Of a DNA stretch of 64,000 bases, positions 1 through 64,000 are shown in pieces. Under the pieces are notes generated by a model. It worked only from the letters and a program-made list of their open reading frames with translations, was not told the origin of the DNA and did not search any database. The DNA comes from Psychrobacter nivimaris (GTDB taxonomy: Bacteria; Pseudomonadota; Gammaproteobacteria; Pseudomonadales; Moraxellaceae). The translations under genes were made by a program, and so were the position numbers. The DNA lies in the NCBI RefSeq assembly GCF_009812035.1, contig NZ_VZIZ01000029.1, forward strand, positions 1 through 64,000. The letters are read 5' to 3'. Each line of letters begins with the position of its first letter. Position 1 is the first letter of the stretch.

Positions 1-189
1 TCTAAATTGTTTTATGATATTCATCCAAAACATAACTCTTTTGTAGTGCAGTGACTATAGATAACCAGTCATAAAATTAAAGTAGTAAACCATTAATTGC
101 AGATAACTGCTATAAGTTTATTCACCGGTCAGACTTGACGATCGTTATCGTTGATAAGATTGTGCCGCGTGAGCTGATAGGACGTAAAG

Positions 190-3100
190 ATGATAAAGCA
201 GCCTTCAACTCGAGCATGCAAGGGTCTAATGATGCAGCGTGACACAGCCATAATCCAAAACGATAGTAATAATTTAAGTACGTACCCAGTAGCACCGCGT
301 AAAAATTTCAGACGTTCGGCATTGTGCACTGCGCTTGCGACCAGTTTGTTCGGTATGGCACCTGCGGCAATGGCAGATACCATTAATAATGCAAACAATA
401 CGGCTATCACCAACTCATCTGCTGCTGACCAAACTGACGATACTCAGCTAGATATGGCTCTAGATGCGCTACGTCTAAAAAAAGCAGTAGAGCAAGGCAT
501 CATCGATCAGTCAGTATTGGACGACTATAGCGAACAGAGCTTGGGCATTAAGAAACCTAACTCGACAAAGTCAGGCTCTAAAAACTCGACGACGCAAAAT
601 GCTAATGCTCAAAACCTATCTTCTCAGAGCAGTAATTCACAAAATACAGTTTCTCAAAACAACTCTCAAGATCTAGAGAGTTTCCCTGACAGTCCAAGCA
701 CTTCATACAATCCAAATAACGCTCAATCAATCGCTTCTAATGATGACCTGTTGCAACAAGCAACCGAGATTCAGCAGCAGGGTTATCAAATGATGACCCC
801 TGAGCAGATCGATCGTGAGCTAGCGGCAATGGATGCGCAGAATGCTCAAGATATTAATAGTATTAATATTAGCAATAACGACAGTGACTTTGATGCGCCA
901 ATCGCTACGTTAGATGACACAACATCGCCAATTGGTCTAGATACAGAGCTAGATGCAACAAACTTGCCAGCACCTAACAACCTTGATACGTTGGGTAGAA
1001 GTGAAACAACAGAAGAACAGGCGAGCGCAGCTGAAGGGATGTCACGTCCGATTGAGGTAAGTGGCGCTGTCAGCAATGAAGATGTCGTTAGTAATGAAGC
1101 TACTGTTAAGAATGAAAATAGCCTGACGACTGATGATAGTAGTGATGAGGTGATAGCTGGCACGAATGTTCCTGCCAATGTAGAAGGTACGACGACAGAT
1201 ATTATCAATCCGAATGACTATCTACCAGATTATCAGAATGATACTCAGGCCGTCGATCAAAGTATCGAACAAGCCAATAGACCAAGGCCACGCGCACGCA
1301 ATAGAGGTAATATCGTGACGCGTCTCTACAATCGCTTTTTTAATGACGGTGGCGTGGTGGCTTTGCCAAATGTAGAAACCACTATTTATCTAGAGCAAGT
1401 ATCCGCTGAAGACTCTCCTAATGGTAAGGCTCAGCTGATTGAGGCTGATAATGACATTCAGCCAATGAAAAACATCAAAGCAGCACTGGATGATACTTCC
1501 GTTCAGTCGGTTATTGACTTTACTGCGGCATTGCCACGTTTGCGTGAGACGGCACAGAATGCTGCTAAAGCCGTTGGTTACTATGAGGTTGAGCTGCGTT
1601 TGACCCAACCTGATCGCGATACGGTCAATGTTGTGATTGAAGAGCTAGGCGAGCCGGTACTAGTAGATAGCCGTATTATTGAGATTCGCGGTGAGGGTAG
1701 TGAGCAAGAAGAGTTTGCATCGCTTGAGGCAGACTTGCCACCGCAAGAAGGTGATATTTTTAATCACCGGGTCTATAAGAGCAGTAAAGCGGCTTTAGAG
1801 TCCTTGAGCAATACCTATGGCTACTTTGACCAGTATTGGCTGAACAAGTCCGTCGATATCATCTTGCCGGACAACAAAGCAGATGTCTCGTTGGTTTATA
1901 ACACGGGTGATCGTTACGAGTTTGACGATGTGGTATTTTTTACCTACGACAAAGAAACCAATACGCTGACCCAAGACCCTGACAAGCTACCAGTAGAGCT
2001 TTCATTATTACAACAGCTCTATGGCTTTACGCCGGGTGAGCCGTTTTATCGTCCAGCAGTTACGAAGTTTAGTAACGACTTATCGGCAACTCGATACTTT
2101 AATACGGTCAACGTCGAGTCGATACTACCACCAACTGATAGTAGTGAAGCTGGTACCTTGGCGTTTGACAATGCTGCTACCGAGGGTAACGACACATTAG
2201 ATGACGACATTAACAATGTGGACAATTATGGTATCGCAGATCTGAGTAGCAATGATGGCGCAGCTGCCTCAAATGTAACTGCTAGCACAGAAGATACGGT
2301 TAACGATAATAGCGATATAGGTGCAGAGAGCGATGATGCTCTGAGTGCTAACAGCGGCGAGACGGTCAATGAAGCGGATATCGCTGCTATTGATTTTGAG
2401 GCTGATGAAGCCACTCTTGATAAGCTGCAAGCCATCAGACAAAAAGCAGAACGACTAAGCCGCTTGCCGAATGACCGTGTGCTCGATGAAAAAGATCAGG
2501 AAGCTGATAATCTATTGGGTAAAATCAGTGACTCAATCAGTAATGTTGCACAAAAGATATTCCCTGATGAAAAGAGTCTAATCGCTGATGAAAACTTTGT
2601 ACCGCCAACGCTAGCAGGACGTAAAACGCCGCAAGACGTTGCAGAAAGCAAAAAAGTACCTTTATATGTGTTTGTATACGCGGATAAACCACGTGATGCT
2701 CAAGTTGGTCTTGGTTATGGAACAGATACAGGCGTTCGCGCCACTGCAAAAATAGACTATAACTTGATTAACCGTCAAGGCTATCAAGCAGGGGCTGAGA
2801 CGGAAGTATCGAGAATCAGCAAAAACGTGGCTGTCTATGCCAGTCGTCCATGGAAGCATCCGCTCAATGATAAGTTAGATGGGCGTTTGACTTATGAAGA
2901 AGAGGTAATTGATCAAGGTGAAGGCAACTTTGATCTATCAACCACAACGCTAAAAGCGGCTTTGGCTCGCAATATCCGTAGTGACACTGGTTGGAACCGT
3001 AGCTACTCTGTGCGTTACCGCTTGGATGAGCTTGAGACGGGGGTTGATGGGGCAGCACTAGATGATCTGCCTATTCGCTTTACCTCTTCAAGTCCGAAAC

Positions 3101-3687
3101 AGCGCGCGCTGTTGTTTGGCTATGGTATGAATAAAACAGATACCGACAATGCGACCAACCCAACGCAAGGCATGCGCCAGTACTACTCAATCGAGGCTGG
3201 TACTGACAGCGCATTCAGTGATACCGATATGGCGATTATTCGCGCAGGCGTTAGTGGTATTTACAGCTTTGGCGAAGACAAAAAGCATCAAGTATTAGGT
3301 AGTGCCAATGCAGGTTATATTTGGGCAGATGATTTTTACGATGTGCCTTATAAGTTGCGTTTCTTTGCAGGTGGCGATCAGAGTATCCGCGGTTATGACT
3401 ATGAGAGCTTGTCACCATTAGACAAAGGCTATCTAACGGGCGGGCAGGTGCTAGCGGTCGGTAGTGCTGAGTATAACTATGAATTTAAACCAGGTTTCCG
3501 TGGTGCATTCTTCACAGATGTCGGTAATGCCTATGACAAAGATTTTGATACTGAGACAAAAGTCGGCGTTGGTGTCGGTATCCGCTGGGCGTCGCCTGTA
3601 GGAATGGTGCGTGTCGATGTGGCTGCTGGCGTGACCGAGGAAAGCATTCCAGTACGACTACACTTCTTTATTGGTTCACCGTTATAA
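190..3687 (+). CDS. tamA: TamA-like BamA/Omp85-family outer membrane assembly protein
   Basis: Omp85-family outer membrane protein that pairs with TamB to insert autotransporters and other outer membrane proteins. Residues 41-62 form a signal-peptide-like stretch ending in a MAPAAMA cleavage site, preceded by an unusually long hydrophilic N-region. Starts at residue 14 or 15 (229 or 232, after AGGG) are possible alternatives. Residues about 63-390 are low-complexity Q/N/S/D/E-rich, then POTRA-like segments follow. About 175 acidic residues (around 646-821) split the last POTRA. The C-terminal barrel includes a GYGTDTGVRA strand, a GGDQSIRGYDY motif and a terminal strand ending FFIGSPL. At 1165 residues it is about twice the usual TamA length (about 580). 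tamB follows 93 bp downstream. Assignment is by family features and the tamB neighbour. Confidence 0.9.
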   Translation: MIKQPSTRACKGLMMQRDTAIIQNDSNNLSTYPVAPRKNFRRSALCTALATSLFGMAPAAMADTINNANNTAITNSSAADQTDDTQLDMALDALRLKKAVEQGIIDQSVLDDYSEQSLGIKKPNSTKSGSKNSTTQNANAQNLSSQSSNSQNTVSQNNSQDLESFPDSPSTSYNPNNAQSIASNDDLLQQATEIQQQGYQMMTPEQIDRELAAMDAQNAQDINSINISNNDSDFDAPIATLDDTTSPIGLDTELDATNLPAPNNLDTLGRSETTEEQASAAEGMSRPIEVSGAVSNEDVVSNEATVKNENSLTTDDSSDEVIAGTNVPANVEGTTTDIINPNDYLPDYQNDTQAVDQSIEQANRPRPRARNRGNIVTRLYNRFFNDGGVVALPNVETTIYLEQVSAEDSPNGKAQLIEADNDIQPMKNIKAALDDTSVQSVIDFTAALPRLRETAQNAAKAVGYYEVELRLTQPDRDTVNVVIEELGEPVLVDSRIIEIRGEGSEQEEFASLEADLPPQEGDIFNHRVYKSSKAALESLSNTYGYFDQYWLNKSVDIILPDNKADVSLVYNTGDRYEFDDVVFFTYDKETNTLTQDPDKLPVELSLLQQLYGFTPGEPFYRPAVTKFSNDLSATRYFNTVNVESILPPTDSSEAGTLAFDNAATEGNDTLDDDINNVDNYGIADLSSNDGAAASNVTASTEDTVNDNSDIGAESDDALSANSGETVNEADIAAIDFEADEATLDKLQAIRQKAERLSRLPNDRVLDEKDQEADNLLGKISDSISNVAQKIFPDEKSLIADENFVPPTLAGRKTPQDVAESKKVPLYVFVYADKPRDAQVGLGYGTDTGVRATAKIDYNLINRQGYQAGAETEVSRISKNVAVYASRPWKHPLNDKLDGRLTYEEEVIDQGEGNFDLSTTTLKAALARNIRSDTGWNRSYSVRYRLDELETGVDGAALDDLPIRFTSSSPKQRALLFGYGMNKTDTDNATNPTQGMRQYYSIEAGTDSAFSDTDMAIIRAGVSGIYSFGEDKKHQVLGSANAGYIWADDFYDVPYKLRFFAGGDQSIRGYDYESLSPLDKGYLTGGQVLAVGSAEYNYEFKPGFRGAFFTDVGNAYDKDFDTETKVGVGVGIRWASPVGMVRVDVAAGVTEESIPVRLHFFIGSPL

Positions 3688-3789
3688 TCGCTTAATGTAG
3701 TAGTTCCAAATGTTTAGTCGCTCCAAATGTTCTAATTATCACTTATCGTACCGATTGCTGGTCTTCATTTTTTAACGTAGTTGAGTGTC

Positions 3790-6700
3790 ATGCTGACAGA
3801 AAATACCCCGCCTAATAATGCTCCAGATGAAGATCCAGCACAGCGTGATGCCCGTGCCGTTAGGCGTTGGTATCCGTTGTCATTTCTGCTCAAACTTCTG
3901 GTATTGGTGCTTATCGTACTAGCAATTATGTTCGCCATCTTCTTTTATGCGGCAGGGACTGACGCTGGCACGAAGTTTATATTAGAAAAAATCAGTGTTG
4001 AAACAGGTATTGATTTCAAATACGGACGCGGCAACTTGCGCGATGGTATCTGGGTCACTGATATCGATATTGAAGCGACTGAAGATCTTGAGATATTAGT
4101 AGATAAAGCCTATGTAAAAATAGGCTGGCGTGCAGTATTTGCAAAAGAAGTGCATTTAAGCGATGCAGACATCCAGACCATAGAGATTATCAATAAAAAA
4201 CCGCCTACTGGTGAACCATTTGATTATAAAACTTTAAAGTTGCCAGTGAATTTGCGTTTTGACCAAGCAAAAATTAAGAAAATTACTTATAAGCAAGTAA
4301 CCAAAGATCCTATCGTTATTCAAGACATTACGGCGCGTGACCTGACGTGGGTAGGTAGTACGGTAACCGTTGGCCGTGGTGATTTGCAGTATGCTGATAT
4401 CGTGAAAGTCAGTGCCTTACAAGGAGAGATCGACCTACAGGGCGACTATCCACTAGATTTGAGTGCGATTGCGGAAGTCAGCGCCCTTGAAAAAGCCTAT
4501 ATCGACCCATTGAATATCTCTGCAACGGGAACGCTTAAACGTACTGTCGGTAAAGTACGCAGTCGTTATAACGATAGCGATGTGAGAGGCGACTTTGTAG
4601 TACAAGGGTTAGATGCGGGTGCACCGTTTGATGCAAAACTACAGTGGGATGATATTCTTATTCCTTATGCTGATAGCCAAAACATTCGCCTACAAAGCGG
4701 TATAGCCACAGCTTCTGGTGTCATCTCTGAGATACGATTGCGTATCAATACTGAATTGACGGCCAAAGACATTCCATCAGGTCATTACCAAGGCCGCGCC
4801 GTTATTGCCAACAGTCAGCTACGTATAGATCGCCTAGATGCTGACGTGCCAGCGGGACGTTTGGCATTGCAAGGTATTCTAGACTGGAAAGACAGCTTTG
4901 AGGCCACAGTGCGTGCGACGGGTAGCAACTTCGATATTCGCCAAGCTATTCCGGCTGAGTATACTGACTTTAAAGCTTATGCGCCGCAAACCCTTAACGG
5001 TAGGCTGTCATTGCGCTATCAGCAGCAGAATGCCACTGGTAATACGCAGATCGATGCAGATTTGCGTCAGCGTGATGGTGAGCATATCAATGCCAATATG
5101 GTTCGCGGTAAAACCTCTGCCAAGTCCAAGCAAGTCGCGCCTTGGTATATTGATGCTAACTGGAAAAACCTAACCCGCCGTAACGTACCCAATATTGGCA
5201 ATATCGACAGTCCTAGTGGGCAGGCGGACGTCATCGTTCGAGGTTCGACATTATCAGTCGATGCCAATGCCGTTATCAATGAGCTAAATGCTGCCCCCAA
5301 GGGCAACTATGATCTACGTATACGTAAGGCTGGTGATGTCATTGATATCAATCGTCTTAATTATAACGGCATCGTAGGAGATTTATCCGGCACAGGACAG
5401 ATTCAGTTAGCGAGCAAACAGCGTCCACTGACATGGCAAATTGATGCCAGTACTAAAGGTCTACTCCCTAAGAAATATCGTAGCGATCTACCACTTGAGC
5501 GCTTAATAGGTAGTATAAGTGCGCGTGGTCGATTGCTAAACATCACTAAAAATGGTGTCAGCGGACAGCGTCATGTGATTACTTTAAACAACACTGATAT
5601 GCAAGCGCAGCTCGATGCGACGCAAGCAGATCGTGCTATTGGTATTACTGGTGCTGGCGATGCCAGTGTCGATATCATAGGTGGTGAGCTGTCAGTATTT
5701 GATGCGCGTTTTGATGGTCGGATTGATACAGCAGATGTACCACAAGGCCGTCTGTCCATCGATGCTGCGGGTACGCCAAAGCTGATTAGTATTCGTAAGC
5801 TGAACTATAAGGGTGAAGCGGGCGCAGTTGATGCTAAAGGGGTCATCGACTTACGTAAAAATATCGGCTGGAATATAGATGGTCGTTTTGACCAGTTCAA
5901 TTTGGGTTATTTCTTACCCAATAATCCAGCGATAATCACAGGCGATTTAAAAACCAGTGGCGAATGGCAAAATGCACCAAAGAACAGCAAAAATACTGCA
6001 GGTACTTTGCAGCGCTTTGCCGTAAATTTCAACGGCATATTGGATGCCGAGCAATTGCCAGCAGGTAAGCTGAATATAGAAGCCAGTGGTGACAGTCAGC
6101 TAATCCGTATCAACCGTTTCCGTCATGTGGGTGCGGCAGGTAGTATTGATGCCAGCGGTACCGTTGATGTGCGTCAAGGCGTTGCGTGGGATATTAACGC
6201 GGTGATGGATCGTTTTAATATTGGTTATTTCCTAAAAGATACCCCAAGTCTTATCACTGGTACGATTGATACAGATGGCCGCTGGAGTGACACGCAGCAA
6301 ATCATCAATATTAAACAAGTCAATCTGAATGGCATGCTAAAAGGGCAGCAACTGAGTGCCAAAGGCAGCCTATCAGCGAAAATGCGTTTGCCTAAAGATT
6401 TAGCAAGTTACTTCAAACAACTTCAGACCCAAGATGCTCAAGCACAATACAAGCAAGTAAATGCTTTGATTGATAGCTTAAATGCTAATAACCTTGTGCT
6501 GCGTTGGGGTGACAACTATGTCACGGCTAACGGCAATGCCAAGCAGCTACAAACCAAAATTAATATCACCAGTCTAGATCAGCTGTCTAACCAACTGGCT
6601 GGTAAAGTCACGGGCGGTGCCACGCTGTCTCAACCGGCTGGACAAGCACTGCCTACTATTTATATTGATTTGGTCGGTGAGCGACTCGCGCTACCTGGCT

Positions 6701-8784
6701 TTATATTGCGTCAAGGCCGTGTACGCGGCAAGCTGGTCAACTTAGCCAATAGCCCAAGCCAGTTAATCGTGACGGCTGAAGGCCTAGATGCTGCTGGTCA
6801 AAGTTTCGATAGTGTTAAAGCGTCTTTTAATGGGACAGAGAAATCTCATGTGGTCGATCTCAATGTGGCCAATAAGCAACTCGATGTCGGCGCTAGGCTA
6901 AAAGGTGGTTTTGATCGAGATAGGCTAAGCTGGTCAGGTGTCATTGGAAAAGGCCGCATCAAATCTAAGTATGCGACTTTGAATCAATTGCAACCTGCAC
7001 AGCTGATTGTGAATTTACCTTATAATCAGGGTGGTGAGAATCGTGATCTAAAAGTACAGCTTGCTGCTCACTGCTGGCAGGCCACGGATCAAACTGGCAA
7101 GCTCTGTCTACGAGAAAAACTAGTGGCATCGCCGGACCAAGGTGAAGTCAATGTAGCGTTGCAGAATTTAGATACATCGTTATTCTCAGTGTTCTTGCCA
7201 GAAGATATTGACTGGAATGGCAAGATTAATGGTAAAGCAATCGTCGGATGGCAACGTGGTCGTCCACCAACCATTAATACCACGCTATACTCCGACAATG
7301 GCAAGATTGGCCTCGTTCAAGATGGTGAAAGCACATCAATGACCTTGCCATACAAGCGTGTCTCTCTTATTGCTCTGTCTGTGCCTGAGGGCATCAAGCT
7401 GCGTACCGATATCAATACTGGACGCGGGGCGCGTGGCTATGCTGAGGTGGTCGTCGATCCTTATAAAGACCCTAAACCAATCTCTGGAGCATTGGTACTG
7501 AACGAGCTTGATCTTGCGATATTTAAGCCATTCTTCCCCGGTATGCGCGTCCTAAGAGGTAACGTCACAATGGCGGGTGGTCTAGGTGGTACCTTAACCA
7601 AACCGCAGTTCTATGGCGACGTAAAACTCTCTGACGGCCGTATAGCCATGCTTGATTTGCCAGTAAATCTGTCCAAAGTAAATGCGGCAGCCAAAATCCG
7701 AGGTACACAAGCGACCATTGATGGCACATTCAATAGTGGTACAGGTGAAGGCGAATTGTCAGGGACAGTCAATTGGCAGCAAAAACTGCAGGCCAAGTTG
7801 AGTATCGTCGGTGAAGGCCTAGTCATTACTCAGCCGCCATTACTGGTCGCTGAAATTGACCCTGATATTGATATTATCGTACGCCCAGGCGACCGTTATG
7901 TTGATATAAAAGGAGCGATTAGTGTGCCGTCTGCGACCATTCGTCCGCCTGAAGCCAGCGAAGATATCATCACTCAGACTGAAGATGCAGTCGTACTAGA
8001 TCGTCGTTTGATTGGTAATATCGATGAAGTACTGGCTATCTCAAAACCTTGGTCAATCAATGCTGATATCGGTGTTGATTTGGGCGATGATATCAACTTC
8101 CGTGGTTTTGGCGCCGTCATTCCATTGGCAGGTGCGATTAATGTGACTCAGAATGGTACAGGTATCATGCGTGCCAGAGGTGTTGTGCAGGTCTCACGCC
8201 GCACCAATATCAATGCCTTTGGACAAAGCCTAGAGCTGAATTATGGTCAAGTTCGTTTCAATGGCGATGTGATGAAACCGAGCTTGAGTATTGAAGCGGC
8301 CAAAACGATTAATGGCAAAACAGTTGGTCTGCGTGTCCAAGGGACGACTGAAAGCCCCAATATTATCGTCTTTAACAATGCAGGACTGACCCAGCAACAA
8401 GCCATGAACGCGTTGGTGACAGGTCGCATCGATAATAAGAGCGCCACACAAATCAGTGAGCAAGGGTTTAAATCGCAAGTGACCAATAATCTGGCTGCCG
8501 CTGGATTGAGCTTCGGTCTGAGTGGCACTCGTAGCCTGACCAATCAAATCGGGCAAGCTTTCGGTTTGCAGAGCCTAACAGTCGATGCCTCAGGTAGTAG
8601 CGAGGACACCAATGTCAACGTCACAGGTTATGTAACGCCTGATTTATACATTCGCTATGGCGTAGGTGTTTTCAACGCGCAAAACAGCCTTTCTGTTCGT
8701 TATCAATTGACACGCCGCATCTATGTAGAAGCAAGCTCAGCAGCAGAAAATGCAGTAGATGTGGTCTATAGTTGGCAGTTCTAA
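3790..8784 (+). CDS. tamB: TamB-like translocation and assembly module inner membrane protein
   Basis: Inner-membrane-anchored, periplasm-spanning partner of TamA, a member of the AsmA/TamB bridge-like group. A short cytoplasmic N-terminus and one strong membrane helix (about residues 31-54) are followed by more than 1500 residues of repetitive beta-strand sequence. Several internal repeats share pattern D(x)F(N)xGYFLxxxPxxITG (for example near nucleotides 5890 and 6205). The C-terminal TamB (DUF490) domain ends in VDVVYSWQF, an aromatic C-terminus typical of the family. At 1664 residues it is longer than the E. coli protein (about 1260). I use ATG at 3790; an in-frame TTG at 3781 is also possible and neither has a clear Shine-Dalgarno. 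Probably cotranscribed with tamA. A terminator follows at 8867. Confidence 0.9.
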   Translation: MLTENTPPNNAPDEDPAQRDARAVRRWYPLSFLLKLLVLVLIVLAIMFAIFFYAAGTDAGTKFILEKISVETGIDFKYGRGNLRDGIWVTDIDIEATEDLEILVDKAYVKIGWRAVFAKEVHLSDADIQTIEIINKKPPTGEPFDYKTLKLPVNLRFDQAKIKKITYKQVTKDPIVIQDITARDLTWVGSTVTVGRGDLQYADIVKVSALQGEIDLQGDYPLDLSAIAEVSALEKAYIDPLNISATGTLKRTVGKVRSRYNDSDVRGDFVVQGLDAGAPFDAKLQWDDILIPYADSQNIRLQSGIATASGVISEIRLRINTELTAKDIPSGHYQGRAVIANSQLRIDRLDADVPAGRLALQGILDWKDSFEATVRATGSNFDIRQAIPAEYTDFKAYAPQTLNGRLSLRYQQQNATGNTQIDADLRQRDGEHINANMVRGKTSAKSKQVAPWYIDANWKNLTRRNVPNIGNIDSPSGQADVIVRGSTLSVDANAVINELNAAPKGNYDLRIRKAGDVIDINRLNYNGIVGDLSGTGQIQLASKQRPLTWQIDASTKGLLPKKYRSDLPLERLIGSISARGRLLNITKNGVSGQRHVITLNNTDMQAQLDATQADRAIGITGAGDASVDIIGGELSVFDARFDGRIDTADVPQGRLSIDAAGTPKLISIRKLNYKGEAGAVDAKGVIDLRKNIGWNIDGRFDQFNLGYFLPNNPAIITGDLKTSGEWQNAPKNSKNTAGTLQRFAVNFNGILDAEQLPAGKLNIEASGDSQLIRINRFRHVGAAGSIDASGTVDVRQGVAWDINAVMDRFNIGYFLKDTPSLITGTIDTDGRWSDTQQIINIKQVNLNGMLKGQQLSAKGSLSAKMRLPKDLASYFKQLQTQDAQAQYKQVNALIDSLNANNLVLRWGDNYVTANGNAKQLQTKINITSLDQLSNQLAGKVTGGATLSQPAGQALPTIYIDLVGERLALPGFILRQGRVRGKLVNLANSPSQLIVTAEGLDAAGQSFDSVKASFNGTEKSHVVDLNVANKQLDVGARLKGGFDRDRLSWSGVIGKGRIKSKYATLNQLQPAQLIVNLPYNQGGENRDLKVQLAAHCWQATDQTGKLCLREKLVASPDQGEVNVALQNLDTSLFSVFLPEDIDWNGKINGKAIVGWQRGRPPTINTTLYSDNGKIGLVQDGESTSMTLPYKRVSLIALSVPEGIKLRTDINTGRGARGYAEVVVDPYKDPKPISGALVLNELDLAIFKPFFPGMRVLRGNVTMAGGLGGTLTKPQFYGDVKLSDGRIAMLDLPVNLSKVNAAAKIRGTQATIDGTFNSGTGEGELSGTVNWQQKLQAKLSIVGEGLVITQPPLLVAEIDPDIDIIVRPGDRYVDIKGAISVPSATIRPPEASEDIITQTEDAVVLDRRLIGNIDEVLAISKPWSINADIGVDLGDDINFRGFGAVIPLAGAINVTQNGTGIMRARGVVQVSRRTNINAFGQSLELNYGQVRFNGDVMKPSLSIEAAKTINGKTVGLRVQGTTESPNIIVFNNAGLTQQQAMNALVTGRIDNKSATQISEQGFKSQVTNNLAAAGLSFGLSGTRSLTNQIGQAFGLQSLTVDASGSSEDTNVNVTGYVTPDLYIRYGVGVFNAQNSLSVRYQLTRRIYVEASSAAENAVDVVYSWQF

Positions 8785-8866
8785 ATTATTTATTTAGATG
8801 ACAGCTGTTTTCTAGTTGATGTCAACTGAGAGAGTTTTTGAAATTATTTTTAAGTTGTATAGCCTA

Positions 8867-8900
8867 TAAAAAAACGCCTCATAATGAAGGCGTTTTTTTA
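8867..8900. terminator. Bidirectional intrinsic terminator between tamB and hemP
   Basis: A/T-flanked hairpin with stem AAAAAAACGCCT / AGGCGTTTTTTT. It has a T-run on both strands, so it can end both tamB (+) and the convergent hemP (-). Confidence 0.85.
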
Positions 8901-8935
8901 TAGAAGTATTGAAAAAGGTGTCACTGAAATAGACG

Positions 8936-9100
8936 TTACTTGGTTAGAATCAAGCGATTGTTGCGAGTTAGGCGTAGTCGATACTCTTCGCCTTCATGCT
9001 CGATACGTACCTCTTTAGTCAGTGCAAATAGATGTTGTGATTGCAAAGTAGGTAGACGGTTTTCACGACAGTTTAAATAACGAGAGATGACCATGCTCAT
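8936..9100 (-). CDS. hemP: Small hemin uptake protein HemP family
   Basis: A 54-residue reading frame on the minus strand. Translation begins MSMVISRYLNC and ends with the HemP-family signature RLRLTRNNRLILTK, preceded by IEHEGEEY. The family (about 50-80 residues) is found with haem-uptake loci and in some bacteria regulates haem receptor expression; its biochemical role is not settled. Start ATG at 9100 has a good Shine-Dalgarno (AAGGA, 7 bases upstream). The promoter overlaps a near-palindromic Fur box (9163-9181), so the gene is very likely iron-repressed. No haem receptor gene lies beside it, so it is an orphan here. It is convergent with tamB. Confidence 0.85.
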   Translation of the reverse strand: MSMVISRYLNCRENRLPTLQSQHLFALTKEVRIEHEGEEYRLRLTRNNRLILTK

Positions 9101-9162
9101 AGTAAATTCCTTTTGAGAAGAAGTGGCTTAAAAAATTGGCTAACCATAGCGTAATTGTTTTT

Positions 9163-9181
9163 AACGATAATAATTATCATT
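9163..9181. promoter_or_regulatory. Fur box upstream of hemP
   Basis: AACGATAATAATTATCATT is close to the classical 19-bp Fur operator and is nearly palindromic. It covers the hemP -10 element, so iron-bound Fur would block transcription. The site is read directly; the regulation is inferred from the known consensus. Confidence 0.8.
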
Positions 9182-9201
9182 TAGATTTGATAAATTTGCA
9201 A
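9173..9201 (-). promoter_or_regulatory. hemP sigma-70 promoter
   Basis: On the minus strand, -35 TTGCAA (9196-9201) and -10 GATAAT (9173-9178) are separated by 17 bp. The -10 lies inside the Fur box. The predicted leader is about 65 nt. Confidence 0.6.
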
Positions 9202-9392
9202 GGCAATTGATAAAATAAAATGCAGTTATTATGTAAACTTATCTAAATTTACTGTCATAAAATATCTCATTTGAATATTTTATCTATATAAATTAATGAA
9301 TTAGGTGGCAGATATAAATAAATCATCTAGCCTGTAAAAACTATTAAATTATCAAAAATAATCAGAGTAAACACCGAATAAAGGATATAAGT

Positions 9393-10514
9393 ATGTTGAA
9401 CGGGTCAAATCAACAATCAGAAACCAAGCCGGAAAGTAAGACGAAAACTAACAAACCTAGCATCGTAAATGTTGCAGTGGCTGTGATTCATTATAAAGAT
9501 CAGTATTTGCTTGGGTTTCGAGATGCTACTCAGCATCAAGGAAATCGTTACGAGTTCGTCGGTGGAAAGATAGAAGCAAATGAGTCAGCAGCGCAGGCGT
9601 TGATAAGAGAAGTGGCTGAAGAGACGGATATCCTGCTTGATAATAATACTATCGTTAAGCTTGGGCGTTTGCATCATGATTATGGCGATAAGCAGGTCAG
9701 CTTACAGGTTTATAAGATTGAGCTGACAGCAGAGCAGTACGAGCAGCATAAACACCGTGAGCAGGGTTTAGAAGGGCAGGCATTAACTTGGGTAATCAAA
9801 TCACAGCTTTTGGCAGGAGCGTATCATCTGCCCGCTGCTAATAAGACAATACTTGAATGGTTGAAGCTCCCATCGAAGATAACGATTACTTATCCTCTAG
9901 CACATTTCGGCACACACACTGACGCAGCAGCATGGCTACAATATCACCAAGAAAATCTAGCATCAGAATCGTGGGTATATATCCGCTTGAAGGACGTAAA
10001 TTCTAAGCATCTTGCTGAGCAACTGATGACGGCACGCCCAGATATTTTAGCGATTTTACCTAATGACGAAGAACAACCTTTGAATGTTGAGGAATCACCA
10101 ACCGCTAATGAGACAGCAACTGGCCAGCGAATAGTTGCCAAGCATTTGACACACTCAACACTGATGCAGTGTTTCGATGAGGTAGGCAGTCCTACAGCTC
10201 TCACGCAGTCGTTATCTAAAGACCATCCGCTCATTGTCAGCTGTCATGACATCGCGAGCATAACGGCAGCCAATCAACTTGCCAGCATGAGGATACAACA
10301 GGGGCTACCACCAGTGATTGGTGCTTTCGTATCGCCTGTGTTCGCCACCCAAACGCATCCTGATGACACACCACTTGGCTGGGAAGCATGGTCGGAGTTA
10401 GCAGAGTTAGCTGATATGCCTGTCATTGGGTTAGGCGGGCTGGAGCCTGCTATGCTCAATCAAGCATTGCAGTATGGTGGTATCAGTGTGGCAGGTATCC
10501 GTCAGTTTATATAA
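9393..10514 (+). CDS. Nudix hydrolase (MutT-like) fused to a thiamine phosphate synthase-like domain
   Basis: Two-domain protein. The N-terminal half (about residues 20-135) is a Nudix hydrolase. The Nudix box lies at residues 58-80 and includes the GKIEANE and REVAEET segments, which bind the catalytic metal; by family it is likely to sanitise oxidised nucleotides such as 8-oxo-dGTP. The C-terminal half (about 155-373) resembles the TenI/ThiE TIM-barrel fold: it ends with PVIGLGGLEPAMLNQALQYG and GGISVAGIR, like the phosphate-binding end of thiamine phosphate synthase. This fusion is known in gammaproteobacteria. Whether the second domain is catalytic is unclear. ATG 9393 has Shine-Dalgarno AAAGGA. 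Confidence 0.85.
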   Translation: MLNGSNQQSETKPESKTKTNKPSIVNVAVAVIHYKDQYLLGFRDATQHQGNRYEFVGGKIEANESAAQALIREVAEETDILLDNNTIVKLGRLHHDYGDKQVSLQVYKIELTAEQYEQHKHREQGLEGQALTWVIKSQLLAGAYHLPAANKTILEWLKLPSKITITYPLAHFGTHTDAAAWLQYHQENLASESWVYIRLKDVNSKHLAEQLMTARPDILAILPNDEEQPLNVEESPTANETATGQRIVAKHLTHSTLMQCFDEVGSPTALTQSLSKDHPLIVSCHDIASITAANQLASMRIQQGLPPVIGAFVSPVFATQTHPDDTPLGWEAWSELAELADMPVIGLGGLEPAMLNQALQYGGISVAGIRQFI

Positions 10515-10963
10515 TCTGCATACTTCAAGAAAGCTACAGGCAATCTATGGTGTCATATAGCTGAATGTGACCCGCATTAGACTTCCGTATTAAGCTTAGT
10601 AAGTTCAAATAACTGATTTTTAACTTAGTTATCCAGTAAGTAACTGTGTGGTTATGATGTGTTCAAACAACACTCAAACCTCATAGTTACTTACAAACCG
10701 TTGCGTTTTCCTACATTGCACTACTGTTTTAATAGTCCAGTTGTCCTTAATATATATTGCATATCTACGATACGTTGATCTTATTTCTATAGACGAGTGA
10801 CTGATCAAAAGTGATGTTCAAAATACAATAATAAAAAAGCTTTTGTAGAGTCAAGTTTTGCACGAATAATTTATACCAAAGCAAATGGCTTTTAGAAAAC
10901 GAGACCAAATAGATGCCGTACATAAAGCGTTTCTAACAATCACTATTTAAGAATGGTACTCCT
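10515..10963. other. Gene-free interval between the Nudix gene and the lipocalin gene
   Basis: This 449-bp AT-rich stretch has no convincing ORF or tRNA. Its only notable structure is a compound inverted repeat at 10636-10694 (listed separately). I could not identify a clear promoter for the lipocalin gene. Confidence 0.6.
10636..10694. repeat. Nested inverted repeat
   Basis: Outer arms GTAAGTAACT (10636-10645) and AGTTACTTAC (10685-10694) are perfect complements. Inside sits a second small hairpin, GTGTT-CAAAC-AACAC (10659-10673). Function unknown; it may be an RNA structure or a protein-binding site. Confidence 0.6.
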
Positions 10964-12196
10964 ATGAAAACCAATAAGTTACCTGAGTCAGCATGGACTG
11001 ATTCACAGGCAGCTGGTTCTCAACTTCAGCAGCCTAAGCAATCGCTCAATGACAATGAATATGGCGATGATACCCAACAGACAAACCAAGCTAGTAACGA
11101 TGCTAGCTATAATCATGACAGCTCGAATGGCGAATATTCGCACCATCTGGCAAAAGACACGTCTTCGCAAGACAGCTATTTTGGATACAAAAGCGCCGAC
11201 AAAAGCCTTAGGGCAAAAGAGTCAGCTATGAGTAACAATGAAATAAGCAAAGATCTAAAAAATAGCAATGAGGACAATCATGACGTGGCTGGTGGCTATA
11301 AATCATCTGGCTATAAGTCATCACCAAAGAAACAACCACAAAAACTAAATGAAGATGAGCCACTAATGTCAGGACTGTTAGAGGATCAAATAGATAATCT
11401 AAACAATAGTTCTGAACAGGCCATCGACGCTGAGCAAATGAGTGATGCATCAACAAATAATTCATCCTACAAAGAAATACCGGAGCGCATATTTATGAAT
11501 GGACTGATCAAACATACAGGCATTGCTTTAGCGATTATTATACCGTTAGCAGCGTTCTCAGCCTATGCGGCCACGCCGCCAGTGAACATGGGGACTAATA
11601 ACTCGGCAACTAATGGAATGTCTGATGATGCGATGAGTGAGAAGACCACGACTGATGTACTATCGGTTAAGCCAAGTGATATTATTCATAAATCTGCAAG
11701 CACCCCAACTACCGTAGATAGCGTAGATCTGAACACTTATGCAGGTACTTGGTATGAGATTGGCCGTTTGCCAATGTATTTCCAACGTAAATGTGCAGGT
11801 GATGTGACCGCCAACTATGCACAAAAAGATGACGGCTCAGGAATCACGGTAACTAATAAGTGTGTGAGCGAGGACGGTTCAGGCATAGTGGCAGAAGGTT
11901 TGGCTAAGCCAGTCGATGAAAGCGGTAGCAAACTAAAAGTGACGTTTTTACCGAAGTGGATTCGCTGGATTCCAGTGGGCCGTGCTGATTATTGGGTGCT
12001 AGCACGTGATTCAGAGTACAAAACTGCGCTAGTAGGGACGCCTGATAAAAAATACTTATGGCTACTAGCACGCTCGCCAAATATTAGTCAAGAAACGTAT
12101 ACCAAATATCGTCAAATTGCTCAGCAGCAAGGTTATGACTTAAAAGAGTTTAAATTGACGTCGCAGAGCAACCAAACGGTGAGTCTAGCACCATAA
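10964..12196 (+). CDS. Lipocalin-family (Blc-like) protein with long N-terminal extension
   Basis: The C-terminal 155 residues are a bacterial lipocalin of the Blc type: the VDLNTYAGTWYEIGRLP motif (G-x-W strand A), a central DYWVLARD strand, and an ending with YLWLLARSPN and a helix. Such proteins bind fatty acids or lysophospholipids at the envelope. Residues 178-203 (MNGLIKHTGIALAIIIPLAAFSAYA in part) look like a signal peptide. Residues 1-177 are hydrophilic, rich in N/S/D/Q/K. They could be translated as a cytoplasmic extension, or the real start could be ATG 11495, which has a GGAG 9 bases upstream and would give 233 residues. The extension stays open for 177 codons, which argues it is coding. 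A terminator follows. Confidence 0.8.
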   Translation: MKTNKLPESAWTDSQAAGSQLQQPKQSLNDNEYGDDTQQTNQASNDASYNHDSSNGEYSHHLAKDTSSQDSYFGYKSADKSLRAKESAMSNNEISKDLKNSNEDNHDVAGGYKSSGYKSSPKKQPQKLNEDEPLMSGLLEDQIDNLNNSSEQAIDAEQMSDASTNNSSYKEIPERIFMNGLIKHTGIALAIIIPLAAFSAYAATPPVNMGTNNSATNGMSDDAMSEKTTTDVLSVKPSDIIHKSASTPTTVDSVDLNTYAGTWYEIGRLPMYFQRKCAGDVTANYAQKDDGSGITVTNKCVSEDGSGIVAEGLAKPVDESGSKLKVTFLPKWIRWIPVGRADYWVLARDSEYKTALVGTPDKKYLWLLARSPNISQETYTKYRQIAQQQGYDLKEFKLTSQSNQTVSLAP

Positions 12197-12266
12197 GTGT
12201 TATAACTAAATTTACTGCTTTGGTTAATTAAGCCCTATAGCAATTATTATTTCATTACGTCTCGAT

Positions 12267-12297
12267 AAGGCAGCATATAAAGCTGCCTTTATTTTTA
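12267..12297 (+). terminator. Intrinsic terminator of the lipocalin gene
   Basis: Stem AAGGCAGC / GCTGCCTT (12267-12274 and 12282-12289) followed by a T-rich tract. Confidence 0.8.
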
Positions 12298-12302
12298 TTA
12301 CT

Positions 12303-12341
12303 AGCTGTATATGAGAGCTATATATAAGAGCTATATACGAG
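12303..12341. repeat. Three tandem 13-bp repeats upstream of gap
   Basis: Units AGCTGTATATGAG, AGCTATATATAAG and AGCTATATACGAG follow each other directly. They lie in the 365-bp gap between the lipocalin terminator and the gap start codon. Possible regulator binding region, or simple slippage; nothing else in this interval is recognisable. Confidence 0.7.
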
Positions 12342-12561
12342 AGTAAAACCTATTATGCACGCTAGCTAATCGGTTACCACTGGCAAAATGAGGCGTTTTA
12401 GGCTAAAATCTAGGCGATTCAAATACTCTAGCGTCAATAACCCATATTGATAGTGGTTGATTATCATATTAGAGTCGCCATTTAGAGCATACACGACCTA
12501 TCTATTTTACACTTCTTCATATTTTATTGATCATACATTACTGACCATAAGGATGTTTCTC

Positions 12562-13995
12562 GTGAGCAACGCTGATACCTTACGCCAATTACATCAAGAC
12601 CACTTGAACAACTACAACAATCAAGAGCAACAAGCGATTGAGCTTATGGGGCTACTAAACAAGCTCTATAACAAGCAAGACGTACAAGTGACTTTGTTTG
12701 GCGAAACGCTAGACTCTACCTCAGTTGGTCAAATACTTGCTTTACATCAAAAAGTAGCACTACGCGATCATGGCGCCAAGGCTATCGATATCGCTGATAC
12801 TCTAGCGATGGTAAAAGTTATCTCAGAAAACACTGATATCCAAGCCACTCGTATCGATGTTGGTCAATTGATTGCTAATGAAACTGACTTACAAACCGCT
12901 CTACAGTCTATCAACAACGCTGGTGCTGTAAATGGCGCGACGGATGTTGTGCTTTACGGTTTTGGCCGTATCGGTCGTATCTTGACTCGTCTGCTATTGT
13001 CACAAGCATCAAGCGCGAAAGGTCTACAACTAAAAGCGATCGTTGTACGTCCAGCCGCTGCTGGTGACTTGGCTAAGCGCATCTCATTGCTTGAGCGTGA
13101 CTCAATTCATGGTAGATTCTTAGGCGGCATCAGTATCGATGATGATAATAACGGCATGATCGTTAACGGTCGTTTTGTACAAGTTATCTATGCGAAAGAC
13201 CCAAGCGAAATCGACTATACTGCTTATGGTATCGACAATGCTCTTGTTATCGATAACACAGGTATCTGGAAAGATGAAGCGGGCCTTGGTAAGCACTTAC
13301 AGTCTACTGGCGTGAAAAAAGTGCTACTGACAGCACCTGCTGGCGGCGATATCAAAAACGTCGTTTATGGCGTGAACAATGATACCGTTGGTGATGATAC
13401 GATCGTTAGTGCTGCTAGCTGTACGACCAATGCGATTACGCCAACGCTGAATGTATTGAATGATGAGTACGGTATTGTAAATGGTCATGTAGAGACTATT
13501 CACTCATTTACCAATGATCAGAACTTGGTTGATAACTATCATAAAGCAGACCGCCGTGGTCGTAGTGCGGTGATGAACATGGTTATTACTAGTACTGGTG
13601 CTGCAAAAGCCGTTGGTAAAGCATTGCCAGAACTAAACGGTAAGCTAACGGGTAACGCTATTCGTGTACCAACACCAAACGTCAGCCTAGCAATCTTGAA
13701 CGTGAATCTAAAAACTGCTCCAGCAAGTGCTGATGCGTTAAATGAGTTCTTGCGCAAAATGGCTAACAGCAGCACTTGGCAGTCGCAGATTGCTTATACA
13801 GATTCTACAGAAGCGGTATCAACGGATTTCGTTGGTACGACTCATGTTGGTATTATCGATGCTCAAGCTACTATTTTGACTGACAACCAAGCTATCGTAT
13901 ATGTTTGGTATGACAATGAAGTAGGTTATAGTACTCAGGTATTGCGTTTGGCGACGCAAATGGCCGGAATCAGCTACGCTCAGATTCCAGCATAG
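12562..13995 (+). CDS. gap: Glyceraldehyde-3-phosphate dehydrogenase, long (about 480-residue) type
   Basis: Oxidises glyceraldehyde-3-phosphate to 1,3-bisphosphoglycerate with NAD(P)+ in the cytoplasm (glycolysis/gluconeogenesis). An extra N-terminal region of about 130 residues precedes the Rossmann motif GFGRIGR (about residue 133). The catalytic motif SAASCTTNAITP gives the nucleophile near Cys287, and IHSFTNDQ and DRRGRSA follow as in the family. The length matches the long bacterial form rather than the usual 330 residues. I chose GTG 12562 because AAGGA lies 8 bases upstream. ATG 12553 overlaps that site, and the open frame back to 12457 has no support. It stands alone, with a strong hairpin at 14118. 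Confidence 0.9.
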   Translation: MSNADTLRQLHQDHLNNYNNQEQQAIELMGLLNKLYNKQDVQVTLFGETLDSTSVGQILALHQKVALRDHGAKAIDIADTLAMVKVISENTDIQATRIDVGQLIANETDLQTALQSINNAGAVNGATDVVLYGFGRIGRILTRLLLSQASSAKGLQLKAIVVRPAAAGDLAKRISLLERDSIHGRFLGGISIDDDNNGMIVNGRFVQVIYAKDPSEIDYTAYGIDNALVIDNTGIWKDEAGLGKHLQSTGVKKVLLTAPAGGDIKNVVYGVNNDTVGDDTIVSAASCTTNAITPTLNVLNDEYGIVNGHVETIHSFTNDQNLVDNYHKADRRGRSAVMNMVITSTGAAKAVGKALPELNGKLTGNAIRVPTPNVSLAILNVNLKTAPASADALNEFLRKMANSSTWQSQIAYTDSTEAVSTDFVGTTHVGIIDAQATILTDNQAIVYVWYDNEVGYSTQVLRLATQMAGISYAQIPA

Positions 13996-14117
13996 ATTAC
14001 TAAATACAGTAGAGCAATAACGTCATACCAAGTATAGTAGCGCTATAGTGTCATAAGAATGGCGCTGTAGTAGATGCTACTTTAAATAGCTTGGTAGGAC
14101 TTTAACTGTCATACTTA

Positions 14118-14150
14118 AACACCCGATAGTCCGATTGATTATCGGGTGTT
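14118..14150. terminator. Hairpin between gap and obgE
   Basis: Perfect 11-bp stem AACACCCGATA / TATCGGGTGTT with an 11-nt loop. There is no good T-run on the plus strand, so it may be a weak terminator for gap or a structure in the obgE upstream region. Confidence 0.5.
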
Positions 14151-14270
14151 ATTGTCATAATGGGCACTAAGTAAAAGTAGACTTTATACAGTGTATATTT
14201 TGACGCAACAACATAGCAAAACCCCAAAATACAACCGTTGGTTGTCACCAGTTTATAGACTGGATTGTGA

Positions 14271-15491
<1,221 letters not shown>

Positions 15492-15569
15492 GCTAGTATG
15501 CTTGAGCAGTTATACTTGAATTGTGAATTTAATCCCTACAATCAATTTATATGAAAAAAAGGAGTTTAT

Positions 15570-16742
15570 ATGGCAGATGACATAGCAAACACGATGGAAG
15601 AAGCAAGATTTGTTAAGCAAACTCGCAACTTTGATATTCAGCGCGTTATTGTCAAAATTGGTTCATCATTATTAACCAATAACGGTCGAGGGCTGGATCG
15701 TACTGCCATATATGAGTGGGCAAAGCAAATTGCTAAGCTGCACAAAAAAGGCGTTGAGGTACTGCTGGTATCATCAGGTGCTGTTGCTGAAGGTGTGGTA
15801 CGTATGAACCTTGAGGAACGTCCTAAGAAACTAGCAGCACTACAAGCCTGTGCTTCTATTGGTCAAATGGGCTTGATTGAAACATGGTGGTCAGCTTTGA
15901 TTCAGCATGGCATTCAAAGCTCGCAGCTACTGCTAACTCACGATGATTTGTCTAATCGTAGCCGTTATCTTAATACCACTGGTGCGCTGACACAGTTATT
16001 AGAGTGGCGCGTACTACCTGTTATCAACGAAAACGATACCATCACGATTGATGAAATTAAATTTGGCGATAACGATACCTTGGGTGCGATGGCAGCCGCA
16101 ATGGTTAATGCTGATTTGTACATTATCTTAACTGATCAAGAAGGTGTCTTCACTGATAACCCACGTGATAATCCTGATGCCAAGATGATTCGCCAAGAAC
16201 GTGCAATGGCTGATTATTTATTTGATATTGCAGGAGATGGCGGTAAGCTTGGACGCGGTGGTATGTTGACCAAAATCCGCGCTGGACGTCTGGCTGCAAT
16301 GGGTGGCTGTCCTACTGTTATCGTTAGCGGTGCTATCGATGACGTTATCACCCGTGTGGTTTCAGGCGAAGCGGTAGGTACATTGCTGACGACTAATGAC
16401 GAAGATAAAATCATCGCGCGTAAACAGTGGCTAGCTGCGCATCTACGTATGTCAGGTAGCTTGGTCGTTGATGCAGGTGCTGCAAGAGCACTGACTGAGC
16501 ACAATAGAAGTTTATTGCCAGTGGGCGTTGTAGAAGTGCAGGGCGGTTTTGATGAAGGTGATGTGGTAGAAATTATCCATCAAGATACAGGCGAACGTAT
16601 AGCCGTCGGGCAGGTAAATTTCTCATCGAATGATGCGCGCCGCGTCGCTCGTGAGCGTACCGAACAGTTCGATAAGATCTTTGGCAGTAGCGAAGAACGT
16701 GTTGTCATGGTACATCGCGACAATCTTGCATTAACTGTATAG
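15570..16742 (+). CDS. proB: Glutamate 5-kinase
   Basis: Phosphorylates L-glutamate with ATP, the first step of proline synthesis. The amino-acid kinase domain (about residues 22-275) shows VKIGSSLL, the VSSGAVAEG segment, NENDTI and GTGG-type [18 protein letters not shown]-terminal PUA domain (about 295-375) is present, with [18 protein letters not shown]. At 390 residues it has about 15 extra N-terminal residues over most homologues. AAGGAG upstream supports ATG 15570. It follows obgE and probably shares its transcript. A long perfect hairpin lies between its stop codon and hemE. Confidence 0.95.
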
Positions 16743-16780
16743 CACTTTTATATAACCTTTTTTATTCAACTTATTTTATC

Positions 16781-16818
16781 CAGCACAATATCCATATTTA
16801 TAAATGGATATTGTGCTG
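16781..16818 (+). terminator. Long hairpin between proB and hemE, directly before the hemE ribosome site
   Basis: Arms CAGCACAATATCCAT (16781-16795) and ATGGATATTGTGCTG (16804-16818) are perfect 15-bp complements with an 8-nt loop, followed by TTTT. The hemE Shine-Dalgarno GGAG begins only 4 nt later (16823). It could end proB transcripts, attenuate hemE, or shape hemE translation. Confidence 0.65.
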
Positions 16819-16834
16819 TTTTGGAGATTTGTAC

Positions 16835-17971
16835 ATGAGTGCTTCAGACGGTAGTAACTCGGTTCAACAACAGTTTGCACCTTTAAAAAATGATAGATTG
16901 CTACGTGCATTACGTTTTGAGCCCATTGATACCACACCGGTATGGATGATGCGCCAAGCCGGTCGTTATCTGCCAGAATATAAGGCCACTCGTGCTGAAG
17001 CGGGTGACTTTATGAGTCTGTGCAAAGATACAGACCGTGCTACTGAAGTAACTCTACAGCCATTGCGTCGTTATGATTTAGATGCTGCTATTTTGTTTAG
17101 TGATATTCTAACTATCCCTGATGCGATGGGACTAGGCTTGTATTTCGAAACGGGTGAAGGCCCTAAGTTCAAACATCCTATCCGCGAACAGGCTGATCTT
17201 GATAGATTGCCAGTGCTCGAGCCAAACGACTCTCTAGATTATGTAATGCGTGCTGTAACCAGCATTCGCAAAGCGCTAAATGGTCAAGTGCCATTGTTTG
17301 GTTTTTCTGGCAGTCCGTGGACGTTGGCTACTTATATGATAGAGGGCGGTAGCTCGAAAGATTATCGTTATACCAAAAGCTTCTTGTATAGTAACCCTGA
17401 TTTTTTACATCAGTTATTGGACAAGCTTGCGACGTCAGTTATTGACTATTTAGATGCCCAAATCGTCGCTGGCGCTCAAATTGTTCAGATATTTGATAGT
17501 TGGGGCGGGGCGTTAGGCCATCGTCAATTTATCGAATTTTCACACATTTACAATAAGCGTATTGTCGCTGAACTAAAAGAACGTCATCCACAAGTACCTG
17601 TAGTGCTATTCACTAAAGGTGGTGGGTTATGGCTTGATATTCAGGCTGACAGCGAAGCGGACGTGTTAGGTTTAGATTGGACGATGCCGATTGATCGTGC
17701 GCGTCAAGTGTTGACTGAAAGTCAGCGTCAGTTGACCAAGAAGCATAAAAAATTGCAAAGCAGCAAAGCTATCCAAGGTAACTTAGATCCAGCGACGTTA
17801 TACGGTTCGCCTGCGACAATTCGTTCTGAAGTGAACGCCATGCTTGACCGTGCTTACGCCGACGGTGAAAAGACTGGTTACATAGCAAACTTAGGTCATG
17901 GTATCACCCAATGGGTCAACCCTGACAACGCCAAAGTGTTTGTAGATGCAGTACACGACTATAAAATTTAA
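16835..17971 (+). CDS. hemE: Uroporphyrinogen decarboxylase
   Basis: Decarboxylates the four acetate groups of uroporphyrinogen III to give coproporphyrinogen III in haem synthesis (cytoplasm, no cofactor). The family motif [13 protein letters not shown] is at about residues 37-49. The conserved [14 protein letters not shown] stretch carries the catalytic aspartate region, and [23 protein letters not shown] and the C-terminal [12 protein letters not shown] are present. I chose ATG 16835 because GGAG precedes it; an in-frame TTG at 16811 would extend it without support. Length is 378 against a usual 355, from a slightly longer N-terminus. Located between proB and argC, with a notable hairpin just upstream. 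Confidence 0.96.
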
Positions 17972-18091
17972 GAGTCAGAATATTTAGAGAGTGATTCTGT
18001 ATTTGTTCTGTATTTGTAGAATTACACGCATTACAGGCAAACATAGAATCTATCAGTGCATATTTAGTATTTACCAAGAAAAGGGTGTTTT

Positions 18092-19159
18092 ATGATTTCA
18101 GCAGCGATCGTCGGTGGCACAGGCTATACGGGTATTGAGCTCATTCGCTTATTATCTGCTCATCCTGAGGTTTCTATTGATTTATTAACTTCTCGTAGCG
18201 AAGCTGGCACTCGTGCTGATGAAATCTTTCCAAGCTTACGCGGTGTGTCTGACATCGTTTTTAGCGACTTGGGTGATAATACGCTTGCTGCATTGCAAAA
18301 ATGTGATGTTGTATTTTTTGCGACTCCGCATGGTGTGGCAATGAAGCAAGCTGAAGCGCTTACCCAAGCTGGCGTCAAGGTCATCGATTTGGCTGCTGAT
18401 TTTCGTTTGCAGTCACTGACTGACTTTGAGCACTGGTACAAGCAGTCACATGCTTGTCCTGAGCTGTTGAAAACAGCAGTCTACGGCTTACCAGAAATCA
18501 ATCGCGACAAGCTTGCGAATGCGTTACTAGTAGGCAACCCAGGCTGTTATCCAACCACTGCGATTTTGGGTCTAAAACCAATTATCGAAGCTCAGAATAA
18601 GCAAGCAGAGCGTTTGATTGAGTCTCGTATCGTTATCGATGCAAAATCTGGCGTGTCTGGTGCAGGTCGTCAAGCATCACTTGCACTTAACTATGCTGAG
18701 ACAACAGATAGCTTTAAGGCTTATAGCGTCGAAGGCCATCGTCATTTACCAGAGATTGAGCAGGGTGTTGCACAGTTATTAGACAGTCAGTTCGCGCACC
18801 GTATTCGCTTTTTGCCGCATTTAGTACCGATGATTCGTGGCATGCTAAGCTCTATTCATATGGAGTTGACTGACGCAGGTGCGGCTATCGATTGGCAGCA
18901 AGCGTTTGAAAGTAGCTATGCGTCAGAGTTGTTTGTTGATGTCATGCCAAAGGGGCTTTATCCCGATACGCGTAGTGTTCGCGCTAGTAACCGTCTACGT
19001 ATTGCCGTACATCAGGATAATGAGCGTGCTGAGCTAACAGTTATTGTTGTTCAAGATAACTTAGTCAAAGGTGCTGCTGGGCAGGCTGTGCAAAACCTGA
19101 ATGTGATGTTCGGTTTTGATGAGTCAATGGGACTGAACTTTGCACCGATTGTTCCTTAA
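18092..19159 (+). CDS. argC: N-acetyl-gamma-glutamyl-phosphate reductase
   Basis: NADPH-dependent reduction of N-acetyl-glutamyl phosphate to the semialdehyde, step three of arginine synthesis. The N-terminal Rossmann motif is VGGTGYTGIELIRLL. The catalytic cysteine is Cys152 in GNPGCYPT. SGVSGAGRQ, GHRHLPEI and the C-terminal VQDNLVKGAAGQAVQNLN are all standard. Length of 355 is on the long side of the family range (about 340). An AAGGG precedes the ATG. The next gene, a membrane coiled-coil protein, starts about 100 bp downstream. Confidence 0.96.
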   Translation: MISAAIVGGTGYTGIELIRLLSAHPEVSIDLLTSRSEAGTRADEIFPSLRGVSDIVFSDLGDNTLAALQKCDVVFFATPHGVAMKQAEALTQAGVKVIDLAADFRLQSLTDFEHWYKQSHACPELLKTAVYGLPEINRDKLANALLVGNPGCYPTTAILGLKPIIEAQNKQAERLIESRIVIDAKSGVSGAGRQASLALNYAETTDSFKAYSVEGHRHLPEIEQGVAQLLDSQFAHRIRFLPHLVPMIRGMLSSIHMELTDAGAAIDWQQAFESSYASELFVDVMPKGLYPDTRSVRASNRLRIAVHQDNERAELTVIVVQDNLVKGAAGQAVQNLNVMFGFDESMGLNFAPIVP

Positions 19160-19262
19160 TATCAACGACTTCATATTCCAATCATTCACATTTACGGTGC
19201 TAGGTATTGATTATAAATTCGGCTATAATGACTTGCCCTTACCCTTAAGAGATACTGTCTAA

Positions 19263-20129
19263 ATGCGTTCTCAGCTCGTACTACGCTTTTGCTCACAGCC
19301 AGCACGTCTATCGTGCAAAGACTCGGTTATACCTAGCTTGGAGCGCAAACAGCATTCCTTTAGAAATAATAATGTCCCGATAAGTGGTATTGCTAGCTCA
19401 CAACGCGGTGCTTCTACATTGGTATTGGCACTGTTTGTTGTAGCCGTATTAGTGACAGCGGTGGTTGGACTGGTATTCGGTCATAAGCTTGGCTACCAAC
19501 GAGGCCTTCATTCGATGGAAACAGAAGCCAAGCAAGCAATCATCGATAGCACTGAAGCGACACAAGCGCTAGAAGATTTGCGCCTGAGCAATAAGATAGC
19601 TACTAATCAAGCGGCAACTGCCAAACAAGAACTGGCCATCAGTTTGGCTAATTTAAAAGAACTGCGTGAGAGCCAGCAAGAATTAACAGTAGAAAATAAG
19701 CAAGTATCGCAGCTCAATGAGCTATATTCAGATGTTATCCGTAAGAAAGGTGGTATGCCTTTACAGGTATTAGGTGCCAAAATTTCGCCATTACCTGAAA
19801 ATGCTTTTGAGTATGGTTTTGATATTGGGATGCTCAGTAGCGACGGTCAAGCCAAACGCTTAAGGCCTGTATTGACGCTACTTAACAATGATGACCTTGT
19901 AGAAGTACCACTTGATCCTGCATACCATATGATCGAAGGTATCGTTCGGATACGTGGTCGCTTTGTAATGCCATCAGGCTTTAGACCATTGCAAGCAAAA
20001 CTGACTTTGCAAGCTGGTGGTCAGAAAGTAGAGCAATTGTATGACTGGAAGCTCGGTGATAGTGTGGATAACATGCTACCATCGCTCCTAGATTTACCAG
20101 AAGTTGATGAAAGTCCTATCGTACCTTAA
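19263..20129 (+). CDS. Membrane-anchored coiled-coil protein, DUF6776-like
   Basis: No function known. One membrane helix at about residues 51-73 is followed by a coiled-coil rich in A/E/Q/L (about 85-160). A C-terminal beta-rich domain of about 120 residues contains GFDIGMLSSDG and IRGRFVMPSGFRPLQAKL. This layout and its position next to argC match the DUF6776 family of gammaproteobacteria, which I recall only from architecture, so the family name is tentative. The predicted topology puts the large domain in the periplasm. The first 50 residues are basic and poorly constrained, and no clear Shine-Dalgarno precedes ATG 19263, so the true start may be downstream. A TATAAT-like -10 lies at 19224-19229. 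Confidence 0.65.
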   Translation: MRSQLVLRFCSQPARLSCKDSVIPSLERKQHSFRNNNVPISGIASSQRGASTLVLALFVVAVLVTAVVGLVFGHKLGYQRGLHSMETEAKQAIIDSTEATQALEDLRLSNKIATNQAATAKQELAISLANLKELRESQQELTVENKQVSQLNELYSDVIRKKGGMPLQVLGAKISPLPENAFEYGFDIGMLSSDGQAKRLRPVLTLLNNDDLVEVPLDPAYHMIEGIVRIRGRFVMPSGFRPLQAKLTLQAGGQKVEQLYDWKLGDSVDNMLPSLLDLPEVDESPIVP

Positions 20130-20283
20130 TTACCTCATGTCTTAATGAAATACTCAGTGACGATGCTGTGGTTGAAATCAAAGCACAATGACCTTAATTA
20201 GTGGTTGTGCTTTATACCATGCCTTATCGCCTGCCTTAACAACCCCTTCTATCTTAAACTTACCTTATAATTATATTTTGATT

Positions 20284-20691
20284 ATGATGAAAAAAATGAT
20301 ATCACAAGCCACGCCAACGGTTGCTGATTGGCACTTTCCCAATATGCCTGCTCATCGTGCACAAGACGGTGATACCGATGGTGAAACGTCACCGCAAGCA
20401 GATGTATTGGTCGCAGAGCCTGAAGTAGCCAAACCGCCTATGTATGCGGTTGTTATGTATAATGACAACTACACGCCGATGGAGTTTGTTGTATATATAT
20501 TGCAGTCAGAATTTCGTCATAGTATGGATTCTGCGGTCGAGATTATGCTGACTATTCATAATAGCAGTAAAGGCATTGCTGGCATTTATCCCAAAGATAT
20601 CGCCGAGACTAAGGCCAAAAAAGTAAATAGTCTGGCGCATCGTGAAGGTTATCCGTTATTGACCCAAATCGAACCACATCAAGGCGAGTAG
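20284..20691 (+). CDS. clpS: ATP-dependent Clp protease adaptor ClpS
   Basis: Adaptor that hands N-end-rule substrates to ClpAP and modulates ClpA. The core spans about residues 50-130. MYAVVMYNDNYTPMEFVVYIL is the substrate pocket region (N-D-x-x-T/P-M-x-F-V), and KGIAGIYPKDIAETK with the final GYPLLTQIEP also match. An unstructured N-terminal tail of about 45 residues is typical, as it binds ClpA. I chose ATG 20284 (20287 also possible); the frame is open to 20188 but those residues look non-coding. The partner clpA lies 635 bp downstream, an unusually large gap for this pair. Confidence 0.93.
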   Translation: MMKKMISQATPTVADWHFPNMPAHRAQDGDTDGETSPQADVLVAEPEVAKPPMYAVVMYNDNYTPMEFVVYILQSEFRHSMDSAVEIMLTIHNSSKGIAGIYPKDIAETKAKKVNSLAHREGYPLLTQIEPHQGE

Positions 20692-21326
20692 AGCAGTTTA
20701 TTAATTTTTTATACTGATATATGGCTCTATTAAAGCTTTACCTACTGTTCTCTATTCCTAAGCAATCCATATCAAAGCTCACTTTTATAGTGAGCTTTTC
20801 CGACTTTTCAGTCACCCCTCTTATATATGAACTTTGCTTCTTAAAATAGTTTTATTATCCATAGAGTCTTGATTTTTATAGCAAACAACCCTATCTATTA
20901 AAACAGCCGTTCAATAGTTTTAGACTAAGTATCTCAGTTAAACCTGCTAAAACCACGTCATCACTAGACTCTCAACTATCAATCTCTCTTTCTATCTAAT
21001 CAGTTTTCAATATTTAATATTTGTTATTAAGGTTGTCGCTACTAACTTGTAGCACGCTTTGATACATTTTAGTCTGTGTTAATAGATTGACTCCGTCGAA
21101 GTATCGTGTTGATATAAAGAAAAGCGGCCATGGATAGTTGTGGTTACTGTTGGCTGATAGCGAGATTATAGTATTTAATCAATAGTCTATCGCTCACCTC
21201 ATTTATTCATGACTTCTAATAATACGAATATAGCCCTTGAACAATTCATCTACCGCCCTGATTTACTTACTAACTCATTCATAAAACTATCAATTATAAA
21301 GATAGATATAACCGTAGGAAGTTGTT
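20692..21326. other. Long gene-free interval between clpS and clpA
   Basis: This 635-bp AT-rich stretch contains the clpS terminator (20774-20799) and probably the clpA promoter. A TTGACT at 21087-21092 is the best -35 candidate, but its -10 partner is poor. I see no ORF, tRNA or repeat here. Confidence 0.6.
20774..20799 (+). terminator. Intrinsic terminator after clpS
   Basis: Stem AAAGCTCACT / AGTGAGCTTT with loop TTTAT, followed by a short T-run. It implies that clpS and clpA are transcribed mostly separately. Confidence 0.75.
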
Positions 21327-23867
21327 ATGTTAAGTCGTCATCTTGAAGTTTCTCTACGTTTAGCAATGACGCTTGCGCGCCAAAAATCGCATGAGTATCT
21401 CACTGTTGAACACCTGCTTTTGGCCTTATTAGAAAACACTCATGCTGCCAATACGTTGACTGCTTGTAATGCTAATGTCTCGGCGTTGCGTACTGAGCTT
21501 GAGATTTATATTAACAAACATACGCCAACCATCGATGCTGATACAGAACAGTCACCGCAGCCGACTCAAAGCTTTGATCGTATCTTGCAGCGTGCTATTT
21601 TTCACGTGCAATCGATCGGTGGTGGTCGTTTGGTAGAAGGCTCTGATATTTTGGTCTCTATGTTTTCAGAGCATGATACCTATGCTGTCTACCTGCTTAA
21701 AAAACAAGGCATCAGTCGCCTTGAGCTAACCCAGTATTTGTCACATGGTCAAGATAAAGAAGAGCCATCTGAATCACGTGGTTCTGCAGGTACTGAGCGC
21801 CGTAGTGCCTCTGAAAAGACCAGTAAAGATCCCTTAGTTGAATTTGCGACCAATCTAAACCAGCGAGCTGCTGAAGGTAAAACAGATCCTTTGATTGGCC
21901 GTGCCTCTGAGATTGAACGTGCTGCCCAAGTACTGTGCCGTCGTCGTAAAAATAACCCATTGCTAGTAGGTGAGCCTGGTGTAGGCAAAACCTCTATTGC
22001 TGAAGGTTTAGCATGGTTAATTATTAATGATAAAGCACCAAAGCCCCTTAACGGTTGCGTGATTTATAGCCTTGATATCGGTTCATTGATTGCGGGAACT
22101 AAGTATCGCGGTGACTTTGAAAAACGCATGAAGTCATTGCTTGATGCACTAAAGAAAAAATCAAATGCTATTCTTTTTATTGATGAAATTCATATGATTA
22201 TTGGTGCTGGTTCATCTATGAGCAGCAACATGGACGTATCGAACCTTATCAAGCCAGCGCTTGCTAACGGTGAGCTACGTTGTATCGGTTCAACAACCTT
22301 TACTGAATATCGCCAAGTATTCGAAAAAGACCATGCATTGTCACGTCGTTTCCAAAAAATCGATGTTAAAGAACCAAGTGTGGATGACACCATTGATATC
22401 CTGCGTGGTCTAAAACCTCGTTATGAAGAATTCCATAATGTTGAGTATACGGATGAAGCGTTGGTCACAGCGGTACAATTATCAGCCAAACATATTCATG
22501 AGCGTTTTTTACCTGACAAAGCTATTGACGTAATTGACGAAGCAGGTGCGTATAAGCGCTTAGGTGTGGTGCCTGATGTCGATGATATCGAAGCGGAAGA
22601 AAGTTTCATTGCTGATTTAGAGCAAGATTTTGATGCGCAGATTGATGCTGATATCGAAGGTATCGATGGTGATACAGATAATGAAATGCAGGATGAGGCA
22701 GCGACTGCGAAAGCGAGCGATAGTGCTAAATCAGCAGATGGTGTGAAATTATCAAAAGGTCGAAAGCCACCGATGAAGATCGATGTAGCTGATATCGAAG
22801 CTATCATTGCTAAACTGGCACGTATTCCACCTAAATCTGTATCGAGTGATGACAAGAGTATCCTTGAGCACCTAGATCGAGACCTTAAGCACTTGGTGTT
22901 TGGTCAAGATGAGGCGATTGCTACGTTGGCTGATGCTATCAAACTATCACGTGCAGGATTAAAAGCACCTGATAAGCCAATCGGTTCATTTATGTTTGCA
23001 GGACCAACTGGTGTGGGTAAAACAGAAGTATCGCGTCAGTTAGCGAACCTGTTAGGTGTAGAATTAGTACGCTTTGATATGTCAGAGTATATGGAAGCGC
23101 ACACGGCATCACGCTTGATCGGTGCGCCTCCAGGTTATGTTGGCTATGATCAAGGCGGTTTACTCACCGAAAAAATCAATCAGCATCCACATTGCGTGTT
23201 GTTGCTTGATGAGATTGAAAAGGCGCATCCAGATGTGTTCAACTTGTTACTACAAGTGATGGATCATGGTACGTTGACCGATAACAATGGTCGTGTTGCT
23301 ATCTTTAAGCAAGTCATCGTTATTATGACAACGAACGTTGGTGCTGATAGTATCAGTCGCTCGTCAATGGGCTTTACTCAACAAGACCATAGTCGTGACA
23401 ACACAGAGTCGCTGAAACGTGTCTTTACGCCAGAGTTCCGTAATCGCTTAGACGCTATCATTCAGTTCAACCCTCTAGATACGTCAGTTGTTGTATCGGT
23501 TGTCGATAAGTTCTTGGTGGAATTGCAAGTACAGCTTGATGATAAACAAGTGACATTAGAGATTGATGATGATGTACGTGACTACTTGGCGGATAAAGGC
23601 TATGACCGTCTAATGGGTGCACGTCCGATGCAACGTCTGATTCAAGATGAAATCAAAAAACCATTGGCAAGTATGATTTTGTTTGGAGATTTGGTTAATG
23701 GCGGTGTCGTGCATCTGACCTTAGAGCCTAAAGTTGATGATTCTCAAGAGAGTGATACGATGAAGCTTGATAAGGTATCAGACAAAGGCTCAGCTGATAG
23801 TCGTATTATTCTGACAGTCGTTGAAACTCATGAACCGCATCCTGATTCTGAGTCTTTAGCCAGTTAA
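21327..23867 (+). CDS. clpA: ATP-dependent Clp protease ATP-binding subunit ClpA
   Basis: AAA+ unfoldase that feeds ClpP. The N-terminal Clp repeat domain (about 1-145) is followed by AAA-1 with Walker A GEPGVGKTS (about 215) and Walker B LFIDEIHMIIGAG. AAA-2 has Walker A GPTGVGKTE (about 559), LLLDEIEKAH and the sensor stretch VIVIMTTNVGA. It lacks the ClpB middle coiled coil, which supports ClpA. An acidic insert of about 65 residues (413-479, rich in D/E/A/S) separates the two AAA modules where E. coli ClpA has only a few residues. The C-terminus is also extended. 846 residues against about 758 in E. coli. A GTAGGAAG site precedes the ATG. Terminated at 23889. Confidence 0.95.
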   Translation: MLSRHLEVSLRLAMTLARQKSHEYLTVEHLLLALLENTHAANTLTACNANVSALRTELEIYINKHTPTIDADTEQSPQPTQSFDRILQRAIFHVQSIGGGRLVEGSDILVSMFSEHDTYAVYLLKKQGISRLELTQYLSHGQDKEEPSESRGSAGTERRSASEKTSKDPLVEFATNLNQRAAEGKTDPLIGRASEIERAAQVLCRRRKNNPLLVGEPGVGKTSIAEGLAWLIINDKAPKPLNGCVIYSLDIGSLIAGTKYRGDFEKRMKSLLDALKKKSNAILFIDEIHMIIGAGSSMSSNMDVSNLIKPALANGELRCIGSTTFTEYRQVFEKDHALSRRFQKIDVKEPSVDDTIDILRGLKPRYEEFHNVEYTDEALVTAVQLSAKHIHERFLPDKAIDVIDEAGAYKRLGVVPDVDDIEAEESFIADLEQDFDAQIDADIEGIDGDTDNEMQDEAATAKASDSAKSADGVKLSKGRKPPMKIDVADIEAIIAKLARIPPKSVSSDDKSILEHLDRDLKHLVFGQDEAIATLADAIKLSRAGLKAPDKPIGSFMFAGPTGVGKTEVSRQLANLLGVELVRFDMSEYMEAHTASRLIGAPPGYVGYDQGGLLTEKINQHPHCVLLLDEIEKAHPDVFNLLLQVMDHGTLTDNNGRVAIFKQVIVIMTTNVGADSISRSSMGFTQQDHSRDNTESLKRVFTPEFRNRLDAIIQFNPLDTSVVVSVVDKFLVELQVQLDDKQVTLEIDDDVRDYLADKGYDRLMGARPMQRLIQDEIKKPLASMILFGDLVNGGVVHLTLEPKVDDSQESDTMKLDKVSDKGSADSRIILTVVETHEPHPDSESLAS

Positions 23868-23888
23868 GTTATTTAATATTGACATCAT

Positions 23889-23926
23889 AAAAACGGCTAC
23901 CGTATTACTGCGGTAGCCGTTTTTTT
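23889..23926 (+). terminator. Intrinsic terminator after clpA
   Basis: Stem AAAAACGGCTACCG / CGGTAGCCGTTTTT with an 8-nt loop and a T-run. Confidence 0.9.
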
Positions 23927-24047
23927 ATTGCTATAATTCATCAACAAAGCGTACACCATTTTTTGTTAGTATGATTATTTACAGTAAACTAGCTTTAATA
24001 AATTTATTGAACTTATAACAAGATAACAAGTACAAAAAGGACACACT

Positions 24048-24785
24048 ATGGAACTGTTTGATGAATCGACAACCAAGACTCCAGAACAAAAACAAGCGAT
24101 TTTAGACAATGTCCGTTTACCAGAGGATTGGAAAACAGCATTAGCAGATGAATTAACGTCTGAGAATATGGATAATCTACGCGCATTTTTAAAGGAAGCC
24201 TATCAGTCGGATGATAGTATCTATCCGCCTGCACCATTGATGTTCAATGCGCTTAACCTCACGCCTTTGTCACAAGTCAAAGTGGTAATCTTGGGCCAAG
24301 ATCCTTACCATCGTCCAGGTCAGGCTATGGGGTTATCATTTTCTGTTCCTAAAGCCATTCCAAAGCCACCATCGTTAAATAACTTGCTTAAAGAAATGGC
24401 AGATGACATTGGTATTCGCCCTTCAGCACATGGCGATTTGACATACTGGGCGCAGCAAGGCGTTCTACTGCTTAATAGCTCACTAACTGTGCGAGAAGGC
24501 GAGCCAAACAGTCATCAAAATAAAGGCTGGGAGCAGTTTACTGATGCTGTCATCGATGCAGTCAATGAACAGACAAAGCATACCGTATTTATTTTGTGGG
24601 GTAGTAAAGCCCAGAAGAAAGGCAAGTATATCGATACGGATAAGCATTTGATTCTGACAGCGGTACATCCGTCACCACTTGCGGCAAACCGTGGTGGCTT
24701 CTTTGGCACTAAACCTTTTTCTAAAACAAATGATTACTTGGTGCAGTATGGCCAAACTCCAATTGACTGGCAATTACCACAATAA
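24048..24785 (+). CDS. ung: Uracil-DNA glycosylase (family 1)
   Basis: Removes uracil from DNA to start base-excision repair. The catalytic motif GQDPYH begins at about residue 83 (general base Asp85), followed by GQAMGLSFSVP. The uracil pocket segment LLLNSSLTVREGEPNSH and the DNA-intercalating HPSPLA loop (about 207-212) are present. Length of 245 is slightly over the usual 225. AAAAGGA precedes ATG 24048. tadA begins on the base after the ung stop codon, so the two are cotranscribed and probably translationally coupled. Confidence 0.96.
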   Translation: MELFDESTTKTPEQKQAILDNVRLPEDWKTALADELTSENMDNLRAFLKEAYQSDDSIYPPAPLMFNALNLTPLSQVKVVILGQDPYHRPGQAMGLSFSVPKAIPKPPSLNNLLKEMADDIGIRPSAHGDLTYWAQQGVLLLNSSLTVREGEPNSHQNKGWEQFTDAVIDAVNEQTKHTVFILWGSKAQKKGKYIDTDKHLILTAVHPSPLAANRGGFFGTKPFSKTNDYLVQYGQTPIDWQLPQ

Positions 24786-25337
24786 ATGCAAAATATACAG
24801 AATATAAGCTTAATGCCGTATCAACCTTTAAATATGCAGGCCAGCACTTTTTGGTTAGCTGAAGATATTAAATGGATGCAACAAGCAATCCAACTTGCTA
24901 AGCAAGGTGCTGAACGAGGAGAGGTGCCGGTAGGTGCGGTATTGGTACATGATCAGCAGATTATTGGCCAAGGGTTTAATCAACCCATTAGTAGCCATGA
25001 TGCTACTGCTCATGCAGAGATAGTTGCATTGAGAGATGCTTGTACGCGTTTAGAAAACTATCGACTGCCGCTACAGACTACTTTATATGTCACTCTGGAG
25101 CCGTGTACAATGTGTATTGGTGCATTAATTCATGCGCGTGTAAACAAGCTGGTGTACGCAGCGAGTGAACCGCGTGCTGGGATGGTTGGTAGTCAAATGG
25201 ACTTATCATTACAACCTTTCTATAATCACAGTATTCAAGCCTATAGTGGATTATGCAGCGAGCATAGTAGTCAAATACTTAAGACATTTTTTCGTGAGCG
25301 TAGGCAAGCGGCGAAAAAGAATAAGGCCACTATGTAA
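24786..25337 (+). CDS. tadA: tRNA-specific adenosine(34) deaminase
   Basis: Converts adenosine 34 of tRNA-Arg(ACG) to inosine. The zinc site is HAE at residues 76-78 and PCTMC at 106-110. EVPVGAVLVHD, the FN binding loop and ASEPRAGMVGS match TadA rather than free-base deaminases. The ATG at 24786 abuts the ung stop with no clear Shine-Dalgarno. Family members usually begin close to the WMQQAIQLAK segment, so translation might start at a later Met (residue 10, 17 or 31); coupling to ung would rescue the first Met. The C-terminal RRQAAKKNKATM tail is basic, as expected for tRNA binding. Confidence 0.93.
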   Translation: MQNIQNISLMPYQPLNMQASTFWLAEDIKWMQQAIQLAKQGAERGEVPVGAVLVHDQQIIGQGFNQPISSHDATAHAEIVALRDACTRLENYRLPLQTTLYVTLEPCTMCIGALIHARVNKLVYAASEPRAGMVGSQMDLSLQPFYNHSIQAYSGLCSEHSSQILKTFFRERRQAAKKNKATM

Positions 25338-25395
25338 ACTCAAAATACTAATAAACAAGATATCAGTCTTGGTGCTAGTGGTCACGATGATTTTT

Positions 25396-25404
25396 TGCTA
25401 TAAT
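25396..25404 (+). promoter_or_regulatory. Extended -10 promoter for cmk
   Basis: TGCTATAAT, a perfect extended -10, with no strong -35. It lies about 120 nt upstream of the cmk start codon. Confidence 0.45.
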
Positions 25405-25526
25405 ATTGCCCTATTTGATAGCACCCATTTCAATGGGCTATTAAAGACTTAACATACGAATAAATATTGTTTTATTAATGACATACGATAAGCGATATAA
25501 GTAACGCATATTATTGAGTAAGTATT

Positions 25527-26294
25527 ATGACTAGTTCTACACCTGATAATGTTTTACTCAATACAGAGGATAGCCATACCTCATCAGTGCGCTACCCTGT
25601 TATTTGTATCGATGGTCCCAGTGGCGCTGGTAAAGGTACGGTCACATGGCGTCTAGCACAAGTGTTAGGCTATCAGTTGTTAGACTCTGGTGCGCTTTAT
25701 AGAATTGTTGGGCTAAAAGCCTTTGAAGCGGGTTTGATCAGCGCAGATACTAGCCAACCAATTGATGAAAATGCTGTATTAGCATTGACTGAAAGCTTAG
25801 AGATAGCGTTTGTACCAAACAATGACTCAGGACGTGTAGATATCATTGTTAATGGACAAGCAGTAGGTGAGCAAGTACGCAATGAAACGGTCGGAGGCTA
25901 TGCATCACAGATAGCTGTCTTTCCACAAGTTCGTCAAGCATTGCTCAAGCTACAACAAGATATGGCCACTCGTTCAGGTTTGGTTGCTGATGGTCGCGAT
26001 ATGGGTACGGTTGTTTTCCCAGATGCTGATGTTAAGGTGTTTTTGACGGCCAGTGCTGAAGCACGTGCAGAGCGCCGTGTGATTCAGTTATTGAATGCTG
26101 GTCAAACAGCAGATTTTGAGGCGATTTTAGCGACGATAAAAGAGCGTGATGATCGTGATGAAAATCGCAGTACAGCGCCATCGAAGCCTGCGGCAGATGC
26201 ATTATTACTTGATAGCTCAGCGCTTAATGCTGATGCAGTATATGAGCAGGTTAAGAAGCATTGCCAAGATAAAGGTGTTTTTTTCACTAGCTAG
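25527..26294 (+). CDS. cmk: Cytidylate kinase
   Basis: Phosphorylates CMP and dCMP with ATP. The P-loop GPSGAGKGT is at residues 30-38. LLDSGALYRIVGLKA is the NMP-binding region, followed by GYASQIAVFPQVRQAL and ADGRDMGTVVFPDADVKVFLTAS. ERDDRDENRSTAPSKPA is the lid segment. A 20-residue N-terminal extension precedes the core. 255 residues against about 225 in E. coli. It sits directly upstream of rpsA, the conserved cmk-rpsA-ihfB order. No terminator separates it from rpsA, but rpsA has its own leader and promoter-like sequence. Confidence 0.95.
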   Translation: MTSSTPDNVLLNTEDSHTSSVRYPVICIDGPSGAGKGTVTWRLAQVLGYQLLDSGALYRIVGLKAFEAGLISADTSQPIDENAVLALTESLEIAFVPNNDSGRVDIIVNGQAVGEQVRNETVGGYASQIAVFPQVRQALLKLQQDMATRSGLVADGRDMGTVVFPDADVKVFLTASAEARAERRVIQLLNAGQTADFEAILATIKERDDRDENRSTAPSKPAADALLLDSSALNADAVYEQVKKHCQDKGVFFTS

Positions 26295-26601
26295 TCATTT
26301 AATAGCTAGTAAAAACAACATATTAAGTACTAAAAAGTTTCCTATTAATCATTGTTTTAGTATAAAATAATACGGTTAAGTTAAATTTTATTGAAGCCAT
26401 AAGAAAAACTTAGTTTATTCAAGATATTGCATTCGATATAAGACAGTTGTTGTTAGTCAGTTTTAATTATAATGAGCTCGCTATCAACAAACGTTTTTTT
26501 ATATGATTGTATGGGATATAAAACCAGTATTTCGTTCTATACAATCATAAATTTGATCCGTACTGTGCTGGACAGGATACGGCTATACAAAGGTAGACAT
26601 A
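26295..26601 (+). promoter_or_regulatory. rpsA upstream region with structured leader
   Basis: A TATAAT at 26468-26473 marks a likely rpsA promoter; its -35 is weak. The leader downstream contains a perfect 11-bp inverted repeat, TATGATTGTAT (26502-26512) and ATACAATCATA (26539-26549). A second hairpin follows at 26558-26582: CCGTA plus CTGT pairing with ACAG plus TACGG, with a GCTGG loop. Stacked hairpins with GGA-type loops before a weak Shine-Dalgarno resemble the S1 autoregulatory leader known in enterobacteria. That function is inferred here. Confidence 0.55.
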
Positions 26602-28290
26602 ATGGAATCATTTGCTGAACTATTTGAAGCGAGCATTGAAGAGCAGGGCCTAGATATCGAGCGTGGCTCGGTTATTACAGGTGCTGTTGTGGCCATCGAT
26701 AGCGATTGGATCACAGTAGATACTGGTCTTAAATCTGAAGGTATCGTCGCTCGTGAAGAGTTTTTAAGCGAAGAAGGCGAACTTGAAGTTGAAGTTGGCG
26801 ATAGCGTTGATGTCGTAGTTGAAGCGGTTGATAACGGCATGGGTCAAACCTTGCTGTCACGTGAGAAAGCTAAACGTGTTGAAACTTGGAACTTCCTTGA
26901 AAAAATCGCTGATAACGATGAAATCGTTAAAGGTATTATCTCAAGCAAAGTTAAAGGCGGTTTCACTGTAGATATCGGTTCAGTACGCGCGTTCTTACCA
27001 GGTTCATTGGTAGATGTACGTCCTATCCGTGATACAACGCATCTTGAAGGCAAAGAGCTAGAATTCAAAGTCATCAAACTTGACCAGAAGCGCAACAACG
27101 TTGTTGTTAGCCGTCGTGCAGTTATGGAAGCTGAAAACTCAGCTGAGCGCGAAGAGCTATTGAACAAGCTTGAAGAAGGCATCGAGATCGAAGGTATCGT
27201 TAAGAACCTTACTGATTACGGCGCGTTCGTTGATCTAGGTGGTATCGATGGTCTATTGCACATCACTGACATGGCATGGCGCCGTATCAAGCACCCATCT
27301 GAAGTTGTTGAAGTTGGCCAAGACCTAAAAGTTAAAGTATTGAAGTTTGACCGTGAACGCAACCGCGTTAGCCTAGGTCTAAAACAACTTGGTACTGATC
27401 CTTGGGATAACGTTGGCGGCACTTACCCAGTAGGTAGTGTTGTAAAAGCTCGCGTAACCAACTTGACTGACTATGGTTGTTTCGCTGAGATTTCTGAAGG
27501 TATTGAAGGTCTAGTACACGTATCAGAAATGGATCATACCAACAAAAACATCCACCCATCTAAAGTGGTTCAAGTGGGCGATGAAGTTGAAGTAATGATT
27601 CTTGATATCGATGAAGAACGTCGTCGTATTAGCCTAGGTATCAAACAAACTCTAGCTAACCCATGGGATGAGTTTGATAAGAAACATGAGCGCGGTGATA
27701 AAATCACTGGTACTATCAAATCAATCACTGACTTCGGTATCTTTATCGGTCTAGACGGTGGTATTGATGGTCTTGTTCATCTATCTGATATCTCTTGGAA
27801 CGAAACTGGCGAAGATGCTATTCGTAACTACAACAAAGGCGACACCGTTGAAGCAATGGTATTGTCTGTAGATGCAGAAGCTAACCGTATCAGCCTAGGC
27901 GTTAAGCAGTTAAGCTCTGATCCATTCAACGAATACCTAGTCAACAATGACCGTGGTGCTATCGTTAATGGTAAAGTAAAAGAAGTAGATGCTAAAGGCG
28001 CTACTATCGAACTTGCTGACGAAGTTGAAGCTTATCTACGTGCTTCTGAAATCCAACGTGACCGCGTTGAAGATGCAACTAAGCATCTGACTGTTGGTGA
28101 TGACGTTGAAGCGAAAATCATCAGTGTTGATCGTAAAACACGCAACATCAACTTGTCTATCAAAGCGAAAGACGAAGCTGAAGAGCGTCAAGCGATTAAA
28201 GATCTTGGTAGCACGAACACTACTGCTGCTCCAGGTTCTGATGCACAGCCAAAAACTATTGGTGATTTGATCAAAGAGCAAATGCAGTAA
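26602..28290 (+). CDS. rpsA: 30S ribosomal protein S1
   Basis: Large RNA-binding ribosomal protein needed to load mRNAs with structured or weak initiation sites. Six S1 (OB-fold) repeats are visible. The first two are degenerate; the later ones carry the repeated pattern V-x-G-x-V-x-x-L-T-D-Y-G-x-F followed by GLVH(I/V)S and RISLG. Length of 562 equals the family norm (about 557). It follows cmk and precedes ihfB, as in many gammaproteobacteria. The upstream leader is structured (see 26295) and expression is probably autoregulated by S1. A UUCG-loop terminator follows. Confidence 0.98.
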
Positions 28291-28320
28291 GCTGCAAATT
28301 ATTAATATAAAAGTGATATA

Positions 28321-28348
28321 AAAAAAGCGACTTCGGTCGCTTTTTTTT
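28321..28348 (+). terminator. Intrinsic terminator after rpsA
   Basis: AAAAAAGCGAC-TTCG-GTCGCTTTTTT: stable UUCG tetraloop hairpin followed by a T-run. Confidence 0.92.
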
Positions 28349-28614
28349 ATGATTAGATTTTATTAACACAGTTAGTAATAGAGGTTTTTAGCCAAATGGG
28401 CAAACTCTTATTCCCATTTACGCTAATATCCGCTATCATTTGCACCATTGAGTAACGAGATGATAGTTATAATCTTTTTATAGTCATAATATGATTCTGA
28501 ATGTTAGTTTTCAAAGATTCAGTATATATAGTTTAATTATACAAACGCAATTACGTACTATAGAGCGTTGACTTATCATCAGCTTATCCATCAATCAACA
28601 AGGCAAGCGTAATA
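28349..28614. other. Promoter-containing interval before ihfB
   Basis: AT-rich interval after the rpsA terminator. A TATAAT at 28468-28473 is the likeliest -10 for ihfB but has no well-spaced -35. I see no ORF or RNA gene. Confidence 0.45.
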
Positions 28615-28920
28615 ATGCAGCAAGCGATTAACAAATCCGAATTTATTAGTAATTTGAGTGCAAACTGTGACAACATGGCAGATACCGTGGTTGATGACGC
28701 AGTGCGTGAAATCTTAAACTTGATGACCCATACTTTAGCCAATGATGGCCGAGTCGAAGTTCGCGGATTCGGTAGTTTTTGTCTACATCATCGCCGTGCC
28801 CGTATGGGACGCAATCCTAAGACAGGCGAAAGCGTACCTGTACCAGCTAAAGCGATTCCACATTTTAAGCCAGGTAAGGCTCTACGCGAAGCAGTAAACG
28901 ATACGGTAGCAAACGGTTAA
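28615..28920 (+). CDS. ihfB: Integration host factor beta subunit
   Basis: DNA-bending histone-like protein that works as a heterodimer with IhfA. The core shows the HU/IHF fold: VEVRGFGSF strand, the [12 protein letters not shown] arm (proline that intercalates DNA), PAKAIPHFKPGKALREAV at the end. The beta subunit is indicated by the rpsA neighbour and the [13 protein letters not shown] arm. Length of 101 is normal. Separate from the HU gene at 48573 in this window. Confidence 0.92.
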   Translation: MQQAINKSEFISNLSANCDNMADTVVDDAVREILNLMTHTLANDGRVEVRGFGSFCLHHRRARMGRNPKTGESVPVPAKAIPHFKPGKALREAVNDTVANG

Positions 28921-28982
28921 TTAAACCAGCACTGGCTATCTAACCGTCAAAATTTATCATTCCAAACTGAGGTAACTGTCTC

Positions 28983-29390
28983 ATGCGCTTTCTACTATTT
29001 GTATTGCTATTCTTGAGCTTTGCCTATTCACTTGGTTTGGTATTGGCAAATAATACTGAGGTCGGAGTCAACCTACTGTTTTCACAAGCACCTACGATGA
29101 ATCTAGGGTTGCTACTTATTTTGTGTTTGATGCTAGGTATTGTTATTGGTATTTTACTGGCATTACTTATCTTTCGTGTGCTACAGAATAAGTGGGAAAT
29201 CTCACGTCTGCAAAAAGCAAACGCAAACCTGCAAGAGCAATTGACTCAAGCCAATACAGTTATCGATCGTCAAGCAAGCGCGCCAACAGTAGATGAAGCT
29301 GTTTATGGTGCTTCTGCTACTAACGTGCACAATACCGATGCAACTAGCCTAACTGAAGGCTCTACTCTATCTAAGCGTAGACGAGATTAA
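28983..29390 (+). CDS. lapA: LapA-domain membrane protein (DUF1049)
   Basis: Small inner membrane protein linked in E. coli to lipopolysaccharide assembly and LpxC control. Two membrane helices (about residues 2-20 and 38-62) are followed by a cytoplasmic coiled-coil of about 30 residues (NKWEISRLQKANANLQEQLTQ region) and a polar tail. The ihfB-lapA-pyrF order is conserved, but the usual partner lapB (a TPR protein of about 390 residues) is absent between lapA and pyrF here. GAGG lies about 10 bases before ATG. Confidence 0.85.
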   Translation: MRFLLFVLLFLSFAYSLGLVLANNTEVGVNLLFSQAPTMNLGLLLILCLMLGIVIGILLALLIFRVLQNKWEISRLQKANANLQEQLTQANTVIDRQASAPTVDEAVYGASATNVHNTDATSLTEGSTLSKRRRD

Positions 29391-29494
29391 GTCTTTAGGT
29401 AATCTTTTAGGTGCTCTGCTAAGTGACAGTTCAACGATCGCAGTACTGACCTCAAATACAATACTTTGATAACTTCAAAATATATGGTAAAACC

Positions 29495-30193
29495 ATGAAT
29501 AAAGTAATTAACTCTCCAGTTGTCGTCGCTCTAGACAATATGACGGTAAAGGCTTCTTTAGCGTTAGCTGACCAGTTAGATCCATCCCAATGTCGATTGA
29601 AAGTCGGTAAAGAGCTGTTTACGCGTTGTGGTCCTGATATCATCAAGGCATTACATCAACGTGATTTTGAAGTGTTCTTAGACTTGAAATTTCATGATAT
29701 TCCGAATACCACTGCTCAAGCAGTATTGGCTGCCGCTGAACTTGGTGTATGGATGGTGAATGTCCATGCTAGCGCAGGTCTAGAGGCCATGTCGTTGGCA
29801 AAACAGCGCTTGCTAGATAGAGATCTCGATACCTTACTTATTGCAGTTACTGTATTAACCTCTATGGATAGTGAAGCGTTGATGCAAACAGGCATCACTG
29901 ATAGCTTAGATACCCAAGTAAGCCGACTAGCACAACTGACTAAGCAAGCTGGTCTAGATGGGGTAGTTTGCTCGGCTCAAGAAGCAAAGGCACTTAAAGC
30001 ATTATGTGGTCAGGATTTTAAACTGGTAACGCCTGGCATACGCCTAGCTGAAGACAATGCGGATGATCAAAAACGTATCTGTACACCAAGTCAGGCGCTA
30101 ATAGACGGTTCCGATTATTTAGTCATTGGTCGTTCGATCACTCAAGCCTCAGACCCTGCTGCTAAACTACAGACAATACTTCAAAGTATTTAA
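29495..30193 (+). CDS. pyrF: Orotidine 5'-phosphate decarboxylase
   Basis: Last step of UMP synthesis: decarboxylates OMP. Substrate-binding VVALD near the N-terminus, and the catalytic [10 protein letters not shown] motif (Asp63, Lys65, Asp68) are intact. The phosphate-binding LVTPGIRL and the closing LVIGRSIT are present. Length of 232 fits the family (about 235). It is the last gene of the rpsA-ihfB-lapA-pyrF group and ends at a terminator 22 bp downstream. Confidence 0.97.
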
Positions 30194-30215
30194 GTTTGAA
30201 TAGATGTTAAGAAAA

Positions 30216-30242
30216 AAAGACAGCCTAAATGGCTGTCTTTTT
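30216..30242 (+). terminator. Intrinsic terminator after pyrF
   Basis: Stem AAAAGACAGCC / GGCTGTCTTTT with TAAAT loop and T-run. Confidence 0.88.
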
Positions 30243-30418
30243 ACTTTTTGATGGTCAAGGAAAAGCTGCTACACTACTTAAATTTATTCTTACAACCTTT
30301 CTAAAATATAATAACTATATTGACAACGCTCATGTAGCTAAAGATCAGTAGTACTGCTATGAGCGTTTATCGCTAATTAGATTTTTAATAATAACGCCAC
30401 TAAGTGATGTTGGATAAT

Positions 30419-31216
30419 ATGAAATTACAGATATTGAGTGACTTACATATTGATAGTTATGCACGTCAATCGCACCCCGTTGGACATATTCCCAAAACTG
30501 ATGCAGATATAGTGCTGGTAGCAGGGGATACTGCTAATAGCGACAAAGGTATGCCGTGGTTGCAAGAACAAGCGGCGCGCTTAGAAATTCCCCTGATTAC
30601 TATCGCTGGTAATCATGAATACTTTGATGAAGATGTCTTGAACTTTGACCATAAACTGGCAACTTGGGATAACTATGATACTGCGTCTAAAAAAGGGGTT
30701 CGCGTATTACAATGCCAGCATATCGATATCGGTGATATACGCCTTTTAGGTTGTACGCTTTGGACAGACTATCAGTATCATGCTAACGAAGACACCATGG
30801 CCGCTGCTCGTCATTTTATGCGTGACTATAAGCAAATCTATGCAGGCAACGAATTGTTTTCACCTGAAGTATCTATGCAGATTCATGCCAAGCATCGTCA
30901 GTGGCTACAGCAAGCTTTGATGGAATCTCATGAACTAGGTAAAAAAACAGTAGTCATGAGTCATCACAGCGTCAGTGCGTTATCGGTGTCTGAAAAATAT
31001 GCCAATCTACCGAGTAATGCGGCTTTCGTCAGTGATCTGTCAGGATGGATGCACGAGGATTGGGCGCCGATGCTATGGGTACACGGACATACTCATGAAG
31101 CATTTGATTATAAAATTGGTAATACGCGAGTGATTGTCAATCCACGAGCCTATCCTAATGAGGTCAGTAGTACCGCACTAGAGTTCGCGTGGGACAAAGT
31201 CATTGATATTGGCTAG
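30419..31216 (+). CDS. Metallophosphoesterase
   Basis: Calcineurin-like phosphoesterase. All metal-binding blocks are present: LSDLHID (D, H), LVAGDTAN (GD), GNHEYFD (GNHE), VMSHHSV (H) and VHGHTHEAFDY (GHTH). This makes it a likely two-metal phosphatase or phosphodiesterase; the substrate cannot be told from sequence. I start at ATG 30419, which places LQILSDLH at the N-terminus as usual; GTG 30404 and ATG 30407 in frame are alternatives. It stands alone between terminators, and no partner gene is apparent. Confidence 0.85.
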   Translation: MKLQILSDLHIDSYARQSHPVGHIPKTDADIVLVAGDTANSDKGMPWLQEQAARLEIPLITIAGNHEYFDEDVLNFDHKLATWDNYDTASKKGVRVLQCQHIDIGDIRLLGCTLWTDYQYHANEDTMAAARHFMRDYKQIYAGNELFSPEVSMQIHAKHRQWLQQALMESHELGKKTVVMSHHSVSALSVSEKYANLPSNAAFVSDLSGWMHEDWAPMLWVHGHTHEAFDYKIGNTRVIVNPRAYPNEVSSTALEFAWDKVIDIG

Positions 31217-31374
31217 GACCGTGTGTAAATATCTGGCAAATCTCGATTTATTCTAGACATAGATTCTTTTGAATAAAGCGTTTTTCTGAAAGAGTACATA
31301 GTATTTATAAGATATATTGCAACTAGATTTGTCTGTGGTTCATTCCTGATAAGAAATCTGCTAGGCTTGCTATC

Positions 31375-32211
31375 ATGAGTAAATATCTAAATAACACCCT
31401 GTCCAAAATATCTGCTGACAAGCTTGCGAGTCACACCCCAAGCGCGCCTGCACCTTCGCACCTACCAGATAGTATGATTTCCTCCGTTAGCCTATTGCCT
31501 GAAAATAAGCGGCTGATACTATTTACTAGGCACTCTTTACGCGAGCGTTCTGATGGTAATGGCTTTGCTAGCTATCAGCTACCGTTGACTCCTAAAGGCC
31601 GTATACTGGCAAAGTCTTGGGGTCGTTGGTTATCAGGTCATCTACCATATTCGCTCGACGTCGATAGTATTTCTAGCCCGATTGGGCGTTGTATCGATAC
31701 CGCGCAGCTGATGCAAGAGGGGGCAGGACTACGGCGTGACATTACGCATCAATCATTGTTGGTTGAGCCTGGCAGTCTCGTCACTGAGCCTGAAATAGCC
31801 AATCCTGTGTTCAAAGAAATTGGCGTCCTGAACTTTATTAATCGTTTTTTGCAAGGCAATCTCGAAGGGACTAAAAACACCTATCAAGGCGGTTTGGATA
31901 TTCTGTCGCTTTTTTATCAGAATCAGCCGCAGCATGGCCATCTGATGCTCGCTGTGAGTCATGACACGTTGCTATCTGCGTTCTTGGCCGTCATGTTCGA
32001 TGTGGTAGAGATTGATTGGAATGATTGGCCAAAGATGATGGAAGGCGTGTTCTTATGGTTCGATGATAAGCCATTTGATCAAGCGAGCGCGCATTTTATT
32101 TGGCGGGGTCAGGTATATACTCGGCCGATTAGTTCATTATTAGACGGTTACCGTGCAGCTGGCTATCATCCTAGCAAGTTGCTATTGCCGCCAGAAGTAC
32201 AGTGGAATTGA
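31375..32211 (+). CDS. Histidine phosphatase superfamily-like protein
   Basis: Histidine-phosphatase (phosphoglycerate-mutase-like) fold. The phosphohistidine motif appears as TRHSLRERSD (R-H-S instead of the common R-H-G/A), PLTPKGRILAKSWGRWL follows as in the family, SPIGRCIDTAQLM supplies the second arginine, and AVSHDTLLSAFLAVMF contains the second histidine. Residues 1-45 are a variable tail with no signal peptide. The substrate is unknown. The H and R residues needed for catalysis are present, so it is probably active. The gene is alone; a terminator shared with rpsT lies downstream. Confidence 0.75.
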   Translation: MSKYLNNTLSKISADKLASHTPSAPAPSHLPDSMISSVSLLPENKRLILFTRHSLRERSDGNGFASYQLPLTPKGRILAKSWGRWLSGHLPYSLDVDSISSPIGRCIDTAQLMQEGAGLRRDITHQSLLVEPGSLVTEPEIANPVFKEIGVLNFINRFLQGNLEGTKNTYQGGLDILSLFYQNQPQHGHLMLAVSHDTLLSAFLAVMFDVVEIDWNDWPKMMEGVFLWFDDKPFDQASAHFIWRGQVYTRPISSLLDGYRAAGYHPSKLLLPPEVQWN

Positions 32212-32275
32212 TGCTTTGTTCAAACATTGAATGAGTTGATAGAGCAACTATTCGTTGAATACGTTTTGAACAGGC

Positions 32276-32320
32276 ATAAAAAAAACCTTGCCACGGTATT
32301 AGAACCAGTGACAAGGTTTT
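32276..32320 (-). terminator. Terminator of rpsT (minus strand), possibly bidirectional
   Basis: Stem AAAACCTTG / CAAGGTTTT with a loop containing a further CCAC/GTGA-type pairing. A run of eight or more A on the plus strand is a strong T-run for rpsT; the plus-strand T-run is short. Confidence 0.75.
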
Positions 32321-32366
32321 AGTCATTACGCTATAAAAACGAAATGCGGTCTAACCAATACAAATC

Positions 32367-32633
32367 TTAAGCTTGTAGGCCTTTGATTGTTTTGTTTAGG
32401 CGGCTCTTACGACGAGCAGCTTTATTCTTATGAATAATACCTTTGTCAGCCATACGATCAAGAACTGGTACCGCTTTTTTGTAAGCTTCGGTAGCCGCGT
32501 CATAATCTTTAGCTGCGATAGCCGCATCAACACGTTTTAAGTAAGTACGAACCATAGAGCGTTGTGACGCAGAGTTCTGACGACGTTTGGTGTTTTGACG
32601 GGCGCGTTTACGAGCTTGTGCAGTATTAGCCAC
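32367..32633 (-). CDS. rpsT: 30S ribosomal protein S20
   Basis: Small helical rRNA-binding protein of the 30S subunit. Sequence starts [18 protein letters not shown] after the initiator, with [23 protein letters not shown] at the end, a standard bS20. I chose GTG 32633, which has AAGGAG 6 bases upstream; the longer frame to 32696 adds a hydrophobic stretch not seen in S20. Length of 88 equals the family norm. In many bacteria rpsT is monocistronic, as here. Confidence 0.97.
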
Positions 32634-33097
32634 GCGTATCTCCTTGATAAAGATAGATAAAAATATGAATGTTGATTGCAATAATGGGTTTAACAATCAT
32701 CGGTGACGAGCAGCCGTCTCGTCAAATATGATGTCGATGTCTGATATTAAAGTATCTAATATAAATAGAGCATCGTAAGCGTCAGAGCTGTTTGGAATAA
32801 TTAAACAGCGTTGACGTGTAAAGCCGATTATCTTAGCAAATTATTGAACTAAGGACAATATATTTGATGATTAATGCTCAAAGAAGTTACGTAATATCAT
32901 TGAATCTGGGTCATTCTAGTAACTAAATCCTTAGTAAGCGCTGACAGACATAGAGGGTTGATAAAATCTCTTACAATATATCCTATATAATAGCATCAGT
33001 TATTGAGGAATTTAGGTATGATATTCTAACGATAGACCTTGATATAGGTATTTTCTCATCAATATAGTTCATCTAATGTTATATAAGTGGATAGGGT
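32634..33097. other. Divergent intergenic region between rpsT and the oxidoreductase gene
   Basis: This 464-bp interval must hold promoters in both directions. The best plus-strand promoter is listed at 33039. I could not pick out the rpsT promoter with confidence, and see no ORF. Confidence 0.5.
33039..33068 (+). promoter_or_regulatory. Putative promoter for the oxidoreductase gene
   Basis: -35 TTGATA (33039-33044), 18-bp spacer, -10 TATAGT (33063-33068), 30 bp before the start codon. Confidence 0.45.
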
Positions 33098-33799
33098 ATG
33101 CAGCGAAAAGCAATTGTGATTGGCGCAACGGGGTTAGTAGGGCAGCATTTGGTAAAGCAACTGAGTGAGCTTTATGACACATTGATTGTGATTGCTCGTC
33201 GTCCGCCACGCTACATTAATGCCAGCATGCGTTTTTATCAAATCAATGATTTTGATAATCTCTCTGAAGTGTTTGCAAGTGTCGGTGCCGATCGAACCAC
33301 GGATGCTTTTAGTTGTTTGGGTACGACAAAAAAACAAGCTGGTAGTGATGAGGCTTTTCGCAAGGTAGATCGAGACTATAATGTAAATTTTGCCAAGTTA
33401 TGTCGTGATAAAGGGGTAGAAAATTTCTTTTTACTCTCCTCGATGAATGCGGATATTGAAAGCCGCTTTCTGTACAATCGAGTTAAGGCTGAGACAGAGC
33501 AGGCTGTTATGGCATTAGATTTCGGACAATTGGTCGTCTTCCGTCCGTCGTTATTGCTTGGTAAGCATAAAGGTCGTCCGCTTGAGAGCATTGGTCAAAA
33601 AGCCTTTAAACTCATCTCGCCCCTCGTATCAGAATCACTGTCGTTACATCCTATCTCGGCTAAGCGCGTTGCTAGTGCTATGGCCATGAGTGCTCATGGT
33701 ATATATCATCGTAGTAAGTACCGTACTGAACCTCAAATCAAGCGTACGGATATTATCGAAAATAAGCAGATGCTAGCGATGACCCGTGTTAAAAAATAA
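33098..33799 (+). CDS. NAD(P)-binding oxidoreductase, atypical SDR (HTATIP2/TIP30-like)
   Basis: Rossmann-fold protein. The dinucleotide motif is IGATGLVGQHLVKQL at residues 8-22. FSCLGTTKKQAGSDEAFRKVD and LLSSMNA are typical of the TIP30-like atypical short-chain dehydrogenases, with YNRVKAETE supplying the Y-x-x-x-K pair. FRPSLLLGKHKGRPLE follows. Length of 233 is normal. Substrate and pathway are unknown. It is followed about 150 bp later by rraA, with no evident link. Confidence 0.75.
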   Translation: MQRKAIVIGATGLVGQHLVKQLSELYDTLIVIARRPPRYINASMRFYQINDFDNLSEVFASVGADRTTDAFSCLGTTKKQAGSDEAFRKVDRDYNVNFAKLCRDKGVENFFLLSSMNADIESRFLYNRVKAETEQAVMALDFGQLVVFRPSLLLGKHKGRPLESIGQKAFKLISPLVSESLSLHPISAKRVASAMAMSAHGIYHRSKYRTEPQIKRTDIIENKQMLAMTRVKK

Positions 33800-33996
33800 A
33801 AGGACAGTTTTTCTAGTGACAGATTCAGTCTTAAAACTGGAAAGTTACAGATATCGATTGTTAATTGCATTGGGACAAGATTGCATTAGAACAAAAATAT
33901 AAGAGTAAAAAACACAATAACTATTAACTATTATCAAAGCATCAATAAGTATTGAAAAACCAGTCAGTTGAAACACTAAAACAAGGAGCAGGAGCA

Positions 33997-34533
33997 ATGT
34001 CAGAATCGATACAAATGGATAGAGGGAATTTTGTCACTTGTGATCTATTGGATGCCAATCCTGAATCGCAAGTATGCTTGCCAAATATCGAAGGCAAGTC
34101 ATTCCGTCAGTTTGGTGCGAAAGACAAATTCTGCGGTGAAATCGTGACGGTTAAGTGCTTTGAAGACAATAGCCGCGTTAAGTCACTGTTGAATAGCGAT
34201 GGCAAAGATAAAGAAGGCAATGGCAAGGTGTTGGTCGTTGATGGTGGCGGCTCTATGCGCTGTGCATTACTAGGCGATATGATTGCACAATCAGCTATCG
34301 ATAATGGTTGGGCTGGGGTTATTATATATGGCTGTGTCCGCGATGTTGATGACATGGCAGAGATGGATCTTGGTGTGATGGCGCTTGGTTGTATCCCGCG
34401 CAAATCAACCCGCCGTGATGAAGGTCAAACGGATATCGAAATCAGCTTTGGTGACTTAACGTTGAACTCGGGTATGTTTGCTTATGCTGATAACAATGGC
34501 ATCATCGCTAGCGATAAACCACTTATCAGCTGA
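33997..34533 (+). CDS. rraA: RraA-family protein, ribonuclease E activity regulator
   Basis: RraA-like fold. In E. coli RraA binds RNase E and slows mRNA decay; relatives can be metal-dependent 4-hydroxy-4-methyl-2-oxoglutarate aldolases. TCDLLDANPE, the VVDGGGSMRCALLGD segment, WAGVIIYGCVRD (with the R-D pair of the aldolase-type site) and ALGCIPRKS are all typical. I chose ATG 33997 with GGAG 3 bases before it and AAGGAG further up; the open frame extends to 33952. Length 178, against 161 in E. coli. Stands alone, with a terminator downstream. Confidence 0.88.
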   Translation: MSESIQMDRGNFVTCDLLDANPESQVCLPNIEGKSFRQFGAKDKFCGEIVTVKCFEDNSRVKSLLNSDGKDKEGNGKVLVVDGGGSMRCALLGDMIAQSAIDNGWAGVIIYGCVRDVDDMAEMDLGVMALGCIPRKSTRRDEGQTDIEISFGDLTLNSGMFAYADNNGIIASDKPLIS

Positions 34534-34564
34534 AGTTTTAGGCTTGGCTTGATTAGTAAAAACG

Positions 34565-34593
34565 AAAACCTCAGCTGATAAGTTGGGGTTTTT
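34565..34593 (+). terminator. Intrinsic terminator after rraA
   Basis: Stem AAAACCTCAGC / GTTGGGGTTTT (two G-T wobbles) with TGATAA loop, followed by TTTT. Confidence 0.7.
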
Positions 34594-34687
34594 TGTTATG
34601 TAACGACAGTTAAAGCGCAATAATCGTTGTTAACCCTTAATCATTAATGAGTAAACTCTTAAGTGACAAACCGTTACGGCATAAGTT

Positions 34688-34715
34688 TTGGTAATTGCTC
34701 AAATATTCGTATAAT
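34688..34715 (+). promoter_or_regulatory. Putative mfd promoter
   Basis: -35 TTGGTA (34688-34693), 16-bp spacer, -10 TATAAT (34710-34715), 35 bp before the chosen ATG. Confidence 0.5.
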
Positions 34716-34750
34716 AGCTTTCTGACTCCTTAACTTTGATTCTACTCTTT

Positions 34751-37700
34751 ATGCCTATTACTGCTCTGACTGACGCGTTTGACCCTATTAACCAGCAGTT
34801 GTTTCCTATCCAAAATGCCGAGCGGCGTTGGGTAGCGCCTGTCCATGGGGCGGTCAGCAGTTTATGGTTGGCAAGCTTGGTGCAAACACCTATGTGGAAT
34901 GTTGCCGAGCGCCTAAAAGTTGTGGTAGCACGTGACCAGAACCAACTCAATCAAATAGAGACTGAGCTGGCATTTTGCGGAGTCGATGCTTATGTGTTCC
35001 CTGACTGGGAGACACTGACTTATGATGAGCTATCTCCACATCAAGACATCGTCAGTGAACGTATCAATCTATTGACGGATATGCCGAAAACGGGCGTGCT
35101 ACTTATTTCGATACAAGCCCTCATGCATCGCGTCGCACCGCCAAGCTGGTTGATTGGACAGCATTTTGATTTGAGTGTCGGCGATCGATTTGATATCAAT
35201 ACCCAGCGAGGGCTACTGGCAAAGGCTGGTTATCGAGCGGTTGAAAATGTCTTTGAACCAGGTGAGTTTGCAGTACGTGGTAGTATTATTGATATTTTTG
35301 CCATGGGTCAGCCTTTTCCGCTACGTTTAGACTTGTTCGATGACGAAATCGAAACGATTCGCTTTTTTCATCCTCAAACCCAGCGTACATTGACTGCTGA
35401 TGATTTGAAGGCGATGTTAACGGGCAACGATACCAGTATGGCAAAAGAATCGCTGTCACTACTGCACAAAATGCCAGATATCTCTAAACCTATTGAACAA
35501 TTTCAAATCTTGCCTGCAAAAGAGTTTCCACTTGACGAAGGGCGGGAGACGTTTCGCACGAACTTTGCTGCGATGTTCCCTAATACCAGTAGCCGTAAGT
35601 CTGAGCTGCACAAAGACGTAATGGCAGGAATTGCTAGTAGCGGATTAGAGTATTATCAACCACTATTTTTTGACTTAAAAGACTGGAAGGCGGAGAGTAG
35701 TTTATTTTCCTATTTACCAAGCGATGCATTGTTTATCACCGATGAATTAATCAATGAAAAACAAGCTGATTACTGGTCACAAATCCAGCGCCGCTACGAA
35801 GAGCGTCGCCATGATATTGATAAGCCTATCGTAGAGCCAGCAATGCTGTATCTATTATCTAACGCGCTTAACGAGCAGTTAAACCAGTATCCACGAGTAA
35901 TATTAAGTGCTCGTGATGAACTGGCTATGATGAATGATGTGGCAGCGCTAGAAGGTAGTGACTCATCTCAGCCGCAACTGCCATTAACGCCTACTAAAAC
36001 GCCTACTAAGCAGCAAGGCTTGGTGACATTAAGTGCCGAAGAACCGCCGCAACTGGCAGTAAACCATCAGAAATCTGAGCCATTAACTGAATTGCTCGAC
36101 TTTTTAAACGTTCAAAAACAAACAGCAACGCCAGTACTAATTGTTGCAGAAACCGCAGGCCGTCGCGAGATTCTTATCGAGCTGTTTAAGGGTAAGATTG
36201 ACATCAAGGCATACGATAGCTTTGAAGCATTTTTAGCAGCAGACAAGACGAGCGCTATGAATAATGCTCGACTACCACATGTCGGTCTGACTGTGGCACC
36301 GATTGAGCGCGGTGTTTATGTGCCTGAGCGTTTGGTGTTGATTAGTGAAACGCAGCTGTTTGGTCGTCAAGTCTTACAGACGCGTCGTCGTCGCCAAAGC
36401 GGTGTATCAGAGGAGTTCTTGGTTAAGAGCGTCACTGAGATAACAGATGGTAGTCCAGTTGTTCATATTGAGCATGGTATTGGTCGTTATAATGGTCTGA
36501 TTACCTTAGATGTGGGTGATGGTGAGCAAGAGTTTATTCATTTAAAGTATGACGATGACGCTAGTATCTATGTGCCAGTGGCTAATTTACAAATGATTAG
36601 TCGTTATAGCGGCGGCGATCCAGCCTTAGCACCGCTCCATAAGATTGGTAGTGGCAAATGGGATAGGGCCAAACAAAAAGCGTTAGAGCAAATTCACGAT
36701 GTTGCGGCAGAGCTACTTAACATGCAGGCGCGTCGTGAGGCCAAAGTTGGTATTCACTTTAAAATAGATCCGTCTCAATACGAGCTGTTTGCCAGTCAGT
36801 TTGCGTTCGAGGAGACTGCTGACCAAGCAAATGCTATCCATGCAGTTATGGAAGACATGAGACAAAATCAGCCAATGGATCGCCTCATCTGCGGTGATGT
36901 TGGCTTTGGTAAAACAGAAGTGGCGATGCGAGCGGCCTTTATTGCCGTTAGTGCTGGTTATCAGGTTGCTGTGTTGGTGCCTACTACCTTGCTCGCGGGA
37001 CAACACGAAGACAACTTCCGCGATCGTTTTGCCGATTGGCCAGTTCGTATTGAGAGCCTGTCGCGCTTTGGCGGTAAAAAACATCAAGAAATGGTCTTAG
37101 CTGACTTGGCTGCTGGCAAAGTAGATATCGTGATTGGTACCCATAAACTCTTACAGCCTGATGTGAAGTTTGCCAACCTTGGGCTAATGATCGTCGATGA
37201 GGAGCACCGCTTTGGGGTGCGTCACAAAGAGCGTATCAAGGCTATTCAGACAGATGTAGACAGTATGTCTATGACCGCGACTCCCATTCCTAGAACGCTT
37301 AATATGGCACTCTCAGGCATGCGTGACATGTCTATTATTGCCACACCGCCAGCACGTCGACTTGCGATTAAAACTTTTGTCATGCAAAAGACAGATGCCT
37401 TGATGAAAGAAGCCATCTTGCGCGAGCTGTTGCGCGGCGGGCAAGTCTATCTCTTGCATAATGATGTGGCTAGTATTGAGCGTATGGCAGAGACTATTCG
37501 TGACCTCGTGCCAGAAGCGCGGGTAGGGGTTGCCCATGGACAAATGCAAGAGCGCCAACTTGAGCAGATTATGCAGCAGTTTTATCATAAAAAGTTCAAT
37601 GTGTTGGTTTGCTCTACCATTATTGAGACGGGTATTGATGTGCCCAATGCTAATACGATTATCATTGAGCGTGCAGATAAGTTTGGTCTTGCGCAATTAC

Positions 37701-38473
37701 ATCAGCTGCGTGGCCGAGTAGGACGTAGTCATCATCAAGCGTATTGTTACTTACTAGTGCCATCTCTAAAAGGACTCAAAGGTGATGCCAAGCGCCGTTT
37801 ACATGCGATTGAACGCGCCAATACTTTGGGTGCAGGTTTTATGCTGGCAAGTGAGGATTTAGAGATTCGCGGCGCAGGTGAGATATTGGGTAAGCAGCAA
37901 AGTGGCAATATGCAGGCGATTGGTTTTAGCTTATACATGGATATGCTTGAGCGTGCGACTAAAGCCATTAAAGCTGGCAAGGAGCCTGATTTAAATACAC
38001 CATTGTCGCTAACCAGTGAAATAAACTTACATAGTTCTGCTCTTATTCCAGAAGAGTATCTACATGACGTGCATCAGCGCTTATTGTTCTATAAGCGTAT
38101 TAGTAATACCGATGATAAAGAAGCATTGACAGATATTCGTACGGAGATGATAGACCGCTTTGGAGCACTGCCAGATCAAACCAAGCAGCTATTCGCTATT
38201 CATGGATTACGCTTACAAGCAGAGCCGCTTAAGATTAACAAAATTGATGCCAACAGTAGTAGTATGACGCTGGAATTTGCGCCAGATACTCCAGTTGATG
38301 CGTTAGCGATTATTAAATTGATCCAATCAAATGGTCAGCATTATCGTATGAATGGCGCATCTGGTATCCGTTACCAAAATAGCGATAAACTGGCCACACC
38401 GCAACAGCGCGTAACGGTCATACAAGAGCTGCTGCGCTATTTTAGCGAGCACATGGTGACAGAGCCTGCTTAG
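34751..38473 (+). CDS. mfd: Transcription-repair coupling factor Mfd
   Basis: Superfamily 2 translocase that removes RNA polymerase stalled at lesions and recruits UvrA. N-terminal UvrB-like domains include FPDWETLTYDELSPHQDIVSERI. The RNA-polymerase-interacting domain (VVHIEHGIGRYNGL) follows. The RecG-like motor has Walker A GDVGFGKTE (about residue 714), DEEH (about 815), TATPIPRT and QLRGRVGRS. The C-terminal TRCF domain is present. A polar 40-residue stretch at about 398-441 (Q/P/T/S-rich) is a spacer not usual in E. coli. 1240 residues is normal to slightly long. I start at ATG 34751; TTG 34736 is in frame. The HIT gene follows about 150 bp later. Confidence 0.96.
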   Translation: MPITALTDAFDPINQQLFPIQNAERRWVAPVHGAVSSLWLASLVQTPMWNVAERLKVVVARDQNQLNQIETELAFCGVDAYVFPDWETLTYDELSPHQDIVSERINLLTDMPKTGVLLISIQALMHRVAPPSWLIGQHFDLSVGDRFDINTQRGLLAKAGYRAVENVFEPGEFAVRGSIIDIFAMGQPFPLRLDLFDDEIETIRFFHPQTQRTLTADDLKAMLTGNDTSMAKESLSLLHKMPDISKPIEQFQILPAKEFPLDEGRETFRTNFAAMFPNTSSRKSELHKDVMAGIASSGLEYYQPLFFDLKDWKAESSLFSYLPSDALFITDELINEKQADYWSQIQRRYEERRHDIDKPIVEPAMLYLLSNALNEQLNQYPRVILSARDELAMMNDVAALEGSDSSQPQLPLTPTKTPTKQQGLVTLSAEEPPQLAVNHQKSEPLTELLDFLNVQKQTATPVLIVAETAGRREILIELFKGKIDIKAYDSFEAFLAADKTSAMNNARLPHVGLTVAPIERGVYVPERLVLISETQLFGRQVLQTRRRRQSGVSEEFLVKSVTEITDGSPVVHIEHGIGRYNGLITLDVGDGEQEFIHLKYDDDASIYVPVANLQMISRYSGGDPALAPLHKIGSGKWDRAKQKALEQIHDVAAELLNMQARREAKVGIHFKIDPSQYELFASQFAFEETADQANAIHAVMEDMRQNQPMDRLICGDVGFGKTEVAMRAAFIAVSAGYQVAVLVPTTLLAGQHEDNFRDRFADWPVRIESLSRFGGKKHQEMVLADLAAGKVDIVIGTHKLLQPDVKFANLGLMIVDEEHRFGVRHKERIKAIQTDVDSMSMTATPIPRTLNMALSGMRDMSIIATPPARRLAIKTFVMQKTDALMKEAILRELLRGGQVYLLHNDVASIERMAETIRDLVPEARVGVAHGQMQERQLEQIMQQFYHKKFNVLVCSTIIETGIDVPNANTIIIERADKFGLAQLHQLRGRVGRSHHQAYCYLLVPSLKGLKGDAKRRLHAIERANTLGAGFMLASEDLEIRGAGEILGKQQSGNMQAIGFSLYMDMLERATKAIKAGKEPDLNTPLSLTSEINLHSSALIPEEYLHDVHQRLLFYKRISNTDDKEALTDIRTEMIDRFGALPDQTKQLFAIHGLRLQAEPLKINKIDANSSSMTLEFAPDTPVDALAIIKLIQSNGQHYRMNGASGIRYQNSDKLATPQQRVTVIQELLRYFSEHMVTEPA

Positions 38474-38622
38474 TACATGGCTAGATATCAGTAGGCTCAG
38501 TAGTCATATTAAACCAATAAATTATGGTGCTATTTTATCAACCCGATAACTGATAAAATAGCCCAACTAACTTTTTAACCCTCTGTATTTTATTTGCATT
38601 AAACAACAAGAGAACCGTCATT

Positions 38623-39054
38623 ATGTTCCAACTTCATCATAAACTTGCTGCTGATAGTTTTTTAGTGGGGGATTTTCCATTATCCACTTGTCGTTTAATC
38701 AATGACTGCCAATTTCCTTGGCTGATATTAGTGCCACGTGTCTCCGGTATCAAAGAGTTATATGAGCTGTCTGAGGCAGATCAAACACAGTTTTTACGAG
38801 AGTCCAGCTGGTTGTCGAGTCAGTTAGCTAAAACCTTTCAAGCTGATAAAATGAATGTGGCCGCTCTTGGTAATCAAGTGCCACAACTTCACTTTCATCA
38901 CATTGTCCGTTATCAAAATGATATGCAATGGCCAAATCCAGTATGGGGTGTGCCAGCTGTCCCATATACTAAAGAAGTATTGGCGCAAATGCAGCAAACA
39001 TTGATGATGGCATTACGTGGTCATCACCAAATGCCGTTTGATTGGCAAATGTAA
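38623..39054 (+). CDS. HIT-family protein
   Basis: Histidine-triad nucleotide hydrolase/transferase family. The motif appears as LHFHHIVRY at about residues 89-97 (H-x-H-H, a common short form in gammaproteobacterial HIT proteins). DCQFPWLILVPRVSG precedes it, the expected beta strands. Length of 143 fits. Substrate unknown; related proteins hydrolyse dinucleoside polyphosphates or nucleotide-sugar/AMP adducts. Followed by a very strong terminator. Confidence 0.82.
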   Translation: MFQLHHKLAADSFLVGDFPLSTCRLINDCQFPWLILVPRVSGIKELYELSEADQTQFLRESSWLSSQLAKTFQADKMNVAALGNQVPQLHFHHIVRYQNDMQWPNPVWGVPAVPYTKEVLAQMQQTLMMALRGHHQMPFDWQM

Positions 39055-39108
39055 TTATTATTCTATTTTGCCTTCAATAAGAATAGATTGAACCTTAATT
39101 TTATATGT

Positions 39109-39152
39109 AAAAAGAGAGGCCAGATACTTAAATGTATCTGGCCTCTCTTTTT
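39109..39152 (+). terminator. Strong intrinsic terminator after the HIT gene
   Basis: Perfect 19-bp stem beginning AAAAAGAGAGGCCAGATAC, TTAAAT loop, T-run. Confidence 0.93.
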
Positions 39153-39365
39153 ATTTAAATTTGGATAAAAACTGTAAAACAGTGAATAAACTAGACAAAA
39201 GGTCGCCTTATAGTCATCAGTAACCTTGTTTAAACTTATTTCAAAAGTATAATATATTATTAGATATATCTTATGATAAATCGTCATAAGGACAAATAAC
39301 GTACATATGTTAGTGTAGTATGCCTTTGTCTCTCAGGTAGCTCACCTTATTTAAGTGAATCTCAT

Positions 39366-40787
39366 ATGACCTTCTCAGAGACATTCAAACCAATGACACC
39401 GTTAAAGGACACCGGGACATGTCGTTTTGACTATCCAGAAGTGTTCGTGTTGATACTGACGGTTGTTTTGCGTGCTATATACTACGACTTCCGCTCTATC
39501 TCAATGGCACTATTGGTTATTATTACATTGCCAAGCCTTATGATCCTGATATATAACTACCGACGCCAGACCAGCTTTTGGACGTCTAATATCGTTATTA
39601 TTCTATTATCGGTTGTCATTGGCTCGCTACAATGCTGTACGGTCATATCAATCAGTTTGGCTGCTTTGATTGGTGTACGTATCATTCTTAGCCGACCTGA
39701 GAATCACCTCAGACTGTTATCTGTATCTGTTGTGACTATCATTGTGTTTTTCTACGTTAGCACAGTCTTAAATGCAGACAGTATGGACTTTGATGAAGGC
39801 TTATTACCATTGATAGTAATGGTGGCAAGTCTAGGCGTTATTTTATACCAGTTCTGGCGTATCTATCAGCAACATATTACTTTTAAAGTACGTACCCATC
39901 AGGCTAGTGGACGCCTGAACACAATGGTATCAGTGATCAATAAGCTTACCCGTTTTGTACCACCACAAATTTGGGAGCCTATTGTCAAATCGGATAGCCC
40001 TGTTAGGGTTTCTAATAAACGCGCAAAAATAACTATCATGTTTTCGGATATTGTCGGTTTTACCGAGTTGTCTGATAGTCTAAGTTCTGATAATTTAGCA
40101 GATATTCTCAATACTTATATGCATTGCATGACATCGATTGCTGACAAACACGGTGCAGTACTTGATAAGTTCATTGGTGATGGCATGGTATGTTTCTTTG
40201 GTGAACCGAATAGCCGCGGCTCGCGTCAAGATGCACTAGATTGTGTGGCGATGGCAATCGATATGCGCCGGGAAATGCGTACTTTACGCCAAAAATGGCG
40301 GCTAATGGGATTTGAAGGCTTATATATACGTGTTGGTATCACAACTGGCTACTGTCACGTTGGTAATTTTGGTAGTAATAGTCGATTAAGCTATACCATC
40401 ATTGGCAAAGAAGCCAACCTAGCCTCTAGGCTTGAGTCTTGTGCGGGCAAAGATCAGATATTGGTCAGTGAAAGCACTTACGATTATATATGCCATAACT
40501 ATGAGTGTGAGCACGTTGCCGCATTTTGCTTGAAGGGAATTGATGAAAAGGTCGATGCATGGCAAGTACTTGACCCTAGTGCCAGTACAGGTCATTTATC
40601 TAAATGGGTCGACCACACATTGCCTGGTTTTAATTTGCATTTGAATTTCAAAGATATGAAAGACAATGATTATCAAGATATTAGAGCTCGTTTAAATTTT
40701 GCGCTGGAACGCATCGAGCAAGAGGAAGAAAAAGTAGTAAAGAGTATAGCTGCAGAAAGTAAGCGTGAGAATGCCAATCGCAAGTAA
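39366..40787 (+). CDS. Membrane class III nucleotide (adenylate) cyclase
   Basis: Likely makes cAMP from ATP. The N-terminal half has about six membrane helices (residues about 22-175), like the MASE2-type anchor of Pseudomonas CyaB, then a short linker (VSVINKLTRFVPPQIWEPI). The cyclase domain spans about 215-400: metal-binding aspartates in FSDIVGFTELS (about Asp226) and FIGDGMVCFFG (about Asp272), with SYTIIGKEANLASRLES after. A Lys occurs where the substrate-specifying residue of adenylyl cyclases lies, and this Lys/Thr pair suggests ATP. The C-terminus has a charged, coiled extension. 473 residues. It stands between two terminators, so it is probably monocistronic. Product and signal input are inferred. 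Confidence 0.85.
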   Translation: MTFSETFKPMTPLKDTGTCRFDYPEVFVLILTVVLRAIYYDFRSISMALLVIITLPSLMILIYNYRRQTSFWTSNIVIILLSVVIGSLQCCTVISISLAALIGVRIILSRPENHLRLLSVSVVTIIVFFYVSTVLNADSMDFDEGLLPLIVMVASLGVILYQFWRIYQQHITFKVRTHQASGRLNTMVSVINKLTRFVPPQIWEPIVKSDSPVRVSNKRAKITIMFSDIVGFTELSDSLSSDNLADILNTYMHCMTSIADKHGAVLDKFIGDGMVCFFGEPNSRGSRQDALDCVAMAIDMRREMRTLRQKWRLMGFEGLYIRVGITTGYCHVGNFGSNSRLSYTIIGKEANLASRLESCAGKDQILVSESTYDYICHNYECEHVAAFCLKGIDEKVDAWQVLDPSASTGHLSKWVDHTLPGFNLHLNFKDMKDNDYQDIRARLNFALERIEQEEEKVVKSIAAESKRENANRK

Positions 40788-40824
40788 GCGTTTCAAGTCT
40801 ATCGTCTTAAAATCATATATAGAG

Positions 40825-40856
40825 AAAGGCCAGCTATCACATAGCTGGCCTTTTTT
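40825..40856. terminator. Terminator between the cyclase and fdx genes
   Basis: Stem AAAGGCCAGCTAT / ATAGCTGGCCTTT with CAC loop and T6 on the plus strand. It probably ends both the cyclase (+) and fdx (-) transcripts, though the minus-strand T-run is weaker. Confidence 0.88.
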
Positions 40857-40883
40857 ATCTTAACTAGAAAGAATCATCAGTGT

Positions 40884-41222
40884 TTAATGATTTTCTTTAG
40901 CATGATTAAGGGTATATTTAGGAACTTCGATGGTCAAATCCTCGTCATCAAGCATGACCTGACAAGATAAACGTGAATCAGGCTCTAGTCCCCAAGCACG
41001 ATCAAGTAGATCAGCTTCGATATCATCCATCTCATCTAAACTGTTGAAACCCTTGCGTACTACAACATGACATGTAGTACAAGCTTTCGACATCTCACAG
41101 GCATGCTCGATTTTAATGCCTTTTTCTAATAGTGCTTTGCATAAGTTTTCACCAGCTTGCAGCTCAACTTCTGCGCCTTCAGGGCAAATTTCGTGATGGG
41201 GTAGTACGGTAACTTTTGGCAT
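40884..41222 (-). CDS. fdx: ISC system [2Fe-2S] ferredoxin
   Basis: Adrenodoxin-type ferredoxin of the ISC assembly system that supplies electrons to cluster assembly. The four cluster cysteines are C42, C48, C51 (in ACEMSKACTTC) and C87 (RLSCQV). EMDDIEADLLDRAWGLEPDSRL is the expected helix. Length of 112 is normal. It is the last gene of the isc cluster, 86 bp after hscA. No C-terminal membrane or signal sequence, so it is soluble and cytoplasmic. Confidence 0.95.
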   Translation of the reverse strand: MPKVTVLPHHEICPEGAEVELQAGENLCKALLEKGIKIEHACEMSKACTTCHVVVRKGFNSLDEMDDIEADLLDRAWGLEPDSRLSCQVMLDDEDLTIEVPKYTLNHAKENH

Positions 41223-41308
41223 AAATTATCTGTCCGATGCTAATCAATTTAAAAAATATTAGAAGTTAGCTTAACGTGTCAGTTAAGCGATATATGTCGA
41301 TGTATTTA

Positions 41309-43189
41309 TTACCAGTCTTTGGCACTAGTACCTGCCATACTGGTCTTGACGCTTTGATTCATAATACGTGCAGCAAAGGCATCACTATGTGGCTTGAGCT
41401 GTGCTTGTTGTGCTTCAATAAGCGCTAAGTCATCAGTGCTGAGAGAGTTACGTAGCGCTTGTATATGCTCTGCTAGTGATTGTTGTTCTTCAGTAGAAAG
41501 CAACGCCGCAAATTCGTTAAGTGCCGACTCTAGGGCAAGTACTTCACGTTCCGCTTCTACCTTTGTCTCAATTAAAGACCGCGCGTTTTTGTCTTCTTCT
41601 GCGTGTTTAAACCCTGCAACAAGCAACTGTTCTTTTTGTTCATCTGATAGACCATAAGAAGGCACAATCTCGATTTTGCTTTCTGTTTTGGTCGTAGTTT
41701 CTTGCGCACTGACAGTAAGCTGACCGTTGGCATCAATACTAAAGGTAACTTCGATACGCGCAAACCCAGCTTTCATTGGCGGGATGCCATACAGCTCAAA
41801 ACGTCCCAGAGAACGACAGTTTTCTACCGTTTCACGCTCACCTTGTACCACGTGAATCACCATGCCAGTTTGACCATCTTGATAAGTAGTAAATACCTGA
41901 CGTTTCTTCACAGGGATAGGCGTATTACGTGGTATCAGTACTTCAACCAAACCACCCATGGTTTCAAGACCTAATGATAATGGCGTCACATCCAATAATA
42001 ATAAATTGTTGTCACTATCACCATTAACCAATTGATGAGCAGTCTGAGCAGCACCTAAAGCAACAACTTCATCTGGATTCAGACGGCAAAGTGGCTGCTT
42101 AGCAAAAAAATCAGTCACGACTTGCTGCACTGCAGGCATACGAGTCGAACCGCCCACTAAGATAACTTCATCTAGATCTATAGTAGACAGCTTGGCATCG
42201 CGTAGGACTTGTTCGCACACGCTTAGCGTACGGCGACTGACAGGTTCTACAATCGTTAGCACATCTGTACGGCTTAATACGCCTTGATAAGACTGACCAT
42301 TGACAGTGACACTGATATCTACTTGCTCAGCATCAGTCAGCGCTTGCTTATAAGCTTTGGCTTGTTGAGCTAGTATTGATTTGTCATGTAGGCTTACGTC
42401 TTTTGGATCGATATTTAATTGTTTAATGATCCAATTGGTAATAAGACGATCGATATCATCGCCGCCTAGGGCGCTATTACCACCAGTTGCCAATACTTCA
42501 AAGACACCATCGGTAAGCTTTAAGATAGAGACGTCAAAAGTACCACCGCCCAAATCATAGATTAAGTAATAGCTTTCTTTTTTACTGTCTTCTGATGATT
42601 GGTCAAGCCCATAAGCGACCGCAGCGGCCGTTGGTTCATTGAGTAAACGCAGTACGTTGATACCCGCTGCTTGAGCGGCATCTTTGGTTGCTTGACGCTG
42701 TGCTTCATCAAAATAAGCGGGAACCGTAATTACGGCACCTTCAATGCTATCTGCAGGTAAAGCACTTGCTGCACGCTGCTCAAGAGCGGCTAATATACGC
42801 GCCGATACTGCAACAGGAGAAACCTCACCTTGAGCCGTTACAAAAGCTGGCATATCGTCTTTGTTACCAGACAGCTCATAAGGATGAGAGAATTTGATAT
42901 CAGCTTGACTACGACCCATAAAACGCTTAGCCGAGACGATCGTATTTTTTGGATCATCCGCTAAATGCGCTAGGGCATCATAGCCAACTAATGGCGTACC
43001 AGTCGCTGGATAATAGACAACAGACGGTAATAATGTATCTGTCGCTGCGCCTGCCTCTAAGACTTGTGCCTTACCTGAACGCACCACAGCAACCAATGAG
43101 CGTGTAGTACCAAGGTCGATGCCCAAGCCAAATTTATGTTGGTGAGGTTGAGCGCTTTGATTGGGTTCAGCAATTTGCATTAAAGACAT
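41309..43189 (-). CDS. hscA: Fe-S assembly chaperone HscA
   Basis: Hsp70-type ATPase that acts with HscB on IscU to aid cluster transfer. The ATPase domain begins LGIDLGTTRSLVAVV and includes AYFDEAQRQATKDAAQAAGI, LIYDLGGGTFDVSIL and LVGGSTRMP. The substrate-binding domain includes LGLETMGGL and PPMKAGFARIEV. Unlike DnaK it has no GFM-type C-terminal tail, and the IscU-binding specificity is suggested by its hscB and fdx neighbours. 626 residues fits HscA (about 616). hscB lies 211 bp upstream. No clear Shine-Dalgarno precedes ATG 43189. Confidence 0.95.
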   Translation of the reverse strand: MSLMQIAEPNQSAQPHQHKFGLGIDLGTTRSLVAVVRSGKAQVLEAGAATDTLLPSVVYYPATGTPLVGYDALAHLADDPKNTIVSAKRFMGRSQADIKFSHPYELSGNKDDMPAFVTAQGEVSPVAVSARILAALEQRAASALPADSIEGAVITVPAYFDEAQRQATKDAAQAAGINVLRLLNEPTAAAVAYGLDQSSEDSKKESYYLIYDLGGGTFDVSILKLTDGVFEVLATGGNSALGGDDIDRLITNWIIKQLNIDPKDVSLHDKSILAQQAKAYKQALTDAEQVDISVTVNGQSYQGVLSRTDVLTIVEPVSRRTLSVCEQVLRDAKLSTIDLDEVILVGGSTRMPAVQQVVTDFFAKQPLCRLNPDEVVALGAAQTAHQLVNGDSDNNLLLLDVTPLSLGLETMGGLVEVLIPRNTPIPVKKRQVFTTYQDGQTGMVIHVVQGERETVENCRSLGRFELYGIPPMKAGFARIEVTFSIDANGQLTVSAQETTTKTESKIEIVPSYGLSDEQKEQLLVAGFKHAEEDKNARSLIETKVEAEREVLALESALNEFAALLSTEEQQSLAEHIQALRNSLSTDDLALIEAQQAQLKPHSDAFAARIMNQSVKTSMAGTSAKDW

Positions 43190-43400
43190 AAGGATAACTC
43201 AGAGATAAAATGAATAAGTGAAATGGAGCAAATATAGCATATGCAGTACGAGAGCTTAACGTCGGTAATCTCATTCCATAAAGAAGATAGATTCTGACAG
43301 TTTGATGCGCTTAGACTCAAAGATTATACGGTATCACGGGCACTATTTTAACCAAATATATAGAATTTAGCTTATCAGTGAGAGATATAACCACAGATAT

Positions 43401-43982
43401 TTAGACGTATAAATCATCGTCATCTGAATGCGATGAATTTGCAACATCATCAAGCCCAGTTGTCACATCAGCATTTAGCTTAACTAAAAATTTTAGCTTC
43501 TGTGTCGCATCAATCGCTGTTTGCCAATCTTGATTTTGATAAGCACTATTAAAGCGCTCAGATTGATTTGCTAGACGCTCTGTAATTTGAGGGTGTAATT
43601 GCTGCAAGGCTGCAAGATCTTTGTCTTCGATAGCATCATCTAGAGCCATACGCATCTGCATCGCATCTTCCAAAAAGTCTAAATCTGCGATTGAATGCTC
43701 TATGTTTTGTGCTTGATCCGCCATATCTAGTAAATAACCAGCACGGCTATCAGGAGCGCTTAGTGTTTGATACGCTTGATTGATTAAAGCTGATGCTTTT
43801 TCAGACTGCAACTGTGCTTGAACCATATCGGTCTGATTTTTAGCAACATTATCAGGATGAAAGCGTTTCTGCAGCAATCGCAAACGTTGCTCTAGATTGC
43901 TTTGGTTGATTTCAAATTGTACAGGCTGCTCAAATAGGGCAAAGAAGTTATCAAACTGTGGTTCTGAAGTAATATCTGTCAT
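43401..43982 (-). CDS. hscB: Fe-S assembly co-chaperone HscB
   Basis: J-domain co-chaperone that recruits IscU to HscA and stimulates its ATPase. The J domain has the HPD motif at residues 42-44 (RFHPDNVA), preceded by LEQRLRLLQK and followed by INQAYQTLSAPDSRAGYLL. The C-terminal three-helix bundle is about residues 95-180. The zinc-binding N-terminal cysteines of some eukaryotic forms are absent, as in most bacteria. I chose ATG 43982, with AAGG upstream; the frame extends to 44021. 193 residues is near the 171 norm, with an acidic tail. iscA is 175 bp upstream. Confidence 0.94.
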   Translation of the reverse strand: MTDITSEPQFDNFFALFEQPVQFEINQSNLEQRLRLLQKRFHPDNVAKNQTDMVQAQLQSEKASALINQAYQTLSAPDSRAGYLLDMADQAQNIEHSIADLDFLEDAMQMRMALDDAIEDKDLAALQQLHPQITERLANQSERFNSAYQNQDWQTAIDATQKLKFLVKLNADVTTGLDDVANSSHSDDDDLYV

Positions 43983-44157
43983 AATCTGATGCCTTGCTTT
44001 TTTATTTATTTTTGAAGTCATGACCTAGCTAAGAATATCTCAATCGCTTGGCTACCTAACTAAATTAGCCATTTTTCATAGCGATAGCAGAGATACTGCA
44101 CTGCTCTTATGAAAGTTTATTGAAGCATAAATCTATTAATTTTCAGCCATTGAACAA

Positions 44158-44478
44158 TTAAACTGTAAACGACTCACCGCAACCGCATTCACCTTTTTGG
44201 TTAGGGTTGGTGAATTTAAAGCCTTCGTTTAGACCTTCTTTTTCATAATCCATCAACAAGCCGTCTAAATACACGAGGCTTTTAGGATCAATAAAGATGC
44301 TAACGCCACGACTTTCATAACGCGTGTCATTTTCATCAGGGGTATCTACAAACTCTAAAACGTAAGCCAAGCCCGAGCAACCCGCCGTACGGATACCAAC
44401 TCGAATGCCTTCGCCTTTGCCGCGATTGTCCAAAAAGTCTCGAACATGCTGAGCGGCGCGTTCTGTCATTTCAATCAT
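44158..44478 (-). CDS. iscA: Fe-S assembly A-type protein IscA
   Basis: A-type carrier of iron or [2Fe-2S]/[4Fe-4S] clusters. The three ligand cysteines are conserved: C34 (AGCSGLAY) and C98/C100 ([12 protein letters not shown]-terminal). I chose ATG 44478, preceded by GGGAG with 5-base spacing; an upstream ATG at 44490 in frame is less good. Length of 106 is the family norm (107). It is separated from iscU by 232 bp that contain a terminator-like hairpin. Confidence 0.95.
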
Positions 44479-44590
44479 GCCAACTCCCATTGACTATTAA
44501 TCATAAATATCAATAAAAAAATCTAGATAAACTGACAACCAGAATTACAAGATTGCCAAAACAATAGGCTTGCGACTATTAGAAAACAAA

Positions 44591-44622
44591 AGGTGACAAT
44601 TACATAAGTGTCATTGTCACCT
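44591..44622 (-). terminator. Terminator-like hairpin between iscU and iscA
   Basis: On the minus strand the stem AGGTGACAAT / ATTGTCACCT (perfect 10 bp, 12-nt loop) is followed by TTTTGTTTTCT. It sits inside the isc cluster in the direction of transcription, so it could reduce transcription of iscA-hscB-hscA-fdx or act as an RNA processing signal. Confidence 0.65.
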
Positions 44623-44710
44623 CTTTAGCGTCAGTAGCGATTACACATTGCTACTTTAGCGTTGCTAGTACAACATAGCGCATACGCTAGCAGGCTTAGC
44701 CTAGCTTAAT

Positions 44711-45121
44711 TTAGATCGCAGCTTCTTCTGCTGGAGCTGCTACGCCATGCTTACCTTTATAGTCGCTAATAGCGGCTTTAATAGCGTCTTCTGCAAGTAC
44801 AGAGCAATGCACTTTTACTGGTGGTAATGCTAGCTCTTGAGCGATATCGTTGTTTTTGATTTCGCCAGCTTGATCCAAGCTTTTGCCTTTTAGCCACTCA
44901 GTAACAAGCGAGCTTGAAGCAATCGCTGAACCGCAGCCATAAGTCTTGAAACGTGCATCTTCGATAATACCATTATCGTCGACTTGGATTTGTAGACGCA
45001 TTACATCGCCACATGCTGGGGCACCGACCATACCGGTACCAACGTTTTTGGCATTTTTATCAAGATTACCAACGTTGCGTGGGTTTTCGTAATGATCAAT
45101 AACTTGGTCACTATAGGCCAT
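44711..45121 (-). CDS. iscU: Fe-S cluster assembly scaffold IscU
   Basis: Scaffold on which IscS-derived sulfur and iron form [2Fe-2S] clusters. Ligand cysteines are C37 (APACGDVM), C63 (YGCGSAIASS) and C106 (KVHCSV); the HscA-recognition motif LPPVK is at 99-103. Length of 136 with a short A/E-rich tail is slightly longer than 128. AGGAG precedes the ATG. iscS is 154 bp upstream. Confidence 0.97.
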   Translation of the reverse strand: MAYSDQVIDHYENPRNVGNLDKNAKNVGTGMVGAPACGDVMRLQIQVDDNGIIEDARFKTYGCGSAIASSSLVTEWLKGKSLDQAGEIKNNDIAQELALPPVKVHCSVLAEDAIKAAISDYKGKHGVAAPAEEAAI

Positions 45122-45275
45122 GGGGTTTTCTCCTAGTTAGATGATGAGTAGTCGTTTATCAACTTTAAGTGTCTAACTACTCATCGATAATTGGGGTCAA
45201 ACGCTTAATTTAATTGTCTGATCAATTGTTTAATAAATATATATTGCTAGCTATACTAAAAAGCTGTATTAAAAA

Positions 45276-46502
45276 TTAGTGCTCAGCCCACTCGACTGAG
45301 TTTAGATCAACACCTTCTTGGTACATATCCCAAAGTGGTGATAGGGCACGTAGTTTATCAACGGCTTCATGCATCTGTTTGATAACGGTATCGATGTCTT
45401 CATCAGTGGTATAACGGCCGAAGCTGAAACGGATTGAGCTATGTGCCAATTCATCTGGACGACCGATTGCACGTAGTACATATGATGGCTCAAGCGTTGC
45501 TGACGTACAGGCTGAACCTGATGATACAGCTAAGTCTTTAAGTGACATCATCAATGACTCGCCTTCAACGAAGTTAAAGCTAATGTTTACAATGTTTGGT
45601 ACGCTATTCTCAAGATCACCATTTAAGTAAATCTCTTCGATATCTTGTAGGCCATCCCAAAGCTTTTGACGCAATTTTGCTGCATGTGCATGGTCGGCTT
45701 CATAGCTTTCATTAGCTAAAGCAAATGCTGCACCTAGACCAACGATCTGATGCGTTGGTAGAGTACCTGAACGCATACCGCGCTCATGACCACCGCCATG
45801 TTGCTCAGCTTTCAAGCGAATACGCGGCTTACGACGAACAAACAATGCGCCGATACCTTTAGGGCCGTATGCTTTATGACCTGAGAAGCTCATCAAATCA
45901 ATTTTCATTTCTTCAAGATTGATTTTTACTTTACCAACAGACTGTGCGCCATCAACATGGAAAACCACACCAGCTTCGCGAGTGATTTCACCAATCGCTG
46001 CAACATCAGTAATAGTACCAAGCTCATTGTTCACCATCATAAGTGATACTAAAATCGTATCATCACGCAGTGCTTCTTTTACTTGCTCTGGCAGGATAAG
46101 ACCTGTGCTTGGCTGTGGCTCAAGATACGTAATCTCAAAACCTTCTTGCTCAAGCTCACGGCAGGTATCTAATACAGCTTTGTGCTCAATTTTACTGGTA
46201 ATGATATGTTTACCACGAGACTGATAAAAATGTGCTGCACCTTTAATGGCTAGGTTGTCAGACTCAGTCGCGCCAGAAGTAAATACGATTTCGCGTGGAT
46301 CAGCGTTGATAACTTCAGCAACTTGACCGCGAGCAGTTTCTACTGCTTCTTCCGCTTGCCAGCCGTAACCATGTGAGCGTGAAGCTGGGTTACCAAAGAC
46401 ACCATCTACAGTCAAATACTCGCTCATTTTAGCAGCTACTGATTTAGCAACTGGGGTAGTGGCGGCATAATCTAAGTATATAAGGTTGTTATGTTGGCTC
46501 AT
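45276..46502 (-). CDS. iscS: Cysteine desulfurase IscS
   Basis: PLP enzyme that converts cysteine to alanine and passes persulfide sulfur to IscU and tRNA-modification partners. [18 protein letters not shown] opens the fold, [12 protein letters not shown] carries the PLP lysine, and [21 protein letters not shown] carries the mobile catalytic cysteine. The C-terminal [22 protein letters not shown] closes the typical IscS tail. 408 residues is the norm (404). Its ATG overlaps the iscR stop by 4 bases, implying coupling with iscR. Confidence 0.98.
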
Positions 46503-47008
46503 GCTGGGTTTGCCTCGCTGTTCGATAGAGTAATAGTATTAATGTCTTTTATGGAAATATCTTTTGTAGAGGTGTGCTGACGCTCTGAGACTGACTGCAC
46601 ATTTTCCATATCTAATAATTGCGCTAATGTTATATTTTTCAAGTACTGTTCGATATGATTTGATAGTGCACACCACAGATCGTGAGTTAGGCACATTGTA
46701 CCACCTTGACAGTCACCGCGTCCTTCACACTGCATCGCGTTTACTGACTCATCAACCGCAGATATGATGCTCATCACATCTATCTCATTCAATGGCTTAG
46801 CTAGGTGATAACCACCTGCAGCACCGCGAATACTCGTGACAAGGCCGCGTTTGCGAAGTTTAGAAAATAACTGTTCAAGATACGAGATTGAAATCGATTG
46901 CCGTTTGGCGATATCGGATAACGATACAGCACTGTCTTGTTGGCTGGTCTGTAATGCCAAATCTAATAATGCGGTAACAGCGTATCTGCCCCGAGTAGTC
47001 AAACGCAT
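46499..47008 (-). CDS. iscR: Fe-S-responsive transcription factor IscR
   Basis: Rrf2-family repressor whose [2Fe-2S] form binds type-1 sites and represses isc. The winged helix is at about residues 1-70 ([28 protein letters not shown]). Cluster ligands C94, C100 and C106 (C-x5-C-x5-C) plus H109 match E. coli C92/C98/C104/H107. The tail after about 135 is polar and longer than usual. Its own promoter carries a type-1 site (47181-47206), so autoregulation is expected. Overlaps iscS by 4 bases. Confidence 0.97.
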
Positions 47009-47175
47009 GTGTTATCTCCAAACTTGATGTCATTTATGTTTAACAACGATCTTAGCCGAAAGTCTTAATAAGTACTCATAAGATAAAAAGAGCAACCAAT
47101 AATACGTCAGCTAAGTTTTGTCTTGTCGTTATTGAACAACAGATGATTAACCCGATGTGTGCAACGATTAAGGTA

Positions 47176-47205
47176 ATTATACTTAATCCCGAGTAATTTA
47201 GTCAA
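47176..47205 (-). promoter_or_regulatory. iscR promoter
   Basis: On the minus strand, -35 TTGACT (47200-47205), 18-bp spacer, -10 TATAAT (47176-47181). Confidence 0.75.
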
Positions 47206-47206
47206 G
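47181..47206 (-). promoter_or_regulatory. IscR type-1 binding site
   Basis: TTGACTAAATTACTCGGGAT overlaps the -35 and spacer and closely matches the E. coli iscR promoter site (TTGACCAATTTACTCGGGAA). [2Fe-2S]-IscR should repress here. Match is seen; function is inferred by homology. Confidence 0.75.
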
Positions 47207-47334
47207 ATTAAAGTGTGGTTCAATGGTTAATCAAGCTTATTGCTGTAATTGATAAAAATAATGATGTTTAGAAAAGATATATGAGTGAGACATAAGCAGC
47301 TTAATTTGTCTGCTACAGATACGTTTGACGAAGT

Positions 47335-47379
47335 AAAAAATAAGCGTTCAATATCTATAGAAGACATTGAACGCTTATT
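47335..47379 (-). terminator. Terminator of the UbiJ-like gene
   Basis: Perfect 14-bp stem AATAAGCGTTCAAT / ATTGAACGCTTATT with a 13-nt loop; on the minus strand it ends in a T-run. Confidence 0.85.
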
Positions 47380-47403
47380 TATAGGTAATTCAACGAAGCA
47401 AAA

Positions 47404-48048
47404 CTAATTCATCAATAGTGCGATGATTGAACCGATCATAATGACAAGGGCAACAACAGTGACAATCATCAACATCTTTTGCTTGCTTTGAAGCTCTCTC
47501 ACGGTTGTTTCAAGTTCACGGTTTTTAATGGTCAAGGTATTGATCTGTGTTTGCTGTTCTTTAATACGCAGTTTGTAGTTGTTCTTTTTTTCTTCCAAGT
47601 CAGCTTCTGTAGGTTTGGTTTTAGCTTTACCACCCTTTATCTTTTTGATCAGCCCCTGAATCAAGCTGCCAAGCCCAAGTTGCATAATAAACTGTTTAAC
47701 CAGTTGTACTTGAATCGACTCACCGCGCATCTGTAGCTTTTCAGTGGTTTCGCTATCATGAGTGGTGATGGCGTTGATAACTTGAATGCTGTAGGCATTG
47801 ATAACCACGTCAGGCTCACTACGACCAATCGGCAGCTGAGCATCTAGTAACACGCCTTTGGTACTAAAGGTGGCAAATACTTCTACATGCGGTAAATACA
47901 GGCGAAGCGCCACCACGGTGCCTTGCTTAGCAAGCGGATAAGCGGCCTTACGCAATTCAGGATCCAAACGTAACAATAATGTCAGCGCCGACTCGATAAA
48001 TACTAAAATGATATTAAGAAAAGAGTGAGACAACGTAGAACGCTTCAT
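47404..48048 (-). CDS. UbiJ-like SCP2-domain protein with C-terminal membrane helix
   Basis: Tentative. Residues about 10-120 resemble the SCP2/UbiJ lipid-binding domain: ESALTLLLRLDPELR, then VVALRLYLPHVEVFATFST and a strand DVVINAYSIQVINAI, like UbiJ, which binds ubiquinone-precursor lipids. A basic segment (IKKIKGGKAKTKP) and a coiled coil (about 140-190) precede a strong C-terminal membrane helix (about 191-212). The last part is not usual for E. coli UbiJ, so it may be a membrane-anchored relative. Start ATG 48048 is chosen over the longer frame to 48075, which has no site. It stands alone, not near ubiE/ubiB. Confidence 0.55.
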   Translation of the reverse strand: MKRSTLSHSFLNIILVFIESALTLLLRLDPELRKAAYPLAKQGTVVALRLYLPHVEVFATFSTKGVLLDAQLPIGRSEPDVVINAYSIQVINAITTHDSETTEKLQMRGESIQVQLVKQFIMQLGLGSLIQGLIKKIKGGKAKTKPTEADLEEKKNNYKLRIKEQQTQINTLTIKNRELETTVRELQSKQKMLMIVTVVALVIMIGSIIALLMN

Positions 48049-48572
48049 GTAAGTAATCCGTTTTTTATTTAGCAAGTTTTAGATATTTAGCAAACAGAAG
48101 TCTGTATTTGCCCAATACTTGCAGTGATATTTTGCTTATAGTAACGTCTTTATAATAAAAAGTAACGCTAGTTTCTGTAGTGGCTAAACTATTACATTAC
48201 AATTTAGCAGTCAATAAAGACACTCTTATTTATGACCAGTAATATACAAACTTAATGCATAGCAATGCACAGACGGCAATTGACAAATCTGACAAAGCGT
48301 AGAAAATAGGAAAGCCAATCGTCTCAGTTATACAGAGCCACTTATATATAAGTTCCTAACGCTTTGCGTAACATTAGGTGTCAAATACGTAGTGTAGAGC
48401 ACAAAAATATGTAAAATCGCTTGCGCTCCTTATGCTGCCTTGATATAAAGACGATAACAAAGAAGAACCTGTTAATGCGCCAGTTAGGTAGTTTTTATTG
48501 CGTAAGCACCATGAGAGCGTTACAATACTTGGCGTGAGCATTTATTACCCCCTTAAACTTGAAGGAAATTTT
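48049..48572. other. Divergent intergenic region before the HU gene
   Basis: 524 bp without ORF. It holds the HU promoter (48498-48526) and presumably the UbiJ-like gene's minus-strand promoter, which I could not identify. No RNA gene recognised. Confidence 0.55.
48498..48526 (+). promoter_or_regulatory. HU promoter
   Basis: -35 TTGCGT (48498-48503), 17-bp spacer, -10 TACAAT (48521-48526), about 46 bp before the ATG. Confidence 0.55.
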
Positions 48573-48845
48573 ATGAATAAGTCAGAATTAATTGATAGCA
48601 TCGCAGACAAAAGTGGTCTAAATAAAACCCAAGCTGGTGATGCACTAAACGCTGTTATGGAAAGTGTTGGCGAAGCGCTAGAAGCTGGCGATAGCATCTC
48701 ATTAGTTGGCTTTGGTACTTTCAGTGTAAAAGATCGCAAAGCACGCACTGGTCGCAACCCTAAGACTGGCGAAGAGCTAAGCATTCCAGCAAGCAAAGTA
48801 CCAAGCTTCAAAGCTGGTAAAAACTTAAAAGAGCGCTTGAATTAA
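48573..48845 (+). CDS. hupB: HU family DNA-binding protein
   Basis: Histone-like nucleoid protein of 90 residues. [20 protein letters not shown] is the typical HU start; [25 protein letters not shown] is the DNA-embracing arm, and [13 protein letters not shown] the end. Homodimer HU-beta type is suggested by the ppiD neighbour (lon-hupB-ppiD order, lon absent here). GAAGGA precedes the ATG. The frame extends back to 48498 but those codons cover the promoter. Terminated at 48913. Confidence 0.93.
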
Positions 48846-49196
48846 GCCGCCTTTTTAAGCATAAAATGATAGTCGGTGGTCTATAGCTGAAGTAATGAGC
48901 TAACCATCGAAGAGAGCACCTAATATTTAGGTGCTTTTTTTATCGCTATAGTTTGTATCATGCGTCGTGAATATTTTGAGTCTGCATGAAAAATCACGTA
49001 TCATAGGGCGCGCGATAGGTGTGTCATTTAAGTCAGATTTCTTTAGTAAATTTTGTTTTTTACTATAAAATGCATACGCTCTTACTCTTACCATTGCTAG
49101 CTTAAATAGTACTGATATTGACAGGTTGCACTCAACAGCTCCTAACAGTATTACAATGGTTTTTCATCAATATAGGTTAATAAAGCAGAGATAACT
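48846..49196. other. Interval between HU and ppiD
   Basis: 351 bp. It carries the HU terminator (48913-48941). A TTGACA at about 49119 is the best -35 for ppiD, but no good -10 follows at normal spacing. No ORF. Confidence 0.5.
48913..48941 (+). terminator. Intrinsic terminator after HU
   Basis: Stem AGCACCTAA / TTAGGTGCT with TAT loop, followed by T-run. Confidence 0.88.
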
Positions 49197-51071
49197 ATGG
49201 ATAAATTGCGCGATTTCTTAAAAAGCTGGCCAGGTCGCATTTTATTGATTTTATGCCTATCGCCGCTCGCTCTCTTGGGTGTCGAAAGCTATTTTGGCGG
49301 CAACGTCGATCCCAACCAGATTGCGCAGGTAGGTGAGGCAAGCGTAGGACTGTCCGAGTATCAAACTGCTGTCAATAGCCGTCGTTCTGAAGTATTAGAG
49401 CAAGTTGAAGATGCCAGCTTATTGAATGAAGATGTGCTTCATGAGCAAGTATTAAAGGGTCTAATCGACCGTACGTTGTTAGAGCAGCAAGCAGGTAAGC
49501 TTGGTATGACAGTGTCTGACGACACGATCAATCGTTTGCTGCGTCAAGAAGAAATATTCCAAGATGCAGAAGGTAACTTTTCAAACGATCAGTTCTCAAA
49601 CTTCTTGCGTCAGCGCGGCATGACCAAAAATCAACTATTTGCAGAATTTCGCAATCAGTTAAGCTTGGATCAATTGAACGCCAGTATTGTTGGGACGGCC
49701 GTCTATCCTATGCAAGCGGTCAGTCAATTGATTGACTTGCAACTTGAGTCGCGCAACGTTTGGGTGCATCGCTTTAATTGGCAAGACTATGCTGACAAAG
49801 TTAAGCTTAGTAAAGCAGACATTCAATCATACTATGATGCCAACAAAGACACATTGAAAAGTGCAGCGATGGTTGACTTGGCTTATATCCAGCTTAGCCC
49901 GCAAACTATCAAGGTTGATGAAGTAACCGCAGAAGAGTTGCAGCAGCAGTATGAAGCATATAAGCAGAGCATTGCGGCTACTGATGAGCGTAAAGTCAGT
50001 CAGATACTGTTTACTGGTAAAGATGCTAAGACACGAGCCGATAAAGTGAAAGCGCGTCTGAATAAAGGTGAAGCGTTTGCTGCGCTTGCTAAAGCAGAGT
50101 CGGATGATCCATCAGGTGAAACAGGTGGTGATATCGGACGCTTTAATCCGTCAGTGTTTGGCAGTGACGCGGATACTGTGCAAGAGGCACTAGAAGGGTT
50201 GAGCGTTGGTGATGTGACTGCGCCTATCAAGACTAGCTTTGGTTATCAGATATTTACGGTTACTGAAGATAATGGCAAAAAAATTCCAAGTCTAGACAGT
50301 ATGCGTGAAGAGCTAACTGCGAAAGCAAAAGAGTATAAACGTCAGGAAATCTATGCTGATAAAGTGACATCAATCAATGATTTGGCAGCAGATGGTTTCA
50401 GTATCGAAGATATTGCACAGCAAGAAAACGTCAGCCTCAAGCGTATCAAAGATTATCGTAAAGTGAACAACAAATCAGCACTGCCGCAACCAGTAGTGGT
50501 TAAGCAGGCCTTTGATGAGTTTACTATTCAAGATCAGGCGGTAACGGCAGGCGTAGAAGTTGGCAACGGTACCGTATGGTTACAGCCAAGCAATTATCGT
50601 CCTACTAAGACGCTTGCTCTAGCAAATGCAACTCCAAGAATCACTCAAATACTCCGTCAGCAGAAAGCGACAGCATTAGCTTTAAAAGATGCTAAAGCAT
50701 TGGCTGCTGGTATCAAGACGCCAGCTGATATAAGTAAGCAGTCGGTTAGTTTCCAAGCACTGGGTGAGATTAACCGTCAAACGACGCAGCTAACAGACAA
50801 AGAGCGTGGATTGGCATTTAGTCAGCAAGCCGCTGATAATGGTGTTGTAGCGATTGCTAGTGAGACTGAAATGGGTGCAACGCTACTGGTTGGAGACCGT
50901 ATTAAAACTGAGCAGCAGTCACCATTGTCTGATATGCAAAGAGCGCAAACAGCCAGTATCATTCGTGACAATTTAGGCCAAGACCAGTTGCAAGACTATT
51001 TGGACTATCTACGGATGGTGTACACGGTTGAGATTAATGAAAGCAATATGGCAAACGCGCAAGGACGCTAA
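49197..51071 (+). CDS. ppiD: Periplasmic chaperone PpiD
   Basis: Inner-membrane-anchored periplasmic chaperone near SecYEG that helps secreted proteins fold. One N-terminal membrane helix (about residues 14-33), a SurA-like N-domain (about 35-220), a parvulin-type domain (about 265-360: KVSQILFTGKDAKTRADKVKARL, DDPSGETGGDIGRFN, GQI-type FGYQIFTV), and a C-terminal SurA-like part. 624 residues equals the norm (623). It follows an HU gene, the usual context. Start ATG 49197 has only a weak AGAG upstream. A bidirectional terminator follows. Confidence 0.93.
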   Translation: MDKLRDFLKSWPGRILLILCLSPLALLGVESYFGGNVDPNQIAQVGEASVGLSEYQTAVNSRRSEVLEQVEDASLLNEDVLHEQVLKGLIDRTLLEQQAGKLGMTVSDDTINRLLRQEEIFQDAEGNFSNDQFSNFLRQRGMTKNQLFAEFRNQLSLDQLNASIVGTAVYPMQAVSQLIDLQLESRNVWVHRFNWQDYADKVKLSKADIQSYYDANKDTLKSAAMVDLAYIQLSPQTIKVDEVTAEELQQQYEAYKQSIAATDERKVSQILFTGKDAKTRADKVKARLNKGEAFAALAKAESDDPSGETGGDIGRFNPSVFGSDADTVQEALEGLSVGDVTAPIKTSFGYQIFTVTEDNGKKIPSLDSMREELTAKAKEYKRQEIYADKVTSINDLAADGFSIEDIAQQENVSLKRIKDYRKVNNKSALPQPVVVKQAFDEFTIQDQAVTAGVEVGNGTVWLQPSNYRPTKTLALANATPRITQILRQQKATALALKDAKALAAGIKTPADISKQSVSFQALGEINRQTTQLTDKERGLAFSQQAADNGVVAIASETEMGATLLVGDRIKTEQQSPLSDMQRAQTASIIRDNLGQDQLQDYLDYLRMVYTVEINESNMANAQGR

Positions 51072-51112
51072 GTATTTGTTAGATTATTATTCTTATTCTT
51101 ATTTTTAGACGT

Positions 51113-51152
51113 AAAAAAGCCACTGTATCGATTGATACAGTGGCTTTTTTTT
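51113..51152. terminator. Bidirectional terminator between ppiD and purH
   Basis: Stem AAAAAAGCCACTGTATC / GATACAGTGGCTTTTTT with GATT loop. T-runs on both strands suit the convergent genes. Confidence 0.92.
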
Positions 51153-51263
51153 GGGTGATGCTTTAACGATAATTATCACGAATGTTATATAGACTGAAAA
51201 TTAGTCGCAGTAATAAATACAATTGCTGTGACTAATTCCAGTTTTAAACTAATAGGTGATTGT

Positions 51264-52844
51264 TTAATGGCGGAAATGGCGCATGCCAGTAAATACCATC
51301 GCGATACCATGCTCATTAGCAGCAGCAATGGTCTCGTCATCACGCATAGAGCCACCTGGCTGAATGATAGCAGAGATACCTACTTCAGCAGCATTGTCGA
51401 TGCCATCACGGAAAGGGAAGAACGCATCTGATGCCATAACAGCACCTTCAGTTGCTAGTCCAGCATGTTCTGCTTTGACAGCAGCAATACGTGCTGAGTT
51501 AACGCGGCTCATTTGGCCTGCGCCAACACCGATAGTACGTTGGCCTTTTGCGTAGACAATGGCATTAGATTTAACATATTTTGCCACGTTCCAGCTGAAC
51601 AGTAGATCTGCCACTTGCGCTTCAGTTGGTTGTACATCAGTGACGATTTTTAGGTCGTTAGCAGTGATTAAGCCTAGATCTTGCTCCTGTACCAGTAGGC
51701 CACCGTTGACACGCTTATAGTCAAGTTGGATATCGCGTTGATCTGGTGCTGGTAGCTCGCCGCATACTAATACGCGTACGTTTTTCTTAGTAGCTGTCGC
51801 TTCAAGTACACCGTCTTCGATACTAGGTGCAATGATTACTTCTACAAACTGATTGTCGATAATGGCTTTTGCCGCAGCAAGCGTCAACGGACGGTTGAAT
51901 GCGATGATACCGCCAAAAGACGATTCAGGATCGGTGCTAAAAGCAGTACGATAAGCAGCTACTTGATCATTATCAACCGCGACACCACAAGGGTTGGCAT
52001 GCTTAACGATAACGCAAGCAGGCGCGCTGAAAGCTTTAACGCACTCAAGCGCAGCATCGGTATCAGCGATGTTGTTATAAGACAATGCTTTGCCTTGTAA
52101 CTGTTTAGCTGTTGCGATTGAAGCTTGTTTGCTTTTTAAAGGCTGGTTTTCAGTATAGAAAGCCGCGTTTTGATGCGGGTTTTCACCGTAGCGTAGGTCT
52201 TGAGCTTTTTCAAGTTGTACATTGAATGTACGTGGGAAGTTTTCTGGTTCTTGAGTTTCGTTGACACGGCTACCTAAGAAGTTTGCAATCATACCGTCGT
52301 ACTGTGCAGTATGCTCAAACGCCTTTACTGCCAAATCATAACGCAAAGCAGTTGTCAGTTCGGTGCCACCATCTAAGGCGCTAAGTACACGGTCATAATC
52401 AGCTGGATCAGTGACGATACCCACATGAGCGTGGTTTTTCGCCGCTGAACGTACCATGGTAGGGCCACCAATATCGATGTTTTCGATAGCGTCGTTCATA
52501 GTTACGTCAGCACGTGCAATCGTTTCAGCAAACGGATACAAGTTCACGACGACCAAGTCGATACGTTCGATCGAATGATCACTCATAACTGCATCATCTG
52601 TACCGCGGCGTCCTAGAATGCCACCGTGAATCTTAGGATGTAGCGTTTTAACACGGCCATCCATCATTTCAGGAAAGCCTGTGTAATCTGATACTTCAGT
52701 CACGTCGACATTGTTTTCTGTGAGCAGACGATAAGTACCGCCAGTAGATAATAAACCAAAACCTGCTTTGAGAAGGCCTTGAGCAAACTCGACGATATTA
52801 GACTTATCGGAGACCGATAGTAGGGCAAGTGGGGTTGTACTCAT
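51264..52844 (-). CDS. purH: Bifunctional AICAR transformylase/IMP cyclohydrolase
   Basis: Last two steps of IMP synthesis. The IMP cyclohydrolase domain is about residues 1-190 ([37 protein letters not shown]). The transformylase domain follows, with [23 protein letters not shown] and the C-terminal [18 protein letters not shown] and [12 protein letters not shown]. 526 residues is normal. ATG 52844 has GGAAA upstream; the frame extends to 52901. It follows fis; a hairpin with a T-run lies just before its Shine-Dalgarno. Confidence 0.97.
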
Positions 52845-52858
52845 AAGAAATTTTCCAT

Positions 52859-52885
52859 AAAAAAAGCCTGACGTAAACGTCTGGC
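52859..52885 (-). terminator. Terminator-like hairpin directly before purH
   Basis: On the minus strand, GCCAGACG-TTTA-CGTCAGGC (one A-A mismatch in the stem) is followed by seven T and then the purH Shine-Dalgarno GGAAA. Position suggests either fis termination or control of purH readthrough. Confidence 0.6.
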
Positions 52886-52993
52886 AAGGTGATGATGACA
52901 ACGGTATGCCGTATCATGATAGATAAAGCGACGAACGTTTGATTGCCATACATAATGATAGTCAATGATGATGGGTAAGCTCATATAACAATG

Positions 52994-53356
52994 CTACATT
53001 AAATCATAGGTTTTCATTTTTTTGCGCAAAGTGCCTCGATTTAGGCCTAATATCTGAGCACATTTGGTTTGGTTGCCTCTTGTTTTTTCTAGGACGACAG
53101 ATAAGAGAGGCTCTTCGACTTGCTTCAAAATCAGCTCATATAAATCAGTGGGCATCTCATCTCCTAACATCGCAAAGTACTGACGTACCACACGCTCCAC
53201 ATGAACCCGTAGAGGTTGCTGCGCACTACTTGTATAGTGTTGACTAGCAAAATCAAAGCCGTGCGTAGGTGGTTGGTATTCGTCTTTATTATAATCGGCA
53301 GGGTGCTCAGAGCTTTTAGCAAAATGATTGGCATTATGCTGTGCATGAGGTGCCAT
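52994..53356 (-). CDS. fis: Fis-family nucleoid/transcription factor
   Basis: Nucleoid-associated DNA-bending activator. The C-terminal helix-turn-helix is clear: LLSVVLEKTRGNQTKCAQILGLNRGTLRKKMKTYDLM, almost identical to classic Fis. The N-terminal arm about residues 1-55 is longer and polar compared with the 98-residue E. coli Fis. ATG 53356 has AAGGA 9 bases upstream; a longer frame starts at 53410 without a site. The order prmA - DUF3426 - (dusB) - fis - purH is known from pseudomonads; dusB is missing here. Confidence 0.9.
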   Translation of the reverse strand: MAPHAQHNANHFAKSSEHPADYNKDEYQPPTHGFDFASQHYTSSAQQPLRVHVERVVRQYFAMLGDEMPTDLYELILKQVEEPLLSVVLEKTRGNQTKCAQILGLNRGTLRKKMKTYDLM

Positions 53357-53534
53357 AAAATCATATCCTTGAGATGAAGAAAAATTCTGATTGTAAGGGG
53401 TCAGAACCATAGTATATCAAATTAATATCGCCTAGCGCTGATAGATTCATCGTTATCTTGGCTATCACGGTTTAATTGAAAATGAATTTACAGCGTGTTT
53501 TCTACTCAGACTTATTTATATATAACACTCTAAT

Positions 53535-54821
53535 TTAATAAAGAGCGGTCATAGTAATGTCGCGAATTTGCGCATTAGCGATAGGGATAGTAAACAATAG
53601 CTGTCTATCTGTATTGGCCATTAACTGACTTTGCTTGCCTAATAAATAATCGTTTGGATCTGCAATGAACTCTCCAATAAGCTTGTCTCTACCGTAAACG
53701 CTTATTTTAACATTGGGGTATAATTGTGCCTGCGGGCTGCCATTACTTAGAGTAGCGCCTATATCACTAAATGTACCAGCAGTTTTAATCTGACTGCTTC
53801 TATGAAAGGTATTGCTGATGGTAAGCGCTGATAAATCTGCACTGGGTAAGCTGCAGGCAGCGACAGAGCATATCGATTGGAGACGCTGAGCATAAGCTGG
53901 GTTTTTGACTAAATTTTCTAAGTTAAAAATAACATACTGTGCCGCGAGTAGCAGTGCTAGGACCAAACAACCTAGTACCCATAACAATGATGCAATTGAA
54001 CGTGTCGTTTGGGTTGGTGCAAACGGTAACTGGGTTTTTCTTAAACGATCGTCGGCAGCAGGGTCTTCATCTTTAACGGGTACTCCCATATCAGATAGAA
54101 GCTGTGATAAGTCTGTATCGTCTGGCGGTATTTCTTCGTCTTGATTTTGTTCTTCTAATAGTTTTTGCAGCCATGAATTGTTATCAGTACTCTCAACATT
54201 GGCATGAATATCATTGGCCGCTGCCGAGCTGAGCATGTCCTGTGTTGATGAGGATGCTGATATTGTACTAGTAGATGGTTTCTTTATTGATGGATTAGGG
54301 CTTTTGATAGTTTCTTTAGAAGAGGGTGCTTTCGGTTTTTCTGTAGTTGCTACGCTAGGACTGGTATTACTGGCTTGAGTCAACCATGCATCCATGCTAT
54401 CTAATGAGTCATACTCTTGATTATCTAAAGAGTCATACTCTTGAACATTTTCTTCTGGCTCGTCTATATCCATATCGTCATGGATTAAACCATCATAATT
54501 TAAAGCATCAGATGATTTTTTCTTATTAGTTGAAGCTGTGGGGGGCTTCGGAATATTTTGAGGCTTATGCTGATTGCTACTAGTATTCGCTTTTTGCTCA
54601 TTTGATATTGGTTGAGTTTGAGCTTTTTGTTGAGCAGGAATATTTTTTTGTGGTGTTGGTTTTTGAATGACCTCAGAATTTACCACAAGATGTTTATTGA
54701 CCAAAAAACTTTGCTGGCACCGATCACAGCTGATGGTAGCATTGACTTGATTTAGTTGAGTTTGTTTAACGCTATAGCAAGCTTGGCAATGGGGGCATTG
54801 GGTTTCTATTGGCGTGGTCAT
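53535..54821 (-). CDS. Zinc-ribbon DUF3426-family membrane protein
   Basis: No known function. The N-terminus is an MJ0042-type zinc ribbon: CPHC (C9, C12), with C32 and C35 (SCDRCQQSF). A long disordered region rich in P/Q/S/T/D follows, including two near-identical EYDSLD units from a 24-bp duplication. A basic R-K-T-Q-L-P-F segment precedes one membrane helix (about residues 275-297) and a C-terminal periplasmic beta domain typical of DUF3426. It lies between prmA and fis, the usual location in gammaproteobacteria. 428 residues. Starts at ATG 54821; no strong Shine-Dalgarno. Confidence 0.8.
   Translation of the reverse strand: MTTPIETQCPHCQACYSVKQTQLNQVNATISCDRCQQSFLVNKHLVVNSEVIQKPTPQKNIPAQQKAQTQPISNEQKANTSSNQHKPQNIPKPPTASTNKKKSSDALNYDGLIHDDMDIDEPEENVQEYDSLDNQEYDSLDSMDAWLTQASNTSPSVATTEKPKAPSSKETIKSPNPSIKKPSTSTISASSSTQDMLSSAAANDIHANVESTDNNSWLQKLLEEQNQDEEIPPDDTDLSQLLSDMGVPVKDEDPAADDRLRKTQLPFAPTQTTRSIASLLWVLGCLVLALLLAAQYVIFNLENLVKNPAYAQRLQSICSVAACSLPSADLSALTISNTFHRSSQIKTAGTFSDIGATLSNGSPQAQLYPNVKISVYGRDKLIGEFIADPNDYLLGKQSQLMANTDRQLLFTIPIANAQIRDITMTALY
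54400..54447. repeat. Tandem 24-bp duplication within the DUF3426 gene
   Basis: Two units beginning TCTAATGAGTCATACTCTTG and TCTAAAGAGTCATACTCTTG lie head to tail, encoding EYDSLD twice. Likely replication slippage in a disordered region. Confidence 0.85.
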
Positions 54822-54993
54822 AGAGGCGAATCCAAAAAAGTATGGTTATCAATACCGCTTAGCCACTCACCAATAGCGGCCCACAATACGCATTTTACTT
54901 ATTTAATTTCGATGAATTGTAGGCAAAGACAGAGTGGCGTCAAACACATAACATTTGACTGCCCTCTATCGTAACAGATGTAATTAAATGTTG

Positions 54994-55920
54994 CTAGCTA
55001 GTAAATGTACCTGATAAACGTTGCCAATGCTGGTCTTCTTGCGCAGTAAAAGCATGCTTAGGATCGAGTGCAAAATATGGCTGATAAGCTTCAGTGACTT
55101 GCTCGGTTTGCGACTCAATCAAACCTGCCAAAACGATACGGCCCTTTGGCGCAACCAGTGTTGCAAAGTAAGGTGCTAAACCAATAAGCGGCTTTGCTAA
55201 AATATTGGCAACAATCACTTCTACAGGCAACACATCATGTTGCGAGCAGTACTCTGTAAATTCTTCTGGTAGAAATGCCTGTAAACGTTCGCCTACATTG
55301 TTGCGTACTGCATTCTGATTGGTAGCAAGTACCGCCTGCGGGTCAATATCGACTGCATATACCTGACGTGCACCCAATAGCAAAGCAGCAATCCCTAGAA
55401 TACCTGAGCCACAACCATAATCGATAACCACTTTGTCTGTTAGGTCTTGCTCTGTTAGCCAGTCTAGGCATAGGCGAGTCGTAGCATGATAGCCAGTCCC
55501 AAATGCCAAACCTGGGTCCATAATGATATTGGTGGCTTCAGGGTTAGGCGGTGTTAGCCAGTCAGGCACAATCCATAGGTCATTAGCACATTCGATAGGA
55601 TGATAGTTGCTCATCCATTCGCGCTCCCAGTCTTTATCATCAACAGCCGTTAGCCAGATACGAGTAGCCTGTACTTGTGCAGCAATTTCATGACTTAATT
55701 GCTCAACCGCTTGACGACTACCTGCATCAGTAGTCGCATCAAACAATCCTGTTAGTATCACCTCATCCCAAAGCGGCGATTCACCTGGAAGTGGCTCAAA
55801 CAAAGGTTGATCGCCAGCATCGTCTAAAGCTATTGATAATGCGCCTGCTTCTAACAAAAGCGCTTCAGCCAAGTCGACGTTTGATTTTTCGCATTGTAAA
55901 TGCAGTTGTTGCCATGCCAT
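54994..55920 (-). CDS. prmA: Ribosomal protein L11 methyltransferase
   Basis: Trimethylates L11 using S-adenosylmethionine. The N-terminal substrate domain (about 1-115) starts MAWQQLHLQCEKSNVDLAEALLLEAGALS. The methyltransferase part has the family motif DPGLAFGTGYHATT, the SAM-binding VVIDYGCGSGILGIAALLLGA, and NPPY-type NILAKPLIGLAP. Length of 308 is normal (about 293). AAGG lies 8 bases before ATG 55920. The first gene of the prmA - DUF3426 - fis - purH set. Confidence 0.95.
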   Translation of the reverse strand: MAWQQLHLQCEKSNVDLAEALLLEAGALSIALDDAGDQPLFEPLPGESPLWDEVILTGLFDATTDAGSRQAVEQLSHEIAAQVQATRIWLTAVDDKDWEREWMSNYHPIECANDLWIVPDWLTPPNPEATNIIMDPGLAFGTGYHATTRLCLDWLTEQDLTDKVVIDYGCGSGILGIAALLLGARQVYAVDIDPQAVLATNQNAVRNNVGERLQAFLPEEFTEYCSQHDVLPVEVIVANILAKPLIGLAPYFATLVAPKGRIVLAGLIESQTEQVTEAYQPYFALDPKHAFTAQEDQHWQRLSGTFTS

Positions 55921-56054
55921 AAAGATAACCTTAAGCGGAAATAAAAATAAGTGTAGGTGTTAGGGAATACCCTAGATAAGTCTACATACAACGAAATTCA
56001 TGATGTATATAGATGTTTTAACTAATGAATCTAAGAGGCACAAATACTCAGCTA

Positions 56055-56867
56055 TTAGCGCAGTGCTTGTTTTGCTTCATTGACCACGCGTGAGTTACCC
56101 TGAGCTTGTCCTGATTGCAATATAACTTGCCATAGTGCTCGTCTACGACTGCTATCCTGAGAGACGCTAAGACCACGACGTGCCATCGCTTCTGCTTTAC
56201 GAGGCTGGTTCTTTTTTAATGCTACTTGTGCCAAATAGAAGTATACCGCCGATGATTTGGGCGCTAGACGCTGTGCACGGGTAAAGCTGTTCTCGGCATT
56301 GGTTAGATTGCCCGCTTTCAACTGACTGATACCTACTTGCATCAAATTGCGAAACGCAGGTAGATTACTATTATTGCTTACAGATTGTTGAGTACGTTGC
56401 TGCGAGTTTCTTCTAGCGTGCTCAAGTAATTCATTATGCGACGGTACTGATGGTTCAGAGATTATATAGTCGTTACGAGAAGGTGCAATGATAACAGGAT
56501 CAGGCTGCATCACTTCTGGAGCAGGAGGCGTAAATACAGGGGTTTCTTGCGTTAACGGATTTGGTGTTTCGGACTGTTCAACCGCATCGTAAGGCTCGGT
56601 TGGATAGTTGCTTTGATCATTTGCTTCCGTGATATGCGCTGGAGCAGTTGTCGTTGATGGCACGGTCGGTTGTGACGTTGGTAATGTTTGAACAGGCGTG
56701 GTTTGCACTGTAGTCGACGTGCTAGGTGCCGTCTGACAAGCACTTAGGCTTAGCATGCCAACGATCGCGCTGCCTGCAAGTAATGTATTGTTTGACGTGA
56801 TTTTATTGCGCCATAGCACTATGGTTTGTTTTACTGAAGTAGTTGTCCGTAAAGATGACACCATCAT
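56055..56867 (-). CDS. lpoP: TPR lipoprotein, likely PBP1B activator LpoP
   Basis: Outer-membrane-type lipoprotein. The lipobox LSAC gives an acylated Cys44 after a hydrophobic stretch (about 29-43) with a long N-region. A Pro/Thr/Gln-rich linker (about 45-165) reaches through peptidoglycan, and a C-terminal TPR pair (about 175-265: GISQLKAGNLTNAENSFTRAQRLAPKS, YFYLAQVALKKNQPRKAEAMARRGL) is the functional part. In Pseudomonas and Acinetobacter, LpoP is a TPR lipoprotein encoded next to PBP1B and stimulating it; that adjacency (80 bp after ponB here) supports the call. The first Met is supported by AAGG 7 bases upstream. Confidence 0.75.
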   Translation of the reverse strand: MMVSSLRTTTSVKQTIVLWRNKITSNNTLLAGSAIVGMLSLSACQTAPSTSTTVQTTPVQTLPTSQPTVPSTTTAPAHITEANDQSNYPTEPYDAVEQSETPNPLTQETPVFTPPAPEVMQPDPVIIAPSRNDYIISEPSVPSHNELLEHARRNSQQRTQQSVSNNSNLPAFRNLMQVGISQLKAGNLTNAENSFTRAQRLAPKSSAVYFYLAQVALKKNQPRKAEAMARRGLSVSQDSSRRRALWQVILQSGQAQGNSRVVNEAKQALR

Positions 56868-56947
56868 GTTAAAACCTTTTTTAAATATTAAAAGCTAAAT
56901 ATCAAAAACACTATTAGAGCCATTCAACAGCTAGAACCACTCAATAG

Positions 56948-59443
56948 CTAGAACCATTCAACAGCACGGTCATACCAAGTATCAGCACGGTCTTCATCAC
57001 CTTCACTTTGCTCGCTGCTACCTGCTGCATCATCAGATTCAACATTTGGAATCTCTAAACCTTCGCGGCGACGTTGTTGATTGATATCACCTTGCTGGTT
57101 CTGAAACTGTGTCTGTTCACGAGCGCGATCTTGCTGATACAGGCTCAGCGCACAACTGCTGGCTTCTTCTGGTAGGTGAGCTGACATTACTGGTAAGTAG
57201 CGAGCGTTAGCGCAGCGTTCATTAGACAGTTTGCCTGAATTGTTCTCTAGCCATAACCACTCGATACCTTCTGGCTCTGGTAGGGCAACTGGAGTCAGTT
57301 TTAGGCGTTTCATATAATCTACCCAAACTGGTAAGGCGCCAGTGCCACCACTTAAACCAATCGGTTTATTATCATCACGACCAACCCAAACGACACTCAC
57401 ATAGTTACCACTATAGCCTGCAAACCAAGCATCACGGTAGTCGTTTGTTGTACCTGTTTTTCCGGCTAGGTTTAAATTACTGCCGAGTGATTGGGCGCGT
57501 CTGGCTGTACCATTTGAGACGACTTGCTGTAATGCATAGTTGGTCAAAAAGTTGGTTTCAGGTGGAATACTGCGCTGAGTGTTAAGCCCAGTACGCTGTA
57601 AGATACGGCCGCGATCATCAATGACCGTACGAATACTATGAATAGGCGTACGGAAGCCACCAGTGGCAAAGACTTGATAAATGCCAAGCATATCCATCGG
57701 ACTCAAATTAACTGAGCCTAACAATGCTGATGGGTAAGGTGGTATTTTTTCTTTGATACCCATGCGCTGTAATTGCTTAGCAAAGGTATTAACGCCGAAC
57801 TCCATACCTAAGCGTACTGCCGCCTGATTATAGGATTGAGATAGTGCCGTGGTAAATGGTACATAGCCATGATCACGGTTGTCGTAGTTTTTAGGGTTCC
57901 AGTCAGTACCGTCGTTTAGATTGACCGTAATAGGGGAGTCATCTACTGAACTGGCCAAATTGTAACGACCGCTCTCAAGCGCAGTCATATAAATGATAGG
58001 TTTAAGCAATGAGCCGACTTGGCGTTTGGCATCGACCGCACGGTTAAACCCTGTAAATTCACTACCACTACCTACAACAGACACTAGCTCGCCAGTCTCA
58101 GGGTTGGCACTCACTAACGCGCCTTGTAAATCCTTAGTTTTGCTACTATTACGACGCAGCTCACCAAGTTTTCTATCAACGGCCTTGTCTGCTGCCAATT
58201 GAGCGATAGGGTCTAAGGTGCTGATAATAATCAGACCTTCGTTTTTGAGGTCGTCAGAATAGTAAACGGTATTTAGCTCACGTTTAACAATATCCAAGAA
58301 GTCAGGGAACTGACTTTTGCCTTCAGCAGGCTTATCCACGATGCCAAGCGGTTGCTTTAAGGCTTTGTCGTAGTCTTCTTGGCTCAGTGTACCCATGGTC
58401 AGCATGTTATTAAGCACCACATCACGGCGTGCTTTTGAGTCGTTTGGATTACGACGTGGGTTATAGATACTTGGGCCTTTTGCCATACCAACCAGCATCG
58501 CTTGCTGATCTAAGCGCAGCTCATTAAGTGGTTTGTCAAAATAAAACTGTGATGCCAAACCAAAGCCATTGATAGAGCGGTTGCCATTTTGACCCAGATA
58601 AATCTCATTCAAATAGGTCTGTAAAATCTCATCTTTGCTGTAATGCAGTTCAAGTAGCACGGCCATCAATGCTTCATTGGCTTTGCGTTTGATAGTGCGA
58701 TCTGAGTTGAGATAAAAGTTTTTGATCAGCTGCTGGGTGATTGTCGAACCACCTTGTCTGGCACCACCAGTAAAGTTATTGATTACGGCACGGGCGATAC
58801 CACGTACCGATACCCCTTTATGCTCATAAAACGCGCGATCTTCGGTAGCGATAAGGGCATCAATTAACGGCTGAGGCACTTCGTCCAAAGACACAACCAT
58901 CCGATCTTCATTACTGTCTGGATAGATACCACCGATATTGACAGGCTCTAAACGAATGATGCCGCTTTTGGCAGGCAGAGTACTCTGGATAGATTCTACT
59001 TTATTGCCAGAAATCGTCATTTTGATGACTTGCTCGGCATCTTTATCATTAGCACTATACGTAAAGCCGCGCGTGTGAATAAAGTAAGTATTACCTGTTC
59101 GATGATAGGTACCTGTACGATCATAAGCTTTGTTGCTTTGATAATTGAGCAACTCTAGCCATGTCTTCATCGTATCTCTATCGACATTGGCGCCTTGATA
59201 CAGCTCAAGCGGCTGCGAATACACTTTGGCTGGAATGTCCCAGCGCTTGCCCTCAAACTTATGAGTAATGGTGCGATCAAGTTTGATCAAATACAGCGCC
59301 AATAGCACCATGCCTGCGATAATGATAATTAATAGCAGACTACTAAAAACCAAGCCGCGCTGCTGCGAGGGTAGCGTGTGCATAGCAGACTTAGATGACG
59401 CTGATAACTTGGTATTTGGTAACTTGTAATTAGGTTTTTGCAC
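56948..59443 (-). CDS. mrcB: Penicillin-binding protein 1B (bifunctional glycosyltransferase/transpeptidase)
   Basis: Class A PBP that builds and crosslinks peptidoglycan. One membrane helix (about residues 30-50). The glycosyltransferase shows EDRAFYEHKGV (catalytic Glu), GGSTITQQLIKN and KRKANEALMAVLLE. The transpeptidase shows GSLLKPIIY (S-x-x-K), SYN and KTGTTND. The C-terminal tail is acidic and disordered (residues about 790-831), beyond the E. coli end. 831 residues is near the norm of 844. I use GTG 59443, with weak support; an internal ATG at 59383 is the alternative. lpoP follows. Confidence 0.95.
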   Translation of the reverse strand: MQKPNYKLPNTKLSASSKSAMHTLPSQQRGLVFSSLLLIIIIAGMVLLALYLIKLDRTITHKFEGKRWDIPAKVYSQPLELYQGANVDRDTMKTWLELLNYQSNKAYDRTGTYHRTGNTYFIHTRGFTYSANDKDAEQVIKMTISGNKVESIQSTLPAKSGIIRLEPVNIGGIYPDSNEDRMVVSLDEVPQPLIDALIATEDRAFYEHKGVSVRGIARAVINNFTGGARQGGSTITQQLIKNFYLNSDRTIKRKANEALMAVLLELHYSKDEILQTYLNEIYLGQNGNRSINGFGLASQFYFDKPLNELRLDQQAMLVGMAKGPSIYNPRRNPNDSKARRDVVLNNMLTMGTLSQEDYDKALKQPLGIVDKPAEGKSQFPDFLDIVKRELNTVYYSDDLKNEGLIIISTLDPIAQLAADKAVDRKLGELRRNSSKTKDLQGALVSANPETGELVSVVGSGSEFTGFNRAVDAKRQVGSLLKPIIYMTALESGRYNLASSVDDSPITVNLNDGTDWNPKNYDNRDHGYVPFTTALSQSYNQAAVRLGMEFGVNTFAKQLQRMGIKEKIPPYPSALLGSVNLSPMDMLGIYQVFATGGFRTPIHSIRTVIDDRGRILQRTGLNTQRSIPPETNFLTNYALQQVVSNGTARRAQSLGSNLNLAGKTGTTNDYRDAWFAGYSGNYVSVVWVGRDDNKPIGLSGGTGALPVWVDYMKRLKLTPVALPEPEGIEWLWLENNSGKLSNERCANARYLPVMSAHLPEEASSCALSLYQQDRAREQTQFQNQQGDINQQRRREGLEIPNVESDDAAGSSEQSEGDEDRADTWYDRAVEWF

Positions 59444-59880
59444 GGATGTCGCACCATTTTTGGATAAAAAACTGCCTCATAATGACGCAAATTGACAAAT
59501 TTTTCAATCTATCATCGTCAACGCAGGCATTTATTGGTCGTAGACCATGAGCAATGATACTGCTCATAGCGATAGCTTATAGTATAATCCCTATTAAAAT
59601 ACCGATACTTGTAATAAAGCGTCAGTCACTTTCAATCTGGTAGATAAACGCCATATAAGATAACAATTTACGATTGCCCTCACGATGTATTTTGTATGAA
59701 TTCGCTGTTGCTAATGGTTTGCTATTAGCCGTTCGTTATCAATATTATGCTACTAGCGGTAGTGATATTTAAGTGATTAAAAACGGCTCTATTGCATGAC
59801 GTACAGTACAGTCAATACGAGCAAGTTTGCTTTAAATGAATGCATTTTGAGCAAGCCTGTCAAAGGAAGTAAGCGCGACT
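59444..59880. other. Divergent region between mrcB and the copper P-ATPase
   Basis: 437 bp. It contains a short inverted repeat ATGAGCA-7-TGCTCAT (59547-59567) and a TATAAT at 59583-59588 without a good -35. Both divergent promoters must lie here but are not resolved. Confidence 0.5.
59547..59567. repeat. Small inverted repeat in the mrcB/ccoI divergent region
   Basis: ATGAGCA (59547-59553) and TGCTCAT (59561-59567) are 7-bp complements around a 7-bp spacer; it could be an operator. Confidence 0.4.
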
Positions 59881-62679
59881 ATGTCTAGTATCCCATCATC
59901 AGTATCATCTGCTATCAATCATTCTTACGAAGACACCTCTATCATCGAAGGCTTAGTGCTTCCGCTGGCTGACCACTGTTTTCACTGTGGTGATCCCGTA
60001 CCTCAGCCACCGTTTCATGCTGAGATATTAGGTCAGTCACGAGAGATGTGTTGTATGGGCTGTCAGTTAGCTGCCCAAAGCATAGTAGAGGCTGGTCTTG
60101 AGCAGTATTATCTTGACCGTTCAGAGATTAACCGTACGGCAAGTTTGCCAACTCAGCTGACGCGTCTCGAGGTCTACGATCATGACGAGATAAAATCGCA
60201 ATTCGTTTACGCGCAAGATGGCATGTCAGTAGCAGAGCTGTCTGTTAATAACTTACGCTGTGCTGCTTGTACTTGGCTGATTGAGTCGCGTCTCGATGAG
60301 CTAGAGGGTATTGGTAAATGTCAGGTAAATTTGACCAACCAACGTATGCGGGTCATTTGGGATGAAAACAAATTACCCATCAGTCGTATTTTAGCGGTCA
60401 TCAACGAAATCGGCTACGAAGCCAAGCCTTATCGCCAAGATACACACGAAGCCATGCTGGCACGTCATAACAATCAAATGCTATTGCGTCTCGGCATCGC
60501 TGCACTAGGTTCGATGCAAGCGATGATGTATGCCGTTGCGCTTTATTTTGGTGAGTATAGCGACATGTTGATATTCCAACGTGACTTTTTGCGTTGGGTG
60601 TCTTTATTTGTGAGTACGCCTGTATTTTTCTATGCTGGCATTCCTTTCTTCACCTCTGCATGGTCAGCAATTCGTGCGCGCCAAGTCAATATGGATGTGC
60701 CCGTCAGTCTTGCATTGATTATCACTTTCTTTGCCAGTCTCTACGCTACCATCACTGGGCAAGGGGAGACGTATTATGACTCGGTCAGCATGTTTATCTT
60801 CTTTCTGTTAGCAGGGCGTTATATCGAGCATAACGCACGTCTAAAAGCCGCGACTATGGCTAATGATTTGGTGGTGGTCGAGCCGGTATTGGTGCAAAAA
60901 GTCGCTGAAGACAAAGCAGCTGCCGAGCGTATTTTACAACTGCTGAAAGAAAATGAGTCTCAGCAAGATGAGCTTATTGAAAATGAAACTACTAAAGGTG
61001 AGTCGGCTACAGTAGAGCCGATGCCTGACTTTATGCAGCGTATGGACGCCAATGTTTATCAGCTCACATCGCGTATCGCTCAAGAATGGCAGCAGTCACG
61101 TAACCAACCGAATACGCAATCACAGCCCGAAGGCGATATAGAGTCAAAGCAAATGGTCACCGCTCATAGTTTACAAGTGGGCGACATCATTTTGGTTGAA
61201 GCGGGTTCTGAGATTATCAGTGATGGTATCTTGCTAAGCTCTACTGCAACAGTGTCACAAAGTCTACTGACGGGCGAGGGTGATTTAATCATCAAATCTC
61301 AAGGCGATTATATTGTTGGTGGTGCACAAAACGATAGCCAGCCGTTTGAGATGCTAGTCACCGCCTTACCAAAAGACAGTCAGATAGGCTTAATTGATCG
61401 ATTGATGAATCGTGCCATGAGCGAAAAACCCAAATTGGCGCAGCAAGCAGATAAGCTGGCACGTTGGTTTGTCGCGCGTATTTTGGTTTTATCCGTCTTA
61501 GTATTTGTCGGCTGGTATATTGTTGACCCAAGCCAAGCCATTTGGGCAACCGTGGCAGTCTTAGTCGCTACTTGTCCATGTGCATTGTCATTGGCGACGC
61601 CGATTGCCTTGACCGTCTCAACCAATCGTCTGGCAAGTTATGGTTTTTTGACGACGCGTGGACATACATTACAAACGCTAGCTGAAATCACGCATGTTGC
61701 TTTTGATAAAACTGGCACGCTGACTTATGGCAAACCAAACCTACTAAATATCGAGTTAATCACATCAAAAAGCCAGACCGAAACTGACGATTTGTCATTA
61801 ACAGCGCAAAAAGATACGCTGTTGGCCATTGCAGCTGCACTAGAAGTAGGGAGTCGTCATCCAATTGCCCACGCGTTACTGACGGCAGCCTATCAGTTAC
61901 ATCTACCATCGACGCAAGCCGTACAGCATTATCCAGCAGGCGGTGTAGAAGCGATGATTGATGGCACTGTATATCGAATCGGTCACAAGGACTTTGCGTT
62001 AGACAGAACAGATAATAGCGCCAATGATATAGATGCTAGTAATGATTTAACCATTGATCTGGTAGCTCAGCGAGCCAGCTCAGCAGTGGTATTGTCTTAT
62101 CAAAATACTGATAGCAAAAAATGGCAAGCGCTGGCATGCTTTTATTTCAATGACAAGGTACGTGATAGTGCGCAGTCGATGCTCGATACGCTTAAAGCAC
62201 TAGGTATCGAGTCTGTTATGTTGACAGGTGATCCAAGCCCGCAAGCGCTAGTCATGGCTGAGAGTTTAGGTATGCAAGCAGCATACAATGGACTATCACC
62301 AACTGATAAGGTCAATCATATCCAGCAGTTGCAAGCTAATGGTGCTGTGGTATTGATGGTAGGTGATGGTATCAACGATGCACCAGTGCTAGCCGCAGCA
62401 GATGTGTCGACCTCGATTGCAGGTGCGGCAGACTTAGCACAAGTATCTAGTGATAGTATTATCTTAAATGGACAGATCGAGGCCATCACTGCGGCTAAAC
62501 GCATCTCTGATAAGACGGAACGTATTATCAAGCAAAATTTCCGTTGGGCGCTCGCTTACAACAGTATCGTCCTGATACCAGCGGCTTTAGGCTATGTGCC
62601 ACCATGGCTCGCTGCAATTGGTATGTCGCTCAGCTCATTGTTTGTTGTATTAAATGCATTGCGTCTAAAACGTGCTTAG
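59881..62679 (+). CDS. ccoI: Copper-translocating P-type ATPase, CcoI/FixI type
   Basis: Heavy-metal P1B ATPase that in the CcoI/FixI group exports copper for cytochrome cbb3 oxidase maturation. An N-terminal cysteine-rich segment (HCFHCGD at about 32-38, MCCMGC) precedes an HMA domain with CAACTWLIESRL. Eight membrane helices flank the A-domain TGE (LLTGEGD), the CPC metal-binding motif (ATCPCALSLA), DKTGTLTYGKP (Asp about 607), SRHPIA and GDGINDAP. The cysteine-rich N-terminus and CPC fit FixI. About 100 polar residues (330-429) enlarge the loop before the A-domain, giving 932 residues against about 800. No ccoNOP or ccoS is adjacent. The cbb3 role is therefore inferred. Confidence 0.82.
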   Translation: MSSIPSSVSSAINHSYEDTSIIEGLVLPLADHCFHCGDPVPQPPFHAEILGQSREMCCMGCQLAAQSIVEAGLEQYYLDRSEINRTASLPTQLTRLEVYDHDEIKSQFVYAQDGMSVAELSVNNLRCAACTWLIESRLDELEGIGKCQVNLTNQRMRVIWDENKLPISRILAVINEIGYEAKPYRQDTHEAMLARHNNQMLLRLGIAALGSMQAMMYAVALYFGEYSDMLIFQRDFLRWVSLFVSTPVFFYAGIPFFTSAWSAIRARQVNMDVPVSLALIITFFASLYATITGQGETYYDSVSMFIFFLLAGRYIEHNARLKAATMANDLVVVEPVLVQKVAEDKAAAERILQLLKENESQQDELIENETTKGESATVEPMPDFMQRMDANVYQLTSRIAQEWQQSRNQPNTQSQPEGDIESKQMVTAHSLQVGDIILVEAGSEIISDGILLSSTATVSQSLLTGEGDLIIKSQGDYIVGGAQNDSQPFEMLVTALPKDSQIGLIDRLMNRAMSEKPKLAQQADKLARWFVARILVLSVLVFVGWYIVDPSQAIWATVAVLVATCPCALSLATPIALTVSTNRLASYGFLTTRGHTLQTLAEITHVAFDKTGTLTYGKPNLLNIELITSKSQTETDDLSLTAQKDTLLAIAAALEVGSRHPIAHALLTAAYQLHLPSTQAVQHYPAGGVEAMIDGTVYRIGHKDFALDRTDNSANDIDASNDLTIDLVAQRASSAVVLSYQNTDSKKWQALACFYFNDKVRDSAQSMLDTLKALGIESVMLTGDPSPQALVMAESLGMQAAYNGLSPTDKVNHIQQLQANGAVVLMVGDGINDAPVLAAADVSTSIAGAADLAQVSSDSIILNGQIEAITAAKRISDKTERIIKQNFRWALAYNSIVLIPAALGYVPPWLAAIGMSLSSLFVVLNALRLKRA

Positions 62680-62727
62680 TCTCTTTAAAAAGTATTTAAT
62701 GTAAACAGGTCTGTAAAGTTTGCCCAT

Positions 62728-62765
62728 AAAAAAACCGCCTTGCATCAAATGGAAGGCGGTTTTTT
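62728..62765. terminator. Bidirectional terminator between ccoI and yccA
   Basis: Stem AAAAACCGCCTT / AAGGCGGTTTTT with an 11-nt loop, T-runs on both strands. Confidence 0.9.
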
Positions 62766-62798
62766 CTATACAGAGATACTGTTAGGTTACTCTTACAA

Positions 62799-63521
62799 TT
62801 AGTCTTGTAGATAGCTTAGCAGACGCATAAATTCGATATACATCCAGACGAGGGTTGCAAGAATACCAATACTGAACAACCATTCGTAATCTTCAGAAAC
62901 ACCCATCGCAACACCGCGATCAATATTATCGAAATCTAATAGCAAGGTGAAAGAAGCGATAACGATGACAAATAAGCTAAAGCCAATAGCGATAGCGCCA
63001 CCTTCAAATAGGAACGGCAATGATGAACCAAACGCTAGAGAAAGTACCCACTGTGCTACATAAACAAGCATAATGGCAATAACCGCTGAGGTCACGATAG
63101 AGCGGAACTTTTCAGTAACCTTAACTAAACCTGAACGATATAGACCAAGCATAACCGCAGCTGTGACGAAAGTTGCGCACATCGCCGTGACTGGTACTGT
63201 TGGATACATTCTCATGAAAAATAATGAGATACCGCCCAAAAAGATACCTTCTAGCAATGCATAAGGCACTGCCAACGTCTTGGCTTTTTGTGGCTTAAAA
63301 GTGATAAAAAGGGCAAGAACAAACGCAGCAATCATGCTACCAAAGGCTGCCATCGTAATAAAACCTTGCGATAAACCTGCCATAAGCGCATAAAAGAAAA
63401 AGCCCACACCAGTAATAGCTGATAAACCAAGTAACAAGCTGGTCTTTTGAATTACGCCCTTGACCGTCATTGGATTACCGCCGATCGCAAGTTCTGCGCG
63501 ACTGACAATAGGATTGGCCAT
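62799..63521 (-). CDS. yccA: Bax inhibitor-1/YccA-family membrane protein
   Basis: Seven-helix inner membrane protein of the TMBIM/BI-1 family. In E. coli YccA is a substrate and modulator of the FtsH protease. Helices run from about residue 26 to 235, with the family segment VPYALLEGIFLGGIS and the VIVIASFTLLLDFDNIDRG stretch near the second-last helix. The C-terminal region (YEWLFSIGILATLVWMYIEFMRLLSYLQD) is typical. 240 residues. ATG 63521 has AAGGA 8 bases upstream; a TTGACA-16-TAAAGT promoter lies at 63566-63593. Confidence 0.88.
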   Translation of the reverse strand: MANPIVSRAELAIGGNPMTVKGVIQKTSLLLGLSAITGVGFFFYALMAGLSQGFITMAAFGSMIAAFVLALFITFKPQKAKTLAVPYALLEGIFLGGISLFFMRMYPTVPVTAMCATFVTAAVMLGLYRSGLVKVTEKFRSIVTSAVIAIMLVYVAQWVLSLAFGSSLPFLFEGGAIAIGFSLFVIVIASFTLLLDFDNIDRGVAMGVSEDYEWLFSIGILATLVWMYIEFMRLLSYLQD

Positions 63522-63840
63522 ACATAAGTCCTTAATAATAAAATATAAAAATAGTGATGTTAGTTACTTTAGCAAAACCGCCATTATTGTCAACTGTGTT
63601 TGCGTGACAACTGCTGCGGTGCAACCTTAGACTGCTCATTGGCTAGCGCATCGGGCTACTGTATCGCTCAATACGCTAATTGAAAAACTGAACAGAAAGA
63701 TCTGACTAAGTAAAACATTCGATAGCTTTTATATGGGGTCAGTTACGACAGTTAACAACGATAATTCATAAACATGCTAGTCTAAGCGCGCATTTATCGC
63801 TATCATTACCTTGTACTTTACCGTTATACCGAGTCGTTTT
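63522..63840. other. Divergent region between yccA and nadK
   Basis: 319 bp containing the yccA promoter. No clear nadK promoter was found, and no ORF. Confidence 0.5.
63566..63593 (-). promoter_or_regulatory. yccA promoter
   Basis: Minus strand -35 TTGACA (63588-63593), 16-bp spacer, -10 TAAAGT (63566-63571). Confidence 0.5.
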
Positions 63841-64000
63841 ATGGAAAACTCAGCGCAGTCAGCAAGATTGCCACACTTACATGAATCAGAGCTATTCCAC
63901 GCTATTAAAAACCCCGCCTTTAGGCGTATTGGTCTAATGGGCCGTGCTGGTAAACGTAGTGTCACTCGAAGCTTGGTACAGATTGCCCAAACCGTCAATG
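63841..64000 (+). CDS. nadK: NAD kinase, N-terminal fragment cut by the window edge
   Basis: Only about 53 residues are visible, starting MENSAQSARLPHLHESELFH and containing FRRIGLMGRAGKRSVTRSLVQIAQ. This resembles the N-terminus of the Moraxellaceae NAD kinase (PpnK), in which a GLMGR-type strand begins the fold. NAD kinase phosphorylates NAD+ to NADP+. The catalytic GGDGS motif would be outside the window. The start ATG 63841 is the first Met in the frame; no strong Shine-Dalgarno is visible. The reading frame runs off the right edge, so the gene is incomplete here but not broken. Confidence 0.75.
   Translation, partial: MENSAQSARLPHLHESELFHAIKNPAFRRIGLMGRAGKRSVTRSLVQIAQTVN

Follow-up and report, generated by a model that had tools for sequence, protein, structure and literature searches.

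The window, a 64,000-nucleotide stretch of the Psychrobacter nivimaris genome, carries on its minus strand a small gene, hemP (8936..9100, with an ATG start codon), which was assigned from the open reading frame and a Pfam profile match. By this match (PF10636; 59.5 bits, cut-off 25), its product belongs to the HemP/HmuP/YdiE family, and the 54-residue HemP proposed in the first-pass annotation is indeed present; no second match to hemP was obtained in the 3.28-Mb assembly. A Shine-Dalgarno-like AAAAGGAA (9107..9114, minus strand), read directly from the sequence, lies 5′ of the gene. The protein bears the family motif (K/R)LILTK at its C terminus together with the conserved His and Tyr: H35, Y40, and the C-terminal LILTK are invariant in 19 sequences from the order (two entries being left out of this comparison) and in 99 from the genus, and all 28 members of hemP sequence set A2 match PF10636. 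An order-wide HemP profile matched only three PDB sequences, 2JRA, 2LOJ, and 4YNX (E 8e-16 to 7e-13). Chains of these same entries made up the top four rows of a Foldseek search (E 0.06-0.22, TM-score ∼0.4), for which the query was a weak predicted model (pLDDT 65, and below 50 for residues 1-24).

hemP is flanked by tamB (3781..8784, plus strand), which converges on it, and by a divergent gene for a NUDIX/TMP-TENI protein (9393..10514, plus strand), both assigned by Pfam. These are conserved neighbors, tamB standing beside hemP in 95 and the NUDIX/TMP-TENI gene in 98 of 99 genus loci, and at least some of the misses are short or contig-end stretches. Neither is a haem receptor, in agreement with the earlier statement that no such receptor adjoins the gene, and hemP does not lie in a haem-uptake operon, the usual though not obligatory location for HemP/HmuP. 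Farther along the window (10964-12196, plus strand) is a gene for a 410-residue protein with a C-terminal Blc-like lipocalin domain and a long N-terminal part that has no Pfam match.

A 19-bp Fur-box palindrome, AATGATAATTATTATCGTT in the direction of hemP, was located at 9163..9181 (minus strand) by motif scanning and genus comparison. It has a single mismatch to AATGATAATNATTATCATT, which we take to be the symmetric Fur consensus and against which mismatches were scored. A similar motif, TGAnAATnATTcTCA, has been described for Fur of E. coli (PMC10164565). A promoter scan predicted a sigma-70 promoter (9173..9201, minus strand) composed of TTGCAA (9201-9196), a spacer of 17 nt, and GATAAT (9178-9173), so placed that the −10 element sits inside the Fur box. 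Promoter-like matches around hemP occur at chance level (4 found versus a mean of 3.6 in shuffles); we nevertheless accept the predicted promoter because 80 of 99 genus genomes have TTGCAA with exactly this spacing to the box. In the interval that separates hemP from the convergent tamB, a hairpin resembling a terminator (CGCCT/AGGCG, flanked by runs of A and T; 8870..8899, minus strand) can be read from the sequence, and hemP is therefore probably a single-gene transcript. A similar hairpin, detected with a custom pattern, lies 3′ of hemP in 71 of 99 genus genomes, but a terminator scan of 8780-9400 reported none.

Conservation of hemP and its Fur box

hemP was found in 99 of 100 Psychrobacter genomes (72/72 plus 27/28), the lone miss (G128) being a genome that is 92% complete. 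The reading frame, whose loss in related species would have spoken against the first-pass annotation, is thus kept across the genus. The protein is identical to that of the window in 62 of the 99 genomes, and among the best 80 of 310 hemP relatives in named genomes all are from Psychrobacter, 52 with the identical 54 residues. Mean identity to the window protein is 96% for HemP, compared with 91% for the TamB C terminus and 63% for the NUDIX neighbor. Over 90 different coding sequences, synonymous change has reached saturation (pS 0.71) whereas replacement sites have hardly moved (pN 0.05), so that it is the protein that is conserved.

The best Fur-type site within 400 nt upstream of hemP shows 0 mismatches in 3, 1 in 90, and 2 in 6 of the 99 loci. 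In 297 control windows, each 400 nt long and drawn from these loci, the best site never had fewer than 4 mismatches, and in 297 two-base-block shuffles of the hemP upstream sequence never fewer than 3; because neither reaches 0-2 mismatches, a chance origin of the box is excluded. The distance from box to start codon ranges from 66 to 258 nt. The predicted Fur control of hemP is well supported by sequence. As to the earlier suggestion that hemP is a small iron-responsive regulator, the conserved box speaks strongly for control by Fur, and the regulation itself we infer from sequence.

Fur-type sites and the haem receptor of the same genome

The hemP box is one of five sites genome-wide with at most one mismatch to the Fur consensus. 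At up to three mismatches, the motif occurs at 18 sites (a few of them overlapping) versus 9 for the reversed control pattern, and the hemP box shares this motif with iron genes elsewhere in the genome. Six of the seven TonB receptor genes have an upstream Fur motif (0-3 mismatches), five within ∼160 nt; the site of the fepA-like gene lies ∼410 nt ahead of the ORF start, and the receptor with no Fur-type site is BtuB-like. Other sites precede tonB (C13:29321), an imelysin gene (C11:154826), and, at C6:77620, a short ORF resembling the bfd ORF of genome G140 (below) followed by a ferritin-like gene.

Only one of the seven TonB receptors passes the TonB-hemin model (TIGR01785), an ORF at C13:17162-19264 that scores 346 bits against a cut-off of 317. 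This haem receptor lies on a different contig from hemP, near fepA- and tonB-like genes, and has its own Fur-type box; the search for Fur boxes at haem receptors elsewhere in the genome, recommended at the outset, was thus positive for the sole receptor recognised.

Just ahead of the receptor start (L055:8139-8167, on contig C13), a block of about 30 nt, TTCTAATTT.TGA.AGTAAA.AAAGTGAG, seems better conserved than the middle of the 5′ UTR in a comparison of 30 genus loci, mostly from close relatives, and it is a candidate control element or extended ribosome-binding region. Elsewhere, the block was matched at one place only, with 7/29 mismatches, in a search of 13 genome stretches and the window (242,286 bases), and the same stretches yielded no element common to the possible HemP clients. 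The GTG start of the receptor ORF (L055:8163) is probably wrong because a 4-nt indel among relatives falls between this codon and a downstream in-frame ATG.

hemP in genomes that lack a recognised haem receptor

An orthologue of the receptor (E 1e-60 or better) is present in 81 of 100 genus genomes and lacking in 19, and in none of these 19 did a TonB receptor exceed the TonB-hemin cut-off. The haemoglobin/transferrin model, applied to 9 proteins taken from 7 of these genomes, recognised a receptor above its cut-off in two, G035 and G126. No TonB receptor of the remaining 12 scored higher than 178 bits with the TonB-hemin model, a value as low as the one obtained for the FepA-like receptor of the window genome. 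This leaves 17 genomes with no recognised haem receptor, 15 of which are at least 90% complete, an absence judged by HMM cut-offs in genomes that are mostly drafts (completeness is 83-86% for G014 and G060). All 19 receptor-less genomes keep hemP with its box (at most 2 mismatches), 10 of them with the identical protein.

Receptor presence was mapped by parsimony on a tamB tree of 95 genomes, including 17 of the 19 receptor-less ones (the 4 of 99 with no tamB match were left out). On this tree, a quick build in which several long branches meet, it changes 13 times, with at least 9 changes forced by well-supported branches. The receptor-less label is somewhat clustered (13 changes versus 15.9 in shuffles, with 10 of 500 shuffles as low). 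In three genomes (G015, G059, and G120), the receptor orthologue is fragmented or interrupted by a stop codon; assembly error is possible, and such broken orthologues would fit repeated loss within the genus.

The clearest single genome is G140, which consists of one contig of 2.65 Mb and is 100% complete. Barrel and plug models alike detect a single TonB receptor in it. This protein resembles BtuB in a blast comparison and comes nearest to the B12 models, although it stays below their cut-offs, as does the BtuB-like receptor of the window genome. No other site in G140 comes as close to the consensus as the hemP box, with its 1 mismatch; the full motif scan gave 12 matches versus 8 for the control. 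Two sites have 2 mismatches, one ahead of a bfd-like/ferritin-like gene pair and the other at C1:272341. Of the sites with 3 mismatches, one precedes tonB, and one near an imelysin gene falls 3′ of that gene. Given the sites at bfd-ferritin and tonB, the regulon in G140 would concern iron handling rather than receptors. The hemP site is likewise the only one with at most one mismatch in G002, G021, and G060, and the hemP box of G138 has 1 mismatch. Around the Fur-type sites of these receptor-poor genomes, 10 ORFs were scanned against Pfam, and names given by eye were not counted; nor were sites with 3 mismatches alone counted as evidence, the reversed control exceeding the real motif in G002, G021, G060, and G138.

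Orphan hemP genes in related bacteria

Outside Psychrobacter, the tamB-hemP-NUDIX order recurs in 2/2 genomes of one genus of the same family (g48), and the NUDIX neighbor, within 1.5-kb flanks, in 2/2 genomes of another (g49); no hemP was found in two further genomes of the family. The best upstream sites in the four g48/g49 genomes have 2, 4, 3, and 1 mismatches (4 in G291), and the box is therefore less regular in these genomes. Across the order, hemP occurs in 60 of 390 genomes, 48 of these outside Psychrobacter. In at least 18 of the 48, no more than 10 kb separates hemP from a TonB-hemin-like receptor (E 1e-60 or better), a lower bound, since a TonB receptor directly after hemP in G098 was missed by the E-value filter; the receptor is over the cut-off in at least 16. 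The corresponding figures are 0/4 for the same-family genomes and 0/16 for family f43, whose 16 hemP-bearing genomes seemingly hold orphan genes, with a receptor over the cut-off elsewhere in 7. Of six families read closely, four have a TonB receptor within ∼5 kb of hemP; in two of the four, a CobN-like gene adjoins the receptor, so that its ligand is unsure. tonB adjoins hemP in one of the six families, and in another no ORF above 555 residues lies within 18 kb. The orphan arrangement therefore seems to recur and not to be peculiar to Psychrobacter.

The nearest precedent is ydiE, which stands alone in enterobacteria. YdiE of Escherichia and Salmonella (PDB 4YNX and 2LOJ) is homologous to Psychrobacter HemP by profile and is controlled by Fur outside a haem operon, as hemP appears to be here. 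Like it, the Psychrobacter gene is a stand-alone orphan with a Fur box and is kept in 19 genomes that lack the haem receptor orthologue; with YdiE as precedent, an orphan, Fur-controlled hemP is therefore already a known kind. Unlike ydiE, hemP has tamB and the NUDIX gene as neighbors, and the N-terminal part of the protein is shorter (18 versus 27 residues ahead of the matched core). Against NF007559, an equivalog that we take to be the YdiE model, Psychrobacter HemP scores 25.7 bits, below the cut-off of 77, and so it resembles YdiE in arrangement yet is not filed as YdiE. In one study, ydiE of E. coli is called a core Fur-regulon gene of unknown function, and in strain BL21 it is reported to go down, not up, upon deletion of fur (PMC10164565). 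In Salmonella, for which no use of host haem is known, a 7.4-fold repression of ydiE by Fur has been reported (PMC3212961).

Other characterised members of the family are placed differently. ChuP of Chromobacterium violaceum is Fur-controlled, as Psychrobacter hemP appears to be, but its gene stands at the head of an operon for haem uptake; the protein is reported to bind haem with a Kd of about 18 μM and to raise expression of the haem receptor and, in trans, of a siderophore receptor (PMC9131926). Unlike in the ChuP system, no HPRE-like GCCAG repeat was found in the 5′ region of the Psychrobacter receptor. HmuP of Ensifer and Bradyrhizobium and HemP of Burkholderia multivorans belong to the same family, with a KLIL-type C-terminal motif and the His and Tyr that have been reported for haem binding (PMC9241770), and are cited as activating haem receptor genes at the transcriptional or post-transcriptional level (via PMC9241770 and PMC9131926). 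Another gammaproteobacterial HemP, that of Stenotrophomonas maltophilia, is likewise under Fur; its gene heads a hemP-hemA operon, unlike the stand-alone Psychrobacter gene, and the protein is reported to be a repressor (PMC9241770). A review terms the family small haem-binding regulators (PMC11442138). In the openly licensed literature searched, in part as titles and abstract beginnings, we recognised no paper on hemP or the haem genes of Psychrobacter and, judging mostly from listings, encountered no genus-wide test of hemP against receptor loss. A possible link of hemP with cytochrome bd was set aside, the word being an author's name in the passages that contained it.

Possible roles of HemP

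The HemP family has been described as haem-receptor regulators that act through conflicting mechanisms, and YdiE as the product of a gene of unknown function. For Psychrobacter, we consider it probable that hemP is a core gene for a Fur-repressed member of the HemP/HmuP/YdiE family whose function is wider than the haem receptor. The gene would be transcribed alone and repressed by Fur, from a fixed tamB-hemP-NUDIX locus on the chromosome. As long as iron is present, Fur-iron would cover the −10 element of the hemP promoter; when iron is scarce, Fur would leave the box, the promoter would open, and a short monocistronic message would give rise to the 54-residue protein. HemP probably acts in trans as a small co-regulator of the haem-binding type, and the C13 haem receptor is a plausible client in this strain, whereas the role that keeps hemP in place is most likely to adjust other iron genes of the Fur regulon or the cellular handling of haem and iron. 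Such a wider role may be likened to that of ChuP because ChuP is reported to act on more than one iron receptor. The sequences themselves show the family, the box, the conserved promoter, the gene order, and the persistence of hemP where the receptor is missing; Fur binding, the response to iron, and haem binding are each what they lead us to infer, and the clients of HemP are the weakest step.

The view that HemP is simply a trans activator of the C13 receptor, retained in receptor-less genomes by chance, through recent loss, or alongside unrecognised receptors, has points in its favor: the receptor exceeds the TIGR01785 cut-off, lies under a Fur-type box, is widespread in the genus, and has the conserved block directly ahead of its start codon, and an activator function has been reported in relatives (PMC9241770, PMC9131926). 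It also fits the arrangement of hemP near over-cut-off receptors elsewhere in the order. We nonetheless regard it as unlikely. Judged from these genomes, activation of a haem receptor in trans cannot by itself account for HemP because hemP and its box are kept in every receptor-less genome, over at least nine changes of receptor state, and because G140 has no recognised iron-type TonB receptor, its single one being closest to B12 models. A function of hemP beyond the haem receptor is therefore likely, and of the initial idea that the isolated gene regulates a receptor in trans, the existence of a receptor under a Fur-type box stands; what the receptor-less genomes contradict is that this receptor explains the conservation of hemP. 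HemP could instead serve mainly to buffer or carry haem in the cytoplasm, its synthesis being induced at low iron and receptor regulation being a side effect where receptors exist. Haem binding by ChuP, the match of invariant H35 and Y40 to the His and Tyr of relatives (PMC9241770), and the weaker G140 sites at the bfd-like/ferritin-like pair and tonB would all accord with this; but the haem affinity reported for ChuP is weak, and the characterised relatives affect gene expression, which makes the buffer a distinctly doubtful choice. Finally, the conserved unit could be an RNA, the hemP mRNA or its 3′ end yielding a Fur-controlled small RNA like BrrF of B. cenocepacia, which seems to be processed from the hemP message there (PMC7377471). 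The terminator-like hairpin 3′ of hemP would suit such a product. We disfavor this strongly and think it very improbable: the first 40 nt past the stop codon are on average 31% identical (an ungapped comparison, blind to indels), synonymous sites of hemP are saturated, and the three Rfam matches in 8700-9500 are all far under their gathering scores.

Extending the reading of a function wider than the receptor, we tentatively offer as a real possibility, though one short of even chances, that the conserved function of Psychrobacter HemP is that of a core low-iron factor and not receptor control, with receptor activation elsewhere a later specialisation. HemP may, for example, buffer haem or serve the Fur-type genes that remain, such as bfd-ferritin and tonB, as a haem-sensing partner. 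If true, a core low-iron role would also explain the orphan ydiE of enterobacteria. The receptor-less Psychrobacter genomes with an intact, Fur-boxed hemP, G140 included, make a receptor-independent function directly searchable.

Two of the receptor-poor genomes, G053 and G068, have three sites each with at most one mismatch, hemP included. Fur-type sites at G053:C1:302296 and 2368653 and at G068:C213:28816 lie beside genes for a FecCD-type permease and for ABC substrate-binding proteins, and perhaps reflect ABC iron uptake where TonB receptors are few.
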